The translations under genes and the position numbers were made by a program. A DNA stretch of 58,320 nt. Origin: an uncultured Bacteroidota bacterium. Its GTDB lineage: Bacteria; Bacteroidota; Bacteroidia; B-17B0; Aurantibacillaceae. Below, piece after piece: positions 1 through 58,320 of the stretch; the stretch's first letter is position 1; the number at the start of each line of letters is the position of its first letter. The DNA is taken from NCBI GenBank assembly GCA_903893815.1, contig CAITNS010000012.1, forward strand, positions 1 through 58,320. Direction: 5' to 3'. The notes beneath the pieces are model-generated. The model ran no database searches, was not told the DNA's origin, and saw nothing but the letters and a program-made list of their open reading frames with translations.

Positions 1-73
1 AGTAAGTTAAACGGTAGTCTTTAACACCTGCTTTAAACCCAGCACCTGCTCTAGTTTCAGTTTGTGGAGCCAT
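1..73 (-). CDS. rbcL: RuBisCO large subunit, N-terminal fragment (green-algal plastid type)
   Basis: Read on the minus strand from ATG at 73 to the window edge, the frame gives 24 residues beginning MAPQTETRAGAGFKAGVKDY and ending RLTY. This is the conserved start of form IB RuBisCO large subunit, and the PQTET...GAGFKAGVKDYRLTYY pattern is that of chlorophyte plastids such as Chlamydomonadales; cyanobacterial RbcL starts differently. RuBisCO fixes CO2 in the stroma and has no place in a Bacteroidota sensor-kinase locus. The gene runs off the left end. I infer that plastid DNA was joined to the bacterial contig in assembly; lateral transfer is possible but less likely. The identity of the fragment is secure. 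Confidence 0.9.
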   Translation of the reverse strand, partial: MAPQTETRAGAGFKAGVKDYRLTY

Positions 74-305
74 TCTCAAAAAAAATTATGGTTTACGATC
101 TTGCATTCTGCCCGAAAAAAAATGTATTTAACTGTCTCTAATTTAATTGTGATTAGTTACTTCGGATAATTGTGGTGATTCTCTAAAGCCCGACATTAGC
201 AATGAAATTTCTTGAATGGCACCACATATATAATGTGGTCCAGGGGAGTTTCCTCGTCTTCGATATGCTGGGAGTGCTAGACTTCTACAATACAACCTAC
301 AATAA
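74..305. other. rbcL upstream region and probable chimeric junction
   Basis: No bacterial gene is visible here. The part next to rbcL is AT-rich and reads as its 5' leader. About 215-300 is noticeably richer in G+C than its surroundings and has a perfect 7-bp inverted repeat, ACCACAT-ATATA-ATGTGGT, at 222-240; short dispersed palindromes are common in chlorophyte plastid genomes. The kinase reading frame to the right is closed by a stop at 303-305, yet coding similarity begins at once after it. The join between plastid and bacterial DNA is therefore placed near 300-310, by inference. Confidence 0.55.
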
Positions 306-1655
306 GATGTTCTATACATTATTGATGATAATCAGAGTGTTTCGATTATTGGATTTGGTTTATTCACATGCGATACTTCCGGCAAATTATTAAATTGTAA
401 TGAAACATTCTTTCAGAAATTAGGCTATTCAAATAAAACTGAAATTCTACAAAAACATACGGGTAAAATCTATTTTAAAGATGGTAATGATTCATTTATT
501 AAATATCTTGGTAATACTGATAGTATAACATGCAATAATGTAAAGTTTTTAAATAAAGAAGGGACTGTTATTACACTAACAATTAATTCATTTAAAAATA
601 AAGATAATAAAGAAAACGATTATTTTGTAAATTATTGTGAAGATACAACGTTGTTTAATGAACAATTAAACAATAACGATAAATTATTTGATTCCATTGT
701 AGCTTCAAGTAATAACGGTTTACTTCTTTTCGAATTTAATGAGCAGCAACAAGAATTCGAAATCATATATTCTAATGTTGTTGCTAGAGCCTATTTAAGC
801 GAAAATATAACCAAAAAATACCTTGCCAAAATATTTCATTTCATAGAGCTTGAAAAAATAAATAAAATACAAAAGAATGGACAATTAAGTTTTGATTGGC
901 TATTAAATATTAATAACACTGATATTATTTATTATCTGACTATTAATTTTTCGCTTATTAATAACACTCAAGATGCACCTGTCATTTTGGTTAATATCTT
1001 TGATAATAAAAAACAATACCTAAAATTGAATGAATTAGAAATTCAGTTAAAAGAAAATATATCTCTACTATCTGAAATGAATCATCGTGTAAATAATAAC
1101 CTCAATATTATTGATAGCATTATTGAAATAAATAAAATTAAATTAAACGATGGATATACATTAAACAAACTTTCCGATATACAACTAAAAATAAAAAGTA
1201 TTGCGTTAGTTTATCAGAAATCAAATGATAGTACAAATATAAATTATATAAACGTTAAAAATTATATAACTGAAATAGCCAATTATTTTAAAAAATCCTT
1301 TAATAATGATGGATTTAAAACTATAGAAATTAAAACAAACATACATAGTGAAATTAACTTAAAACCTATTAAGGCTCAGCAGTTAGGATTACTAACAAGC
1401 GAACTCATATTTAACAGTTATAAATATGGGAATAAAAAAACGGATATAATCATAGAAATAAATATATTACTTAATGAAAATACATTAATAATGAACTATA
1501 CTGATTCCGGTGAAGGATTACCAATAAATGTGATGGATTTAAAATCAGGTAGTTTTGGATTTAAATTAATTGAAAATTTAATTAAGCAATTAAACGCAAC
1601 CTATAAACTACCAGTATCTAAAAACTTTGAATTTAATTTAGAATTTAAAAAATAA
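306..1655 (+). CDS. PAS - HWE/HisKA_2 sensor histidine kinase, 5' truncated
   Basis: The frame is open from 306, after a stop at 303, and no plausible start precedes a TTG at 651. The sequence before 651 is clearly coding (GFGLFTCDTSGKLLNCNETF, a PAS-domain start), so the gene has lost its 5' end at the chimeric junction. A second PAS-like segment follows, then a HisKA_2 dimerisation domain with the H-box EMNHRVNNNL (His codon 1083-1085), an N-box (LTSELIFNSYKYG), a G1 box (DSGEGLP) and a G2 box (GSFGFKL). Kinases of this type autophosphorylate on His and pass phosphate to a receiver. The REC-SpoIIE gene starts 7 bp downstream and is the likely partner. Confidence 0.85.
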   Translation, partial: DVLYIIDDNQSVSIIGFGLFTCDTSGKLLNCNETFFQKLGYSNKTEILQKHTGKIYFKDGNDSFIKYLGNTDSITCNNVKFLNKEGTVITLTINSFKNKDNKENDYFVNYCEDTTLFNEQLNNNDKLFDSIVASSNNGLLLFEFNEQQQEFEIIYSNVVARAYLSENITKKYLAKIFHFIELEKINKIQKNGQLSFDWLLNINNTDIIYYLTINFSLINNTQDAPVILVNIFDNKKQYLKLNELEIQLKENISLLSEMNHRVNNNLNIIDSIIEINKIKLNDGYTLNKLSDIQLKIKSIALVYQKSNDSTNINYINVKNYITEIANYFKKSFNNDGFKTIEIKTNIHSEINLKPIKAQQLGLLTSELIFNSYKYGNKKTDIIIEINILLNENTLIMNYTDSGEGLPINVMDLKSGSFGFKLIENLIKQLNATYKLPVSKNFEFNLEFKK

Positions 1656-1662
1656 GAATAGA

Positions 1663-2817
1663 ATGAGAAAAAAAATTGTTATTGTTGAAGATGATTACAT
1701 TATACAAGAATTACATAAATTATATGTATCTAATTTAGGACACGATGTTGTAGCTTGTTTTGAAAATGGTTGGGATGCTATTGAATATTTTAAAGATAAT
1801 TATGCAGACTTAATATTAATGGATATTAGATTGGAAGATTCTTTAGATGGTATTGAAACCATGAGAAAAATTCAAGAAATAAGATCTATACCTGTAGTAT
1901 ACATTACCGGTAATACCGAAGATGCCAATTATAAACGAGCCATTAATACTAATATGAAAGGCTTTTTATCAAAACCGGTTTTGCCAGATGAACTTGAAAA
2001 CATTATTGATTCGTTAAACGATTTAACGGACTCAATTATTTATGCTGAAAGAATTCAACAAGCCATTTTTCCGCAACGAAAAGAAATAAATAATGTATTT
2101 AAAAACAGTGTTTATATTAACAGGCCAAAAAATATACTGAGTGGAGATTTTTGTATTTTAACGACAAGAAGAAAAAATGCAGATATTATTGGAGGAATTG
2201 GAGATTGCACAGGACACGGCATACCAGCAGCACTGCTGTCGGTTTTAAGCCATGAAATATTAACCAATAATATTAAAAAACACAAAGAATTAAAAAATAT
2301 AATTGAAAAATTAAATGTAAGTATCATTAGAAATTTTACTAATAAAAATAAAGAAAATACAATATTTGATAGTTTGGATATTATTTTATTTAAAGTAAAA
2401 CCTAACGAATCTTTAATTGAAATTGCTGGTATAAAAAGACCTTTTATACATTATGATTCCACTGCTAAAAAACATGTTTATTATAGTTTAAAAGGACAAA
2501 GCATAGGCTCTACATTGTTGTTAGCCGATGAAATACCTTTTGAATCTATAAAATATGCAAAGGATGATTATTTTTATTTTTTCTCTGATGGCATTACAGA
2601 TCAATTTGGTGGTCCGGATTCAAAAAAATTAATGAAAAAAAGATTGATGGAATTTTTAGACAATTCAATCTCATTGAGTTCGTTAGAGAGAGAAATTGAG
2701 TTAGATTTATTTTTAAGAAAATGGCAAAATAATACAGAACAAACAGATGATATGATATTTATTGGAATATCACCAAACAAGCTTAATCCCAAATATCACA
2801 TACAAAATTCTATCTAA
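1663..2817 (+). CDS. Response regulator with PP2C/SpoIIE-type phosphatase output
   Basis: 384 residues. Residues 1-120 are a receiver domain: acidic pocket E9-D10-D11, phospho-acceptor D54 in LILMDIRLED, and the conserved Lys in FLSKPV. After a short linker (SIIYAERIQQAIFP, the usual start of this family) comes a SpoIIE/RsbU-like PPM phosphatase with metal-binding motifs SGDFC, GDCTGHGIPAA and FSDGITDQ. Such proteins dephosphorylate a Ser/Thr-phosphorylated anti-sigma antagonist or a similar partner when the receiver is phosphorylated; the partner is not encoded in view. It begins 7 bp after the HWE kinase and precedes the H-NOX gene by 56 bp, so kinase, receiver-phosphatase and NO sensor probably share one transcript. 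Confidence 0.9.
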   Translation: MRKKIVIVEDDYIIQELHKLYVSNLGHDVVACFENGWDAIEYFKDNYADLILMDIRLEDSLDGIETMRKIQEIRSIPVVYITGNTEDANYKRAINTNMKGFLSKPVLPDELENIIDSLNDLTDSIIYAERIQQAIFPQRKEINNVFKNSVYINRPKNILSGDFCILTTRRKNADIIGGIGDCTGHGIPAALLSVLSHEILTNNIKKHKELKNIIEKLNVSIIRNFTNKNKENTIFDSLDIILFKVKPNESLIEIAGIKRPFIHYDSTAKKHVYYSLKGQSIGSTLLLADEIPFESIKYAKDDYFYFFSDGITDQFGGPDSKKLMKKRLMEFLDNSISLSSLEREIELDLFLRKWQNNTEQTDDMIFIGISPNKLNPKYHIQNSI

Positions 2818-2873
2818 AAATGCATTAACTGTAAAATTGAACAGTTTCACTTAAAAAAATTAAAATAATACCT

Positions 2874-3425
2874 ATGTACGGATTAGTAAACAAAGCCATT
2901 CAAGATTTAGTATGCGATAAATTTGGCGATGACAAATGGGCAGAAATAAAAAAATTATCCAACTTTGAAGATGATTTTTTTATTGGACTCCAAGCCTACC
3001 CTGATGCCTTAACTTATTCTTTAGTTCATAATGCTTCAAAAGTATTAGGTGCAGATGCATCGGTAGTAATGGAAACCTTTGGAGAGCATTGGATTTTATA
3101 TACTGCTAAAGAAGGTTACGGCGAAATGCTAGATTTAGCTGGTGATAATTTATCTGAATTTTTAAATAATTTAGATATGTTACATAATAGAGTAAGTAAC
3201 ATTATGCCCGAATTAGTTGCTCCGCAGTTTAGCACCAGAAATGAAACAGAACAATCGATTGAGTTAGAATACAGATCAAAACGAGAAGGAATGGTGCCAA
3301 TGGTTGTTGGCTTATTAAGAGGACTTGGAAAAAGATTTAATAAAGAAAATGTGGTTATTACTCATATTCAGGTAAAAAACGAAATTAATGATTGCCATGC
3401 TTTTAAAATTGAATGGAGTAATTAA
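2874..3425 (+). CDS. H-NOX haem nitric-oxide/oxygen binding sensor
   Basis: 183 residues, the usual size of a stand-alone bacterial H-NOX (HNOB) protein. The proximal haem ligand is His104 (LDMLHNRV), and the diagnostic YxSxR haem-propionate motif is Y133-R-S135-K-R137. The start MYGLVNKAIQDLV is typical. In this family ferrous haem binds NO and the changed conformation inhibits or activates a neighbouring kinase. The gene stop lies 3 bp before a histidine kinase gene, the standard H-NOX/HahK arrangement, so that kinase is the expected target. A small inverted repeat (AACTGT...ACAGTT, 2827-2846) lies in the 56-bp gap upstream. The protein has no transmembrane segment and should be cytoplasmic. 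Confidence 0.95.
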   Translation: MYGLVNKAIQDLVCDKFGDDKWAEIKKLSNFEDDFFIGLQAYPDALTYSLVHNASKVLGADASVVMETFGEHWILYTAKEGYGEMLDLAGDNLSEFLNNLDMLHNRVSNIMPELVAPQFSTRNETEQSIELEYRSKREGMVPMVVGLLRGLGKRFNKENVVITHIQVKNEINDCHAFKIEWSN

Positions 3426-3428
3426 TTA

Positions 3429-6344
3429 ATGCAAAAGCCTGAAATACCTTATAACGAAAAACAACGCTTGCAAGCTGTTAAAAGCTATCAAATACTTGAT
3501 ACATTAGATGATCATGAATTTGATGATATTACTTTGGTTGCATCCGAAATTTGCCAAACTCCTATTTCGGTTATAAGTATTATTGATGAAAACCGACAAT
3601 GGTTTAAAGCAAAAGTGGGTTTAGATGCTAAAGAAACAAGCCGAGATGTTGCTTTTTGTGCTCATGCTATTAATAAAGCAGAAGAGATTTTAATAATACC
3701 AGATGCCCGATTGGATGAACGTTTTCATGATAATCCATTAGTAACCGGTAACCCAAATATTGTATTTTATGCTGGCGTGCCATTAATTGATGAAGATGGC
3801 TTTGCATTAGGAACACTTTGTGCTATTGATACAAAACCCAAAACACTTACTGAACAACAATTAAGAGCTTTAAAAATACTTGCAAAACAAGTCATGGATT
3901 TAATGACCTTAAAAAAGAAAAACAATGCCTTAATTAATTCTGAAAGACATTTAATTGAATCCATTAATTTTAATTGTCCTTATTTTTTATTAATAAACGG
4001 TGAAAATGAAATAGTAGAATTAGGCGAAAATTATGTCAAATCAATAAAAGGAATACAAAAAAATAGTCGTTTTTCTGATTATTTCATTTGGGAATCTCAG
4101 TTTAACCCTAGCGATTTTCTATCAGATCAACAAAAATATAATAAACTATTGTTTTTCAATTCAATTGATGGGAAACAAAAGTTTAAATGCTCTGTAAAAA
4201 AACAAAATAGCCACTCCTATTTTATATTTGCTAACGCGGTTATAAATAGTAACTATTTAATTTCAAATTATAATTTAAAAATTACTGATTTTCCTAAACA
4301 AGATTTTATTGCTGAATTTTTATTTTTGCTGCAGGCTGCAACTTCCGGATTAGAAGATTTTAAAAGATTAAACACTATATTATCTGAAAAAAATAAAGAG
4401 CTCGAAATTTCAAAAAAAGCTTTAATTAATTCTAATTCTGTATTGGAACATCAGGTTAACGAACGAACGAAAAAAATAAAAAATTTAGCGCTATTTCCTG
4501 AGCAAAATCCAAACCCTGTTTTAGAGTTAGACTACGAAAAAAAAGAAATAAGCTATCTTAATCCCGTTGCCAAACAAAAAACGGAGACATATAAGATTTC
4601 AACCTTTGATGAAATCATCAAAAGCTTTAATTTATCTTACGATGTAATTACAAAAAAAGAAAACACAAAATATGAGTTTCAATTTAAAGATGAAATTTAT
4701 GAAGTAAGTGTGTATTTTTTAGAAAATATACCAACACTAAGGTTATACTTACATAACATTACTGAAATTAGGTTAAAAGAAAAACTTGAAAAAACAAAAC
4801 AAGATATATTTATTCAGCAACAAAAAGTATTGCTTGATTTAAGAAGTATCCCACAAGAATTAACATTTGCACAAAAACTAGAAGTTATTTACCGTAAAAC
4901 TAGCTCTATTTTAAAATGTGATCGCTGTTCAGTTTGGCTTTATAATGACGATAATAGTGCAATTAATGCCAAGCATATATATGTGCGTCAAACAGATACA
5001 TTAATAGATGGCATGAGTTTACATTCAAAAGACTTTCCGAACTATTTTAATGCACTAGCTAAAGATGAAGTTATATCTGCTACTGATGCAGAAACTCATA
5101 GTGCCACTAATGAATTTGCTGTACCCTACTTAAAGCCATTAAATATTGTTTCGATGTTGGATATTCCAATTATTAAGTCAAATAAATCAATTGGAGTAAT
5201 TTGTAATGAATATATTGAAAATAAACATGAATTTACAGAAAATGATATTGCCTTTGCTCAATCAATAGCTGATGTTATTAGTTTAGCATACGAAACAGAA
5301 CAGCTACAATTATCAAAATTAGAACTAAAAGAAAAAAACAAGAGTTTGCAACATGCCTTTAATGAACTAGTAAATTTACAAACAGATTTAATTAATCAGG
5401 AAAAATTAGCAACATTAGGTTTATTAATTGCCGGCATTGCTCACGAAGTAAATACACCATTGGGAGCCATTAAGGCTTCAAATGATAATATAAAATATAC
5501 AATTACTAACGACTTTATTAAAGCCTTAAAAGTTATAGATCCAGAAGACATAAAAAAATCAATTGATTTATTTATGCTTTATAAAAAACCGCTTAAAATA
5601 TTTAGTACAAGAGAAGAGCGCGAAATAATAAAATCCCTAGATATTGAATTAAATAATGGAAAATATAATCTATCTAACACGTTATTTTTTGCGAGAAATA
5701 TTTATACTTTAGGCCATTATTTTATTGACCCTGCGCTTAACGAATATATTAATCACCCAAATAGCAGTCTTTTATTTTCGTTTGCATCTAATTTAATAAA
5801 AGTACTACAATCCATTGAAACCATAAATATTGCTGTAGAAAAAGCCAATAAAGTGGTAAAAGCACTTAATAATTTTTCGCACGGCAACATGGATAACGAG
5901 ATTACAGACTTTAATCTTAGAGAAAACATTGAATCAATAGTTACCATTTTATGGAACAAAATAAAATATGGTTCAAGTGTTGTTATTGAAATTGATGAAT
6001 CTATTACAATAATGGGGAATCAAGAGGAATTATCACAAGTTTGGACTAATATTATAAATAATGCCTTGCAAGCAAGTGGTAATAAGTGTATTATTAAAAT
6101 ATCATATTTATACAGTAGCAATGGACACGAAATTATATTTTCGAATAACGGACCGGAAATACCACAAGACGTTATTCCGAGAATATTTGATGCATTTTAT
6201 TCCACTAAAAAACGAGGAGAAGGAACAGGACTTGGACTTAACATTGTTAAAAAAATAATAGACAAGCACAAAGGGCATATTATTTGTAATAGTAATGTAA
6301 ACGAAACCAAATTTATTATTACTTTGCCTACTTATAAAATATGA
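3429..6344 (+). CDS. H-NOX-associated GAF sensor histidine kinase
   Basis: 971 residues. An N-terminal GAF domain (about 1-165, RLQAVKSYQILDT start) is followed by a degenerate PAS-like stretch, a coiled coil (about 310-355), a second sensory segment, a second GAF domain (about 460-620), a short coiled coil, a HisKA domain with His672 (GIAHEVNTPLGA) and a HATPase with N-box TNIINNALQAS, G1 NNGPEIP and G2 GTGLGLNIV. No membrane segments are seen, so sensing is cytoplasmic. It lies 3 bp after the H-NOX gene and overlaps the next receiver gene by 4 bp (ATGA), implying translational coupling. The likely role is to read the NO state of H-NOX and phosphorylate the two REC proteins downstream. Around 200 residues separate the H-box from the N-box, which is unusually long. 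Confidence 0.9.
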   Translation: MQKPEIPYNEKQRLQAVKSYQILDTLDDHEFDDITLVASEICQTPISVISIIDENRQWFKAKVGLDAKETSRDVAFCAHAINKAEEILIIPDARLDERFHDNPLVTGNPNIVFYAGVPLIDEDGFALGTLCAIDTKPKTLTEQQLRALKILAKQVMDLMTLKKKNNALINSERHLIESINFNCPYFLLINGENEIVELGENYVKSIKGIQKNSRFSDYFIWESQFNPSDFLSDQQKYNKLLFFNSIDGKQKFKCSVKKQNSHSYFIFANAVINSNYLISNYNLKITDFPKQDFIAEFLFLLQAATSGLEDFKRLNTILSEKNKELEISKKALINSNSVLEHQVNERTKKIKNLALFPEQNPNPVLELDYEKKEISYLNPVAKQKTETYKISTFDEIIKSFNLSYDVITKKENTKYEFQFKDEIYEVSVYFLENIPTLRLYLHNITEIRLKEKLEKTKQDIFIQQQKVLLDLRSIPQELTFAQKLEVIYRKTSSILKCDRCSVWLYNDDNSAINAKHIYVRQTDTLIDGMSLHSKDFPNYFNALAKDEVISATDAETHSATNEFAVPYLKPLNIVSMLDIPIIKSNKSIGVICNEYIENKHEFTENDIAFAQSIADVISLAYETEQLQLSKLELKEKNKSLQHAFNELVNLQTDLINQEKLATLGLLIAGIAHEVNTPLGAIKASNDNIKYTITNDFIKALKVIDPEDIKKSIDLFMLYKKPLKIFSTREEREIIKSLDIELNNGKYNLSNTLFFARNIYTLGHYFIDPALNEYINHPNSSLLFSFASNLIKVLQSIETINIAVEKANKVVKALNNFSHGNMDNEITDFNLRENIESIVTILWNKIKYGSSVVIEIDESITIMGNQEELSQVWTNIINNALQASGNKCIIKISYLYSSNGHEIIFSNNGPEIPQDVIPRIFDAFYSTKKRGEGTGLGLNIVKKIIDKHKGHIICNSNVNETKFIITLPTYKI

Positions 6345-6739
6345 AGAATATAGCGATACTAGCAGTTGATGATGAGAGAATTATTTTAGATTCTATCAGA
6401 ATGCAACTTGAAAAAAACTTTAACACAAAATATATACTAGAGTTTGCTGAAAGTGCAGATGAGGCTTTAGAAGTTGTGGAATCGCTAACAGAGTCTGGTA
6501 TTGATATACTTTTAGTTATTTCGGACTACCTAATGGCAGGTATGAAAGGTGATGAATTTGCAACCATATTAAAAAGTACTTATCCTACTGTTAACATTGT
6601 GATGCTTACCGGTCAAATCACCGCAGAGGCATCATCTTCATTAATAGAAAAGAACATTATTTTGAAACTCATTGAAAAACCATGGAAAGAAGGAGATTTG
6701 ATTAACTTAGTTAAAACTCTTTCTGTGTATGAAAACTAA
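6341..6739 (+). CDS. Stand-alone receiver protein (REC) 1 of H-NOX operon
   Basis: 132 residues, a single receiver domain with acidic pair D10-D11, phospho-acceptor D62 (ISDYLMAGMKGD), switch Thr in MLTGQ and Lys in LIEKPW. There is no output domain. The SDYLMAGMKGDEF pattern resembles receivers that precede HD-GYP or kinase domains. The ATG overlaps the stop of the H-NOX-linked kinase (ATGA, 6341-6344), so the two are made in step. It could act as a phosphate sink, as a CheY-like effector, or as a shuttle to an HPt protein such as that at 23849. Confidence 0.9.
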   Translation: MKNIAILAVDDERIILDSIRMQLEKNFNTKYILEFAESADEALEVVESLTESGIDILLVISDYLMAGMKGDEFATILKSTYPTVNIVMLTGQITAEASSSLIEKNIILKLIEKPWKEGDLINLVKTLSVYEN

Positions 6740-7124
6740 TAAAGTTATTTTAGTAATAGATGATGAAATTATAATTCTAGAATCTATAAAAATACAATTG
6801 AGGCGTTTTTTAAACGAAGATGACCATATTATTGAACTCGCCACTTCAGGTGAAGAAGCGTTTGAGATTATAAACGATTATCATACTAATAATTTAAATA
6901 TAAATTTAATTATTACAGATTATCATTTAGATGATATGAATGGTATTAATATAATTGATTATTTACACGAGAAATTCCCTAAATCTAAAAAATATTTGTT
7001 AACCGGTGAATCTGAAAACAAATTAGAATATGGAATTAAAAATTCAGCAATAAACGGCTTTCTGCCTAAACCTTGGGAATTTGAAGATCTTAAAAATTAT
7101 GTTTTAAGTTCTCTTCAAGATTAA
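6729..7124 (+). CDS. Stand-alone receiver protein (REC) 2 of H-NOX operon
   Basis: 131 residues, a lone receiver with D11-D12, phospho-acceptor D64 (LIITDYHLDDMNG), Thr in LLTGES and Lys in FLPKPW. It overlaps the first REC gene by 11 bp and is related to it (shared KPW ending), which suggests tandem duplication followed by divergence. It is the last gene of the H-NOX run; a 93-bp gap follows with no clear terminator. No output domain is present, so its target must be a partner protein. Confidence 0.88.
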   Translation: MKTNKVILVIDDEIIILESIKIQLRRFLNEDDHIIELATSGEEAFEIINDYHTNNLNINLIITDYHLDDMNGINIIDYLHEKFPKSKKYLLTGESENKLEYGIKNSAINGFLPKPWEFEDLKNYVLSSLQD

Positions 7125-7217
7125 AATATAGAAAATAGGTATTATTTTATACCAAAAATATATACATTTAACAAACAGTAATTCAACCATTTGTAATTAC
7201 GAGCTTCTATAAAAAAC

Positions 7218-9272
7218 ATGCTTAATAAATACTGGATTAGTATAATTTTATTATTGCATTTATTTTTTTTTCAAAATTTATTTGGACAAAAAAATTATGA
7301 GGATTTTGCTCAAAAGTATAAAGGAATGGGCGCTCTATCAGAAATGATCATGTCGCATAAATGCATTATCAGAAAAAATTTCAATTTATTTTACGAAACA
7401 ACTATCAAAAAATCAGAAGAAGATAGAACTCTTATTTGGTACAAATTTGTTTTTCATCAACCCTGTTTTATTAGTTTTACAATTATACCAAATAACGAAA
7501 ACGACCGTTATGATTTGGAAGTTTATAAAATAAAAAATAATATTAAATTATGTAATACAACTGTTGATAGCATTTTTACAAAAGTGGATAGCATAAGTAA
7601 GAAAGTTAATTATACTGACGATTATCAATCTACATCATTTAGAGGAAGTTTATTTACAAGTAAACAAATTGAGGTTACATACAACGAAGCTATTTATATT
7701 TTAGTAAATAACTTAAGTGGTCCCGATTTAGGTCATGTTATTGATTTACAAACCTGCGATTACTCTTACGTTTTAAAAGTTAATAAAGAAATCATTAAAA
7801 CGGATACGGAGGATGAACTGGAGTATTTAAGAAAAGAATTTAGTGCCCCGTTAGATCGACTTAAATCGATAGCAGATAAACTTTGTGCCAATAGCAATGA
7901 TAAAAAAATGGGCTATTCGAACTTTTTGGGTGATGCCATGGCTACAAAAAATTTAAATTCAGCTCAAGTAGATTCGGCAAGTGTTGTTCAAGCTAAAGCC
8001 GTAAAAAAATTAGATTCGTTAGCAGGAAAACCAACTCCTGATATGCTTGTTAAAAAAACCATCGTATTAACGGATCAAAAAACAAATACTAAACCCACTA
8101 TTACAAAACCTGATAGCACTATTACTAATTTAAAATCAACAACAGTTACAGATAGTATTGTAACTAAAAAAAATATTAAAGAACTAATTGAAACTAAAGA
8201 AATTATAAAAGATAGTGTATCAAACCAAACTAATGTAAAAGAAATAAATGAAAGCAAAACATCTTTTGTAGATAGCGTTAAAACAAAATTTGTTACAAAA
8301 AAGGACACTATTATAGAAACAAATTCAATTACTGAAAAACGAAAAAAAACTGTTGTAAAAACCTCGTATAATTATGGGAAAGATTATCCTCCTATTTTTT
8401 CAAAATCAGATTCGGTTGCTACAATAGTTGATACAAACCTGATAAAATCAAAATCAACTAAATTTATGTTTCAATTAAAAGATTCTATTTTTGATGTAAT
8501 TACTGAACTTAAATTAAATAATGAAAACAATAAAACTAGTTCCTTAAAGAAAATAAAATTACCAAAAAAACCAGTAGATGTATATTTTACTGTTATTGAC
8601 GCTACTACAAAAAAAATAATTCCTAATCCAAAATTAAGATTTTATAAAAAAAATAATTCAAAAAATGATTTTTTAATTTATCATGATTCTATTTGCTCCT
8701 ACTCCTCTGAATTTTTAAACTCAAACAAATGGATTTTAAAATGTGATCTATTTGGTTACTTACCTTTTGAAGAATGCTTTAATTATAATAATTGCATACA
8801 TGTTGATGACCAATTATATTATTTGATTTTAATATCCCCACTAAAAAAAGGCGACAAATTAGCTTTACCCAACGTGTTTTTTTTTCCTAATTCAACAGTA
8901 TTAAAACAAAAATCATATACAGAATTAGATAAATTAGTTGAGTACTTAAATAGCAATCCTGCTAAAATAAGCATTAATGGGCATACACAAGGTAATCACC
9001 GAATAGATAACGTAGGAAAAACAGTTGAGGAGCAATATAGATTTAAAGGTTCTGCATCAAAATTATCTAAAAAAAGGGCCGAAATAGTTTATAACTACCT
9101 TATTCAAAAAGGAATTCCAAAAGAACGCTTAACTATAAAAGGATATGCCGGAAGAAAACCAATTATTAAACATCCTAAAAATAAAAAAGAAAGAGAATTA
9201 AATATGAGAGTTGAAGTTAAAATAATTGATATAAATAAAAAATATGCTGCTGAAAAGGCATTATCAAAATAA
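7218..9272 (+). CDS. Secreted OmpA-family peptidoglycan-binding protein
   Basis: 684 residues with an N-terminal signal peptide (hydrophobic ILLLHLFFFQNLFG, cleavage near residue 24). Residues 1-200 are a putative ligand-binding sandwich, 240-420 are low-complexity and rich in Ser/Thr/Lys (a spacer), and about 445-540 may be a carboxypeptidase-like beta domain. The C-terminal OmpA-like domain (about 545-675) has the expected pattern: a beta strand starting at NVFFFPNSTVLK, INGHTQG, KKRAEIVYNYLIQKGI and LTIKGYAGRKP. That domain binds diaminopimelate in peptidoglycan and anchors the protein in the periplasm. It is convergent with the next gene (13-bp gap). The related PorE-like proteins serve gliding or T9SS, but nothing here proves that role. 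Confidence 0.8.
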   Translation: MLNKYWISIILLLHLFFFQNLFGQKNYEDFAQKYKGMGALSEMIMSHKCIIRKNFNLFYETTIKKSEEDRTLIWYKFVFHQPCFISFTIIPNNENDRYDLEVYKIKNNIKLCNTTVDSIFTKVDSISKKVNYTDDYQSTSFRGSLFTSKQIEVTYNEAIYILVNNLSGPDLGHVIDLQTCDYSYVLKVNKEIIKTDTEDELEYLRKEFSAPLDRLKSIADKLCANSNDKKMGYSNFLGDAMATKNLNSAQVDSASVVQAKAVKKLDSLAGKPTPDMLVKKTIVLTDQKTNTKPTITKPDSTITNLKSTTVTDSIVTKKNIKELIETKEIIKDSVSNQTNVKEINESKTSFVDSVKTKFVTKKDTIIETNSITEKRKKTVVKTSYNYGKDYPPIFSKSDSVATIVDTNLIKSKSTKFMFQLKDSIFDVITELKLNNENNKTSSLKKIKLPKKPVDVYFTVIDATTKKIIPNPKLRFYKKNNSKNDFLIYHDSICSYSSEFLNSNKWILKCDLFGYLPFEECFNYNNCIHVDDQLYYLILISPLKKGDKLALPNVFFFPNSTVLKQKSYTELDKLVEYLNSNPAKISINGHTQGNHRIDNVGKTVEEQYRFKGSASKLSKKRAEIVYNYLIQKGIPKERLTIKGYAGRKPIIKHPKNKKERELNMRVEVKIIDINKKYAAEKALSK

Positions 9273-9285
9273 ATAACGCTTTACC

Positions 9286-12200
9286 CTACTCCGCTATTTG
9301 AACTTGTATATTTTTTACTGAAAAATCTAACTCTATTTTAAAGTAGTTTTCTTTTGGATAATTAATCTGCGCTTTTAACTGTTTGCTTAATGTATTAATT
9401 AAATTTAAACCAAATCCTTTATTATTAATTTTTTCATCTGCATATAAACCTTTTCCAGAATCAGTATAAATGAAATAAACCTTATCTTCTTTTATTTCCA
9501 TGGATATACTAATTTCCAAAAAGTTGTTTATAACGCCATATTTAAAACTGTTGGATAATAATTCATTAAAAATTAAACCAAAGGTTACAGCTTTCGAAAT
9601 ATCTGTATAAATATTTTTTATACCTAATTTAGATTTAAACTGATCGCTGGCCGTTTTGTTAAGTATTCTTCTATGATAATCTATCAACTCTAAAACATAA
9701 TCACCAATGTTAACATTTGAAAACAAAGCGCTTTGATATAATTTTTGATGCACTAAAGCCACTGTTTTTACTCTTGATTGAATTTCAGATAGCGTTTCTT
9801 TTAAATGCAAATCAGGCTCCGTACTTTTCTTTAACTCAACCATACCATCAATTATGGCTAAATTGTTTTTAACGCGGTGATGAATTTCGCCTAAAAGAGT
9901 TTCTTTTTCATGCACAGATTCAGCTAAAAGCAATTCGTGTTTTTTTAAATCGGTAACATTTAATCCGTAACCTATCACTATATTTTCACCTTTAACGGCA
10001 TGAAAGCGACGCTCTTTAAATTCTGTTTCGTTATTATTTTTCAGTTCTTCAAGCCAAGTATAATCTTCTTTAGTAGCAATTAGTTGATTAAAAACTTCTC
10101 TTCTTGATTTAGCAAATGTATCAGGTAAATTTTTCCGTTCAGCATAATCAAAATCATCTTTGCCAATTAACCAATTTCTGGTTTCGTCATCTTTAATTGC
10201 TTTTTTATTCACAAAAATATATTTATGATTTGCATCAAATACGGCAATATCTACCGGAATATTATTTAAAATATTTTCATAAAAAAGTTTTTGATTTAAA
10301 ATCGCATCTTCTTTTAATTTTAGCTGAGTTGTTTCATACCTTATGGCAATATACTGAAATGGTTTACCCTCGCTCATAAATGGTATTATGGTTGATTCTA
10401 CATAGTATTCTGAACCATCTTTAGCTTTGTTTTTAATTTCACCTTTCCAAATATTACCTGATGAAATTGTTTGCCACATATCATTAAAAAATTCTTTTGA
10501 ATGAAATTTAGAATTAATGATGTTGTGATTAGCTCCAATTAATTCTTGTAGCGAATATTTTGAAACTTCACAAAATTTATCATTGGCATAAGTAATAAAA
10601 CCTTTAGTATCAGTAATACTAACAATGGCTGATGAATCAATAGCTGTTTTATAGTTAATCAATTCAAGTTCAGCTATCTTTCTATTTGTAATATCTCCCG
10701 AAATACCTGTCATTAAATAAGGAATGCCTTTTTCATTATTAATAATTCGCGTATTACTAAATATCCATTTTACTTTACCATCAGGAGTAACAATTCTATA
10801 TTCTAAATTAGTTTGTCCAGTTATAAAAAGTGCTTCCGACTCTTTTTCTATCCTTTCTTTATCATCAGAATGAATAACGTCTGACCATAAATTAGAATTT
10901 ACGTGCCAATTTTCTAACGGACGTTCATATAACGAAACAGCAGATTTACTAATATATTCTAATTTATATTCTGGCAAACTCACTCCCCAAACAGTTTCGT
11001 TTAAAGAGCCCATCACTTGCTCCAATTTATCTTTACTTATTTTTAATTCTAGATTTCTATTTTTTTCTTCTAGAGTTATTCTATTAATTTCTGTTACATC
11101 TCTTAAAAAAGAGTTTAATTCAATAAGGTTACTATCTTCAAACTTACAAATTACATTACCTACTACATCTATTTTATTTCCATCTTTACTTATTAAACTA
11201 TAACTTACATCTAGCGTATTTAGTTTCTTAGTATTTAATTCGCCAAAAAAAGTCATACAATGCTCTTGCGAATAAGGATGAACGTAACTAAATATATTTG
11301 TTCCAAGTACTTCTTTTAATGTATAATTTAGTTTATTAAGCCACGATTTATTTGCATACAATATAGTTCCATTTCCATCTAATGATGTTATTAAATCATT
11401 TGTTGTTTGCAACAAATTGCTGTACCGCGCTTGCGACTCAGCTATCCTTTTAAGGTTAACTTGCAACTGATTTTGATTTTCAAGGATTATTCTTTTTTTA
11501 TTTACTAATTGTGTTACATCTTGTTGTATCGCTATAAAATAGAGGAATTCACCATTTTCATCAAAAACTGGATTTACTTGAACAGCAATATGGTATAGCT
11601 CACCATTTTTTTTATAATTTGCTAAAGTAAGTTCAATAGGAGTTTTTGTTTGAATAGCGTTGCGTAATTGACTCGTTTTTTCAGGTTCAGTTTCAGGTCC
11701 TGTTAAAAAACTACCAGGTGTTTTGCCTAAAATTTCGTGTAAATTGTACCCTGTTAAATGTTCAAAATGTTCATTTACCCAAGTTATTTTCCCGTCTTTA
11801 TCGGCATAAATCACATTATTTGGGGTGTGAGTAGCCAAGTAAGAAAGTTTCCTATTTTCTTCGTTTTGTTTTTTAATTAAATTATTTTTATTGATAGCCA
11901 AATAAGCGTTACCGGCTAACGAAGCAAATACCTTTAAAACGGCTAAGTGTTTTTCGTCAAAAGCATGAGGCCTTTCGCTTTGGATACCAAATGCGCCAAT
12001 AATTTTATTGTTTGATGTAACAGGAACGTAAATACGAGAACGTGTATGTGAATTTTTTATTGAATCAATAGAAAAAGGATTATGTTCAACATCCTGATCG
12101 TGTACCCATAAAATTTCTCCAGTTCTAAAAACGTGGCCAGGGTGCCTGTCCATTGCTGTTAATTCAGCATTTGATTTTTCTTCTTCCGAAAAACCTTTGG

Positions 12201-12378
12201 CGTAAAATAACTTTAATTTATGCTCTTCTTCGTTATATAAATAAAGACCTGTCGTATCGTGTTGAGCAACTAACTCAAGTTGAGTTTTAATAGTATCAAT
12301 CAACACTTCCAAACTATCCAAATTAGCAAAACTTTCTACAAATTTTTCAATTTCTGATAGTGTGTTTATTAATCTCAT
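9286..12378 (-). CDS. GAF - multi-PAS HWE/HisKA_2 sensor histidine kinase
   Basis: 1030 residues without membrane segments. An N-terminal GAF domain (about 1-165, with DRHPGHVFRTGEILWVHD) is followed by about five PAS/PAC repeats (from about 175 to 810), recognisable by motifs such as TWVNEHFEHLTGY, ILYANKSWLNKL and TYANDKFCEVSKY. The HisKA_2 H-box GEIHHRVKNNL (His about 833-834) and a HATPase with N-box NELLSNSFKYG, G1 DSGKGL and G2 KGFGLNL complete it. The GAF domain is similar to that of the hybrid kinase at 20093 (shared RHPGxVxR). It is probably a soluble redox or ligand sensor. The gene downstream of the GlcG/HbpS-like ORF is 13 bp away on the same strand, so they may be co-transcribed; a cognate receiver is not adjacent. 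Confidence 0.9.
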   Translation of the reverse strand: MRLINTLSEIEKFVESFANLDSLEVLIDTIKTQLELVAQHDTTGLYLYNEEEHKLKLFYAKGFSEEEKSNAELTAMDRHPGHVFRTGEILWVHDQDVEHNPFSIDSIKNSHTRSRIYVPVTSNNKIIGAFGIQSERPHAFDEKHLAVLKVFASLAGNAYLAINKNNLIKKQNEENRKLSYLATHTPNNVIYADKDGKITWVNEHFEHLTGYNLHEILGKTPGSFLTGPETEPEKTSQLRNAIQTKTPIELTLANYKKNGELYHIAVQVNPVFDENGEFLYFIAIQQDVTQLVNKKRIILENQNQLQVNLKRIAESQARYSNLLQTTNDLITSLDGNGTILYANKSWLNKLNYTLKEVLGTNIFSYVHPYSQEHCMTFFGELNTKKLNTLDVSYSLISKDGNKIDVVGNVICKFEDSNLIELNSFLRDVTEINRITLEEKNRNLELKISKDKLEQVMGSLNETVWGVSLPEYKLEYISKSAVSLYERPLENWHVNSNLWSDVIHSDDKERIEKESEALFITGQTNLEYRIVTPDGKVKWIFSNTRIINNEKGIPYLMTGISGDITNRKIAELELINYKTAIDSSAIVSITDTKGFITYANDKFCEVSKYSLQELIGANHNIINSKFHSKEFFNDMWQTISSGNIWKGEIKNKAKDGSEYYVESTIIPFMSEGKPFQYIAIRYETTQLKLKEDAILNQKLFYENILNNIPVDIAVFDANHKYIFVNKKAIKDDETRNWLIGKDDFDYAERKNLPDTFAKSRREVFNQLIATKEDYTWLEELKNNNETEFKERRFHAVKGENIVIGYGLNVTDLKKHELLLAESVHEKETLLGEIHHRVKNNLAIIDGMVELKKSTEPDLHLKETLSEIQSRVKTVALVHQKLYQSALFSNVNIGDYVLELIDYHRRILNKTASDQFKSKLGIKNIYTDISKAVTFGLIFNELLSNSFKYGVINNFLEISISMEIKEDKVYFIYTDSGKGLYADEKINNKGFGLNLINTLSKQLKAQINYPKENYFKIELDFSVKNIQVQIAE

Positions 12379-12391
12379 ACTAATTTAACTA

Positions 12392-12811
12392 TTAAGCTAA
12401 TATACTTAAAGCAGCATTCATACACTGCTCATCTTGTTTATAATGGCCGCCACTAATACCAATAGCACCCACAATAGTTGCATCAATAGTAATAGGTGAA
12501 CCGCCGCCCAACAAAATAAAATCTTTTAAATTATGAGCGCCATCATTTAAAATAGGATCGTCTTTAATAAAATTATACCAAGCATCACCTGTAGGAAAAC
12601 CAAATCCAACAGCGGTAATGGCTTTTTTACGCGAGGCATCTATAGAAATTAAAGGCGCATTATCCATGCGAGAAAATGCTTTTAAGTTTCCACTTTCGTC
12701 AACAATGGTTATGGCAATAGAAAATCCAATTTCTTGTGCTTTTTTTGTTGCTGCTTCAATCATTTGATTTGCAAGCAATGCAGTAATTGATTTTTTTGTA
12801 AATAATTGCAT
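12392..12811 (-). CDS. GlcG/HbpS-family (DUF336) protein
   Basis: 139 residues matching the GlcG/HbpS family over its whole length: the ATKKAQEIGFSIAITIVDESG start, GG(G)SPI, and IVGAIGISGG near the C-terminus. Family members include HbpS, a haem-binding partner of a two-component sensor in Streptomyces, and GlcG of the glycolate operon. There is no signal peptide, so this one is probably cytoplasmic. It sits immediately upstream of a large GAF/PAS histidine kinase on the same strand (13-bp gap), which makes a haem- or redox-linked accessory role plausible. The function is inferred from context only. Confidence 0.8.
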   Translation of the reverse strand: MQLFTKKSITALLANQMIEAATKKAQEIGFSIAITIVDESGNLKAFSRMDNAPLISIDASRKKAITAVGFGFPTGDAWYNFIKDDPILNDGAHNLKDFILLGGGSPITIDATIVGAIGISGGHYKQDEQCMNAALSILA

Positions 12812-12834
12812 CGGTTATTTTTTTTTAATTAGTA

Positions 12835-13320
12835 CTAAATTGTATCTGCGCTGTAGCCATACACGGCAGGGTTTTTTCCGCCCATCGGACGAATATAAGA
12901 TGATAGCTGACCTCTGTGGTGAATGATATCAAAAAAGAAAAACCACATCATATTTGTACGTGGCATAGTAGCAAATGATTTTCCGGAAACTAATAGCTCC
13001 ACCATTTCGTTTTCCCACTGTTCGTTTGTTACTTTTTCGAGCGCTTGCTCAACGGCTGTCCATAAATGGCTTAATTTTTGGCTCGCATCAGCAGCGCTTT
13101 CAAAATCAAAGACTAAGGCTTCGTCGCAAGCATTATTTTCAATAATTATTTTTAAATCAAGTACATGAGCTAAAATATGTTCTGCTATTTCTTTTGCCGA
13201 ACGGTTAACTGGATGCGGTTTATAACTTAGGTTATCATTAGGCATTGCTGCCAATAAATTAATAGTTGACTGCATTTCGTTTTTAAAGCAAGCTTTAAAA
13301 AATGTAAGGTTTGAGTTCAT
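12835..13320 (-). CDS. DinB-like four-helix metalloprotein
   Basis: 161 residues with the DinB/YfiT pattern: an N-terminal helix (FFKACFKNEMQSTINLLAAM), a His-containing helix (AEHILAHVLDL) and a C-terminal IIHHRGQLSSYIRPMG segment that supplies the remaining metal-binding His residues. Members are metal-dependent enzymes or thiol transferases, usually of unknown substrate. It precedes the GlcG/HbpS-like gene by 23 bp on the same strand and probably starts that transcription unit, as about 170 bp of non-coding DNA lies upstream down to the terminator at 13491. Confidence 0.8.
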   Translation of the reverse strand: MNSNLTFFKACFKNEMQSTINLLAAMPNDNLSYKPHPVNRSAKEIAEHILAHVLDLKIIIENNACDEALVFDFESAADASQKLSHLWTAVEQALEKVTNEQWENEMVELLVSGKSFATMPRTNMMWFFFFDIIHHRGQLSSYIRPMGGKNPAVYGYSADTI

Positions 13321-13490
13321 AGATAAGATTTATAAATTTAAAATCATGTTGTTCATATATACTATCCTATTTACAATAGCTAAAATAGAGCTAATTATGA
13401 GCTAGGTTTTAAAATAAAAACACTGTAAAACTAACTAAAATATTTGATACATTTTAATCAAATATTTAATAAACGATTTTAGGTTAAACA

Positions 13491-13517
13491 AAAAAAGAGC
13501 CAATTGGCTCTTTTTTT
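13491..13517 (-). terminator. Rho-independent terminator, bidirectional in form
   Basis: AAGAGCC-AATT-GGCTCTT forms a perfect stem, flanked by six A on one side and seven T on the other, so it can end transcription from both sides. On the minus strand it lies 22 bp beyond the stop of the T9SS-sorted protein gene (13539-14918). Confidence 0.9.
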
Positions 13518-13538
13518 AAAAATAGTTACATAAAAGTA

Positions 13539-14918
13539 TTAGTTAATCATTACAATTACGCTGCTTCTAATGCCTTCAAATATTAGGGAACATAAATATC
13601 TACCTGGAGCAATTTTTGTTGGCGGATTTACATCCATTTTATTTGACTCAATTGAATTTGATGAAAATGTAGTTGAGTAAATTTCATGCCCATCATTCAT
13701 ATCATTTAAAACAATTTGTACTTCATGGTTATTTTCAATTCCCGAAAAATCAACTGTAAATTGCCCACTGTTTGGGTTTGGATATACTGTAAACGTAATG
13801 TTTTTAGCTTTAATATGATCCACTGAAACAATTTCAGAAACAACCATTGTTTTATCAGCGTTAATTTGCTTAATGCGGTAGTAATTTACACCATCATTTG
13901 CTTTGCTATCTGTAAAATTATACTCTAATTTTGTAACACTGCCTTTTACTGCGCTACTTTTTATTTTACTTAACTCGTTAAAGTTAGTTCCATCTGTGCT
14001 ACTTTCTATTATTAAATCATTAGCTGGAAACTTTTCGTTGTAAGTTGTAAAAACAATGGTAGGGTTATTTTTTTTATCAGAAACTGTTTTGATATCTATT
14101 TTACTAGTGTTGCTAGCTGTTCTGTTTACATTAATATTTGGATCAAGATAATTACCTGAAATAACAATATTATCGATAGCTACTGAATAGAATTTATTGA
14201 TTAAACCCGGATTTAAAGAATCTCCGACAAGATCATCATATACTATAGAATCATTTATCCAATTGAATCCTATCTTTATTGAATCATTGTTTGAAGCACT
14301 TTCAGGTAAAGTATAAACTGTAGAACTCATCCATGTCATTTTACCTGAAGCACCGCATACAGCACTTTTAGTTGCTCCAGGTTTATCTAGAGAACTCCAA
14401 TCTGTTCCATCAAAATAGAATACTGCAAATAATGCACCAGTGCGAGCACCACAAAAATAATCAAAGCTGAATGTAATATTATTTCTATTTGCACAATTAA
14501 TGTAAGGTGATTCGATTAAGTTATCAGTTAATGATGCTGGAGTAATTGCATAAAATGCTCCCATATCACCAGTAGTTAATTCATTATTTGTTATCTTTTT
14601 ATTGGTACTACTTGCAATGTGCAATGTGTTATTTGTGAGATTAGACTTGGGTGTAAATCGTTTTGAACAACTACCAACAGCTACACCTGCTTCCATTGAG
14701 CTAACATACCATTGATTTGGATACTTGCCGTTAACTGAGGGGTTGCTAGCTGTCCATTGCCCATTTGATCCGTTATAATCATAGGCCAAATTTCCTTTAT
14801 CACCTTTACTGTTTGCGGTACCAAAATTTTCTGTCCAAAAAGTTTGTGATGTTACATTTAAAGTTAATACAATTGAAACAATTGATAAAACTTTTTGTTT
14901 TGTTGTGAGTGTTTTCAT
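13539..14918 (-). CDS. Secreted protein with T9SS type A sorting domain
   Basis: The frame opens further upstream, but the start is set at the ATG at 14918: it begins a clear signal peptide (MKTLTTKQKVLSIVSIVLTL, cleavage after NVTSQ) and has an A/G-rich TTAGGACT just before it. The resulting protein is 459 residues. Residues 25-250 look like a MAM/jelly-roll domain (NITFSFDYFCGARTG, IDNIVISGNY), followed by a Fn3-like segment (FNELSKIKS...YYRIKQINADK) and a C-terminal type A sorting domain (FTVYPNPNSGQFTVDFSG) for export and surface attachment through the Por system. It is probably a surface adhesin or binding protein; no enzyme motif is seen. It is divergent from the next gene. Confidence 0.82.
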   Translation of the reverse strand: MKTLTTKQKVLSIVSIVLTLNVTSQTFWTENFGTANSKGDKGNLAYDYNGSNGQWTASNPSVNGKYPNQWYVSSMEAGVAVGSCSKRFTPKSNLTNNTLHIASSTNKKITNNELTTGDMGAFYAITPASLTDNLIESPYINCANRNNITFSFDYFCGARTGALFAVFYFDGTDWSSLDKPGATKSAVCGASGKMTWMSSTVYTLPESASNNDSIKIGFNWINDSIVYDDLVGDSLNPGLINKFYSVAIDNIVISGNYLDPNINVNRTASNTSKIDIKTVSDKKNNPTIVFTTYNEKFPANDLIIESSTDGTNFNELSKIKSSAVKGSVTKLEYNFTDSKANDGVNYYRIKQINADKTMVVSEIVSVDHIKAKNITFTVYPNPNSGQFTVDFSGIENNHEVQIVLNDMNDGHEIYSTTFSSNSIESNKMDVNPPTKIAPGRYLCSLIFEGIRSSVIVMIN

Positions 14919-15153
14919 AGTCCTAATTTTTAATAAAAATAAATATATATTTCTACAATTACAAAGTTCGTACCAAAAATTTATGTTACTTTTTTCCAAA
15001 ATGTGGAAAATATTGTTGTTATTATAAAAATGAAATTAAATAAAAGTAACTTAGTTGTAACTTAATATTAGTTATTTGTTAACATTATAAAGCTGAATAC
15101 TGTTTTTAATCAGTGTCTAGAATTTTTAATAGTTTAATTAAACCACAAAATAA

Positions 15154-18100
15154 ATGAAAATTATGAAAGTAAAAACTTACAACAACATACACTCTAGACT
15201 GGGGATTTTAAAGCAAGAAAAATTCTTTCAATTATTGTTTTCCCCTTCTCGTTTATTTTCTATTTTATTATTTTTTTCATTTTTTATTTACAATGTTGCA
15301 TTTTCTCAGATAACTACTACAACATGGAATTTTAATGTTAATTCTACAGGTTGGACAGGGAATATAGTAAGGACTACCGCAACTACCGCATGTGGTAGTG
15401 CATCTATGAGAAGAAATTTATATTCGACTGTAACAACTGGTAATCTTGTTTCGCCTGTGCTTCCTGGCACAAATAATCAAGGAGTAATTACACTTTCTTA
15501 TAAATATAAAGCTGCAAATTGGTCAGCAAATACCGTAGGAACAAATCCATGGGGTTCTTTTAATGTTCAGTATGGACCAACAGCAACGGGCCCTTGGACA
15601 ACCTTAGCAACAGTATCGCAAGAAACTCAAAACGGAACTTGTATTACAAAATCGCATACATTTACTCCGCCAGCAGGCAACATATTCTTAAAGTGGGATT
15701 GTTTTTGGACTTCCGGAGATTATTTTATTAATTTTGATGATATTTCTGTTTCTCAGGCAGTGCCGGTTAGTTGCTCAGGTACGCCAGCTGCTGCAGTTGC
15801 TGCTATATCAAGTGCTGTTGGTTGTTCAGGTCAAAATATCACATTATCAACTACAGGTAGTGCAGCTGGTGTTGGTATTAGTTCTATTTGGCAAAGCTCC
15901 ACTAATAATAGTACCTGGAATAATATAACAGGTGCTACTGCTGCAAGCACTGTTATTACAAGCCCTGGGGTATTAACGTACTACAGGTATGTTACTACTT
16001 GTTCTAATTCAGGTTTAAGTGCTAATTCAAATACGGTTAGTTTTACCCCAAACACATGTACAGGTTCCATTACAATGACAGATAGCTGGGGCGACGGTTG
16101 GGATGGTGGCGGAACGATGCAACTCTATGTTAATAGTTCGCTATTTCAAACCTTTGGTAGTACTTTTACAACAGGAACTACACAAACTATTAATTTTTGT
16201 TTACCTGCAGCATCAACCTATTCGTTAGTTTATAACAATGGTGGTGCTAGCCCTGGTGAAATAGGAGCATCCTTAACGATTAATTCTACTTTAGTTTATT
16301 CTGTTGGTGCTGGTGGTGCCACGGTTGGTTCAACCTTAGTAACTGGAGAAGCTTGTCCGCCACCACCTACAACTCCACCTAACTGTGTGGGTGCTCCAAC
16401 TGCTCCAACAAATGGGCAAACTGGTGTAAGCCCTTCTCAAATTTTATCATGGCCTGCTGTTAGCGGTGCAGCAAGTTATGATGTTTATTTTGGCACCAAT
16501 AATCCTCCTACAAATATTGTAAATGGTACAAATCAAGCAGGTACTACTTATAACCCAGGAACTTTATTAAATTCAACTAACTATTACTGGAAAATAGTAC
16601 CAAGAAATGTCATAGGTGCTGCCACCGGTTGTTCAGTATGGAGTTTTAGTACAGGAATAGCAGGTTGTGCGAACGGAGGAGCTTTTGGAACCGTAACAGC
16701 GCCAATAGATAACGCACCCGTAACCATTTCAACAGTGCAATATCAATCAGAATATTCAACTATTAATAGTGTTTCAGCAGGTAGTGTTTATCAATCCTCT
16801 TACAGCTTAGGTGGTTTTATAACCGTGCATCAAGGAACACCTGCTGGGCCAATTATTGCTTATGGAGCCACTCCTTTAACATGGACAGCAACCGTTGCAG
16901 GAACCTATTATGTTCATTATAATACCACTGCTTTTCCGGGTTGCGGAGTAGCTTCTAATGCTGGTACAAGTATAATAACCTGTCTTAGTTGTCCGCCACC
17001 ACCTACAAATTGGCTTGCTCAATTTCAATCAATGAATATTGGCTCAAGTAACTGGTGTGTAGGAGAAGTTAGAACTGTTACCGTTACTGTAAAAAATGCA
17101 GGAATAATAGCATGGACAGATGCAACTCCAGATATTAATATTGGAGTAAAATGGAATTCGGATTTGGATTATCCTTTAGGTATTAGAGCAAATGCCGGTG
17201 GATTAGCAGCAGGAGCAACAGGCACCTATACTTTTTTGGTGACTGCACCTTTAACTGCTGGCAATGAAAATTTAAGCTTTGATGTTGTTAATGAAGGGAA
17301 CTTTTGGTTTGCAAGTAACGCTAATGGTAGTGGGCCAGGTAATGTTGTTTACACATCAACATCGCAAACAATTACTCCATATCCTGCTGTAAGCGCTGGT
17401 ACAAATACAACTATTTGTGTTGGTAATACTACTCAATTAAACGGAACTAGCTCATTAACATTTACCAATAAAATATTAGAAACTAATTTTAATAATGGAG
17501 CTTGGCCCACAGATTGGACAAGAACAAGCAATAACACAGCAGGAGTTGGTCCAGATTATTCTACAAGTTTAGAAAATCCTTCTGCTTTAGGAAGTACATG
17601 GGCTGGTAACGGTTATACTGGCTATTGCAGCTTTTTCTATTCTTATTGGGTAGGTGCTGGAGTTACAGGTGATATGATTTCACCCTCCATGAATTTGAGT
17701 GCTTCAACAACGGCTACCCTAACTTTTTGGATTTATAATTCGGATGGAACAGACGTTTTAAATGTATATGCTAATACAAATAATGGTGCTTATGCGCAGG
17801 TTGGAACAACTTATGCCACCTATGGCGCATGGACGCAAATTAGTATCAGCTTAAATGCCTATTGTGGAGGCGCCAATACAAATGTTAAACTTAAATTTAC
17901 AGGAACCTCCGATTATGGTATTTCAAATATTGGTATTGATGATATTATAGTACAATCAACAGTTATTGGTACACCAACCAATGGATGGACATCCTCTCCT
18001 GCTGGATTTACGTCAGCTAGTTTAACACCTAATGTTAGTCCAAGTTCAACAACAAATTATTCACTTACCGCAACTTATAATGGATGTGCAAATATATCAA

Positions 18101-19713
18101 GTGTTGTAGTAACAATTGATAATCCAATTATTTCGCCGGCACCAGCTACTGGAGATTATATTTGGAGAGGTAGCACAAGCACAGGTTGGTCTGTTGCAAG
18201 TAATTGGTATGTATATAACGGTACAAGTTATTCAGTGGCCTCTGTTGCATCTACTAATAATGATAATGTTATTATACCAGCTAATGGCACTTGTATCATT
18301 CAGCAACCAATAGTTGGCGTTCCGGGTTCGGCGCAAAATATTACTGTGAATTCGGGAGCAAGTTTAACTTTAAATTCAGGAAGTACAATTACAGCAAAAA
18401 ATATTACGATAGCATCAACAGGTACGTTAACAATGAATGGTGTAGCAAACAGTACTTTAAATGTATCTGGTAATTGGCAAGATAATGGCACTTTTAATGC
18501 GGGGGTTGGTACTGTTAATTTTAATGGCACAACAGCTCAAAGCATCAACAAAAATAGTGGTAATGAGGTATTTGCAAACGTCATAGTAAATAAAGCAAGC
18601 AATGCCTTAACCTTAAATAGTCCTATTGAAATAGGAACTAACATAACTTTAACCTCAGGCTTAGTTAATTCAGATGCTACCAATTTATTAATTATTAATG
18701 ATAATGCAACAACTACCGGAGCAAGTAATACAAGCCATGTAGTTGGGCCTGTTCGTAAAATTGGTAATGAAGCATTTACATTTCCTGTTGGTAAAGGAAA
18801 TAATTATGCACCAGCGGCAATTGGAGCTCCAAGTTTAACTACAGATCATTTTACTGCCGAGTATTTTAATACTAACCCAAATGCAAGTTACAATGTAACA
18901 TTAAAAGACGTTACTATAAACAATATTAGCGCATGTGAATATTGGATAATTGATCGTACAGCTGGTTTATCTGATGTGACAGTAAATTTAAGTTGGAACA
19001 CGCCACGCAGCTGCGGAGTAAACGATCCAACCCAGTTATTGCTTGCTAGGTGGGATGGTTCATCATGGAAAGACCATGGTAACGGAGGAACAACAGGAAA
19101 TAACACAGCAGGTAGTATAAATACAGCGGCAGTTGTTACTAATTTTAGTCCATTTACCTTAGCATCAAAAACTTCAATAAATCCTTTACCAATTGAGTTA
19201 ACTAATTATGATTTAAGTTGTGAAAATAAAAAAGTTGTCATTAATTGGTCAACAGCTTCAGAAATAAATAATAATTTTTATACAATTGAACGTTCAGCCG
19301 ATGGATTAACTTTTGAATCAATTGCTTTTGTAAACGGTAATGGAACCACGGTTACTAAAAACAACTATTCTTATACTGATACAAATCCAATTGATGGACT
19401 TTCATACTACCAATTAAAACAAACGGATTACAATGGGCAATCAAAAACTTACAGTTTGCAATCAATCAATTGTGAAAATAAAAATTCAGATGTACTTATT
19501 TATCCGAATCCAAACAAAGGAATGTTTACAATACAAGGCACTGAATTAGGATGTGAAGTTACAATAACTGACGTTTTAGGAAAAGTAATTTATAGTATAA
19601 AAGGAAATGAGCAAAAAACTCAAGTTATTTTACAAAATTTATCAAGAGGTATTTATTATATCAATATCAATAAAAATGATACAAGTGTTACTAAAAAAAT
19701 TGCTATAGACTAA
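15154..19713 (+). CDS. Giant multidomain surface protein with T9SS type A sorting domain
   Basis: 1519 residues. The signal peptide is preceded by a ~28-residue basic N-region; the hydrophobic core is LFSILLFFSFFIYNVAFS (about 33-51). Beta-rich modules follow: a MAM-like domain (about 52-205), an Ig-like Cys-containing module, a domain with TDSWGDGWDGGG (about 308-400), Fn3-like and NBL1/CARDB-like domains (about 410-750), a second MAM-like domain (FNNGAWPTDWTR), a beta-solenoid-like stretch rich in Asn/Ser/Thr (about 1045-1190), and a C-terminal module with YPNPNKGMFTIQG and a terminal basic patch typical of type A sorting. Many Asn, Thr and Gly residues suit an adhesin or gliding-type surface protein. 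No catalytic motif is visible. A terminator follows. Confidence 0.85.
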   Translation: MKIMKVKTYNNIHSRLGILKQEKFFQLLFSPSRLFSILLFFSFFIYNVAFSQITTTTWNFNVNSTGWTGNIVRTTATTACGSASMRRNLYSTVTTGNLVSPVLPGTNNQGVITLSYKYKAANWSANTVGTNPWGSFNVQYGPTATGPWTTLATVSQETQNGTCITKSHTFTPPAGNIFLKWDCFWTSGDYFINFDDISVSQAVPVSCSGTPAAAVAAISSAVGCSGQNITLSTTGSAAGVGISSIWQSSTNNSTWNNITGATAASTVITSPGVLTYYRYVTTCSNSGLSANSNTVSFTPNTCTGSITMTDSWGDGWDGGGTMQLYVNSSLFQTFGSTFTTGTTQTINFCLPAASTYSLVYNNGGASPGEIGASLTINSTLVYSVGAGGATVGSTLVTGEACPPPPTTPPNCVGAPTAPTNGQTGVSPSQILSWPAVSGAASYDVYFGTNNPPTNIVNGTNQAGTTYNPGTLLNSTNYYWKIVPRNVIGAATGCSVWSFSTGIAGCANGGAFGTVTAPIDNAPVTISTVQYQSEYSTINSVSAGSVYQSSYSLGGFITVHQGTPAGPIIAYGATPLTWTATVAGTYYVHYNTTAFPGCGVASNAGTSIITCLSCPPPPTNWLAQFQSMNIGSSNWCVGEVRTVTVTVKNAGIIAWTDATPDINIGVKWNSDLDYPLGIRANAGGLAAGATGTYTFLVTAPLTAGNENLSFDVVNEGNFWFASNANGSGPGNVVYTSTSQTITPYPAVSAGTNTTICVGNTTQLNGTSSLTFTNKILETNFNNGAWPTDWTRTSNNTAGVGPDYSTSLENPSALGSTWAGNGYTGYCSFFYSYWVGAGVTGDMISPSMNLSASTTATLTFWIYNSDGTDVLNVYANTNNGAYAQVGTTYATYGAWTQISISLNAYCGGANTNVKLKFTGTSDYGISNIGIDDIIVQSTVIGTPTNGWTSSPAGFTSASLTPNVSPSSTTNYSLTATYNGCANISSVVVTIDNPIISPAPATGDYIWRGSTSTGWSVASNWYVYNGTSYSVASVASTNNDNVIIPANGTCIIQQPIVGVPGSAQNITVNSGASLTLNSGSTITAKNITIASTGTLTMNGVANSTLNVSGNWQDNGTFNAGVGTVNFNGTTAQSINKNSGNEVFANVIVNKASNALTLNSPIEIGTNITLTSGLVNSDATNLLIINDNATTTGASNTSHVVGPVRKIGNEAFTFPVGKGNNYAPAAIGAPSLTTDHFTAEYFNTNPNASYNVTLKDVTINNISACEYWIIDRTAGLSDVTVNLSWNTPRSCGVNDPTQLLLARWDGSSWKDHGNGGTTGNNTAGSINTAAVVTNFSPFTLASKTSINPLPIELTNYDLSCENKKVVINWSTASEINNNFYTIERSADGLTFESIAFVNGNGTTVTKNNYSYTDTNPIDGLSYYQLKQTDYNGQSKTYSLQSINCENKNSDVLIYPNPNKGMFTIQGTELGCEVTITDVLGKVIYSIKGNEQKTQVILQNLSRGIYYININKNDTSVTKKIAID

Positions 19714-19731
19714 TCATTTAATTTTTTTTAG

Positions 19732-19769
19732 AAAGCGGAATATTCAAATTTGAGTATTCTGCTTTTTTT
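19732..19769 (+). terminator. Rho-independent terminator after the giant surface protein
   Basis: AGCGGAATATTCAAA pairs with TTTGAGTATTCTGCT, a 15-bp stem with two G-U pairs and almost no loop, followed by a run of T. It starts 19 bp after the stop at 19713. Confidence 0.85.
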
Positions 19770-20002
19770 ATACATAAAACATTAAAAATATGAGGCTATA
19801 AAATTACTCAGTTATTAGTATTTTGTATACAAACACATCTTTAATATAATAATTACAAGATTTCGGAATTTACATAAAAAAGAACCTTTTAATTAGCCAA
19901 AAAATCGACTTAATTTTTGAGCTATTAAATAACAACCTACTTTACTGGCATTTACTACTTTCAGTTTTTATATAAAAACGGAAAAAATCAGATTAGAGTT
20001 AT

Positions 20003-20010
20003 TATCTTTG
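20003..20010 (+). promoter_or_regulatory. Candidate Bacteroidota -7 element (TATCTTTG)
   Basis: TATCTTTG matches the TAnnTTTG consensus and lies 82 bp before the hybrid kinase start at 20093. No clear -33 TTG is seen at the right distance, so the call is weak. The rest of 19770-20092 is AT-rich DNA with no gene. Confidence 0.3.
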
Positions 20011-20092
20011 ATAAATATGAGATAAGTTTTTAATCTTTAATTAAAATTAAGCCTAAAATTTAAAAAAATCACTTTCCTGCTATAAATTTACC

Positions 20093-21769
20093 ATGTCGAT
20101 TAACATAAAATATGCTGAAAAATTAGAAAAAATCACACAACTAATTTCAAATTCAGATTCCCTTGAAAATTTAGTAGCCAATAGCCAAACTATTATTGAA
20201 AAAATAATCCTAGTTGAACTATCAGGCATATTTTTATATGATAAAAAAAGTAATAAATTAAAATTAATGTCGTACCGAGGTTTTACAAAAGCCGAAAGTA
20301 TTTTAGCAGAAAAATCAGCCCTTGAAAGACACCCAGGTTGGGTGTGTAGAAATAAAAAGCCCATTTTAATTAAAGATACATTAATTGAAAAAAATATAAT
20401 TACAACCGATAGCAAAAGAAGGTGGGAAACCCGTTCGAGAGTTTGCATACCCATTTTAACAAAGCAGGAGTGCATTGGAATAATTACCTTGTCAAGTGCA
20501 AAACCAAATAAGTTTAACAATTACCATGTATCTATTTTAAACTTTGTGGCACTATTGTTTAGTAATGTTTATTTAAATTTAGTGTTTAAAAAAGACCAAG
20601 AAGAAAAACAAGAGAAATTATTAAAATATATAGAAGAAATTAAAAAAACTAAAAAACTGCAAGAACGGTTTTTAGCTAATTTAAGCCATGAAATAAGAAC
20701 ACCGCTAAATACAATTATAGGAATAAGCAACATTTTAAAACTGTCGCCCCATGTTAAAAAGGAACAAGACTCCATAAAAATATTAAGTATATCGTCCGAA
20801 AATTTAAATGGCCTTATAAATGATATTTTAGATTTTTCGAAAATTGAAGCCAATGAACTTAAGTTGGAAATGGAAACAGTTTCTGTTAAAGAAATGATTG
20901 AAAATGCCATATTTTCGTTTAAAGAAAAAATTAATATAAAAAATTTAGAAGTAAACAGTATTTATGATTCCAAATTAAATTTATTACAGTCAGATAAAAT
21001 AAAATTAAACCAAGTTATCCTTAACATTTTATCAAATGCTATAAAATTTACTGAAAATGGAAAAATAAGTTTATCAGTAGATGTATTGAAAGATACCACT
21101 AATACTCAAAAAATAGCAATTGTAGTTAAAGATACAGGCATTGGGATTACCAAAGAAAAAATAGGGATCATATTTGAGCCATTTCAACAAGAAGATAATA
21201 AAATTACAAGAAAATATGGTGGAACAGGTTTAGGATTATCATTATCAAAAAATATTATCAATTTATTGGGTGGCGAACTTGATGTAAAAAGTACAAAAAA
21301 CAAAGGTTCTGAATTTAAAATTGAAATTGAATTAAAAAAAGCAACAAACATTACAAAAAAGAAAAACCTATTACCTAAAAATGAAATAACTGATGTATTA
21401 AGCCAAAACCGAAATATTTTATTAGTAGAAGATGATGATTTAAATATATTTTTAATAAAAAAATTATCAATTTTATGGGGAATAAATGTTGAAATTGCAA
21501 AAAATGGAAAAAAAGCTATAGAAATATTAAAAACAAAGACCTTTGATTTGATTTTAATGGATGTGCAAATGCCTTTAATGGATGGTTTAAAAGCAACTAA
21601 ATACATTAGAGAAAATTTAAAAATAGTTACGCCAATAATTGGTTTAACAGCAAATGCAGTTAAAAGTGACAAACAAAAATGTTTAAATGCGGGAATGACT
21701 GCATATATTACAAAACCCTTTGACGCTGATTATTTAAAACAAAAAATGATAGATTTAATATTAAATTAA
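20093..21769 (+). CDS. GAF hybrid histidine kinase with C-terminal receiver
   Basis: 558 residues. A GAF domain (about 1-165, with LERHPGWVCRNKKPILIKDT) is joined by a coiled coil to HisKA with His199 (NLSHEIRTPLNTI), HATPase (N-box LNILSNAIKF, G1 KDTGIGI, F-box FEPFQQED, G2 GGTGLGLSL), and a C-terminal receiver with acceptor D490 (LILMDVQMPLMDG) and Lys in YITKPF. It is soluble. Such hybrids pass phosphate from His to the internal Asp and then to an HPt protein; the HPt-like protein at 23849 is the nearest candidate. The GAF domain resembles that of the kinase at 9286-12378. Confidence 0.92.
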   Translation: MSINIKYAEKLEKITQLISNSDSLENLVANSQTIIEKIILVELSGIFLYDKKSNKLKLMSYRGFTKAESILAEKSALERHPGWVCRNKKPILIKDTLIEKNIITTDSKRRWETRSRVCIPILTKQECIGIITLSSAKPNKFNNYHVSILNFVALLFSNVYLNLVFKKDQEEKQEKLLKYIEEIKKTKKLQERFLANLSHEIRTPLNTIIGISNILKLSPHVKKEQDSIKILSISSENLNGLINDILDFSKIEANELKLEMETVSVKEMIENAIFSFKEKINIKNLEVNSIYDSKLNLLQSDKIKLNQVILNILSNAIKFTENGKISLSVDVLKDTTNTQKIAIVVKDTGIGITKEKIGIIFEPFQQEDNKITRKYGGTGLGLSLSKNIINLLGGELDVKSTKNKGSEFKIEIELKKATNITKKKNLLPKNEITDVLSQNRNILLVEDDDLNIFLIKKLSILWGINVEIAKNGKKAIEILKTKTFDLILMDVQMPLMDGLKATKYIRENLKIVTPIIGLTANAVKSDKQKCLNAGMTAYITKPFDADYLKQKMIDLILN

Positions 21770-21868
21770 TTACTATTATTGTTCTATTTATGGAATAATT
21801 CAATATTTTCCATATATTGAAAAAAATTATCGTAATGATAGTATTTATATATTAACTTAAATTTGAAT

Positions 21869-23206
21869 ATGGAAATTACATATAAAACTTTTATAGTTGA
21901 AGATGATGTGTTTTTTAACGGTGTTTTGTTAAATAATCTAACATCCAATAACAACCTTCAGTGTAGTAGTTATTTTACAGGAAGTCAAGTAATTAAGAAA
22001 ATCAGCCAAAATCCAGATTTTATAATCTTAGACTATCGTTTAACTGATATGGTTGCTGATGATATTATTGAAAAATATAAATCCTATAATCCTAGTATTA
22101 AAATTATTATTATTTCGTCGCAAACAGATATAAAAGTTGCCACTAGTTTAATTAAATTAGGTGCGGATGATTACATTATAAAAGATGAAAATGCCTTAGA
22201 TTATTTAAATAAAATAATGCAATCGTATATAAAGGAAAAACAATTATTAGAAGAGAATAATCATTTAAAAAATCAATTTCAAAATTTCATTCAACTCGAC
22301 ACTTTTTTAATCGGCAAAAGTCATTCTATATCAAGTATAAAAAAATTAATCATAAAAGCTGCCCAATCGAGTTTAAATATTTCGATAACTGGAGAACATG
22401 GAACAGGAAAAAGATTTATTGCAAAGGTAATACATGTATCTTCAAAACTCTCTCATTTGCCGCTTCATGAAATAGGAGTTCATGATATAGACAATTTTGA
22501 AAAATACATAAGACTAGCAGACAACAAAATTGAAAAGATACCTGAAGAATTAAAAAAACATGAAGCCGGTACATTTTTTATTAACGAAATTTCAGAATTT
22601 ACTATTGATTTACAATCTAAATTAATAAAATTCATTAAAAGTTTAAAAGCAATTCAGCGTCAAAAAGAATATGCTGGAACTAATGCTCATCGTTTTATCA
22701 TAGGAAGTGTTTATGATTTTCAGGATTTACTCAAAAAGAAAAAATTAAATGAAGAACTTTATTTTGAAACTTTAGGATTGAAATTAGAAATCCCTTCATT
22801 AAGATCACGAACAGAAGATATTTCATATATTTCGGAGGAGTTTAAAAATGAATTTTGCAGAAGTAATAATATGGAGAGTAAAATCATTTCGAACGATGCG
22901 AAGAAAAAATTAATGCGTTATAATTATCCGGGAAATATAAAAGAATTAAAAACAATTATTGAATTAGCATGTGTACTATCTGATGAAAATACGATCACAG
23001 AAAATGAAATTATTTTCAACTCTAATACTCAACCAACTTATGATTTAAATAATTCAACTTTAAATGATTTTAATAACCGCTTCATCTTTAATTACCTTAA
23101 AAGAAATGATTTTCAGGTTGTAAAAACGGCAAATGAATTGGGAATTAGCAAAAGTAAAATATATAATATGTTGAAAAATGGAAGTTTTAATAATAATAAT
23201 TATTAA
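21869..23206 (+). CDS. NtrC-like REC - AAA+ - Fis regulator with degenerate ATPase
   Basis: The ATG at 21869 is preferred; a TTG two codons upstream is also open. 445 residues. The receiver has D12-D13, acceptor D55 (FIILDYRLTD) and Lys in YIIKDE. The central AAA+ domain keeps Walker A (GEHGTGKRFIAK), a sensor-like RFIIGS and the LRSRTEDI segment, but the sigma-54 contact loop GAFTGA is absent and Walker B reads GTFFINEISEF, with Asn in place of the usual catalytic Asp. A Fis-type helix-turn-helix (VVKTANELGISKSKIYNML) ends the protein. It probably binds DNA and may bind ATP, but is unlikely to drive sigma-54 open-complex formation. A 99-bp gap separates it from the hybrid kinase. Confidence 0.88.
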   Translation: MEITYKTFIVEDDVFFNGVLLNNLTSNNNLQCSSYFTGSQVIKKISQNPDFIILDYRLTDMVADDIIEKYKSYNPSIKIIIISSQTDIKVATSLIKLGADDYIIKDENALDYLNKIMQSYIKEKQLLEENNHLKNQFQNFIQLDTFLIGKSHSISSIKKLIIKAAQSSLNISITGEHGTGKRFIAKVIHVSSKLSHLPLHEIGVHDIDNFEKYIRLADNKIEKIPEELKKHEAGTFFINEISEFTIDLQSKLIKFIKSLKAIQRQKEYAGTNAHRFIIGSVYDFQDLLKKKKLNEELYFETLGLKLEIPSLRSRTEDISYISEEFKNEFCRSNNMESKIISNDAKKKLMRYNYPGNIKELKTIIELACVLSDENTITENEIIFNSNTQPTYDLNNSTLNDFNNRFIFNYLKRNDFQVVKTANELGISKSKIYNMLKNGSFNNNNY

Positions 23207-23480
23207 TACGGTTATTCATTTTAAAGCTAATATAATGAATAACAGAATTAAGCCCAATCAACAAAATAAGGACGTGCCATTAATAATAAAGGGCAATTTT
23301 TATGAAAATATAGTTGCCCACCTTTTTAAAAAAAATCATGATTTATTCATAAAATTGAGATAGAAACTATTGGTGCTAATTTAGAATATGTAATAAGTAG
23401 CCATTACAAAAGTAAATACCTTCGTATCCGTCATTTCATTTTAAACATACTTAACTAAAGATACCAAAATTTTAATAGGA

Positions 23481-23815
23481 GAAAAATACTTATTGTTTAA
23501 GATCATGATTTTAATAGAGTGTTTTTAGTCAATTTATTAAAACAAAGAAAGCTACAAGTAGATACCTCAAATAATGGGATAAGGCTTTAAACTTATTAAA
23601 GATAAGCACTTACGATCTTATTTTAATGGATTTAAATACACCAAAAATGGATGGTTTTGAAGCAATAGATAAACTCAGGAAGTTATTAAATATAAAAACT
23701 CCCATATTGGCTATTACAGCGCATACGCAAAAAAAGTATATTTTGACTGCTTGAAGATAGGGATGAATGGATGGATTGATAAAAAGCCATTAATCCTACT
23801 CCATTATTTTCTAAG
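23481..23815 (+). pseudogene. Broken receiver-domain gene
   Basis: Conceptual translation gives receiver motifs split by stops and frameshifts: KILIV-stop-DHDFNRVFLVNLLK near 23484, a stop after NNGIRL near 23582, then STYDLILMDLNTPKMDGFEA (acceptor Asp present) and TPILAITAHT, and a final GMNGWIDKKPL near 23763. This is a CheY-like domain of hybrid-kinase type that no longer forms one frame. Immediately upstream, 23207-23480 has only short ORFs and no recognised homology; it may be more of the same dead gene. Confidence 0.75.
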
Positions 23816-23848
23816 ATAAAATACTAAATTATAAAAAACACTAATTAA

Positions 23849-24172
23849 ATGAAAAATAAGTTTGAAAAAATTAATATATCGAGATTAAAAAAAATGGTGC
23901 AAGGTGATGATTTAGTAGCAGATTCACTTATCCTTTTAGTAAAAAATCTAAAAAAAGACGTAACAAAACTTAAAAAAAATTTAGAAAAAAAAGAGTATGA
24001 TAAAATTATCGAACTATGTCACAAAATGAAGTTATCTACCAGCTTAATTTCATTAGATACGATTGAAAATGAAATAAATCAATTAGGAAAAAAAGACCAT
24101 AATTTAGATGAAATTAAATTCATAGAATACACCCAAAAAATAATAAAAGAAATTGAGAAAACAATAAAATAA
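23849..24172 (+). CDS. HPt-like histidine phosphotransfer protein
   Basis: 107 residues, all helical and Lys-rich. The segment ELCHKMKLSTSLISLDTIENEI fits the HPt signature ELxHxLKGSSxxxGxxxL, with the likely phospho-acceptor in the CHKMK motif (about residue 58); the usual Gly-Ser after Lys is altered. It follows the broken receiver by about 35 bp, so it may be the surviving C-terminal piece of a REC-HPt hybrid or a free HPt. It could relay phosphate from the hybrid kinase at 20093. It is convergent with the next gene, with a 9-bp gap. Confidence 0.65.
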   Translation: MKNKFEKINISRLKKMVQGDDLVADSLILLVKNLKKDVTKLKKNLEKKEYDKIIELCHKMKLSTSLISLDTIENEINQLGKKDHNLDEIKFIEYTQKIIKEIEKTIK

Positions 24173-24181
24173 TTTATTATT

Positions 24182-24562
24182 CTATTGCATATCTTTTAAT
24201 AATTCTGTTGTAATCGTTTTCTCTTTAAAACCTTTTATAATTGGATAATTAACTGATTTCAATTTATCTCTTTGGTCGAGAGAGGATGTTACAAAATAAA
24301 TTTTTGAATGTTTAAATATTTCTTCAGGAAACTTCATTAACTCATCAATTAATTCAAAACCATTCATTTCGGGCATCCTAATATCAATAAAAATGAAATT
24401 AGGAAGTTGAATTTTATCATGAATAAGCTCTTTAAGATAGTCTAATGCTTCAATACTTGAACTGTGGCTGATAATTTCAGCAGAAGCATCAACTTGTTTA
24501 ATAACTTCTGAATGCAGAAAATTAAATATATCATCATCGTCAATTAATAGGTACTGATTCAT
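24182..24562 (-). CDS. Stand-alone receiver (REC) of the FIST/NosP set
   Basis: 126 residues, a single receiver of the type common in Bacteroidota: acidic cluster DDDD (residues 8-11), acceptor Asp in FIFIDIRMPEMNGFEL and a Thr/Ser switch in FVTSS. The C-terminal GFKEKTI segment replaces the usual KP motif, keeping a Lys but not the Pro. It lies 113 bp downstream of the multi-PAS kinase on the same strand and is its likely phosphate acceptor. No output domain is present. Confidence 0.88.
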   Translation of the reverse strand: MNQYLLIDDDDIFNFLHSEVIKQVDASAEIISHSSSIEALDYLKELIHDKIQLPNFIFIDIRMPEMNGFELIDELMKFPEEIFKHSKIYFVTSSLDQRDKLKSVNYPIIKGFKEKTITTELLKDMQ

Positions 24563-24675
24563 TTGTTCAAAATAGTTTTTTTATTGATCATAACTTGTCT
24601 CGAACTTGATTCGAAATGATTTACAAAGTTAGTAATTAAGATTTAATTCAATCTTTTTTTTATTGTTTTTTTCTG

Positions 24676-27600
24676 TTACTGTTTTATTTTCGGAATATTG
24701 ATTTCAAAAGTTGTGCCAATATTCAATTGAGATTTTACAGAAATTTCACCATGTAATTTATTTACTATTTCCTTACAAATATATAATCCCAAACCGGTGC
24801 CCCCACTTAATTTAGTTCCTCTATAAAACATATCAAAAACTTTGCCAATACTTAGTTCCGAAATACCCATACCATTATCTACCACAAGCATTTGTATATT
24901 GTCATGAGTTGTATAAATCAAAAATTTAACAAATGAATTATCAATATTATTTCTTTTATATTTTACTGAGTTTCCAATCAGATTTTTGAGTAAGGTATTG
25001 CATCTTTTTTTATCTGAATAAATAATAGGCGAGCCTTGCATATCCATTTCAAAATTTACAGCCATATTATCAGTGAATTTAAGATCTTCGAAAATTAATT
25101 GCACCATTTCTTGGACATCAAACACTTCTAATTCTAATTCGTAACGCGCATTTTTAGAATATTCTAAAATTTCTTGAATTGTGCCATCTAATCTAATAGT
25201 GCTCGTTTTAGCCAAATTTAAATAGTGCGTTATTTTTTCATCTAACAAATTCGTTTTTAAAATTAGTTCTAAAATACCTTTAATTGAAAGCAATGGTGAT
25301 CTTAAATCATGTGATACACTGTACACAAAATTATCTAACTCCGTATTTATTTTCTTTAATTCTTCGTTTTTCTTTAAAACAGATTTTTCAATATTTTTTA
25401 AATTAGTAATATCAACACCTGTAATTATAATATATTCTAAAGTATTATCTACTCTATAATAAGGTAATATACTTCTTAAAATAACTAGTTCTTTATCTTC
25501 CTCGTCTTCTTTTACATTTCGAGACTCTTCAAATTGTATTAGTTTATTATTTTTAATTGCTTCATTAATAAAAGAAGTCAATTTATTTAATCGTTCTGCT
25601 TCAGTAGGATGAAGCGCTGCTAATTCCATAATCGATTTACCCATTGCATTAGCCATTACTGGTTCTCTGTAAATCATTAGCTCGTTTACATAACTAAATA
25701 CTAATTCAGGACTTATAACAGCAATTTTGGCTGGTGAATGATCTAAAATACTTTCATAAAATAATTTTACAGAATTTGTTTTTTCAATAAAACTATCTCT
25801 TTCAACTAATGCCACTTCAAGATTTTTTTGCAGGACTTTAACAGATGTAATATCAAGAAATGCGTTAATATATCCCGAAACATCACCTAGCTGGTTGATG
25901 GCAGGGGCAATTGAAATTAAAAGCGTTACAATTTTATTATCAGCACGTTTAAAATCTATTTCATATACAGAACGACCAATTTTAGTATAAGATAAAATAA
26001 TTCCTAGCTCTAATTTTTGTTTCAAGTCGCCTTCCATATCGCCTGAAATAAGTAATAAAGTAGAATCTTCTATCAATGTTAATTCGATGAATTTTTGATT
26101 TTTAAATACAATTTCACCTTCAAGATTAGATTCGATTAAACCGATATTAATATTTTCGATAATACCCCGGTATTTTTTTTCGCTGGCAATTAATACTTTT
26201 TGAGAAATATCGCGTTCAAATGCATTTGAAACAATTCCTGAAATAGTTTTTAATAACTCAAGCTCCAATTTCGACCATTTTTTATGCGTAAAACACTCGT
26301 CAAAACCAATATATCCATAGTAAAAGCCATTAACATATAATGGATAAATTATTAATGATTTTATATCCTGCGGCTCTAACACCGCCTTTAAATCATCGGG
26401 CAGGAAAGATATATCATCTGAATAAATAAAACCATGTTCAACTAATAGTGGTTTAAACGAAGGAATTATTTCATAAGGTATATTTTGTAACTCATTTATT
26501 TGAGGAATTACATTTTTATTACACCACTCATAGGTATTAGAGCAGTAGGCAGAATTTTCAGTGTTTTCGAACACATAAACTCTACTAACATTCATATGTT
26601 TTCCTATTTGATTTAAAACAAAATTAATTCTTGAATCAAAATCGGTTAAACTATTTAACCCTAAAGAAACTTCGGATAATAATTCTTGTTGTTTTAAATT
26701 TTGTTGGAGCTGTAATTTATTTAACCGTTCTTCGGTAATATCAATAGAGCTACCTATCAGTCGTAATAATTTACCTTGCTCATCGCGTTCGGCAATGGTA
26801 TTATCTCGTACTATCCTAACCTCGCCGGTATCATTTTTAATAATACGATATTCATATTCTATAATTTCTTTACCGGAGTTTATTAATTCATCCTTTTTTG
26901 AATTTACAATATCCCAATCCTCAGGATGTACCGATTTTTCCCAAAATCCTTCAAGATTTTTATCCGTACTTTTTTTACCATATTGTTTAAGAATAACATC
27001 ATTAAAAATCACTTTACTGGTTTTTATATCTAATTCCCAAATCCCAATATTTGATTTAGTTGTGATTAATTCGAAACGAGCGTTAATTCTTTGTAATTGT
27101 TTTTTAGATTGTATCTCTTCTGTAATATCTTTTTGTAGAGAAATAAAATTTATGTGATTACCATCAGAATCAAACACAGGCATTATTTCCAATTGATTGT
27201 AGTATAATTTACCTGCTTTATTGTGATTAATAATCGTTAATTCTATATTTTCCTTTTTTGCTAACGCACTAGCTAATTTTTTTAGTGCAGTAGAATCGGT
27301 TTCTTCACTCTGTAAAAAATCTTTTGGTTTTTTGCCTTTTACCTCATCTAATGCATATCCAGAAATAGCTGAGAAAGCATCATTTACCCATTCAATTCTT
27401 CCTTTATTATCAGTAATAATAACGCCGTTTTTAGTTTTAGTAGCAATGAGCGATAATTTTTTTAATTCAACCTCTGATTCAGAAATTTTAATAATTTGCT
27501 CCTTGATTTTGTCATTTTTTTCTCTGTTAGCAAACAAAGATTGTACTTGATGTGACAATATACTGAAAATGGTTTCATGCTTACTTTGTAATTGGTCGTA

Positions 27601-28122
27601 AATTGGAGCCTTTTCGATGGAGATAAGACCTAAAATACAAAATGAATATCCCAATTCCTTTTCGTAATAATGAAAAAATAATCCGCTTGAAAAATTCTTA
27701 AACGTTTTATAGTTTATAAAAACATCAGCAGAAAGTATAGTTGCTTTTCCTAATGGTTTGTTATTGCAAAGTAGTTCTAAATCCTCAATATAGTTTGGTT
27801 TATTAAAATCATTTATCGATAAACCCTCTTCATGTAATAGCGAATGTGTGGCATCTTCATGATCTTTAAAATATACCAAAGACGATTCTATCTCTAAAAT
27901 ATCAATAACGGATTCTGTTATTAATCTTACTAAATTTTGTTTAGAAGACTCCTTTAGAGCTTGAGTATTAAATTTTTGTAATCGTTTATAAAGTAGTAAC
28001 TCACTATCTAACTTATCTTGAGTGTTGATGAGTTGCTGCTCAATATTAGAAAATTGAGTTACACGTAACTGTAAATCATGATAATCTTGTAAGAGTTTTT
28101 CGTAATCTTTTTGACTATTCAT
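24676..28122 (-). CDS. Multi-PAS/GAF sensor histidine kinase next to FIST sensor
   Basis: 1148 residues, no membrane segment. An N-terminal coiled coil and GAF-like region (to about 200) are followed by PAS/PAC repeats (about 220-460: EWVNDAFSAISGY, WELDIKTSKVIF, PAC RLIGSSIDITEE), a GAF domain (about 475-640, with SLIIYPLYVNGFYYGYIGFDE), two further PAS domains (about 650-910), HisKA with His938 (YSVSHDLRSPLLSIKG) and HATPase with N-box LLKNLIGNSVKYK, G1 VDNGMGIS and G2 GGTGLGLYI. It begins 86 bp after the FIST gene and precedes a lone REC gene. In NosP systems the FIST protein controls an adjacent soluble multi-PAS kinase, and this arrangement matches. Confidence 0.9.
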   Translation of the reverse strand: MNSQKDYEKLLQDYHDLQLRVTQFSNIEQQLINTQDKLDSELLLYKRLQKFNTQALKESSKQNLVRLITESVIDILEIESSLVYFKDHEDATHSLLHEEGLSINDFNKPNYIEDLELLCNNKPLGKATILSADVFINYKTFKNFSSGLFFHYYEKELGYSFCILGLISIEKAPIYDQLQSKHETIFSILSHQVQSLFANREKNDKIKEQIIKISESEVELKKLSLIATKTKNGVIITDNKGRIEWVNDAFSAISGYALDEVKGKKPKDFLQSEETDSTALKKLASALAKKENIELTIINHNKAGKLYYNQLEIMPVFDSDGNHINFISLQKDITEEIQSKKQLQRINARFELITTKSNIGIWELDIKTSKVIFNDVILKQYGKKSTDKNLEGFWEKSVHPEDWDIVNSKKDELINSGKEIIEYEYRIIKNDTGEVRIVRDNTIAERDEQGKLLRLIGSSIDITEERLNKLQLQQNLKQQELLSEVSLGLNSLTDFDSRINFVLNQIGKHMNVSRVYVFENTENSAYCSNTYEWCNKNVIPQINELQNIPYEIIPSFKPLLVEHGFIYSDDISFLPDDLKAVLEPQDIKSLIIYPLYVNGFYYGYIGFDECFTHKKWSKLELELLKTISGIVSNAFERDISQKVLIASEKKYRGIIENINIGLIESNLEGEIVFKNQKFIELTLIEDSTLLLISGDMEGDLKQKLELGIILSYTKIGRSVYEIDFKRADNKIVTLLISIAPAINQLGDVSGYINAFLDITSVKVLQKNLEVALVERDSFIEKTNSVKLFYESILDHSPAKIAVISPELVFSYVNELMIYREPVMANAMGKSIMELAALHPTEAERLNKLTSFINEAIKNNKLIQFEESRNVKEDEEDKELVILRSILPYYRVDNTLEYIIITGVDITNLKNIEKSVLKKNEELKKINTELDNFVYSVSHDLRSPLLSIKGILELILKTNLLDEKITHYLNLAKTSTIRLDGTIQEILEYSKNARYELELEVFDVQEMVQLIFEDLKFTDNMAVNFEMDMQGSPIIYSDKKRCNTLLKNLIGNSVKYKRNNIDNSFVKFLIYTTHDNIQMLVVDNGMGISELSIGKVFDMFYRGTKLSGGTGLGLYICKEIVNKLHGEISVKSQLNIGTTFEINIPKIKQ

Positions 28123-28208
28123 GTTTACAAAGTTGCAGAATGTTAATAGACTTTTTTTATTTTATCTACTACTTCTGTTACGTATTTTTTTAACATAAAA
28201 TTAAAATA

Positions 28209-29393
28209 TTATCGATAGATAACATAAAGTGCCGTTGTGTAATTATGATACTCGTTTTTTCCACCTAATCTTGCAAATTCACCAAAACCATACATACCTA
28301 ACCATGGTGGGCAATTGCCATCAACGTAAAAAGGATTTTGCATTTTACTAACCAATTCTTCTTTTATAATTCTATCAAATAAAAATCTTCCTCTAGCTAA
28401 ACAATCGGCATGAAAAACAGCTACAGGAGTTTTTCCATTTGCACGTTCATTCATAACTTTTACCATACGATCCATTTCACTAAAAATTAGCTCTTCATCT
28501 CGTTTAGTTAACCATAATTCTGTTCCAATAGGGCATTGAGTTGCATAATACATATTATTACCATCATGCTTTGTTACTACTCTCAAAATATGATTATTAC
28601 CGTATTCTTTTGCTAACTCTGGCGATAACTTTTCGCCTAAAGCACCAACAGGAATGGAATCACCACAAGTGGCAGTTTCAGGTAAACCAAGACGTTTGGT
28701 GTATTCTTGCCAAGCTGGTTTTCCGTTAAACTCCTCTATAATATGTCCGTTTGATTTTGTAACCACTAACGGTTCGCCTACTGCTACAAATCCATGTGTT
28801 GCTTGCGTATCTATCGTTAAAGTTGGATCAGAAAACCCTACAGCATATGCACCGTGTTCAAAAACTTTATCATCAACTGCTTGAAAACTGATAAAGCCTT
28901 TCATATTGTCTGATGATGTTGCACCAAAAATAGTAACCTCCGGACCAAAAACTGACTCAAATGCTTTGATACATAAATCATCGGCGATATCAATACCAGA
29001 AGCTAAAAAATAAATCATATTAATGTCGGGCGATTGTTGCTTTAAAGACTGAGCTATTTCTAATGTTTTTTCATAAGAATTATGCCCAAAAATAGTATCT
29101 ACATGAGCAACAGCAAACTCTTTTCCTTTAACGGCCATTAATGCTATGTCTTTCATTGATTCGCTGACACCTTCTCTTCCAACCACACCACAACAAGATG
29201 CTGCTAATATTTTAGCCTTAGGAGCCATTTCTTTTGCTTGTTGAATCAATTCTAGAAAATTGTGCCCTATTGAAGCGTGAAGGATAATTAAATCGCAATC
29301 AGAATATGAATCGCCTAAAGCGATTTCCATACATTCTGTAACACCGCGCTTGGTATTAATAACTCTGGCACTTGCCGAATGAAAACTTAACAT
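28209..29393 (-). CDS. nosP: FIST-domain sensor, NosP-like
   Basis: 394 residues covering FIST_N (about 30-205: LIILHASIGHNFLEL, ILAASCCGVVGREG, IFGATSSDNM) and FIST_C (about 225-390: WQEYTKRLGLPE, PVAVFHADCLARG, MYGFGEFARLGG, YTTALYVIY). Proteins of this family called NosP bind haem and NO and regulate a co-cistronic histidine kinase. Here a multi-PAS kinase follows 86 bp downstream on the same strand, then a receiver. Haem binding is inferred from the family; I could not assign the ligand residue. Other FIST proteins sense small molecules such as amino acids, so NO is the likeliest but not the only ligand. Confidence 0.82.
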   Translation of the reverse strand: MLSFHSASARVINTKRGVTECMEIALGDSYSDCDLIILHASIGHNFLELIQQAKEMAPKAKILAASCCGVVGREGVSESMKDIALMAVKGKEFAVAHVDTIFGHNSYEKTLEIAQSLKQQSPDINMIYFLASGIDIADDLCIKAFESVFGPEVTIFGATSSDNMKGFISFQAVDDKVFEHGAYAVGFSDPTLTIDTQATHGFVAVGEPLVVTKSNGHIIEEFNGKPAWQEYTKRLGLPETATCGDSIPVGALGEKLSPELAKEYGNNHILRVVTKHDGNNMYYATQCPIGTELWLTKRDEELIFSEMDRMVKVMNERANGKTPVAVFHADCLARGRFLFDRIIKEELVSKMQNPFYVDGNCPPWLGMYGFGEFARLGGKNEYHNYTTALYVIYR

Positions 29394-29419
29394 ATGTTTT
29401 AATTAGATATTTTTTAACA

Positions 29420-29427
29420 CAAATATA
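29420..29427 (-). promoter_or_regulatory. Candidate -7 element (TATATTTG) of the FIST gene
   Basis: On the minus strand TATATTTG fits TAnnTTTG and lies 26 bp before the FIST ATG at 29393. A TTG occurs upstream (in TATTGGAG) but at about 26 bp instead of the preferred ~20, so the promoter is only tentative. Confidence 0.35.
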
Positions 29428-29447
29428 GCCAAAATAGGTTTAAAAAT

Positions 29448-30563
29448 TTACTCCAATAAATCAGTCGATTTATTAATAGTAATTTGAGTATTCATAGATA
29501 TATCAACAAACCCAAAATCAGCACCTAAAAAACCTGGAGCTGAATCAAATTGACCTGAACAAAATAACCGTCCTGATTTGGTTAACAAACCAATTTTATT
29601 GCCTTTAAATATATAGCAAAAACCATTATGAAAACTGGAAGCTAATTGAAACTCAGGTTGTATTTTAATAACACCTGTAGTATCAATAAAACCAACTGTT
29701 TCTGGCCCTAGCGAAACCATTGCTAAACCTTCGTTAAAATTTCCAATTATAGCGTACGATGGCTCTAATATTAATTTACCGGATTTATTTATTAATCCAA
29801 AAAAACCATCTTTTTTATATGCCGCAAAACCATTTTTAAATGATTGGCATTCTTCAAAATCATTTCCAAAAACATCTTTTTGTTTTTTATCAATCCACGA
29901 CCATTTTCCGTTTCTTTTTACGGCAGCTAAACCACCATTAAAATTTTGAGCCACTTCAAATACACTATCTATTACTGTTTTTCCTGTGGCATCAATATAA
30001 GTCCATTCTGAATACGTAGAATCATTCATTTGTTTTGTAATGGACACAGCACATAAACCTTCAGAAAAAAACAACACATCATCATACTGACAAGGAATAA
30101 CTACTTTTCCGGTTTTATTAATAAATCCGTATTTATCAGCTTGTTTTATAGATGCTAAACCTTCTTTAAATATGTTTACTTCTTGCACATCTTTTAAAGT
30201 AAATTTTGTTTTCATGTTAACATCAATGCATTGTATTGAATTATTATTATCTAATACAAAAGCTAAAGAATCGCTAAAATCAGTAGCTTGCAAAAACTGA
30301 AAAGGGCAAATTACTCTACCGGAATCGTTTATATAAGCCGCATGTCCAGCTTTAATAACAAACGCTCTGTTATTATGAAATTCGCCTGCATTTTCAAAAA
30401 CCGGATCTAATTTAAAGGAACAAGTTGAATCGATATAACCCCAATTGTTACCTGTTTTAACTGGAATTAATACTAAATCAGCGGACTTATCAACTGTTTT
30501 ATTACAACCGATAAATAAAATAGCACTACAGCAAAAGATGAAACTATACTTAAAAAAATTCAT
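29448..30563 (-). CDS. WG-repeat lipoprotein
   Basis: 371 residues. A lipoprotein signal peptide with lipobox ILFIGC makes Cys20 the likely lipidated residue, so the mature protein is membrane-anchored, probably at the outer membrane. The rest is about eight WG beta-repeats with the recurring pattern (W/Y)GYIDxxGKxVIxPxFxxAxxFxxGLA (examples NWGYIDSTCSF, KYGFINKTGKVVIPCQYDD, FFGLINKSGKLILEPSY). Function within this family is unknown; the repeats form a beta-propeller-like or solenoid binding scaffold. It lies 58 bp after the FKBP gene on the same strand. Confidence 0.88.
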   Translation of the reverse strand: MNFFKYSFIFCCSAILFIGCNKTVDKSADLVLIPVKTGNNWGYIDSTCSFKLDPVFENAGEFHNNRAFVIKAGHAAYINDSGRVICPFQFLQATDFSDSLAFVLDNNNSIQCIDVNMKTKFTLKDVQEVNIFKEGLASIKQADKYGFINKTGKVVIPCQYDDVLFFSEGLCAVSITKQMNDSTYSEWTYIDATGKTVIDSVFEVAQNFNGGLAAVKRNGKWSWIDKKQKDVFGNDFEECQSFKNGFAAYKKDGFFGLINKSGKLILEPSYAIIGNFNEGLAMVSLGPETVGFIDTTGVIKIQPEFQLASSFHNGFCYIFKGNKIGLLTKSGRLFCSGQFDSAPGFLGADFGFVDISMNTQITINKSTDLLE

Positions 30564-30621
30564 AAAAGATAAAATTTAGTTTTAGGTTATTAAATGAAAT
30601 TATTTGAGAATTAAAATTAGT

Positions 30622-32163
30622 TTATTTAATTATTTCTAAGGATTCTATATCAAAAATTAAATTAGTTTTAGCAGGGATTCCTTTTTCGGGTAAACCATTT
30701 TCACCGTAGCCCAAAGCCGGCGGAATAATAAGTCGCTTTGTACTTCCTGTTTTCATGCCTATTAGCCCCTCTTCTACACCTGCAATATTTTTACCAGCGC
30801 CAACTTCAATATCTAAATATTTATCGCTATCACGGGTGCCATCTAAAATATGTCTTAGTCCTTTTTCATCTGTAATATAAACGGTATAAGCAATTTTTAC
30901 TGTATTACCTTTTTTTACATCATTACCAAAACCAGTGTTGTTGTATATTGATCTTAAACCACTATTAGAAGTAATCGTATCTTTGCTCAACAAATTCATA
31001 AAAGGGAAACTAAACGTACTTAAAATATACAAATCATAAAAAGCTGCTCTTTTTCCAGTTAAAATCGGAATTTTACGTCTTGAATTGGCAACACTATTAG
31101 GAACAATAACCGTTGCTTTTTCTCCATTTTTTAACTTTAAAAAAGCTTGCTCAATACCAGGAAAAGCAGAGCCCGAACCGGGACGAATGGTTAAAGGTTG
31201 ATTTCTTTCAAAACTATTATCATAAACAACATATTCGCCATTTGTGTTTTTGTAATAAGACTTGTAATGAAATGTGACAACATCTTCTTCCGTAATCAAA
31301 TTTCCTTCCGCTTTTTCTGACAATAAAAGCTTTACACTATCAGCAAAAAATACCGTATCCGAATTTAAAGGCTTTAAAATTGCATTAATAGAGCTGATTA
31401 ATTCCACGTCAAAATATAAGGTTGTATTAGGTAATATTTTACCTGCTGGTTTGTCGCCAAAACCTAAATTAGATGGAATTATAAAGGTCGCTTTTTCACC
31501 CACACGCATCGTTGCAATTCCTTCGTCAACTCCCGCTAACATTCGTCCAGAGCCTAATTGAAAGACCGCCTCCTGACTATTTGTTTTTGATGACTCGAAT
31601 ACTTGTCGGTAACCCTTAGTGCTATACACATAGCCTGTAAAACGCATGCGCACTTCTTCATATGGTTTCGCTTGTTTTCCATCACCCGCTTTTACTAGTA
31701 TTTTTTTTAAGCCAGACTTAAATTTCGCCGTATCCAAAGCGTTATGAGGATAAAAAGCTTCTTCAGCTTTTGTAACTTTAGCCTGCAAAAATAAGGTAGA
31801 TTGAGGGGCAATTTTGCCAACCTTTTTATCTCCATATCCCAAGTGAGGAGGAATTTTAAAAAGACAACTATCCCCTTCTTTTAATAATAAAAAACCTTCG
31901 TCCCAACCTTTCAAAACCTCATCTTGTCCCAAAATAAAGTCTTTAGTACCATTAAGCATCACTGTCTTTAAACTTCCTGTATCTGACTTAAAAAATAAAT
32001 TGTAATGCACATACAATCGATCTAGTTTCTCAATTTTTTTTCCTTTTCCTTTTTTAACTATTTTATAACCTAAACCTGATTCGGTGTGCTTGTAGCGAAC
32101 TTTTTTTTGGCTATAACTAAAAAAAGAAATTAAAATAAGCAGAAATGTGATACAGAACTTCAT
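30622..32163 (-). CDS. Secreted protein of four FKBP-type PPIase domains
   Basis: 513 residues with a signal peptide (MKFCITFLLILISFFSYSQ). Four FKBP folds occur in tandem: about 25-135 (VLKGWDEGFLLLKEGD, PPHLGYGDKKVG), 150-255 (MLAGVDEGIATMRVGE, PSNLGFGDKPAG), 275-380 and 395-513 (IAGVEEGLIGMKTGS, PPALGYGENGLP). Domains 1, 2 and 4 keep the LGYG/LGFG flap and VIxGW-like active-site segment. Domain 3 has neither (PNSVANSRRKIP) and is probably structural. The protein should isomerise prolyl bonds or chaperone proteins in the periplasm or at the outer membrane. Two-domain forms are common in the phylum; four is unusual. Confidence 0.88.
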   Translation of the reverse strand: MKFCITFLLILISFFSYSQKKVRYKHTESGLGYKIVKKGKGKKIEKLDRLYVHYNLFFKSDTGSLKTVMLNGTKDFILGQDEVLKGWDEGFLLLKEGDSCLFKIPPHLGYGDKKVGKIAPQSTLFLQAKVTKAEEAFYPHNALDTAKFKSGLKKILVKAGDGKQAKPYEEVRMRFTGYVYSTKGYRQVFESSKTNSQEAVFQLGSGRMLAGVDEGIATMRVGEKATFIIPSNLGFGDKPAGKILPNTTLYFDVELISSINAILKPLNSDTVFFADSVKLLLSEKAEGNLITEEDVVTFHYKSYYKNTNGEYVVYDNSFERNQPLTIRPGSGSAFPGIEQAFLKLKNGEKATVIVPNSVANSRRKIPILTGKRAAFYDLYILSTFSFPFMNLLSKDTITSNSGLRSIYNNTGFGNDVKKGNTVKIAYTVYITDEKGLRHILDGTRDSDKYLDIEVGAGKNIAGVEEGLIGMKTGSTKRLIIPPALGYGENGLPEKGIPAKTNLIFDIESLEIIK

Positions 32164-32476
32164 AAGATAAATATGTTATTATTTTTTAATTTGTAGATAT
32201 TAATACTTAATTTTATAAAAGCTAAATGTAATTATTTTTTTTAAAAATATAGTTTTATTGCTTGTTTTAAATTAAACCACTTGTTGCAAATACATTGAAG
32301 TTTAAAACTATTTAAACTAATTTAATTTCACTATAAAAAAAATGAATTTCCATAATTTGGAAAATTTTATAAAAAAAAATAAGCCGTATTTTAATTAAAT
32401 ATTTAATAGCTACATTTGAAACTATAATTTAATCCAACAACACAGCCTCTAATTTTTTTAGAGTATTTTAACTACT
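32164..32476. other. Divergent intergenic region
   Basis: 313 bp between the divergent FKBP and TMTC-like genes, very AT-rich. A TACATTTG at 32411-32418 fits the -7 consensus for the plus-strand gene (59 bp before its ATG), without a convincing -33 element. No gene or hairpin of note is seen. Confidence 0.4.
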
Positions 32477-34621
32477 ATGTCTATTTCCTCAAACATCAAA
32501 TCGCTCATTAATAAACCGGCAGGGTATTTGTATTTTCCATTTAAAAATGCCTTTCAACCCTATTTGGTATTAATATTAATTTCCATTGGACTTTATGTAA
32601 ACACGTTTAATCATGAAGTGGCTTTTGATGATGAAAACGTTTTGCATAGAAACGAATTTGTGATACAAGGTGTAAAAGGTATACCGGCATTATTAACACA
32701 TGATAGCTATTACAGTTATTACAAACAAATGGGACTTGAAAATAGTTTACCCGGTGGGCGATACAGACCACTTTCCCATATTACTTTTGCAATGGAGCAG
32801 GAATTTATTGGAACTATACCAAATGGTATTGTTGATGCTAATAGCTGGGATATTAATCATAACAGAATACAAGATCCTAAAGAAGATATAAATCAAGATG
32901 GACTATATACTGATTATGATTTTTGGGTGAGAGGTGCTGGTTTTAGGCATGTAACCAATGTTTTGTTATACGCCCTATTAATTGGAATTATGTACCATGT
33001 TTTAACTACTTACATTTTTTCGAATAAAAAAGACATGGTTTTTTTGAGCCTCCTGTTATTTGCAATCCATCCGTTGCACACTGAAGTAGTAGCTAATATT
33101 AAAAGTAGAGATGAAATTTTATCTTTAATTTTTATTTTCAGTACACTAGGTTTTGCATTGCGGTATATGAAGACTTTTAAACGAAGCGATTTGATTTTAA
33201 CCATGGTTAATATGTTATTAGCTTTATTAAGTAAGGAATATGCTTTAGTTTTATTTGGTTTGATACCCGCCATTTTATATGTATTTTACAAAGAGCAGAT
33301 TAATTTAAAAGAAAAAGGTTTTTGGATATTATTAATTTTTGTTGGCATCGCTTCTTTTTCACTCATGAAATTTTTTAATTCTGGAACTTTAATTGCGGTA
33401 CCTATTTTATTTTTATATGGAGGCTATTACTTTGCAAAACAGTCTAAATTTGCATCTACACGATTAATTTACGGCATTGGTGCTGCCTTAATTTTGTATT
33501 TAGCCATGCGTTTTGCAGCCACCACACATCGAGTTGATATCCAAGTGGAATCGTTTGAAAATAACATTATTGGAAATCCCTACTTATTTGCCACTCCAAA
33601 TGAAATATGGGCTAGTAAAATTTACATTTGGCTTAAGTACCTTAAATTATTTTTTATCCCTAACCCATTAATAGCAGATTATTCTTTTAAAACCATACCT
33701 TATTCAAATTTTTCATCACCATTGGTATGGTTAAGCATATTTACTTATGCCTCGCTAATTGTATTAACAATGTGGGCCTTATTAAAGCGCAAAATTTGGT
33801 CCTTTGGTTTAATGCTATTCATAGGGTTTTTTGTTCCTATCGCTAACATTTTTATTGATATTGGAGCTACTATGGGGGAACGATTGTTCTTTCACCCTTC
33901 AGTAGGTATATGTATTTTATTGTCAATGCTTGCATTTTATGTGATTGAAAAAATGAGTTGGACAAAAAAATCAACCTTATTACTATTAGGTTGTATTTTA
34001 ATTATTCAAACCAGTGCCTTTGCTTTTTTAACTTTGAAAAGAAATACTGCTTGGAAAAATAACATTAGTTTATTTACCTCTGATATTAAAAATGCGCCTG
34101 ACAATATTAATGTTATTACGGGAGCCGCCTCTGCATATCTTGATCTTGGTGAAACTGCAAAAGACTCATCTTTCAAATCTTACTATGGTGTTACGGCGAA
34201 TAACTTATTTAACAAGGGTATTCAAATATATCCAAAACATTTTCCACTGCATTGTAATAAGGCAATTAATTTTTATCACCTACACATGTTAGACAGCGCT
34301 CTGCTTAGTGCACAAATAGCAATTTCAATAATACCTAATCAACCAAATGCAATTTCAATTTTAAACAACATAAGCTCAGCCTATATGTATTTAGGTATTC
34401 AACAATTTGAAAAAAGAAATATAAAAAAAGGTATGGCATTTTTAGTTAAATCTTTATCTGCCAACAAAGCAAATGACAAAGCATGGACTAACATGGGGCT
34501 GGGATTACTACAGGTTGGAGCTAAAGATAAAGCATTAAGTTGTTTTCAATCAGCCTTACAATTAAATCCTCAAAACCAAAAAGCAATAGAGGCAATTAAA
34601 GGAATTAAATCAGGGAACTAA
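32477..34621 (+). CDS. TMTC-like membrane glycosyltransferase with TPR tail (copy 1)
   Basis: 714 residues: about 10-12 membrane helices (about 25-515), then a soluble TPR region (about 540-710, e.g. AWTNMGLGLLQVGAKDKALSCFQSAL). The first extracytoplasmic loop has the paired acidic signature of GT-C enzymes related to protein O-mannosyltransferases and TMTC proteins: VAFDDENVLHRNEFV and GRYRPLSHITFA, then HPLHTEVVANIKSRDE. Such enzymes move a sugar from a lipid-linked donor to protein or lipid outside the membrane. Loop 1 also holds two EF-hand-like Ca2+ motifs (DINHNRIQDPKE and DINQDGLYTDYD, about 124-150). The stop lies 2 bp before a paralogue. Confidence 0.82.
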   Translation: MSISSNIKSLINKPAGYLYFPFKNAFQPYLVLILISIGLYVNTFNHEVAFDDENVLHRNEFVIQGVKGIPALLTHDSYYSYYKQMGLENSLPGGRYRPLSHITFAMEQEFIGTIPNGIVDANSWDINHNRIQDPKEDINQDGLYTDYDFWVRGAGFRHVTNVLLYALLIGIMYHVLTTYIFSNKKDMVFLSLLLFAIHPLHTEVVANIKSRDEILSLIFIFSTLGFALRYMKTFKRSDLILTMVNMLLALLSKEYALVLFGLIPAILYVFYKEQINLKEKGFWILLIFVGIASFSLMKFFNSGTLIAVPILFLYGGYYFAKQSKFASTRLIYGIGAALILYLAMRFAATTHRVDIQVESFENNIIGNPYLFATPNEIWASKIYIWLKYLKLFFIPNPLIADYSFKTIPYSNFSSPLVWLSIFTYASLIVLTMWALLKRKIWSFGLMLFIGFFVPIANIFIDIGATMGERLFFHPSVGICILLSMLAFYVIEKMSWTKKSTLLLLGCILIIQTSAFAFLTLKRNTAWKNNISLFTSDIKNAPDNINVITGAASAYLDLGETAKDSSFKSYYGVTANNLFNKGIQIYPKHFPLHCNKAINFYHLHMLDSALLSAQIAISIIPNQPNAISILNNISSAYMYLGIQQFEKRNIKKGMAFLVKSLSANKANDKAWTNMGLGLLQVGAKDKALSCFQSALQLNPQNQKAIEAIKGIKSGN

Positions 34622-34623
34622 TT

Positions 34624-36786
34624 ATGCAACTATTTATTTTACATTGTAAAATTTATTTTAAAACATTGTGGCAAAGCCTAGTTTTGTTTTTAAAACAACC
34701 TAGCCAATTGCTATTTTTTCCTTTAACCCAAAAACTGCAAGTGTTTTTAATACTTACACTGATTGCTGCAGGGGTTTATTTAAATACACTTGGTCATCAA
34801 ATGGCCTATGATGACGAACAAGTTATTCGGAAAAATGAATTTGTGTTGAAGGGTGTAAAAGGGATTCCTGATATTTTAATGAATGATGCTTTTTATTCGT
34901 TTTATAAACAATCTAATATAGAAAATATACTGCCTGGGGGTAGATATAGACCATTATCCATTATTACTTACGCTATTGAACAACAATTTGTTGGAGTAAA
35001 ACATGACTCATTACCAATACAGTTTGCCGGTGATTTAAATTACAATGGACGATTAGATGCCGATGAAGATTTAGTTAAAGATTATGTATTAACCGAAGAT
35101 GATTTTTTTGCCCATGGGTTAGGACTAAGACACTTTATAAATGTGATATTATTTGCATTATGCGTTGGATTTATTTATTTATTTTTCGCTGCATATATTC
35201 CACAATTTTCGCCAGATGTTGTTTTTGTTTCCTGTTTATTATTTGCCATTCATCCTATTCATACCGAAGTAGTGGCTAATATTAAAAGTAGAGATGAATT
35301 ATTATCACTATTTTTTATTTTAGGTTCCTTTATGTTTGCATTTAGGTATATAAAAAACTTTAAAAAAGGCGACCTGATCTTATTTACATTTGTATTCTTT
35401 TTAGCGCTATTGAGCAAAGAATATGCCGTTACCTTAATGATTTTAATACCCTGTGCTTTTTTTATTTTTAAAACACCAACATTTAATTGGAAAGATGCAA
35501 AGCTCTATTTAGCATTAACTTTATTTGTTTTAGTATTTGTTACGAGTTATTTTACCTTTAATTATTTATGGTTCCCTATAATTATTTTATTGTACGCAGC
35601 TATTGGCATCAAACTATTTTTAAAAACTGGTGTGCCTGCATTAGTATGGAATATGGGTTTAGCTTTATGTCTTTATTTTGCTTTAAGATGGCATGCTACA
35701 GCCGATGTTGGGAACTATGAATTATTTAAGAATAATATTATTAGTAATCCCTACTTAGCTGCTACTGCGCAAGAAACCATTGCCACTAAATTATTTGTAT
35801 TAATCAAATACGTTGGTTTATTAATTTATCCAAATTCCTTAATTTCTGATTATTCATTCAATACGATTGCCTATCGTAATTTTATGTCTTGGGAAGTGTG
35901 GGTTTCCATTTTGTTTTACAGCTCATTATTAATAGCCACTATTGTATTATTTTTTAAGCGACATCCTTTAGCGTTTCCTTTACTTATTTTTTGGGCTTTT
36001 ATGTTACCCATTGCCAATATTTTTATAGACATTGGTGCCACTATGGGCGAGCGTTTAGTTTTTCATGCATCATTAGGTTTTTGTTTTATTATAACTTGGC
36101 CTATTAACCTATTAAAAAACATGGAACCTAAGTACTTAAAAATAACAAAAATAGCACTCCCACTATTTATTTTAACAATAGCAATACTTGGTTTTGGTTA
36201 TAGCTATAGCCGCAATAAAGATTGGAAAAATAACCAAACTTTATTTGCAGCAGATTTATCTAAAGCGCCTAAAAATATTGTATTATTATCGGGTTTAGCT
36301 GCTAATTATGGAGAATTAGCTTCAAACACAGCTAATCTATCAAAACAAAAAAAACTTGTTGCACAATCCATTGAATTAGTAGACAGAGGTTTGCAACAAA
36401 ACGCAGCTTATTCAACATTTTATCAAACCTTGGCTTTAGACTTTTACATTTTAAAAGATTTTGATAAATCAGCGTCAGCTGCTAAAGGCGGGTTAAAAGT
36501 AAATCCCACAAATACTGCACTACAAAATATTTTGTTTGCCATATCCAAAGAATTTGTTGTTAAAGGCAATGAATTTTATAGAATCAATAAAAAGGATTCT
36601 GCATTACTCTATTTTAATAAAGCCATTAAAGCAAATACCAATAATGCCGATGCCTACTACAATAAAGCTGTTATTTTAAAACAGCAAGGAGATACAATTA
36701 ATGCCATTGACTGCTTAACTAAAGCCATTAAAATTGAACCTAAAGAACAATTTAAAGAAAGACTAAAAGAATTAAGGCAAAAATAA
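34624..36786 (+). CDS. TMTC-like membrane glycosyltransferase with TPR tail (copy 2)
   Basis: 720 residues, a full-length paralogue of the preceding gene: the same helices, MAYDDEQVIRKNEFV, GRYRPLSIITYA, HPIHTEVVANIKSRDE and the IANIFIDIGATMGERL segment shared by both. TPR repeats occupy about 560-715 (YYNKAVILKQQGDTINAIDCLTKAI). Loop 1 has one good EF-hand-like motif, DLNYNGRLDADE (about 137-148), with Asp/Asn at positions 1, 3, 5, Gly at 6, Asp at 9 and Glu at 12. It starts 2 bp after copy 1, so both come from one transcript. Tandem copies that have diverged probably differ in donor or acceptor. The gene is convergent with the glycan cluster. Confidence 0.82.
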   Translation: MQLFILHCKIYFKTLWQSLVLFLKQPSQLLFFPLTQKLQVFLILTLIAAGVYLNTLGHQMAYDDEQVIRKNEFVLKGVKGIPDILMNDAFYSFYKQSNIENILPGGRYRPLSIITYAIEQQFVGVKHDSLPIQFAGDLNYNGRLDADEDLVKDYVLTEDDFFAHGLGLRHFINVILFALCVGFIYLFFAAYIPQFSPDVVFVSCLLFAIHPIHTEVVANIKSRDELLSLFFILGSFMFAFRYIKNFKKGDLILFTFVFFLALLSKEYAVTLMILIPCAFFIFKTPTFNWKDAKLYLALTLFVLVFVTSYFTFNYLWFPIIILLYAAIGIKLFLKTGVPALVWNMGLALCLYFALRWHATADVGNYELFKNNIISNPYLAATAQETIATKLFVLIKYVGLLIYPNSLISDYSFNTIAYRNFMSWEVWVSILFYSSLLIATIVLFFKRHPLAFPLLIFWAFMLPIANIFIDIGATMGERLVFHASLGFCFIITWPINLLKNMEPKYLKITKIALPLFILTIAILGFGYSYSRNKDWKNNQTLFAADLSKAPKNIVLLSGLAANYGELASNTANLSKQKKLVAQSIELVDRGLQQNAAYSTFYQTLALDFYILKDFDKSASAAKGGLKVNPTNTALQNILFAISKEFVVKGNEFYRINKKDSALLYFNKAIKANTNNADAYYNKAVILKQQGDTINAIDCLTKAIKIEPKEQFKERLKELRQK

Positions 36787-36857
36787 ATTTTAATTAAGTG
36801 AAATTTTTGAAATTTAATTGCCACTCTGAAATTTATGATTTATAAATTAGATAAAGA

Positions 36858-37982
36858 TTATTTATAAAAAGTAATTATTAAATTATTTATCCGCTGAATA
36901 TCATCATCTGAAAGTTCATAATAAAAAGGTAATCTCAATAAAGTATCTGAATAATTATCTGATTCTATTAAATACCTACCATCATGTTTAGTATTATAAT
37001 AAGGGCTTTTATGTAAACTTAAATAATGAAATACAGCATATACATTGTCCTTTTTTAAATATTCAATTAAATCTGTACGTTCTTTTAACGAATTACATTG
37101 TATAAAAAACATGTGAGCATTATTACTTGCATAATTAGGCAAATGCGGTAGTTTTAATTTATGTAGATCTTGTAATGCTTTAAGTCCATTATAATATTGA
37201 TTCCAAATCTGTTTTCGTTTATTTTGAATATCATCTAAATTCTCAAGCTGTGCAAATAAAAACGCAGCAATAATATCTGATGGTAAAAAAGAAGAACCAA
37301 TATCTACCCAACCATATTTATCAACTTCCCCTCTAAAAAACGAAGAGCGGTTAGTTCCTTTTTCTCTTATAATTTCTGCTCGTTTAATAAATCGCTCATC
37401 ATTAATTACTAGCATTCCCCCTTCGCCAGAAATTATATTTTTTGTTTCATGAAATGAAAAAGCCGACATGTGACCGATCGAACCTAGTGGCTTATCTCTA
37501 TAATAGGAATCTATGGCTTGGGCAGCATCCTCTATTACAAATAAATTATATTTAGTTGCCAATTGCATAATTTTATCCATATCACAAGCAATACCAGCAT
37601 AATGAACCGGAAGGATTACTTTAGTTTTATCAGTAATTAAAGCTTCAATCGCTTCCACATCCATATTTGGATTATCCTTACTACTATCAGCAAACACTAT
37701 TTTAGCTCCACGTAGAACAAAAGCATTAACTGTTGACACAAATGTATAAGATGGGGCAATAACCTCGTCTCCTTCTTTTATATCTAATAATATTGCTGCC
37801 ATTTCTAAGGCATCGGTACAGGAGGTGGTTAGTAACACCTTTTTAAAGCCATATTTTTCTTCAAAAAACTGGTGGCATTTTTTGGTATAAATTCCGTCAC
37901 CTGATATTTTGCAAGACGATACTGCCTGGTACATGTAATGCATTTCTTTACCTGTTAAGTAGGGCTTATTAAATGAAATCAT
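36858..37982 (-). CDS. wecE: dTDP-4-amino-4,6-dideoxygalactose transaminase-like DegT/DnrJ aminotransferase
   Basis: The frame opens at 38072, but that start would overlap the preceding gene; the ATG at 37982 gives the standard family start MISFNKPYLTGKE and 374 residues. It is a PLP-dependent sugar aminotransferase with TSCTDALEMA (phosphate site), EDAAQAIDSYY, and PLP-lysine K181 in SFHETKNIISGEGG. The HETKN form and the length match WecE/RffA, which makes dTDP-Fuc4N from the 4-keto sugar and glutamate. It is the last gene of the minus-strand glycan cluster. The dTDP-glucose synthase and dehydratase that make its substrate are not in the window. Confidence 0.9.
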   Translation of the reverse strand: MISFNKPYLTGKEMHYMYQAVSSCKISGDGIYTKKCHQFFEEKYGFKKVLLTTSCTDALEMAAILLDIKEGDEVIAPSYTFVSTVNAFVLRGAKIVFADSSKDNPNMDVEAIEALITDKTKVILPVHYAGIACDMDKIMQLATKYNLFVIEDAAQAIDSYYRDKPLGSIGHMSAFSFHETKNIISGEGGMLVINDERFIKRAEIIREKGTNRSSFFRGEVDKYGWVDIGSSFLPSDIIAAFLFAQLENLDDIQNKRKQIWNQYYNGLKALQDLHKLKLPHLPNYASNNAHMFFIQCNSLKERTDLIEYLKKDNVYAVFHYLSLHKSPYYNTKHDGRYLIESDNYSDTLLRLPFYYELSDDDIQRINNLIITFYK

Positions 37983-38019
37983 TTTTTTTGAATTAAATTT
38001 ACAATTTTTAAATACATAT

Positions 38020-38712
38020 TTATAGCTTTTTACCAGTTTTAAGCCCTTCGGAAATATAATTTTCAAATCCATTCAGTGCCATAGCTTCAATTACCAAAGC
38101 ATAATTATATGACACACGAATAAATTCAGGATTTAATCCTTCATCAATAATTACATACGACGCTTTATTATTTCCATCCCGAGGTTGCCCTGCCGAACCT
38201 GGATTAATCCATGTTTTGCCGCTATATAGTTTTTTGTATGAAGGTAAATGAGTATGCCCCGAAACAAGTAAATCTTCATTAAGCTGATGATTTTCAAAAT
38301 AAGTATCGTTTACATCAAATAAGTACTCATCAACATTATCTTTTAATCCTGCATGTATTAATTTAATAGAATGATTTGAGTGGGTTATTTCCAAATGAGT
38401 TGGCAGACTTTTTAAAAAACTAATTGTAGACGCACTAGCATTTTCTAGTTGCCATTTTAAAATTTGAGTACATGTTTTTGATCTTGCAATAACACCCTTA
38501 TTATTTATTAAAGCATCGTCATGATTACCCAAAACGGTTGGTATTTTTAATTCGTTGATTTTTTGCACCACCTCATTAAAAAAACAATAATATCCAACTA
38601 AATCGCCCAAACAGTAAATAGTGCTAATCTGCTTTGATTTGATATCATTCAAAACAGCTTCTAACGCTGGCAAATTTCCGTGTATGTCTGATATAACTGC
38701 TATTTTACTCAT
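38020..38712 (-). CDS. YfcE/MJ0936-type metallophosphoesterase
   Basis: 230 residues with all metallophosphoesterase motifs: SDIHGNLPAL (D8, H10), CLGDLVGYY, LGNHDDAL, SGHTHLPSY and the terminal WINPGSAGQPRDG. It is a cytoplasmic two-metal hydrolase for phosphomonoesters or diesters. The start overlaps the ATP-grasp stop by 8 bp and the aminotransferase follows after 37 bp, so it belongs to the operon. A phosphatase here may release a phosphate or nucleotide from a sugar intermediate, which is inference. It may instead be a passenger. Confidence 0.88.
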   Translation of the reverse strand: MSKIAVISDIHGNLPALEAVLNDIKSKQISTIYCLGDLVGYYCFFNEVVQKINELKIPTVLGNHDDALINNKGVIARSKTCTQILKWQLENASASTISFLKSLPTHLEITHSNHSIKLIHAGLKDNVDEYLFDVNDTYFENHQLNEDLLVSGHTHLPSYKKLYSGKTWINPGSAGQPRDGNNKASYVIIDEGLNPEFIRVSYNYALVIEAMALNGFENYISEGLKTGKKL

Positions 38713-39670
38713 AAGTAATATGATCGGCTATGTACCTTATGGCTTTACCATCTTTTTTATTTTTAATAGAATACGTTTTGCTTTCTAAATAATGTTGGAT
38801 ACAAAATAAAGGTTCATTATAACCAAATTTAGTTCTTAAAGAGCAGGCGCTTGAAATTCTTGGATTTATTTCCAATAAATAAACTATATCATTTTTTTTT
38901 CTGAATTGGAAATTAGTTGGTCCATCAGGTTTGAATATTTCAACTAAATCATTTACAGCATTCATGAGCTTTCTATCGTCTTTTATTGTAAATGTTTTTT
39001 CGGAAGCTCCAGCTATAGATAAATATCTTCTTAATATCAAACTATCAATATAATTACCATTGCCATCTCCAAACACAGAAATAGTATATTCTTCATCGAT
39101 GCTCCCCACCGAAGGCTGAAACAATGTTGCTTTATTTACTTCATCGGCAATTTTTAAATAGTCTTCTTCTTTATGAATAACATAAAACCCCTTAGAAGCA
39201 TATGAACTTTTTGGTTTGATAATAAAGGGAAGACCTACTGTTTCAACTGCCAATTTATAATTTAAATCCGTAAATGTTGGAATTAAAAAGGGGTAAGATT
39301 TACCTTTTAAAAATTGATACATACTCAATTTATCTTTTGAAAGATGAACTAATTCTTTTTGATTAAGTACAATTTTAGTATTAAACTGTTTATAATTATC
39401 AATAAAATAATATAAATCTTGTTCAATTCCGGGAAATATAATATCAATTTTATTTTCATCAATTATTTCATTAATGATGCTTTTGTATTCCGGATTACTG
39501 GTGTAAGGTACTTGTATAAATTTATCGCAAATATATTTACCGTAATTTTCTTCATATACGTCTATGCCAATAATTTTACAATTTAAATGGGCCAATTTCA
39601 AACTTTCTATAATTCCATATCCAATAATGGCACCAACCCCTGTAACTAATATATTATAATGTTTTTTCAT
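38705..39670 (-). CDS. ATP-grasp ligase
   Basis: 321 residues. A pre-ATP-grasp Rossmann-like domain (LVTGVGAIIGYGIIESL, residues 8-24) is followed by an ATP-grasp fold: PFIIKPKSSYASKGFYVI (nucleotide-binding Lys and glycine-rich loop), EEYTISVFGDGNG and the Mg-binding YLLEINPRISSAC. Enzymes of this class join a carboxylate to an amine or thiol through an acyl-phosphate. Its ATG overlaps the stop of the SDR gene (TAATG) and its end overlaps the phosphoesterase start. With a sugar aminotransferase beside it, N-acylation of an amino sugar by an amino acid is a reasonable guess. Confidence 0.85.
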   Translation of the reverse strand: MKKHYNILVTGVGAIIGYGIIESLKLAHLNCKIIGIDVYEENYGKYICDKFIQVPYTSNPEYKSIINEIIDENKIDIIFPGIEQDLYYFIDNYKQFNTKIVLNQKELVHLSKDKLSMYQFLKGKSYPFLIPTFTDLNYKLAVETVGLPFIIKPKSSYASKGFYVIHKEEDYLKIADEVNKATLFQPSVGSIDEEYTISVFGDGNGNYIDSLILRRYLSIAGASEKTFTIKDDRKLMNAVNDLVEIFKPDGPTNFQFRKKNDIVYLLEINPRISSACSLRTKFGYNEPLFCIQHYLESKTYSIKNKKDGKAIRYIADHITYE

Positions 39671-40488
39671 TAAATAAGATTATAAGCTTTTTTAAAATAA
39701 TCAATTAAATTATTTTCAATTCCTATAGCGATTTCCAAATCATTACTTTGAGGTGCTATATAATATAGAAGTCCAATTTTATCCCCTACACTTATTAATT
39801 CTCTTGAGTTATAATTTTCATTCAATCCTGTTAGATTTCTAATCAATTCATCAAAAGAAAATGTAAATCTGTCTAAATGTGCATTAAATATTCCGCAAAG
39901 ATTTTTATTAACAATAGCTTCAATCATTTTTATAGCAAGTTCAACTGGCATATAATTTCTATAACAGTCCTTATTGTTAGAAAATATTGAAATGGGATTT
40001 TGGTTTTTGATTTCTTTCAATAAATAATAAAGCCCAGCTTGCGATGTTCTGGACAAGCCTTTGTCATCAAACAACTGAGTAAATCTTAAAACAGCAAAAT
40101 TTTCTTCTGGTATTTCCGCTCGAATCAAATCTTCAGTTATAGCTTTTTTCAAATTGTAGCTATTTGAAAATCTATTTTCGTATAAAGCAGAAACACTTGA
40201 AACGTGTATGAGTTTGGAATTTGAATACCCGCAAAACAAAATTAAATCTTCGGTACATGCAACAACCTGTCCATAAGATAAACTTAAAGGATTGATATTA
40301 TTAATAATAACATCATACCTTTTATTTGTAATTTGATTTAATGAATCTTTCCCTGCTTGATATCTAATACCACTTTCCATTGGATGATTATGACTAGCAT
40401 ATGTATAATCTACCGAATGTATACTACTAAAATATTGGCGTATATAGCTTCCTAAAAATCCTGTTCCACCTATTATTAAAATATTCAT
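39670..40488 (-). CDS. NAD-dependent epimerase/dehydratase (extended SDR)
   Basis: 272 residues with the NAD(P)-binding motif IIGGTGFLGSYI at the N-terminus and a late substrate-domain segment (GIFNAHLDRFTFSFDELI). The usual catalytic YxxxK appears as NSYNLKKAITEDLI, with a Ser/Thr nearby (HVSSVSAL). It is on the short side for nucleotide-sugar SDRs, which average 310-330 residues. The probable job is to epimerise, dehydrate or reduce a nucleotide sugar. The stop overlaps the ATP-grasp start by one base. Confidence 0.83.
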   Translation of the reverse strand: MNILIIGGTGFLGSYIRQYFSSIHSVDYTYASHNHPMESGIRYQAGKDSLNQITNKRYDVIINNINPLSLSYGQVVACTEDLILFCGYSNSKLIHVSSVSALYENRFSNSYNLKKAITEDLIRAEIPEENFAVLRFTQLFDDKGLSRTSQAGLYYLLKEIKNQNPISIFSNNKDCYRNYMPVELAIKMIEAIVNKNLCGIFNAHLDRFTFSFDELIRNLTGLNENYNSRELISVGDKIGLLYYIAPQSNDLEIAIGIENNLIDYFKKAYNLI

Positions 40489-40524
40489 TACTTAAGTAAG
40501 ACTGTTATATATTATTTAGATATG

Positions 40525-41376
40525 TTATTTTGTCGCAACAAAGCCAACATATTTATATAAATGTCTTGACAAAGGCATTGAGTTGTGTAATACTTCGTTG
40601 AACCATTTTGCAGTATCTAAATTCTTTTCTTTTTCGGAATTAGGTTTATTTACAACTAAAGTTTCGCCTAGAAACCAGTGATACTTAATTTCTACTTTTG
40701 TGAAACCTGCCCCTATCAATGTTTCGATCAGTTCTTCCTCTTTAAATCCACCTTTGATATTTTTCCCATATTCGGCAGTATTATAAGTAGCAGGATTTAC
40801 CCCAAATGTTTTTTCAATATCTTCATCTTTATGGTTTACTTCTTCTACTTCGCGTTTAACTAAAGGTGAGTAGTTACCATTTCTTTCTAATTTGTTTACT
40901 GCTTCCCAGAAATAATAATTAGGATCTAATTCATTTACAAAAACACCACCTTTTCTTAACGCTTTCGATGCTGTTTCGATAGTAGGCTTAATGTCGTATA
41001 AATGGTGAAGAAATGAATGTGCTGTTGCCATATCATATTTTCCTTCCTCTACTGGATATGAACCTGTATCATGATTTACTAATTCTATTTTAGCGTGCCC
41101 TGCCTTATCAACTCTATCTAACATTACCTGAGTAACATCTACACCCGTGATTTCATCAACATACTCCTTCATAAGGTTAATCATAAAGCCTGTGCCACAT
41201 CCTAAGTCCAAAACTTTTTTTGCTCTAACAGCATCAATCTCCTTTTTAAGCAGCGATTTTACTCTCTTAAGGTTCTCGGGTCTGTATTGAGGCTCCAATT
41301 TTTCATACTCATGAGACGACTTTGTATATAATTCTATATTAGCGTTAATTACTTCTTTATATTTTTCTACATTCAT
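40525..41376 (-). CDS. Class I SAM-dependent methyltransferase
   Basis: 283 residues. SAM-binding motif I is VLDLGCGTGFMINLM (about 58-72), followed by ITGVDVTQVML, MATAHSFLHHLYD and a motif III-like LRKGGVFVNELDPN. The N-terminal ~45 residues are helical. No substrate can be named; in this cluster a sugar or lipid-head methylation is likely. It is 36 bp upstream of the SDR gene and 22 bp after the PhyH-type gene. Confidence 0.88.
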   Translation of the reverse strand: MNVEKYKEVINANIELYTKSSHEYEKLEPQYRPENLKRVKSLLKKEIDAVRAKKVLDLGCGTGFMINLMKEYVDEITGVDVTQVMLDRVDKAGHAKIELVNHDTGSYPVEEGKYDMATAHSFLHHLYDIKPTIETASKALRKGGVFVNELDPNYYFWEAVNKLERNGNYSPLVKREVEEVNHKDEDIEKTFGVNPATYNTAEYGKNIKGGFKEEELIETLIGAGFTKVEIKYHWFLGETLVVNKPNSEKEKNLDTAKWFNEVLHNSMPLSRHLYKYVGFVATK

Positions 41377-41398
41377 GATTTTTAAATTTTAATTAATA

Positions 41399-42205
41399 TT
41401 ATTCTTGTCCTCCTTTATATAATCTTTTTTCTTCTGGTTGAAAAAATTCTTCTAGTGAAGATGGCAATCTGGTATCATAACCAATAATTCTTCGGGCCTG
41501 CTCATTTAATTGATTAGCGATTGCCTCAGGAATAAACCTTACCCAATCCATGCGCTGCTTCATATATGGCCTACACATGTTAATTGTAAGCGCATGCCTG
41601 AAAGTATCAGTAGTATTTACTCCTGCTGCATGCCACATTCTGGCATTCAAAACAACAATAGCTCCTTTTTTGCAAGTTAAACGGATGCTTTTCTTTTTAA
41701 ACAATTCGTCCGAAGGAACCATGTGTGTGTTATGTGATCCGGGCAAAACATAAGTAGCTCCATTGTCTAAAGTGAAATCATCCAATGCCCATATAATTCC
41801 TAGGTTAGTAGGATAATTAGGGATAAATCTCGGACTATCCACATGCAATCTACTTCCATAATTATTTCCATTAGGAGGCAACGAAGAAGATGTATAGGCA
41901 TACATAATCCAATATTCCCCTAACAAAGCTCCAATTAATTGTTGTATCCTTGGATCTTCAAGTGTCTTGCCAAAAGCAATATCTTTACATAATAAGTCAT
42001 GCATATGATATTTATCTAAGAAACTTCTTTCCGAATCGTCAAAAGGAACATATTCATTAACTGCTTTTTCCAGCCTGCCTCTTAAAAAACGACATTCTTC
42101 TTCAGAAAGAAACCCTTCAATTACGTTATAACCCAAAGTATTCATGTTAAAAACATGGTCATCCATAAAATCTTTCGAATATTTTTCAAAATGTGAAAAT
42201 TCCAT
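41399..42205 (-). CDS. Phytanoyl-CoA dioxygenase (PhyH) family oxygenase
   Basis: 268 residues with the double-stranded beta-helix iron site H121-x-D123 (RLHVDSPRF) and H192 (ARMWHAAG), and R203 (TDTFRHAL) for 2-oxoglutarate. Enzymes of this family hydroxylate or otherwise oxidise small molecules using Fe(II), O2 and 2-oxoglutarate. All key residues are present, so it should be active. It sits between a glycosyltransferase and a methyltransferase in the glycan cluster; oxidation of a sugar, lipid or amino-acid decoration is inferred. Confidence 0.88.
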   Translation of the reverse strand: MEFSHFEKYSKDFMDDHVFNMNTLGYNVIEGFLSEEECRFLRGRLEKAVNEYVPFDDSERSFLDKYHMHDLLCKDIAFGKTLEDPRIQQLIGALLGEYWIMYAYTSSSLPPNGNNYGSRLHVDSPRFIPNYPTNLGIIWALDDFTLDNGATYVLPGSHNTHMVPSDELFKKKSIRLTCKKGAIVVLNARMWHAAGVNTTDTFRHALTINMCRPYMKQRMDWVRFIPEAIANQLNEQARRIIGYDTRLPSSLEEFFQPEEKRLYKGGQE

Positions 42206-42216
42206 TAGTATAAAAA

Positions 42217-43161
42217 TTAAAAATTAAATTTTTCGTTAATAATGTACAATGGCCTATTTTGTACTTCTTTTAATATCCTTCCAATATATAATGACGCAAA
42301 TCCGATAACCATGATCTGAATACCGCCAATAAATGTGATTAGTGAAATAGTAGTTGTGTATCCTGCTTGAATATTGACAAAGAATATTTTTGAGAGGAGA
42401 AGGAATGCAGTTAATAGAAAACCTATAAATGCTATGACGCAACCGAATCCTACAATTAATCTTAAGGGATAATCTGAAAACGAAATAATAGATTCCATTG
42501 CCATGGCTAATCTTTTTCTGAAATTATACGAGGATTTACCTATCGCTCTTTCTTTATGTATAATTGATAAATAACCATGCTTAAATCCTAACCAAGTTTC
42601 TAACCCTGGAATATATCTCGATTTTTCTGAAAGTGAATTATATGCATCAACAAACTTACGATTCATGATTCGTAACGTTGTAACATTAAGTGGCATTTGA
42701 CTGTTTGTTAAATAGTTTAAAAAAAAAGCAAACGATTTTGATGTAACACGATTTGCAAAACTCGTTTTTCTTTCATCAGATAAACCATATACTATATCAA
42801 AATTTTTTCCTTTAATGTAATCTAATAATTTTGGTATTTCTGAAGGTGGCTCTTGCATATCAACATTCAACATACCTACATATTGACCTTTTGCATTTTG
42901 ATAACCACAACTTAAAGCGATGTGTTGGCCAAAATTTCGACTGAAATCAATCACCTTAACGAATTTTTTTTCTTCGGAAAGCTTAATTAAATAATCAATA
43001 GAATCGTTTTTACTACCATCGTTAACAAATATCAATTCAACTTCTGTTTCAATTTGATCTTTTCCTAAATATTTTTGGAATTCCTTTTCATATTCAACAC
43101 AAAAAGCTTCAGCTAAATAACCATCATTGTATATAGGAACAACCATTGAATATTGCATCAT
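42217..43161 (-). CDS. GtrB/DPM-like family 2 glycosyltransferase
   Basis: 314 residues. The N-terminal GT-A domain has VVPIYNDGYL, LIFVNDGSKNDS, DFSRNFGQHIALSCGY and the metal-binding MLNVDMQEPPSEI. Two transmembrane helices near the C-terminus (about 235-260 and 270-295) are typical of enzymes that transfer a sugar from NDP-sugar to undecaprenyl or dolichyl phosphate on the cytoplasmic face. The product would be a lipid-linked monosaccharide, the kind of donor used by GT-C enzymes such as the TMTC-like proteins at 32477-36786. Confidence 0.9.
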   Translation of the reverse strand: MMQYSMVVPIYNDGYLAEAFCVEYEKEFQKYLGKDQIETEVELIFVNDGSKNDSIDYLIKLSEEKKFVKVIDFSRNFGQHIALSCGYQNAKGQYVGMLNVDMQEPPSEIPKLLDYIKGKNFDIVYGLSDERKTSFANRVTSKSFAFFLNYLTNSQMPLNVTTLRIMNRKFVDAYNSLSEKSRYIPGLETWLGFKHGYLSIIHKERAIGKSSYNFRKRLAMAMESIISFSDYPLRLIVGFGCVIAFIGFLLTAFLLLSKIFFVNIQAGYTTTISLITFIGGIQIMVIGFASLYIGRILKEVQNRPLYIINEKFNF

Positions 43162-43211
43162 CTTATCTTGTAATTATTAGGCTAAAATTAACGAAAAATT
43201 CGATACAAACT

Positions 43212-43919
43212 TTATTGAGTACCATTTTTATCATTTACATATTTCATATAATTTTTAGCCTCAGCACCAGTATTAAAAATCAAATCCAATACCGAAACAC
43301 CATGCTGAAAAGGCTCAAAAGCCTGTTTATACTCTTGATAACCAGAATAATCCATCCAATCAACTTCAATACCTTCCCTGGTAAACAAATCTAAATCTAA
43401 ATAACTTTTCGCTGCAGGACCTGTAATATATGTACTTGCTTTCAACTTTTTACAAGCCTCTAACAATCTTATATTTCTGTCTCCTTCAAGATTCAATTCT
43501 CTTGAGTCAATGATTTCAGTTTTAATACCCAAGATTTGGCAAATGCCCTTAATAAAAGAAACATTGACTTCGGAGATAAAATTACTTTGGTTTTCGTAAA
43601 GACTAAATACTTGTTCATGGTAAGCCTTAAAATGAAGAGATTTTGTGTAATTTCCTTGCAAGGTGGACACATGCTTTTTAGCCCAATTATCAACAAATAT
43701 TTTTGATTCGCAAATTTTTTGATCAAGGCTTTCTTTTCTAACTGGTATGGTAATCCATTGTAAACCGCTAGCGGTTTGAATCATATTTCTGTTACGCCAA
43801 TCGTTTTTTGTGTATTGCACTTCGTCATAAATCACAAAAACATCTGCTTTAGCTATTAAATCAAAATATCCTTTCCAAGGAATATAATTTGATTGAAGAA
43901 TTGCTACATTTTTTGACAT
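43212..43919 (-). CDS. wbqC: WbqC-family protein
   Basis: 235 residues with the family start VAILQSNYIPWKGYFDLIAKAD and the conserved DEVQYTKNDWRNRNMI. WbqC-like proteins occur in O-antigen and capsule clusters, beside aminotransferases and methyltransferases, and some act as acyl or glycine transferases on amino sugars; the exact reaction of this member is unknown. It starts 1 bp after the stop of the preceding methyltransferase gene. A 50-bp gap precedes the GT2 gene. Confidence 0.87.
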   Translation of the reverse strand: MSKNVAILQSNYIPWKGYFDLIAKADVFVIYDEVQYTKNDWRNRNMIQTASGLQWITIPVRKESLDQKICESKIFVDNWAKKHVSTLQGNYTKSLHFKAYHEQVFSLYENQSNFISEVNVSFIKGICQILGIKTEIIDSRELNLEGDRNIRLLEACKKLKASTYITGPAAKSYLDLDLFTREGIEVDWMDYSGYQEYKQAFEPFQHGVSVLDLIFNTGAEAKNYMKYVNDKNGTQ

Positions 43920-43920
43920 A

Positions 43921-44796
43921 TTATTTCTTTTTTGCTACAATAGCAATTGTACCGCCTAATGAAAATAATTTAATAATTCCTCTAATCGGAGCAACTAAGT
44001 ATCTTAGAAATACTGCTAATCCGTGACTATATCCATTCAATTCAAGATAAGTGTCTGTATTTTTTTCCCAAAAAGGAGTAACTATACTAATAACCTCAAA
44101 TCCATTTTCTTCCAGTAATTTTAACATAGATTTTTTAGTAAAATAGTTCAAATGAAATGGTGGATCAATTATCGCAGATTTTTCTTTCAATATTTTGACT
44201 TGTAAAGAATTTATATGTGGCACATTGATATAAATAAATCCACCTTTTTTAAGGCATTTACATAATTGGTTAATTGTTTGTTTAGGAGAAGGTAGGTGCT
44301 CAAAAACATGATACGATAAAATCATATCAAAAAAACCATTAAACGAATTTACAAATTCATCGACATTTCCGCTAAATAGCTTCAATCCGTTTTTTTTACC
44401 TTCTTCAACTAATTCTTCAGCTATATCATAACCATGTGCGTTTTTAAAACCTGAGTCTAAAATGGATTTAACGAAAACTCCGTTGGTACAACCAAAATCC
44501 ATTATTTTAGCTTCATAGTCGTTTATATGCTTATTGATTACATCTATTCGTTCAGAATAGTACCTTTGCAAAAAACCTTTATCTAGCTTACTTCTTTCAA
44601 GTAAGGAAACAGAGCAGCTGTTTCCATAAAACGAATCGTTGTCATTGTGCTGATATAATGCCATCAATGTTTTTTCATCAGGGATTGGATTAACCTGTAT
44701 ATGACAACAAATGCATTTTGTTAACTTATATGATTTAACATCCATATAATGTTTCAAATTGTTAGATGAACAAATACTACATACTAAATTTTTCAT
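43921..44796 (-). CDS. SAM-dependent methyltransferase with N-terminal zinc-finger-like Cys motif
   Basis: 291 residues. The N-terminus has CSICSSNN...CICCHIQV, a putative zinc-binding Cys set (about residues 5-32) found in some sugar methyltransferases. A class I methyltransferase domain follows: motif I IMDFGCTNGVFVKSI (about 97), then SYHVFEHLPSPKQ and LKKGGFIYINVPHI. A hydrophobic C-terminal stretch (GTIAIVAKK) ends it. It overlaps closely with WbqC (1-bp gap) and lies 11 bp after the previous methyltransferase. Substrate unknown. Confidence 0.87.
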   Translation of the reverse strand: MKNLVCSICSSNNLKHYMDVKSYKLTKCICCHIQVNPIPDEKTLMALYQHNDNDSFYGNSCSVSLLERSKLDKGFLQRYYSERIDVINKHINDYEAKIMDFGCTNGVFVKSILDSGFKNAHGYDIAEELVEEGKKNGLKLFSGNVDEFVNSFNGFFDMILSYHVFEHLPSPKQTINQLCKCLKKGGFIYINVPHINSLQVKILKEKSAIIDPPFHLNYFTKKSMLKLLEENGFEVISIVTPFWEKNTDTYLELNGYSHGLAVFLRYLVAPIRGIIKLFSLGGTIAIVAKKK

Positions 44797-44807
44797 ATTT
44801 TATAAGT

Positions 44808-45659
44808 TTATTTCTGACTTTTATGTTTTTTTGAAGCGACAATTAAACAACTTGTGCCAAAATTTATTCTGGATTTTTTTCGAATTTTCTTATACTCCCA
44901 ACTTAATGTTTTTTTAATAATCTTGGTTAAAAATCCTTCATAATTTCCATGTTCTGATTTATATTTTTCAATATTTTCAACATCTTTATGAAATCCTAAT
45001 TTACTTGGTAATGCACGAAATAAAAAAACAGGTAAGACAAGTGCAGCAAATAAATAGGACGAATAATTTATTTCGTATCCTAAACCAAGCAATTGTTTTT
45101 TTAGTTTTGAAATATTATACCGTCTGTAATGTCCTGAATAATCGTCTTCATTAGCCCACAAAAAATTATAAGCGGGTACCGTTATGTATAAATTGCCTCC
45201 TGGTTCTAAAAAATCATGCATTTGTTTTAAAAACTGATTATCATCTGCAATATGTTCAACTACATCAAATACGCCAATTGCAGGGATGGAGTTTAATTCA
45301 AACGATGCGTCTTGTAATGTAGAACAAACAAGATTGTTTAAACCTCTTGCTTTAGCATTTCTTATACCTTGTATACTTGGTTCAATTAATACTGTTTCAA
45401 TTCCTGCTTTTTGAAGACATGCCGCCACATTTCCATTCCCTCCACCAATATCAAAAAATATTTTATTCTTAGAAAATCTTTTTACAAGTTCTGGGATACA
45501 CTTATTTCTATGTTGAAACCAATAACTTCCATCTTCAACGACAAGGCATAAATCACTACCATCTTCAGGGTAAGATACTACTTCTTTAGTTTTCGAAAAC
45601 CAAATACCATCTCTTAATTCAACATTATCAGCAATCGTACTTAGATCAAAATTATTCAT
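44808..45659 (-). CDS. Class I SAM-dependent methyltransferase
   Basis: 283 residues. Motif I is FFDIGGGNGNVAACL (about 70), with VLIEPS, VFDVVEHIADD and LEPGGNLYITVPAYNFLW behind it. The C-terminal part has a hydrophobic segment (SSYLFAALVLPVFLFRAL) that may touch the membrane, a feature of polysaccharide-cluster methyltransferases. It is the first of the closely packed genes after the 312-bp gap at 45660-45971. Confidence 0.87.
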   Translation of the reverse strand: MNNFDLSTIADNVELRDGIWFSKTKEVVSYPEDGSDLCLVVEDGSYWFQHRNKCIPELVKRFSKNKIFFDIGGGNGNVAACLQKAGIETVLIEPSIQGIRNAKARGLNNLVCSTLQDASFELNSIPAIGVFDVVEHIADDNQFLKQMHDFLEPGGNLYITVPAYNFLWANEDDYSGHYRRYNISKLKKQLLGLGYEINYSSYLFAALVLPVFLFRALPSKLGFHKDVENIEKYKSEHGNYEGFLTKIIKKTLSWEYKKIRKKSRINFGTSCLIVASKKHKSQK

Positions 45660-45971
45660 TTATACTTAATATTTGTTTATGGTTTTAATTCTTTTTTAAT
45701 TTTAGTAAATTCAAAATAAACAACAAATCTCAATATGTCTAAAAGTATTAATTGCAATTTATCATAAATATTGCGAATAAATGCTTTATAAATCACTTAA
45801 TTTTATTTAATTTCTATCCAAAAAACTATAATTTTTAAATTACAAAAAAATTAAAACTTTTATAAAAATATTTTTAAGACAATTTTTTACTAAATAAAAA
45901 AACAAAAAACATTATATTCATTAAAGTATCTTCTCCAAACCATGTAATTAAATTGTCTTATTACTTTATTT
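45660..45971. other. Intergenic region within the glycan cluster
   Basis: 312 bp, strongly AT-rich, with many A and T tracts. It separates the YfhO-like gene from the rest of the cluster. No gene, good hairpin or clear TAnnTTTG promoter was found, although a promoter for the downstream genes is expected here. Confidence 0.4.
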
Positions 45972-48458
45972 TTATACGTCTCTTTGTCTCATAATAATAA
46001 TAATAATTATAAACGTTAAAAAAAATATCAATGTAACAATAAGTCCAATTTTTAAATCAGTTGGCTTAAATTCTAAAACAATCTTTCTATCCCCTTTTTC
46101 CAAATTAAATGCTAACAATCCGCCATTAGAAATAAATGGTGAAATTAATTTGCCATCAACTAAAACAGACCAACCCTTATGGAAAGGAATAGTAGTTTGT
46201 AATAATTTAGGTTTATCAACTACTACATTAAGCAAAATTTTATTGTTCGAAAAATAGTTAGTTGTAATTTTTGATTGTTGCAATATTTTTGCTTGTTCAA
46301 GTAATAACCCTACATCCTGTAACTTAATAGTGTCATCAATATTTAATTCATTTCCAATAGTCATATTAGCTTCCATTGACAAAACTGAAGCATAAAAAGG
46401 AATGTTGCTTTTATTTTTTTTACTTAATTTTTTGAAATTATTTTCTTTTATCCAATTATCTTGAAAAAAGAATAATGGCAGAGCCAAGTCATTTTTAAAA
46501 ATTGAGATACCATTCATTTTTTTTATACAATGTATATAGGTGGTATCATAATTAAAATTTTCTCCTTTATCAATAATATATTTTGCCCCTGCAAATGAAA
46601 ACAACTTAGGTTTTGATAAAATTTTGTATACCCATTTTAAATCATCAGGATTATTAGCGTCTAATGCGTCGTTTAATTGTAAAAAATTTAAATAATTTTT
46701 ATTATGAAAAGCAGTATATCCAATTAAGCCATTAAAATTTTGCATCATAGCATCATTCATACTTTGATGGACAGATAGTCCGCTTGGAAACATTTTTGCT
46801 ACTCTATAAAAATTAGTATCAATAGATTTTATATAATTAATAGCTTCTAATGAATAATCATTAAATCCTTTTTTATCCTCTAATTCAGCTGTAAATAAAT
46901 GATCTCTATTATTTACCGTTTTATTAGAAAATGTTACTAATTCGAATAATACAAGAACCATGATGCCAAATTTTATATCTTGAAACGACTTACTTTTGTT
47001 GCCAAAATAAATTAATAAAGAATATACAACTATAAAACCTACTACAGTTAAACTGGTAGGTGAATCAAGCATAAATTCAGGAAAAACAAGATTTGTTAAA
47101 AATAATAAAGCAGTAACTAAAACAAATCCTACCAGGGCACTTTTATTTATTTGTTTTGTTTTTATAAAATGATCAAATGCTCTTAAACCAATATAGAGTA
47201 AAATAAATGAGATGAAAAAAGAGAAAATACGGTAATAATTTAATTGAAAGCCCCAAAATGCATATCTAATATAAGGGAATGTAAGTGCTATAACAACCAA
47301 TAATAATGTAATGCCATATAGTATTTTTAATTTTCTATTTAAGGTAAATAAACTTTGAGTCACAAATATTAAAACAATCAATCCTATATACAGTGTAGGC
47401 CCTTCTAAGTAATTAGAAAAACCTTTATAATCTGAGCCAGCACCTAATAAATCATTTGAAAATAACCTTGCTAAAACACTTAAACCTTCATTTTTAGACA
47501 CAATTGTCAATGGTGATTCTGCGCCATAGTTTACAATATTGGAGTTCCCAACAACGCGCGCACTACCAAAAACAAAATAAAAATAATTTACAGTATACAC
47601 TCCGGCCAAACCAATACCTAAAATAAATATTGCAATAATAGAGCTGCCCTTTTTGATGAAAGCTAAAATTTGCCTAGTATCATTTTCAAAACTTCTAAAT
47701 ACTAAATAAGCCAAGCAGAAAAATAAATATTGAATGGATGAAATCAAATCAAAACAAGAAGATAAAGTCACTGCAATTGTCAATAAAATCCAATTCTTAT
47801 TTTTTAAATAATTCTCTAATGCATAGATTATAAATGCAAAATAAAATACTTGTGTTGAAAACACATACCATCCCGATGTTCCTAAAATCATCCATCCACC
47901 AAATGCAAATAATAATGATCCAATTATCTTAACAAAGTTATTAAGTTCTAATTTTTCTAAATACTTAAAAAATAAAAGTGTTGTTAATACTATTTTAAGA
48001 ACCTCCATGTATGCCAATCCATAGGGTAGGTTGTCTTTTCCTAATAAAAAAAGAAAATGATTAAATGGGTCGCCCTGAAAAAATAAAAACATTGAGTCGC
48101 CCATTCCATTATGAAAAGACCACTTGGGGATTCCATCAGTATGGTATAAATTAGATATTTCAGTCCAATAGGTTAAATAAAAATTAATGGAGTCGCTACC
48201 AATATCCTTAAATAAAAGTACTTTTTCAAATAATAAAAAATCCTTGTAAACATAAAAAGCAATACAAGCTGATAAACCTAAAGCCAACCAAATGGCCTTA
48301 TTGCCTAAGCGCTCAAAAAAATCAGGTCCTTCTTCAATAATGGGTTCTTCTTTTATTGCCGTTTCAGCATCTGTAGAACTCACATCATCAGTACTTGGTT
48401 GATTTAATTCAAATGCTTGTTCCTCTGGATTACTATTATTATTGTCGGGATTTTCCAT
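45972..48458 (-). CDS. YfhO-family multi-pass membrane protein (GT-C-like)
   Basis: 828 residues. An acidic N-terminal tail (about 1-50) is followed by about 12 membrane helices to residue ~505, an extracytoplasmic domain (about 520-790) and a final helix (LKIGLIVTLIFFLTFIIIIIIM). The first loop has IPKWSFHNGMGDSMFLFFQGDPFN, which fits YfhO proteins, relatives of GT-C glycosyltransferases that decorate lipoteichoic acid or other surface glycans from lipid-linked sugars. It stands at the upstream end of the glycan cluster on the minus strand. A TATATTTG at 48474-48481 (minus strand) is a candidate -7 element, 15 bp before the ATG. Confidence 0.83.
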   Translation of the reverse strand: MENPDNNNSNPEEQAFELNQPSTDDVSSTDAETAIKEEPIIEEGPDFFERLGNKAIWLALGLSACIAFYVYKDFLLFEKVLLFKDIGSDSINFYLTYWTEISNLYHTDGIPKWSFHNGMGDSMFLFFQGDPFNHFLFLLGKDNLPYGLAYMEVLKIVLTTLLFFKYLEKLELNNFVKIIGSLLFAFGGWMILGTSGWYVFSTQVFYFAFIIYALENYLKNKNWILLTIAVTLSSCFDLISSIQYLFFCLAYLVFRSFENDTRQILAFIKKGSSIIAIFILGIGLAGVYTVNYFYFVFGSARVVGNSNIVNYGAESPLTIVSKNEGLSVLARLFSNDLLGAGSDYKGFSNYLEGPTLYIGLIVLIFVTQSLFTLNRKLKILYGITLLLVVIALTFPYIRYAFWGFQLNYYRIFSFFISFILLYIGLRAFDHFIKTKQINKSALVGFVLVTALLFLTNLVFPEFMLDSPTSLTVVGFIVVYSLLIYFGNKSKSFQDIKFGIMVLVLFELVTFSNKTVNNRDHLFTAELEDKKGFNDYSLEAINYIKSIDTNFYRVAKMFPSGLSVHQSMNDAMMQNFNGLIGYTAFHNKNYLNFLQLNDALDANNPDDLKWVYKILSKPKLFSFAGAKYIIDKGENFNYDTTYIHCIKKMNGISIFKNDLALPLFFFQDNWIKENNFKKLSKKNKSNIPFYASVLSMEANMTIGNELNIDDTIKLQDVGLLLEQAKILQQSKITTNYFSNNKILLNVVVDKPKLLQTTIPFHKGWSVLVDGKLISPFISNGGLLAFNLEKGDRKIVLEFKPTDLKIGLIVTLIFFLTFIIIIIIMRQRDV

Positions 48459-48493
48459 AAATAAATACTATTTCAAATATAATTTATAAGTTT

Positions 48494-48613
48494 AATAAAT
48501 ACTACATTTTTTTCAAAATAATTTGTTTTAAAAAAAACGAGGTGTTTGATACTTGAAAAAATGAATTAAAGTGATTTAATATTAAAGTCACGGATTGCAA
48601 ATACGCGATAGCT
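48494..48613 (+). repeat. Long direct repeat, copy A
   Basis: 120 bp that recur, in the same orientation and with a few mismatches and 1-bp gaps, at 57880-57997. Shared segments include AATAAATACTACATTTTTT, GAGGTGTTTGATACTTGAA and TGATTTAATATTAAAG, ending in a CGGATTGCAAATnCGCGATA palindromic unit. Copy A lies directly upstream of the YfhO-like gene; together the copies bound the 9.3-kb accessory island. Confidence 0.85.
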
Positions 48614-48677
48614 AATATTGAAGTTGCGGATTACAAATACGCGATAACTAGTTACGAATTGCAAATACGCGATAACT
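48587..48677 (+). repeat. Three 27-bp palindromic (REP-like) units
   Basis: Three near-identical copies of GTTACGGATTGCAAATACGC followed by GATAACT at 48587-48613, 48623-48649 and 48651-48677. A fourth, at 57971-57997, has the perfect hairpin CGGATT-GCA-AATCCG; these three carry one mismatch in the stem. Gaps between units are 9 and 1 bp, so this is not a CRISPR. The other sequence up to 48797 holds another short palindromic segment and no gene. Confidence 0.8.
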
Positions 48678-48797
48678 AGTAAGCTTAAAATCTGAGATGC
48701 TGAATCATACCGGTAGCTATCGGTAGTTGTTTTTTGCTTGTGCTTTACCTGCCCGAAAGGGTGTGACAAGTTGTGCAAATTGCAACCATATTTGTTT

Positions 48798-49805
48798 TTA
48801 GGGTTGGCTAATTCTATTTATTCTTGTTTGTAACTCCATTATCCGTTTGATTAAGTTATCAAATTTTAAAGGTTCACCATAAATCATAAAACTTGTCATA
48901 GTTTCATAATCTTTTTCGTAATCTTTCATTACTCCGTCTGGTGGTATTATTCTGATTTTACTTGGGACATGATTAGCATAATCAAGTCCTCGTAACGGAT
49001 TAAACTTTTCTCTATGAGCAACAATGTTGTTATAAAGGTCTGTGTTTCTAAAAGCTGCTATTCCGTGTTCAGTGTCCATCAATTTTTCCAAGTCATACAT
49101 GTGTCGTGAAAGTCTGTAAATACGGATTTTTTCAACGCTCTGTGAAAACTCTTCGTGCAGCAAAAATGCTTTTTCTAAAAAAGTTCTTTGTGGAAGCACA
49201 GTTGCTATTGTAAATGGTGCAGTTGTAAAATTTTGTTGTGAAAAATTGTCGCTTAAAATTGAGTTGATTTGCCTTTCCTCAATGGGTTCCATTAATGATC
49301 GCGAACTTACTTCTATCAAAACTCTTTGCGGTAAATATTCCGATGTATCAATCACCGAATTATAATAAATTTCAATTACCTGTGGGTCTTTATCTGAATC
49401 TTTTACAGGTTGAGCAATTAGTTTACATTCATCAATTGCTTTCCATTCGGTCAGCATTTTGGTCAAGTCATTAATGAAAGTTGTTGATATAAATTCACAA
49501 GATTGTTTCCTTAGATTTTTGATTTGAGTTTTACTAATGTCGCCATCAAATCCAAAAAAATTTCTGTTGATTGCCAAATCAATATCTTCTGAAAATCGTT
49601 CTATCAAATTCCAACCTTTGCTTAATGAAGTTCCACCTTTGAAAACAATATTTTTGCTGTATGGCAATGAAAAAGATGCGTTCAATGCTAATGTTACCCA
49701 CCAATCTTTTTCAATTGCGACTGATGGCAAACCAGTTAGTTCTGTTGCCTGATTAAGAATTTCAATTCTTCTCTCTTTTGTTAATGTTAGCCAGTTGGTA
49801 TTCAT
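48798..49805 (-). CDS. abiEii: AbiEii-type nucleotidyltransferase toxin
   Basis: The frame extends to an ATG at 49838, but the ATG at 49805 overlaps the antitoxin stop as ATGA and starts MNTNWLTLTKE, so it is preferred; 335 residues. The nucleotidyltransferase signature is present: IVFKGGTSLSKGWNLIERFSEDIDLAI (GG-S and D-x-D metal site). AbiEii toxins add nucleotides to tRNA acceptor stems or other targets and stop growth, giving abortive infection against phage. The antitoxin gene is directly upstream. Both genes look intact, in contrast to much of this island. Confidence 0.9.
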   Translation of the reverse strand: MNTNWLTLTKERRIEILNQATELTGLPSVAIEKDWWVTLALNASFSLPYSKNIVFKGGTSLSKGWNLIERFSEDIDLAINRNFFGFDGDISKTQIKNLRKQSCEFISTTFINDLTKMLTEWKAIDECKLIAQPVKDSDKDPQVIEIYYNSVIDTSEYLPQRVLIEVSSRSLMEPIEERQINSILSDNFSQQNFTTAPFTIATVLPQRTFLEKAFLLHEEFSQSVEKIRIYRLSRHMYDLEKLMDTEHGIAAFRNTDLYNNIVAHREKFNPLRGLDYANHVPSKIRIIPPDGVMKDYEKDYETMTSFMIYGEPLKFDNLIKRIMELQTRINRISQP

Positions 49806-50404
49806 ATTATCGTTTGTATTAATAATTTGTTTATCCAAGCTGGTGCAAGTTTGGCATCGTTTATTATATTTTCTGATTTCTCTTTTTTGAGTAGCATTTG
49901 AATTTTCAATATTATCCCATTATCTACTTTTGATTGACCAATCGTTTTAAGTGCTTGAATTACCAAACCACTTATTTCACCTTTTGCCAATAAGTTTTTT
50001 GGACTTGTTTTTTTAAATGTAATTGTTCGTTTTCCAACCTTTATAATTCTTGCGGCTCCATCTGTTAAATAAACAACTTTCATAGGAACTTGGCTTGATA
50101 ATCCCAATTTATTTAATGCCTGAACTCCTGTCAAAATAATTCTTGCTTTGTCTCGCCTTGCAATTGCTTTCGCTATATCTTCGGTTGATGGAAATAAAAC
50201 TCCAAATTCTTTGTCAATTTTTGGATATAAATAAATGCCGTGAGCTAAGCGAACAAGTATTTCCTTTTCTTTTAATCTTAACAAGGCTTTTTTTACGCTT
50301 TCGGGATTACCATAGTCTAAGAAGTCGTCCACAAAAAGAACACTTCCTTTTCGGTATGATTTCAGCACTTTAGCAATCTTATTTTCTACTATTGGTCGTT
50401 CCAT
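49802..50404 (-). CDS. abiEi: AbiEi-like (DUF6088) antitoxin and autoregulator
   Basis: 200 residues. An N-terminal winged helix (about 10-60: SVLFVDDFLDYGNPESVKKALLRLKEKEILVRLAHGIYLYP) is followed by the AbiEi antitoxin domain (DIAKAIARRDKARIILTGVQALNKLGL, VVYLTDGAARIIKVGKRTI). Proteins of this family neutralise AbiEii and repress their own operon by binding inverted repeats. A long inverted repeat that overlaps a promoter element lies 51 bp upstream of the ATG. It overlaps the toxin gene by 4 bp. Confidence 0.9.
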   Translation of the reverse strand: MERPIVENKIAKVLKSYRKGSVLFVDDFLDYGNPESVKKALLRLKEKEILVRLAHGIYLYPKIDKEFGVLFPSTEDIAKAIARRDKARIILTGVQALNKLGLSSQVPMKVVYLTDGAARIIKVGKRTITFKKTSPKNLLAKGEISGLVIQALKTIGQSKVDNGIILKIQMLLKKEKSENIINDAKLAPAWINKLLIQTII

Positions 50405-50455
50405 TACGATTTATTTACTCACGAAATATTTATTTTAAAGTAGTTTGTGAAATGC

Positions 50456-50496
50456 TTTTTTCGTCCCAAATTTAGTGAATATTTGGGACGAAAAAA
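50456..50496 (-). promoter_or_regulatory. Inverted-repeat operator and -7 element of the AbiE operon
   Basis: TTTTTTCGTCCCAAAT and ATTTGGGACGAAAAAA form perfect 16-bp arms around a 9-bp spacer. On the minus strand TAAATTTG (50467-50474), a TAnnTTTG element, overlaps one arm, 62 bp before the AbiEi ATG. A repressor bound here would block RNA polymerase, which fits AbiEi autoregulation. It could also fold as a hairpin in RNA. Confidence 0.75.
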
Positions 50497-50519
50497 AGAG
50501 ATTTTTAAGTTCGTTAGAT

Positions 50520-50785
50520 ACGGAATTATACCAATAACTATAGGTATCAGTATGACATTTATTTCCACTGTGATGCAAACCTATTCTTTAAGTACTTCGA
50601 GTAGCGAGGAACGAGCGTATTGAAAAATAACAAATCCTCACCCTGCCCCCTCCAGAGGGGGAAAGGGTAATGTCATGCTGAACTTGATTCAACTCGAACT
50701 GACAAATATTAAAGTTCAGTCATTACTCCCCTCGACAGGCTCAGGACAAGAGTGCGAGGAACGAGCGTTTCGAGAAGCGCTTTAA
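50520..50785. repeat. Cluster of dispersed short repeats
   Basis: No gene. The stretch is made of segments that recur elsewhere in the window: CGAGGAACGAGCG twice (near 50605 and 50757), TCATGCTGAACTTGATTCA, and CCCCTCGACAGGCTCAGGAC (near 50729), found again near 58013 and 58143. These are higher in G+C than the surroundings and partly palindromic. The right edge abuts the truncated exporter gene. Confidence 0.7.
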
Positions 50786-50787
50786 AA

Positions 50788-51405
50788 GTACCCTCAGATA
50801 ATATACCCTGCCCCATTTTTGTTTATTCGGGTTTATTACTTTGGAATGTGTTTTCATAAGGGTTAAGCAATGCAGCTAACAGCATGGTCTCAAATGCGAA
50901 TATTATTAAAAAATTATATTTTCCACGCTTAATTATTCCAATTTCATCTATTTTAGTTTCCTTATTTGATTTTTTAATGGCATTAATTGTTTTTATAGCA
51001 ACGCTTATTTATTACCAACCTGATATTCAAATTTTTAAAATACTTTTATTTATGCCATTAGGTTTATTAATAGCAACCTTCACCTCTTTTGGAGGAGGTA
51101 CATTATTAGCGGCATTAAATATTAAATACCGTGATTTTCAATATGTCATTCCTTTTTTTATTCAAATATTATTATTTGTTACCCCAGTAATTTACCCTGT
51201 ATCTATTTTGCCTGCCTTATGGCTGAAATATGTAATGGCATTAGACCCTATGTATGGTGCTATTGAGTTGTTTAGAAGTGGGATTATTAATAAACCCATT
51301 GATATTAATTTATTAATAGTAAGTATGTGTTCTGCTTGTTTTTTCTTTAATGTAGGGATTTATTATTTCAGAAAAACCGAAGCTTATTTTGCTGACTTAG
51401 CTTAG
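50788..51405 (+). pseudogene. wzm: Wzm-type polysaccharide ABC exporter permease, truncated
   Basis: From 50788 the frame reads SDNIPCPIFVYSGLLLWNVF, then a TAA stop at 50857-50859, then GLSNAANSMVSNANIIKKLYFPRLIIP and on through four membrane helices to the natural C-terminus (YYFRKTEAYFADLA). This is the ABC-2 permease of O-antigen exporters such as Wzm/RfbA. About the first 80-90 residues are missing, where the repeat cluster begins, and the stop breaks what remains. An ATG at 50884 could give a 173-residue product, which should not function. No ATPase partner (Wzt) is nearby. Confidence 0.82.
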
Positions 51406-51607
51406 TCACTAGAATTAAGATTTTATTTTTGAAATGTAAACTAAAAGTATTATTATTAAAGAAGTGATTAGAATTCTTAAAGAAAAACCAAATTTTAAGA
51501 TTGAAAACTCAATAGATATAATAGTTATGCGCTATCCTTAAACTACAAAATCCTCAGAATAGTAAAAAAAATTGTAAATTTGTAATAGACATAAAAACAT
51601 AAAAAAC

Positions 51608-51829
51608 ATGTTTAACGAAATAGAAATAGATAAAATCCAATTAACCATTATGGGAGTGAAATTTGCAGACTTAAAAACATTAGAAAGTACTGCAAATGCT
51701 ATAGGGAGTAATATGTTTGAAGGATTTAAACCAACTCCAAAAGGAATTGAAATTATACGTGACTATGTGACTGATAAAATTTCATTAAACGAATTAGTGA
51801 TTTTCGCTAAACTAAGAGCATATGTCTAA
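51608..51829 (+). CDS. vbhA: VbhA-like antitoxin of Fic toxin
   Basis: 73 residues, all helical. It holds the Fic-inhibitory motif [S/T]xxxE[G/N] as S34-N-M-F-E38-G39, which in VbhA blocks ATP binding in the Fic active site. The C-terminal part (IEIIRDYVTDKISLNELVIFAKLRAY) matches the antitoxin VbhA domain. The gene stop overlaps the Fic start (ATG 51822) by 8 bp. A TAAATTTG at 51575-51582 is a candidate -7 element. The antitoxin is intact while its toxin is dead. Confidence 0.85.
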   Translation: MFNEIEIDKIQLTIMGVKFADLKTLESTANAIGSNMFEGFKPTPKGIEIIRDYVTDKISLNELVIFAKLRAYV

Positions 51830-52445
51830 CTCATACAAATACTTAGACCCTGACTATACTTACACCGATCCAATTTCAGGACTGTTAAGAAATCTTCAAG
51901 ACATTTAAGATCCGGATGTATTACTCTTCGTTGAAAGTGCTGCGGTTACTAAACGACTTCAAGAACTATACAAAAATCCATTAAAAATTAAGGGAACTGA
52001 TAGTGTTTTTGAAATTCATAAGCATCTATTTCAAGACTTATACATTTGGGCTGGTAAAAAACGTATTGTTGAAATTAGCAAAGATGGTAAACAATTTTTC
52101 CCAACTACAAATTTTGAGAATGCTTTTAGATACATTGACTCTTTAATTGTTGATTATAAAAAAATATCTAAAGACAACAAAAAACAATTAGCGCAAAAGT
52201 TATCAGAGATATTAGATAACGTCAATTATCTTAACCCATTCAGAGAAGGAAATGGACGAACACAAAGAGAATTTTTAAGATTGCTGGCGTTAGAAAAAGG
52301 CTTAATCTTAAATCTCAACCCACCCAACAATAAAAGTGTATATGAAAGATACATGAAAGGAACTATTGAGAGTGACCTAGTAACATTGACTGAATTGATT
52401 TTTGAACTAATTGACAAAAATAAGAATCTGACTACAAAAGACTAA
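51822..52445 (+). pseudogene. fic: Fic toxin (AMP-transferase) inactivated twice
   Basis: The frame starts SNSYKYLDPDYTYTD and is cut by TAA at 51906-51908 after 28 codons; downstream it continues in the same frame for 178 codons to 52445. The Fic motif HxFx(D/E)GNGRxxR reads NPFREGNGRTQR: the catalytic His is Asn (AAC at 52233-52235), one base from CAC. Fic proteins of this type move AMP from ATP to Tyr or Thr of targets such as gyrase. Nonsense mutation and loss of the active-site His each abolish toxicity. No in-frame ATG soon after the stop would rescue the first helices. Confidence 0.88.
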
Positions 52446-52475
52446 AAAACGAGATGAAAGATTAAAGTATTTGTC

Positions 52476-52775
52476 AAAAAGGTTACAATCTTTAATACTT
52501 TTAGTACAAAAAACAATAAAAATGCCACAAATGAGGGATTAAATGAGGGATTAAATGAGGGATTAAATGAGGGATTAAATGAGGGATTAAATGATGTTTT
52601 CTTAGCTATTGTAAAAAAAGGAGGTTTAAAAGCAAAAGAATTAAGCAATTTACTTAGCAGCAGACCTATCAAAACCATTGAAAGACAAATAGCTGAATTA
52701 ATAGAAAGAAAATTAATAGAAAGAAGAGGTAGCGGAAAAACAGGTGGCTATTGGCAGATACTTAAAAATGATTAA
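52476..52775 (+). pseudogene. C-terminal fragment of an AlbA_2-type regulator
   Basis: The frame (multiples of three from 52458) has no start and follows directly on the Fic gene. It reads VTIFNTFSTKNNKNAT, five NEGL repeats, then a winged-helix-like end: IVKKGGLKAKELSNLLSSRP, TIERQIAELIERKLIERRGS and GGYWQIL, stop at 52773. NEGL/NVTE linkers before such a helix-turn-helix are usual at the C-terminus of Schlafen AlbA_2-domain ATP-binding proteins of Bacteroidota. The N-terminal ~350 residues are gone. Confidence 0.6.
52529..52588 (+). repeat. 12-bp tandem repeat, five perfect copies
   Basis: AAATGAGGGATT occurs five times without mismatch. In the coding frame of the surrounding remnant each unit adds Asn-Glu-Gly-Leu. 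The unit is a multiple of three, so copy number can vary by slippage without shifting the frame. Confidence 0.95.
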
Positions 52776-52967
52776 TAAAAGCAAAATCAAACAAGATAAT
52801 CAAAATCTACTTAAAATTAACTAACTTACTACTTTCAAAACTAACCAACTTTCATAACTTAGCAAATTGAAACCCATCCTCGAAATACAAAACATCTCCA
52901 AAAAATTTAGGATTTAAGAATTGAAAAAATCAGTAACTATAAATAAAAAATCAGAAAAAAAACTTAA

Positions 52968-53550
52968 ATGTCGGAATTAGAAATCATATCTTACAAACTT
53001 GAAAGCAACAGCAATCAGGAAATTAATGTTAGAATTGAGGATGATTCTGTTTGGCTTACACAGTTGCAAATGATAGAGTTGTTTGATACTAGTAAACAAA
53101 ATATCAGTTTACACATTAACAATATTTTTAAAGAAAACGAACTTGAAAAAAAATCAGTAGTCAAGTATTCCTTGACTACTGCAGCTGATGGAAAAAGATA
53201 TAAAACGGCTTTTTATAACCTTGATGTAATAATTTCGGTAGGCTACAGAATTAAGTCAAAGATAGGTACTCAGTTCAGAATTTGGGCTACAAAAGTACTT
53301 AAAGATTACTTGCTAAAAGGATATGCTTTTCAACATAGGATAGAAAAGATAGAAAAACAAGTTATAAAACAAGGCGAACAAATAGAAATGTGAGTTCAAT
53401 CAACACTACCTCCTAAAGAAGGAATTTTTTTTGAAGGCCAGATATTTGATGCGTATCATTTTGCCTCGCAGATCGTTAAATCTGCAAAAAAGTCTTGCAT
53501 ACTTATCGATAATTAGTTAGATGAATTTGTGTTATTGCTTTTATCTAAAT
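52968..53550 (+). pseudogene. RhuM-family gene with two nonsense mutations
   Basis: The first 141 codons give the RhuM start: a helix-turn-helix-like SVWLTQLQMIELFDTSKQNI, TTAADGKRYKTAFYNLDVII and GTQFRIWATKVLKDYLLKGY. TGA at 53391 then stops it, but the same frame continues VQSTLPPKEGIFFEGQIFDAYHFA, meets TAG at 53514 and ends in LDEFVLLLLSKC, where the HigA remnant begins. Full-length relatives are about 330 residues with this second domain. RhuM is linked to virulence in Salmonella and found with restriction systems; its activity is unknown. The remaining 141-residue product may still bind DNA. Confidence 0.8.
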
Positions 53551-53576
53551 GTTATAGGCAAGCGGAAAAAGATCCG

Positions 53577-53645
53577 AAAAACAAATACGATGGAAACTAA
53601 AAACTGAAAAAAATAAAAGACACTGTATACGGGAAAAAAGGTACT
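53577..53645 (+). pseudogene. Remnant of a second HigA antitoxin start
   Basis: 69 bp nearly identical (one mismatch, one deleted base) to 55421-55490, the start of the intact higA gene, from the 3' end of higB through ATGGAAACTAAAAACTG to GGTACT. The deleted G at codon 6 shifts the frame. TTATAGGCAAGCGGAAAAA at 53552-53570 also recurs, at 55001-55019, in front of higB. The layout is that of a second higBA locus whose higB and most of higA were deleted. After it, 53648-53669 repeats 54672-54693 exactly; 53670-53863 has nothing recognisable. Confidence 0.8.
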
Positions 53646-53863
53646 GTAAAAACGTAAAAATCGAAAATGCCCCTAACTGGTGACTAGCGACTAACGACTC
53701 TGGACTAAAAAAACCTTCCATACAACGACCAAAAAAACTTTTGCCTTTTACATTTTTATCTCTTAAATTTAAAGTGTAATTATAAGGCGGTTTTAATCAA
53801 AAAACATAATTTTTTATGACCAATAAAAATGTGCTTTTAATATAAAAAACAAAGTAATAAAAA

Positions 53864-54109
53864 ATGAAAGCAATAGACTTAAACGCAAAATTAATTGATA
53901 GCTACATAAATTTAGTAAAGAATCTTAATGTTTCTACAAAACTTGACTTAATTGCTAAACTCACACAATCACTTAAAAATAGTTTTGATAAAAAAAATAA
54001 TTCTTTTGATGAAGCTTTTGGTGCATGGGATAGTAATGAAAGTGGTGAAAAGCTTGCAAAATCTTTACGCGAAAGCAGACGTTTTAATAGAAGAATTTCA
54101 AATTTATGA
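53864..54109 (+). CDS. vapB: Antitoxin of a VapBC-like pair
   Basis: 81 residues. The N-terminal half (MKAIDLNAKLIDSYINLVKNL...KLDLIAKLTQSLKNSF) is a helical dimerisation region, and the C-terminal half is acidic then basic (EAFGAWDSNESGEKLAKSLRESRRFNRRI), a pattern typical of small antitoxins next to PIN toxins in Bacteroidota. The toxin follows after 77 bp, a wide gap for such pairs. The tail would fill the PIN active site. It is intact. Confidence 0.75.
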   Translation: MKAIDLNAKLIDSYINLVKNLNVSTKLDLIAKLTQSLKNSFDKKNNSFDEAFGAWDSNESGEKLAKSLRESRRFNRRISNL

Positions 54110-54186
54110 TTAACCGTATTTACTAAATATCATTTAAAATTGAAATGCTAAATCAAATTACAACTATTAATAATTAAAAACTAAGT

Positions 54187-54585
54187 TTGAAAAAATACAT
54201 TCTCGATACAAACATCTGTATTTTTTATATGAAGGGACTTTTTGATTTAAACCAAAAATTCAAAAATGTTGGAGTAGAAAACTGTTTCATCTCCGAAATA
54301 ACACTCGCTGAACTTAAATATGGAGTTGAAAATAGTCAGAATAAAGATAAGAATCAAAAAGTCCTTGAAAAATTTTTAAGTGCGATTCAGATTTTACCCA
54401 TTTACGAATCTTTGGATATTTATGCAAAAGAGAAAGCTAGACTAAAAAAAGCAGGCAAAACTGTTGACGACTTTGATTTATTAATAGGAGCAACAGCAGT
54501 TTGCTATAAATTAATTATGGTAACAAACAACACGTCACATTTTGAAAGAATTAAAAACATTAAATTGGAAGATTGGTCAAAATAA
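54187..54585 (+). CDS. vapC: PIN-domain ribonuclease toxin VapC
   Basis: 132 residues from a TTG start; a stop at 54175 leaves no other start upstream. The PIN acidic quartet is present: D7 (ILDTNICI), E in ITLAELKYG, D in VDDFDLLIGATA and the terminal NNTSHFERI segment. VapC enzymes are Mg-dependent RNases that cleave initiator tRNA or rRNA. It is paired with the antitoxin upstream and appears functional, except that a TTG start and the 77-bp spacing suggest weak translation. Confidence 0.88.
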   Translation: MKKYILDTNICIFYMKGLFDLNQKFKNVGVENCFISEITLAELKYGVENSQNKDKNQKVLEKFLSAIQILPIYESLDIYAKEKARLKKAGKTVDDFDLLIGATAVCYKLIMVTNNTSHFERIKNIKLEDWSK

Positions 54586-54596
54586 TTTAAAACTGA

Positions 54597-54905
54597 ATTT
54601 TTCACAACCAACCACCTTTTCAAAATCAAAGTAATGGTTTTTTAGTAACTGTTTTAGCAAATACAACCACCAAAAACGTAAAAATCGAAAATGTCACCGA
54701 AAATGTCACCGAAAAAAGATTAAATCAAATCATTCAACTTTTAAAAAATAATCCTTCAATTACTACTGAACTTATTGCTGAAAAATTAAATGTTACAAAA
54801 AGAACTATACTAAGGGATTTGGAAAAACTTAAAAAAAGTGGCAAAGTCATATACGCAGGTTCGCAAAAAAAAAGCTATTGGCAGATACAAAAAATTGGTG
54901 GTTGA
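54597..54905 (+). pseudogene. C-terminal fragment of a second AlbA_2-type regulator
   Basis: The frame opens after a stop at 54594 and has no start. It reads QPPFQNQSNGFLVTVLA (the usual end of the ATP-binding part), a NVTENVTE linker, then a DeoR/HTH_11-like helix-turn-helix: LLKNNPSITTELIAEKLNVT followed by KRTILRDLEKLKKSGKVIYA, and KSYWQI, stop at 54903. It is built like the fragment at 52476-52775 but differs in sequence, so these are ends of two separate genes. DNA from 54906 to 55051 has no gene. Confidence 0.62.
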
Positions 54906-55051
54906 GGCTCTAGAAACCAGCAATTAACCTTAGCCTTCGAGTGCCTCAATGAGCTGTTATCCTGCCAACTTGATTCAAAAAAATAAATAAATATAGCCTC
55001 TTATAGGCAAGCGGAAAAAATCCGACGTTTAAAAAAAGACAGAATTTTTAC

Positions 55052-55082
55052 TTGGAAAATAGTAACTTATAAGTTACATTTG
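55052..55082 (+). promoter_or_regulatory. Promoter and operator of higBA
   Basis: TTG (55052-55054) and TACATTTG (55075-55082) are 20 bp apart, the best -33/-7 match in the window. A perfect 16-bp palindrome GTAACTTATAAGTTAC (55062-55077) overlaps the -7 box and is a natural binding site for the HigA repressor. The -7 box ends 5 bp before the higB ATG, so the mRNA is likely leaderless or nearly so. Confidence 0.8.
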
Positions 55083-55087
55083 TACCA

Positions 55088-55432
55088 ATGGAAAAAGTAC
55101 GAGAAGTTATAGCATATAAAAATTATTTCGAAGACTTTCTTAAAACGCAGCAGACAAAAGTTCAGGACAAAATTTTTAAAATAATTGAAGCCATAGAAAC
55201 TCTAGAAAGAGTTCCTGCCAATTATTTAAAAGCTTTGGAGGGGACAGACGGACTGTACGAAGCCAGAATACAACTTGGCTCAAACATTTGGAGAGTTTTT
55301 TGTTTTTTCGACAAGGGGAAACTAGTTGTTTTACTAAACGGTTTTACTAAAAAGACACAAAAGACACCCACAAATGAAATTATCAAAGCATTGAGTTTAA
55401 TGAAAGCGTATTATCAACAAAAAAACAAATAG
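55088..55432 (+). CDS. higB: HigB-like RelE-family toxin
   Basis: 114 residues of the phage-derived Gp49/HigB group: KVQDKIFKIIEAIETLERVPANYLKALEGTDGLYEARIQ, IWRVFCFFDKGKLVVLLNGFTKKTQKTP. These toxins are ribosome-dependent mRNA nucleases. The toxin gene comes first, followed after 1 bp by the antitoxin, the hallmark order of higBA. Catalytic-type basic residues in the FTKKTQKTP loop are kept. A strong promoter with an overlapping palindrome lies just upstream. Confidence 0.88.
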   Translation: MEKVREVIAYKNYFEDFLKTQQTKVQDKIFKIIEAIETLERVPANYLKALEGTDGLYEARIQLGSNIWRVFCFFDKGKLVVLLNGFTKKTQKTPTNEIIKALSLMKAYYQQKNK

Positions 55433-55433
55433 G

Positions 55434-55724
55434 ATGGAAACTAAAAACTGGAAAAAAATAAAAGACACTGTATACGGGAAAAAAGGTACTAACAGACGTG
55501 ATGAACTTGACAGAGAGTTTGAAAGTTTTAAAATTGGTTTGTTATTACGCAAAGCACGCGAAGACAAACACCTTACTCAAGACCAGCTTGCAAACCTTCT
55601 TGACAAAAAAAGGACTTTTATATCACGTATTGAAAACAATGGAAGCAATTTGACTTTAAAAACATTGTTTGATATTGTAGAAAAAGGACTTGGAGGTAAA
55701 GTTAAAATTTCAATTGAAATGTAA
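55434..55724 (+). CDS. higA: HigA-like XRE-family antitoxin
   Basis: 96 residues with a helix-turn-helix in the C-terminal half (GLLLRKAREDKHLTQDQLANLLDKKRTFISRIENNGSNL), preceded by a charged N-terminal ~35 residues. It binds HigB and represses the operon, probably at the palindrome 55062-55077. It starts 1 bp after the higB stop. The first ~50 bp of the gene recur as a remnant at 53577-53645. Confidence 0.88.
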   Translation: METKNWKKIKDTVYGKKGTNRRDELDREFESFKIGLLLRKAREDKHLTQDQLANLLDKKRTFISRIENNGSNLTLKTLFDIVEKGLGGKVKISIEM

Positions 55725-55891
55725 TGGTAGACCTATAATACAATAACAGAAAAGTTCGCCATTCTATAATACAGGTTGAGGTAGTTAATTTGCTTTTACA
55801 ATCAATCAATGCAAGTTTCTGGTTTGAAGTTTCCGGTTGAGATTACAAACTAATACCATTTATAGGTAATAGATAGTCCAAGCATTTAGTC

Positions 55892-55912
55892 ACCCTGAAC
55901 TTGATTCAGGGT
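55892..55912. repeat. Dispersed palindrome (ACCCTGAA-CTTGA-TTCAGGGT)
   Basis: A perfect hairpin with 8-bp arms in the 371-bp gap between higA and the AAA_14 gene. The same core (TGAACTTGATTCA or its complement) occurs near 50675 and at 58279-58299. The neighbouring GATGCTGAATCATAC...TAGCTATCGGTA segment (55919-55955) recurs near 48697-48726. No gene was found in 55725-56095. Confidence 0.75.
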
Positions 55913-56053
55913 CTCTGAGATGCTGAATCATACAGATAGCTATCGGTATCAGCATGACCAACATAATTGGACCATGTAATAAATGTATTTGGTATTAGGA
56001 ATTAAGTCATAATAAAATATAAATTAATTGTAATCAATTACTATAAAAAATTG

Positions 56054-56081
56054 AATTAATTGTAATCTGTTACAATTAATT
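56054..56081 (+). promoter_or_regulatory. Palindrome upstream of the AAA_14 ATPase gene
   Basis: AATTAATTGTAA-TCTG-TTACAATTAATT has perfect 12-bp arms. The half-site AATTAATTGTAATC is also present at 56022-56035, 32 bp (about three helical turns) upstream. A TATATTTA near 56085 resembles a -7 element. The symmetry suggests a dimeric repressor; no obvious regulator gene is adjacent. Confidence 0.6.
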
Positions 56082-56095
56082 ATTATATTTACAAA

Positions 56096-57310
56096 ATGGA
56101 ATATGTAGTTATTTTAAGTAACAATTTATTGGAATATGTTTCAAATGATTTTGTGCGAAGTTTAATGCAAGAAATTGACTGGAAACAAAAACTCATTGAA
56201 ATAAGAGGTAGTAGGGGTGTAGGAAAAACTACACTGATGCTACAAAAAGCTAACACATTAAAAAAAAATGGGTCAAATGTTGTATATGCGTCGTTAGATA
56301 CTCCATACTTTTTTAATAATAGCTTAATTGAATTTGCAGATGAGTTTGCTCGCTATGGTGGGGAATATCTTTTCCTTGATGAAGTGCATCGCTATCCATC
56401 AAAAGAACCTGAATCGGATTGGTCGTTGGAACTAAAAAATATTTACGATGCATATCCAAAATTAAAAATAGTTTATTCAGGTTCTTCCATTTTGCATTTA
56501 TACAAAGGAAAAGGAGATTTGAGCAGAAGAAAATCGTCATATTTACTTAATGGACTTTCTTTTCGTGAATATCTTGAATTAAACAAGATACTAAAACACC
56601 ATCCTGTTGAACTGGAATTCCTTCTTGAAAATCATAATAAAATTGCAAGCGATATCAATAAAAAAATTCGACCGCTGGTTTACTTCAAAAAATACCTTAG
56701 GTTTGGGTACTACCCTTTTTATAATGATAACGAAGAAATATATTTCAGGCAATTACAGGATGTAATTAATCTCATTATAGATACCGATCTGCCTTATCTT
56801 ACATCTATTTCTGCAGGAGCAAGAGAACAATTAAAAAGATTGCTAGGTGCAATAAGCTCCACTGTACCTTATGTTCCAAACATGAATAAATTGGCAGGAC
56901 TTATACACGTAACTGACAGCCGAACATTATTAAAATACTTGCAATTGTTAATGGAAGCGCAGTTAATTTATCTTTTAAGAGCTGATGCAAAAGGGAACAA
57001 GCAGTTACAAAAACCCGATAAAATTTTACTAAATAATACTAATCTAATTAATGCGCTAGGGCTTTCACAAAATGATGTGGGAACACAGCGCGAAACGTTT
57101 TTTCTGAATCAATTATCGTTTCGGCATTCGGTAAATTATTCTGAAAAAGCAGATTTTTTGGTGAATAAAAAACATGTATTTGAAATTGGTGGAAAAGGGA
57201 AAAATAAAACACAAATAGCAGGTTCAAAATCAGCTTATTTGGCATTAGATGATATTGAAACAGGTTTCGGGAACAAGATTCCCCTTTGGTTATTCGGTTT
57301 TTTATATTGA
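56096..57310 (+). CDS. AAA_14/DUF4143 family ATPase
   Basis: 404 residues. AAA_14 domain at about 30-165 with Walker A RGSRGVGKTTLM and Walker B YLFLDEVHRYP, and a sensor-like IVYSGSSIL. A DUF4143 C-terminal part follows (about 200-400: ISSTVPYVPNMNKLAGLIHV, a winged-helix-like segment, then FLNQLSFRHSVNYSEKADFLV resembling a PD-(D/E)xK-like fold). The family is very common and often found in mobile or defence-rich regions, but its function is unknown. The gene is complete and has its own palindromic upstream site. Confidence 0.85.
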   Translation: MEYVVILSNNLLEYVSNDFVRSLMQEIDWKQKLIEIRGSRGVGKTTLMLQKANTLKKNGSNVVYASLDTPYFFNNSLIEFADEFARYGGEYLFLDEVHRYPSKEPESDWSLELKNIYDAYPKLKIVYSGSSILHLYKGKGDLSRRKSSYLLNGLSFREYLELNKILKHHPVELEFLLENHNKIASDINKKIRPLVYFKKYLRFGYYPFYNDNEEIYFRQLQDVINLIIDTDLPYLTSISAGAREQLKRLLGAISSTVPYVPNMNKLAGLIHVTDSRTLLKYLQLLMEAQLIYLLRADAKGNKQLQKPDKILLNNTNLINALGLSQNDVGTQRETFFLNQLSFRHSVNYSEKADFLVNKKHVFEIGGKGKNKTQIAGSKSAYLALDDIETGFGNKIPLWLFGFLY

Positions 57311-57327
57311 TGTACTTTGATTAAGGA

Positions 57328-57624
57328 TTGATAAGTAACCTGGTAAATAATTCCTACATGGGTTGTTGTATGGCTTTTAACAAGAACGTTTTAAATTATG
57401 TATTGCCATTTCCTGATAAAATAGCGATGCATGATAGTTGGATAGGTTTAAATGCCTCTTTAATAGGAAAATCTTATTTTTTAAATACGTCCTTAATTCA
57501 TTACAGGCGTCACTGTAAAAACACCATGGCTTCGTTCAAAAAAAATCATTTGCCAGTAACTTATCAAATCAGTTACAGATTATATATGATGTATCGTGTT
57601 TTGAAACGTAGGTTACTTTCATAA
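57328..57624 (+). pseudogene. C-terminal fragment of a GT2 (rhamnosyltransferase-like) glycosyltransferase
   Basis: 98 residues from TTG at 57328, preceded by a stop at 57322. The sequence NSYMGCCMAFNKNVLNYVLPFP, MHDSWIGLNASLIGKSYFLN, LIHYRRHCKNTMAS matches the last third of family 2 glycosyltransferases; the N-terminal UDP-binding domain and its DxD are missing. A functional enzyme is about 290-320 residues, so this is a remnant. With the broken Wzm gene it points to a former O-antigen region here. Confidence 0.8.
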
Positions 57625-57646
57625 AAAATAGTAATTTCTATTTTTT
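57623..57646. terminator. Possible A/T-rich bidirectional terminator
   Basis: AAAAAATAG-TAATTT-CTATTTTTT is an inverted repeat with 9-bp arms, at the end of the glycosyltransferase remnant. The stem has only one G-C pair, so termination would be weak. Confidence 0.4.
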
Positions 57647-57787
57647 GTGATTTGACGAATAGCTCTTAGCATAAATAACGGCAAGCAATTTAGCAATAGG
57701 TTTTGGCCATAAGCGCTTAAACATAAGTAAATCTTCCTTTTTGTCTGTTATTATTCTGTAATCCCTTCGTTTTATCTGATTATTCAT
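57638..57787 (-). CDS. Small ORF, possible gene remnant
   Basis: 49 codons from ATG at 57787 to TAG at 57638-57640 on the minus strand, giving MNNQIKRRDYRIITDKKEDL then LMFKRLWPKPIAKLLAVIYA and KSYSSNHKK. I do not recognise it. It is basic and may be the end of a truncated glycan-cluster gene or chance. It lies tail-to-tail with the GT2 remnant. Confidence 0.25.
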   Translation of the reverse strand: MNNQIKRRDYRIITDKKEDLLMFKRLWPKPIAKLLAVIYAKSYSSNHKK

Positions 57788-57879
57788 GGATGCGATGCTT
57801 CATTAATTTTTGATTAATGTAAACAAAACACCCTTTCATGTTCGCCAATCTATACCAAGCATCAGTAATTTATTTGTTC

Positions 57880-57997
57880 AATAAATACTACATTTTTTCA
57901 AAGTAATTAGTTTAAAAAAATGAGGTGTTTGATACTTGAAGGACTTGAATTAAAATGATTTAATATTAAAGTTACGGATTGCAAATCCGCGATAACT
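57880..57997 (+). repeat. Long direct repeat, copy B
   Basis: 118 bp matching copy A at 48494-48613 in the same orientation. It ends with the perfect hairpin CGGATT-GCA-AATCCG (57975-57989). No gene lies between 57788 and this repeat. Confidence 0.85.
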
Positions 57998-58320
57998 ATT
58001 TCAGTCACTTCGCCCCTCGACAGGCTCAGGACAAGAGTGCGAGGAACGAGCGTATCGATTGTCACATCGAGCGCAGTCGAGATGTGTTTGCGCTTTTTGT
58101 TCTCGACTGCGCTCGAACTGACAAGCGTTTTTTAGTCAATTCGCCCCTCGACAGGCTCAGGACTGTTCCTTCGTCGCAATGACGAAACTTTAAACGAAGC
58201 GTCATTGCGATGAGGAACGAAGAATCTATAGTCATTCCGGGATTGACTCAGAATCTCTCTACTTCTTAAAATTTGTAGATGCTGAATCAAGTTCAGCATG
58301 ACTAATACTTAACATATTTA
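57998..58320. repeat. Cluster of dispersed short repeats at the right end
   Basis: No gene. It holds CCCCTCGACAGGCTCAGGAC twice (near 58013 and 58143), the first followed by AAGAGTGCGAGGAACGAGCG as near 50749, plus pairs such as CGAGCGCAGTCGAGATG/CTCGACTGCGCTCG and a perfect hairpin ATGCTGAA-TCAAG-TTCAGCAT at 58279-58299. Base composition is markedly higher in G+C than in the genes. Confidence 0.75.

Follow-up and report, generated by a model that had tools for sequence, protein, structure and literature searches.

We propose, with a probability of roughly 0.6, that the stand-alone FIST protein encoded in the window (the whole stretch of DNA analysed, a complete contig of 58320 bases) is a soluble accessory sensor that acts through the N-terminal module of the adjacent histidine kinase, which in turn would signal to the receiver encoded at 24182-24562. 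The three genes are organised as an operon on the minus strand, some 21 kb away from an H-NOX gene, and we refer to this FIST protein and its close relatives as FIST-B. The features considered are the following:

2874-3425, plus strand: H-NOX protein (HNOB, 8.9e-49)
20093-21769, plus strand: GAF hybrid histidine kinase with a C-terminal receiver (Pfam), likely source for the HPt-like protein
21863-23206, plus strand: REC-AAA response regulator of the sigma-54 activator type (Pfam), likely partner of the HPt-like protein
23465-23821, plus strand: decayed receiver domain (tblastn), probably left over from the hybrid kinase found next to the HPt gene in G004
23849-24172, plus strand: HPt-like protein with an HKMK site, convergent to the FIST operon and judged to lie outside it
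24182-24562, minus strand: single-domain receiver, 126 aa (Response_reg 2.7e-10), predicted output of the kinase
24676-28122, minus strand: multi-PAS/GAF histidine kinase, 1148 aa (Pfam), directly downstream of FIST-B
27448-28122, minus strand: N-terminal module of this kinase, 225 aa, predicted partner module of FIST-B, common to 11/11 partners
28209-29393, minus strand: FIST-B, FIST N plus FIST C, 394 aa (Pfam), putative accessory sensor

FIST-B belongs to the FIST domain proteins (PF08495 plus PF10442), with both domains scoring above the Pfam cut-offs (FIST, 1.7e-25, 90.5 bits against 23.2; FIST_C, 1.8e-10, 41.5 bits against 28.5). The kinase carries PAS, GAF, HisKA (1.5e-10) and HATPase_c (2.8e-19) domains and is taken as soluble from the lack of membrane domains among the Pfam results; its PAS and GAF domains may themselves be the main sensors, which counts against a sensory role of FIST-B. 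A soluble kinase and a receiver are thus encoded alongside the FIST gene, as in NosP systems. Kinase orthologues sit behind FIST-B in the same-genus genomes G015, G014 and G004, whose receiver orthologues also retain the IDDDD, DIRMPEMNGF and VTSS motifs, and because the FIST-kinase-receiver order is kept in these three the arrangement is not a chance one; the same order is present in the window genome itself (G000) and in G085, G318 and G087. Shared gene order is also expected from common descent. The gap between FIST-B and the next gene ranges from -28 to 86 nt at the 11/11 FIST-B loci, and a scan for promoters and terminators returned fewer sites than in shuffled sequences. The original prediction of a FIST, multi-PAS kinase and receiver set in a NosP-like arrangement is therefore borne out by the open reading frames, their domains and the order kept in relatives.

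The partner of FIST-B is best described by its N-terminal region. The same module of about 220 residues starts the downstream protein at all 11 FIST-B genes, and its copy in the window had no Pfam match at E 5. A search of 395 genomes of the class at E 1e-4 retrieved it at 8 places, 8/8 behind FIST-B, with no match away from FIST-B; since all 8 places had gone into the search model, only the lack of other matches is informative here. FIST-B distances correlated with those of the module (r 0.88) more than with those of the kinase core (0.72), both values including the relatedness of the genomes, and in each comparison with the window FIST-B was better conserved than the module or the kinase core. 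The modules of G025 and G329 share only 19-21% identity with the window module, which counts against our explanation. The G065 partner retains the module and shows no Pfam kinase domain; therefore the module, and not the kinase, is the constant partner of FIST-B. This lack of a recognisable kinase in G065 also counts against kinase control as the explanation of FIST-B function.

FIST-B had been put forward as a NosP-like NO sensor; our data do not uphold that it is NosP proper. It shares 17-27% identity with the FIST proteins of NosP-type operons and scores 33 bits against the NCBIfam NosP equivalog NF041558, far below the cut-off of 450; this model is a narrow one, as the 2/2 NosP-type proteins tested also fall short (G015, 82 bits; Legionella wadsworthii, 65 bits). 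In the tree FIST-B forms one clade (support 100/99) on a long stem, and 27 NosP-type rows, interspersed with two other long rows, lie across a 95/92 branch from it, so that FIST-B does not fall among the FIST proteins of NosP-type operons. Because of the two other FIST rows on the NosP-type side, the second copy of G025 and Sulfurovum, the NosP-type rows need two changes in the tree; two long rows, G012 and Roseomonas, group on the FIST-B side. Gene order was inspected in 16 of the 80 loci collected, and the nearest stand-in for a characterised NosP is the FIST-kinase-REC/GGDEF/EAL operon of L. wadsworthii. FIST-B was detected in 11 genomes; among the 316 genomes of the phylum search it occurred in G000 and G085 only, and all rows listed belong to the same class.

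Behind a NosP-type FIST gene there is usually an effector that begins with a different module of about 80 residues. At E 1e-4 this module was found at 88 places in the 395 class genomes (at least 3 of them proteins that built the model, and 14 weaker matches, E 2.6e-4 to 9.4e-3, being excluded before counting), 70 of which lie directly behind a FIST gene; in seven named genomes the proportion was 7/8 by our own arithmetic. The remaining 18 places comprise 6 in genomes with no FIST match and 12 in genomes with a FIST elsewhere, two of the 18 beginning less than 250 bases from a contig start. Conversely, 55 of 125 FIST places, the 8 of FIST-B included, are not followed by this module. The alignment of the module took in 19 of the 22 listed non-FIST-B partners (C_G004, C_Azo and C_G025 were omitted, and by eye C_G025 has no clear module), leaving aside partners truncated at a contig end (G011, G037), and two NosP-type FIST genes, one in G040 (L052) and one on a Legionella anisa plasmid (L066), lack a same-strand partner behind them. 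A search of G000 at E 0.01 gave 0 matches to the module, and the kinase of FIST-B thus does not begin with the segment that we use as our own mark of a NosP partner. On the basis of the NF041558 score, the separate clade and this partner, we rejected the simple view that FIST-B is a NosP. FIST-B and NosP-type FIST are each tied to a different module, which suggests that such modules are cognate to the FIST proteins they accompany. It is tempting to speculate, although we hold this as somewhat short of probable, that FIST proteins in general are interchangeable soluble sensor subunits using dedicated N-terminal docking modules, the NosP type through one module of about 80 residues on kinases, SpoIIE phosphatases and GGDEF-EAL proteins across phyla, and FIST-B through an unrelated one of about 220 residues and for a signal other than NO.

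What FIST-B would sense can be approached through its residues and its fold. H383 (motif HNQT) corresponds to the sole histidine invariant across the aligned NosP-type FIST proteins, the position being His in 11/11 FIST-B and 65/65 NosP-type rows; the literature consulted gave no statement on the axial haem ligand of NosP. The FIST-B structure model (pLDDT 80, pTM 0.86) best matched the FIST domain of FBXO22 (8s7d, 8s7e, 8ua3, 8ua6; Z 20-21, 12-14% identity) and then chorismatases and cyanuric acid hydrolases, a likeness also given for FBXO22 (PMC11185555), and a PDB sequence search with FIST-B gave one chance match only. FBXO22 shares the fold and differs in being a eukaryotic ubiquitin-ligase receptor.

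In our opinion FIST-B is unlikely to be a divergent NosP that senses NO through bound haem and gates its kinase alongside the H-NOX pathway. The operon logic is the same as in NosP systems (PMC12570481, PMC11237717), the invariant histidine is retained, an H-NOX lies in the same region and one H-NOX group is described as having FIST proteins in its neighbourhood (PMC8738867); the position of FIST-B in a separate clade with another partner module, its score against NF041558 (which the NosP-type proteins tested fail as well) and the 6 of 11 FIST-B genomes with no H-NOX match point away from it, and H383 is not diagnostic of haem because its motif is common to NosP-type proteins at large. Considering the ligand by itself, haem/NO has perhaps one chance in three, and another small molecule, or none, is favoured. 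Still less probable is that FIST-B has no sensory function and is a structural adaptor that scaffolds or localises the kinase, whose own PAS and GAF domains would take the signals. The FIST domain of FBXO22 is described as binding a protein and showing no obvious ligand pocket (PMC11185555), from which FIST-B could be a pure protein-binding adaptor, and the higher conservation of FIST-B is what would be expected of an interaction hub. Against this, other FIST proteins are credited with haem or NO binding (PMC8846402), and Pfam detects no PAS domain in the FIST-B kinases of G025 and G329, which leaves FIST-B or the module as their only input.

The relation to H-NOX also bears on these readings. 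The H-NOX sequence contains YRSKR, which we take to be the YxSxR motif, and LDMLH, presumably holding the proximal histidine; downstream lie a GAF/HATPase kinase-like gene and two receivers. Among 20 same-genus genomes, the window genome included, FIST-B is present in 4, H-NOX in 5 and both in 3. An integrated FIST/H-NOX locus had been suggested; the genomes with no H-NOX match and the distance of at least 46 kb between the two loci in G015 argue against it, and FIST-B signalling is probably separate from H-NOX. A better candidate for such a link is the separate NosP-type FIST operon that adjoins H-NOX in G014 and G015. It was not found in the window genome, whose searches gave one FIST and no NosP-type module. 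An assembly gap could account for this, as the contig starts where the operon lies in G014; the next gene after the operon of G014, however, sits here within a different contig, where the 15.9 kb examined matched neither a FIST nor the operon, and we rejected the gap in favour of loss, which is likelier.

The same prediction had placed an HPt-like protein at 23849 and suggested that receivers may be shared through it. This assignment is weaker than those of the other genes. The putative phospho-acceptor histidine (ELCHKMK) is conserved in 3/3 orthologues and the protein matches the C-terminal end of the ArcB model (E 6.8e-4), whereas the window and G014 copies had no match to Pfam Hpt (PF01627), the G004 orthologue reaching 13.0 bits (E 0.13) against a cut-off of 24.6. 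In G004 the HPt gene overlaps a hybrid kinase by 4 bp, and in the window it adjoins the decayed receiver of such a kinase (tblastn recovered 68 and 40 aa of it at 51-52% identity, broken by stop codons and changes of frame). The HPt-like protein, judged by sequence, therefore fits the neighbouring hybrid-kinase/sigma-54 system, whose hybrid kinase at 20093-21769 is conserved in G014 (74%) and G004 (56%) and whose REC-AAA regulator is conserved beside the HPt gene in G014 and nearby in G004. Convergence of the H-NOX and FIST-B kinases on this protein was the weakest part of the proposal and is very improbable: the HPt gene lies between both loci and NosP-VpsS-LuxU (PMC6769237) and NosP-NahK-HptB (PMC12997753) relays have been described, but the FIST-B kinase lacks a receiver domain through which it could supply an HPt, the gene is convergent to the operon and no orthologue was found in the G015 stretches read, which reach the contig end. 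The decayed receiver beside the HPt gene led us to reject the idea of a hub shared by both kinases.

In the accessory sensor model that we favour, a small ligand would bind FIST-B, which would dock on the module at the start of the neighbouring cytoplasmic kinase and alter the activity of this enzyme, and the phosphoryl group would then pass to the single-domain receiver. Such a mode would resemble that of NosP-NahK-NarR in Legionella pneumophila and NosP-NosK-NosR in Burkholderia pseudomallei, likewise a stand-alone FIST acting as accessory sensor with a kinase and a response regulator (PMC11237717, PMC12570481). FIST-B differs from these in its separate clade, in the other N-terminal module of its partner and in that haem/NO binding is putative here; their output is a regulator with a c-di-GMP-related domain, whereas the window operon encodes a lone receiver and no c-di-GMP output domain. 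The FIST of Vibrio cholerae NosP (VpsV)-VpsS-LuxU is also encoded with a cytoplasmic kinase, although VpsS is a hybrid kinase feeding LuxU and the window kinase is not hybrid (PMC6769237, PMC4398556). Closer relatives, the same-genus NosP-type operons (G014, G015, G004, G010), share the FIST-kinase-receiver order, but their kinases are of the HisKA_2 type (by Pfam for G015, by similarity for the others) with the 80-residue module, the G015 FIST is 25% identical to FIST-B, and those of G014, G015 and G004 adjoin H-NOX or genes that flank H-NOX in the window.

According to a 2022 review, how FIST domains bind their substrate and relay the signal is little understood (PMC8846402). The two N-terminal modules, which have no Pfam family and are each tied to one FIST branch, are testable candidates for the contact sites between FIST proteins and kinases, and FIST-B is a caution that not every FIST-kinase pair is an NO sensor.

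The original prediction of a FIST gene followed by its own kinase and receiver, lying in one region with H-NOX, was borne out as far as the genes themselves are concerned. The FIST, kinase and receiver genes are all on the minus strand, separated by 86 and 113 bases, and Pfam confirmed their domains:

28209-29393, minus strand: FIST protein (FIST N and FIST C)
24676-28122, minus strand: kinase (PAS/GAF/HisKA/HATPase_c)
24182-24562, minus strand: receiver (Response_reg)
2874-3425: H-NOX (strong HNOB match)

The H-NOX sequence contains YRSKR and a candidate proximal histidine, which we take to be the motifs of this family. A Por_Secre_tail match in the window reached 23.2 bits, under the cut-off of 27, and is thus no more than a hint of Bacteroidota. 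Compared with its counterpart in the congeneric genome G015 (locus L033 14162-17635), the kinase shows uneven identity along the alignment, as if mosaic (1.00 in columns 151-250 and 901-950, 0.62-0.82 in columns 251-450, 0.70-0.80 in columns 951-1150).

Searches of the window's own genome and 40 relatives recovered FIST proteins in 16 and H-NOX in 10 of the 41, with the window FIST protein scoring 91 bits; most of the relatives' higher-scoring FIST proteins resemble those of NosP-type operons, likenesses that include a FIST-kinase-REC/GGDEF/EAL operon of Legionella wadsworthii matching the L. pneumophila nosP-nahK-narR kind described in passages of PMC11237717. Orthologues of the window protein were found in the same-genus genomes G004, G014 and G015 (85-99% identity) and in seven further genomes of the class (44-77%), and we name this branch FIST-B; it occurs in 8 of 395 class-sample genomes, the next matches being down at 21-27%. 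A 42-row tree resolved FIST-B as a single clade on a long stem (support 100/99), with 27 NosP-type rows, and two long rows of other kinds mixed among them, across a 95/92 branch and two further long rows joining the FIST-B side. The NosP equivalog model gave the window protein 33 bits, but two NosP-type proteins also fell below its cut-off of 450 (82 and 65 bits), so the model is too narrow to decide alone.

The two kinds also differ in their partners. The first ~220 residues are common to all the proteins encoded directly behind the 11 FIST-B genes; nine of these proteins carry HisKA and HATPase_c, one is cut by a contig end (G284) and one is without a kinase domain (G065). Past the shared part the sequences vary, with HisKA-HATPase alone in G025 and G329. 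The G065 partner (L184 2470-3573) keeps the module and is followed by a receiver-LuxR gene. No Pfam family matched the window copy of this module (E 5), and its profile hit 8 places in the 395 genomes (E 1e-4), each behind that genome's FIST-B; since all eight were in the profile, the informative part is the absence of other matches. NosP-type partners, which include kinases, SpoIIE and GGDEF-EAL proteins, start instead with a different stretch of ~80 residues, which has no Pfam family and recurs across several phyla in proteins encoded behind NosP-type FIST genes, for example:

L038 7720-7972: ~80-residue N-terminal stretch
L071 7174-7425: the same
L126 7142-7393: the same, as in other loci

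Its profile hit 88 places (E 1e-4, 395 genomes; at least 3 in the profile), 70 of them directly behind a same-strand FIST gene. In seven named genomes the count was 7 of 8, by our own arithmetic with numbered contigs taken as matching and two of the seven in the profile. We read both modules as cognate docking modules that would bind FIST proteins.

The integrated NO locus that had been proposed stood only in part. H-NOX is present in 5 of the 11 FIST-B genomes (G284 and G015 being only 80% and 87% complete). At least 46 kb separate FIST-B and H-NOX in G015; in G014 they are on separate contigs, and the ends of these two would allow the gene order seen in the window. It is a NosP-type FIST gene that lies near H-NOX in these relatives (1.5 kb in G015, 3.2 kb in G014), and in G004 such a gene has REC-SpoIIE and kinase genes of this type next to it but no H-NOX, FIST-B being ~20 kb off:

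L038 5939-9108 (G015): NosP-type FIST-kinase-receiver operon beside H-NOX
L039 13979-17474 (G014): the same, beside H-NOX
L037 9781-13750 (G004): the same, with similar flanks without H-NOX

Searches of the window's genome did not find this operon. Within the genus, then, conservation of the neighbourhood is partial; a functional link keeps some room, yet FIST-B is not dependent on H-NOX. That one H-NOX group has FIST genes nearby is already described in the literature (PMC8738867).

The gene of the HPt-like protein (23849-24172, plus strand) runs towards the FIST operon, and the protein goes well with the regulator of sigma-54 type and the hybrid kinase encoded at 20093-23206. Its gene in G004 overlaps that of a hybrid kinase by 4 bases. 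A further feature lies just before it:

23465-23821: decayed receiver domain, most like the receiver of the G004 hybrid kinase (51-52% identity in the two longest pieces)

It is likely a remnant of the hybrid kinase intact in G004 (L036 15072-17687). Elsewhere in the window, an HbpS-like gene of the haem-degrading family directly precedes a PAS/HisKA_2 kinase (9286-12811), as in G014, possibly another accessory sensor-kinase pair of the region. At the start of the contig (1-1655) lies a short HisKA_2 kinase of 334 aa, where that of G014 has 455; by eye its frame is open further upstream. An AbiEii-type gene adjoins a DUF6088 gene (48798-50404), likely a toxin-antitoxin pair.

Twenty-one residues, among them C331, R334, H383 and N384, are invariant in the 11 FIST-B proteins and conserved in 95% or more of 65 NosP-type rows; H44, H200, H328 and W228 are invariant in FIST-B only. 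Because H383 is the sole invariant histidine common to both, a haem ligand in FIST-B, though possible, is not indicated. The AlphaFold model (pLDDT 80, pTM 0.86) best matched FBXO22 (Z 20.1-20.8, rmsd 3.5-3.7 over 264-277 residues), followed by chorismatase (Z 15.4) and cyanuric acid hydrolase (Z 12.7); for the FBXO22 FIST domain, passages of PMC11185555 name these fold relatives too and report that no pocket is evident. What the analysis establishes is the anatomy and the conservation; for the mechanism, it is most likely that a small ligand would bind FIST-B, which would set kinase activity via the N-terminal module of the kinase, and that the kinase would then phosphorylate the lone receiver.
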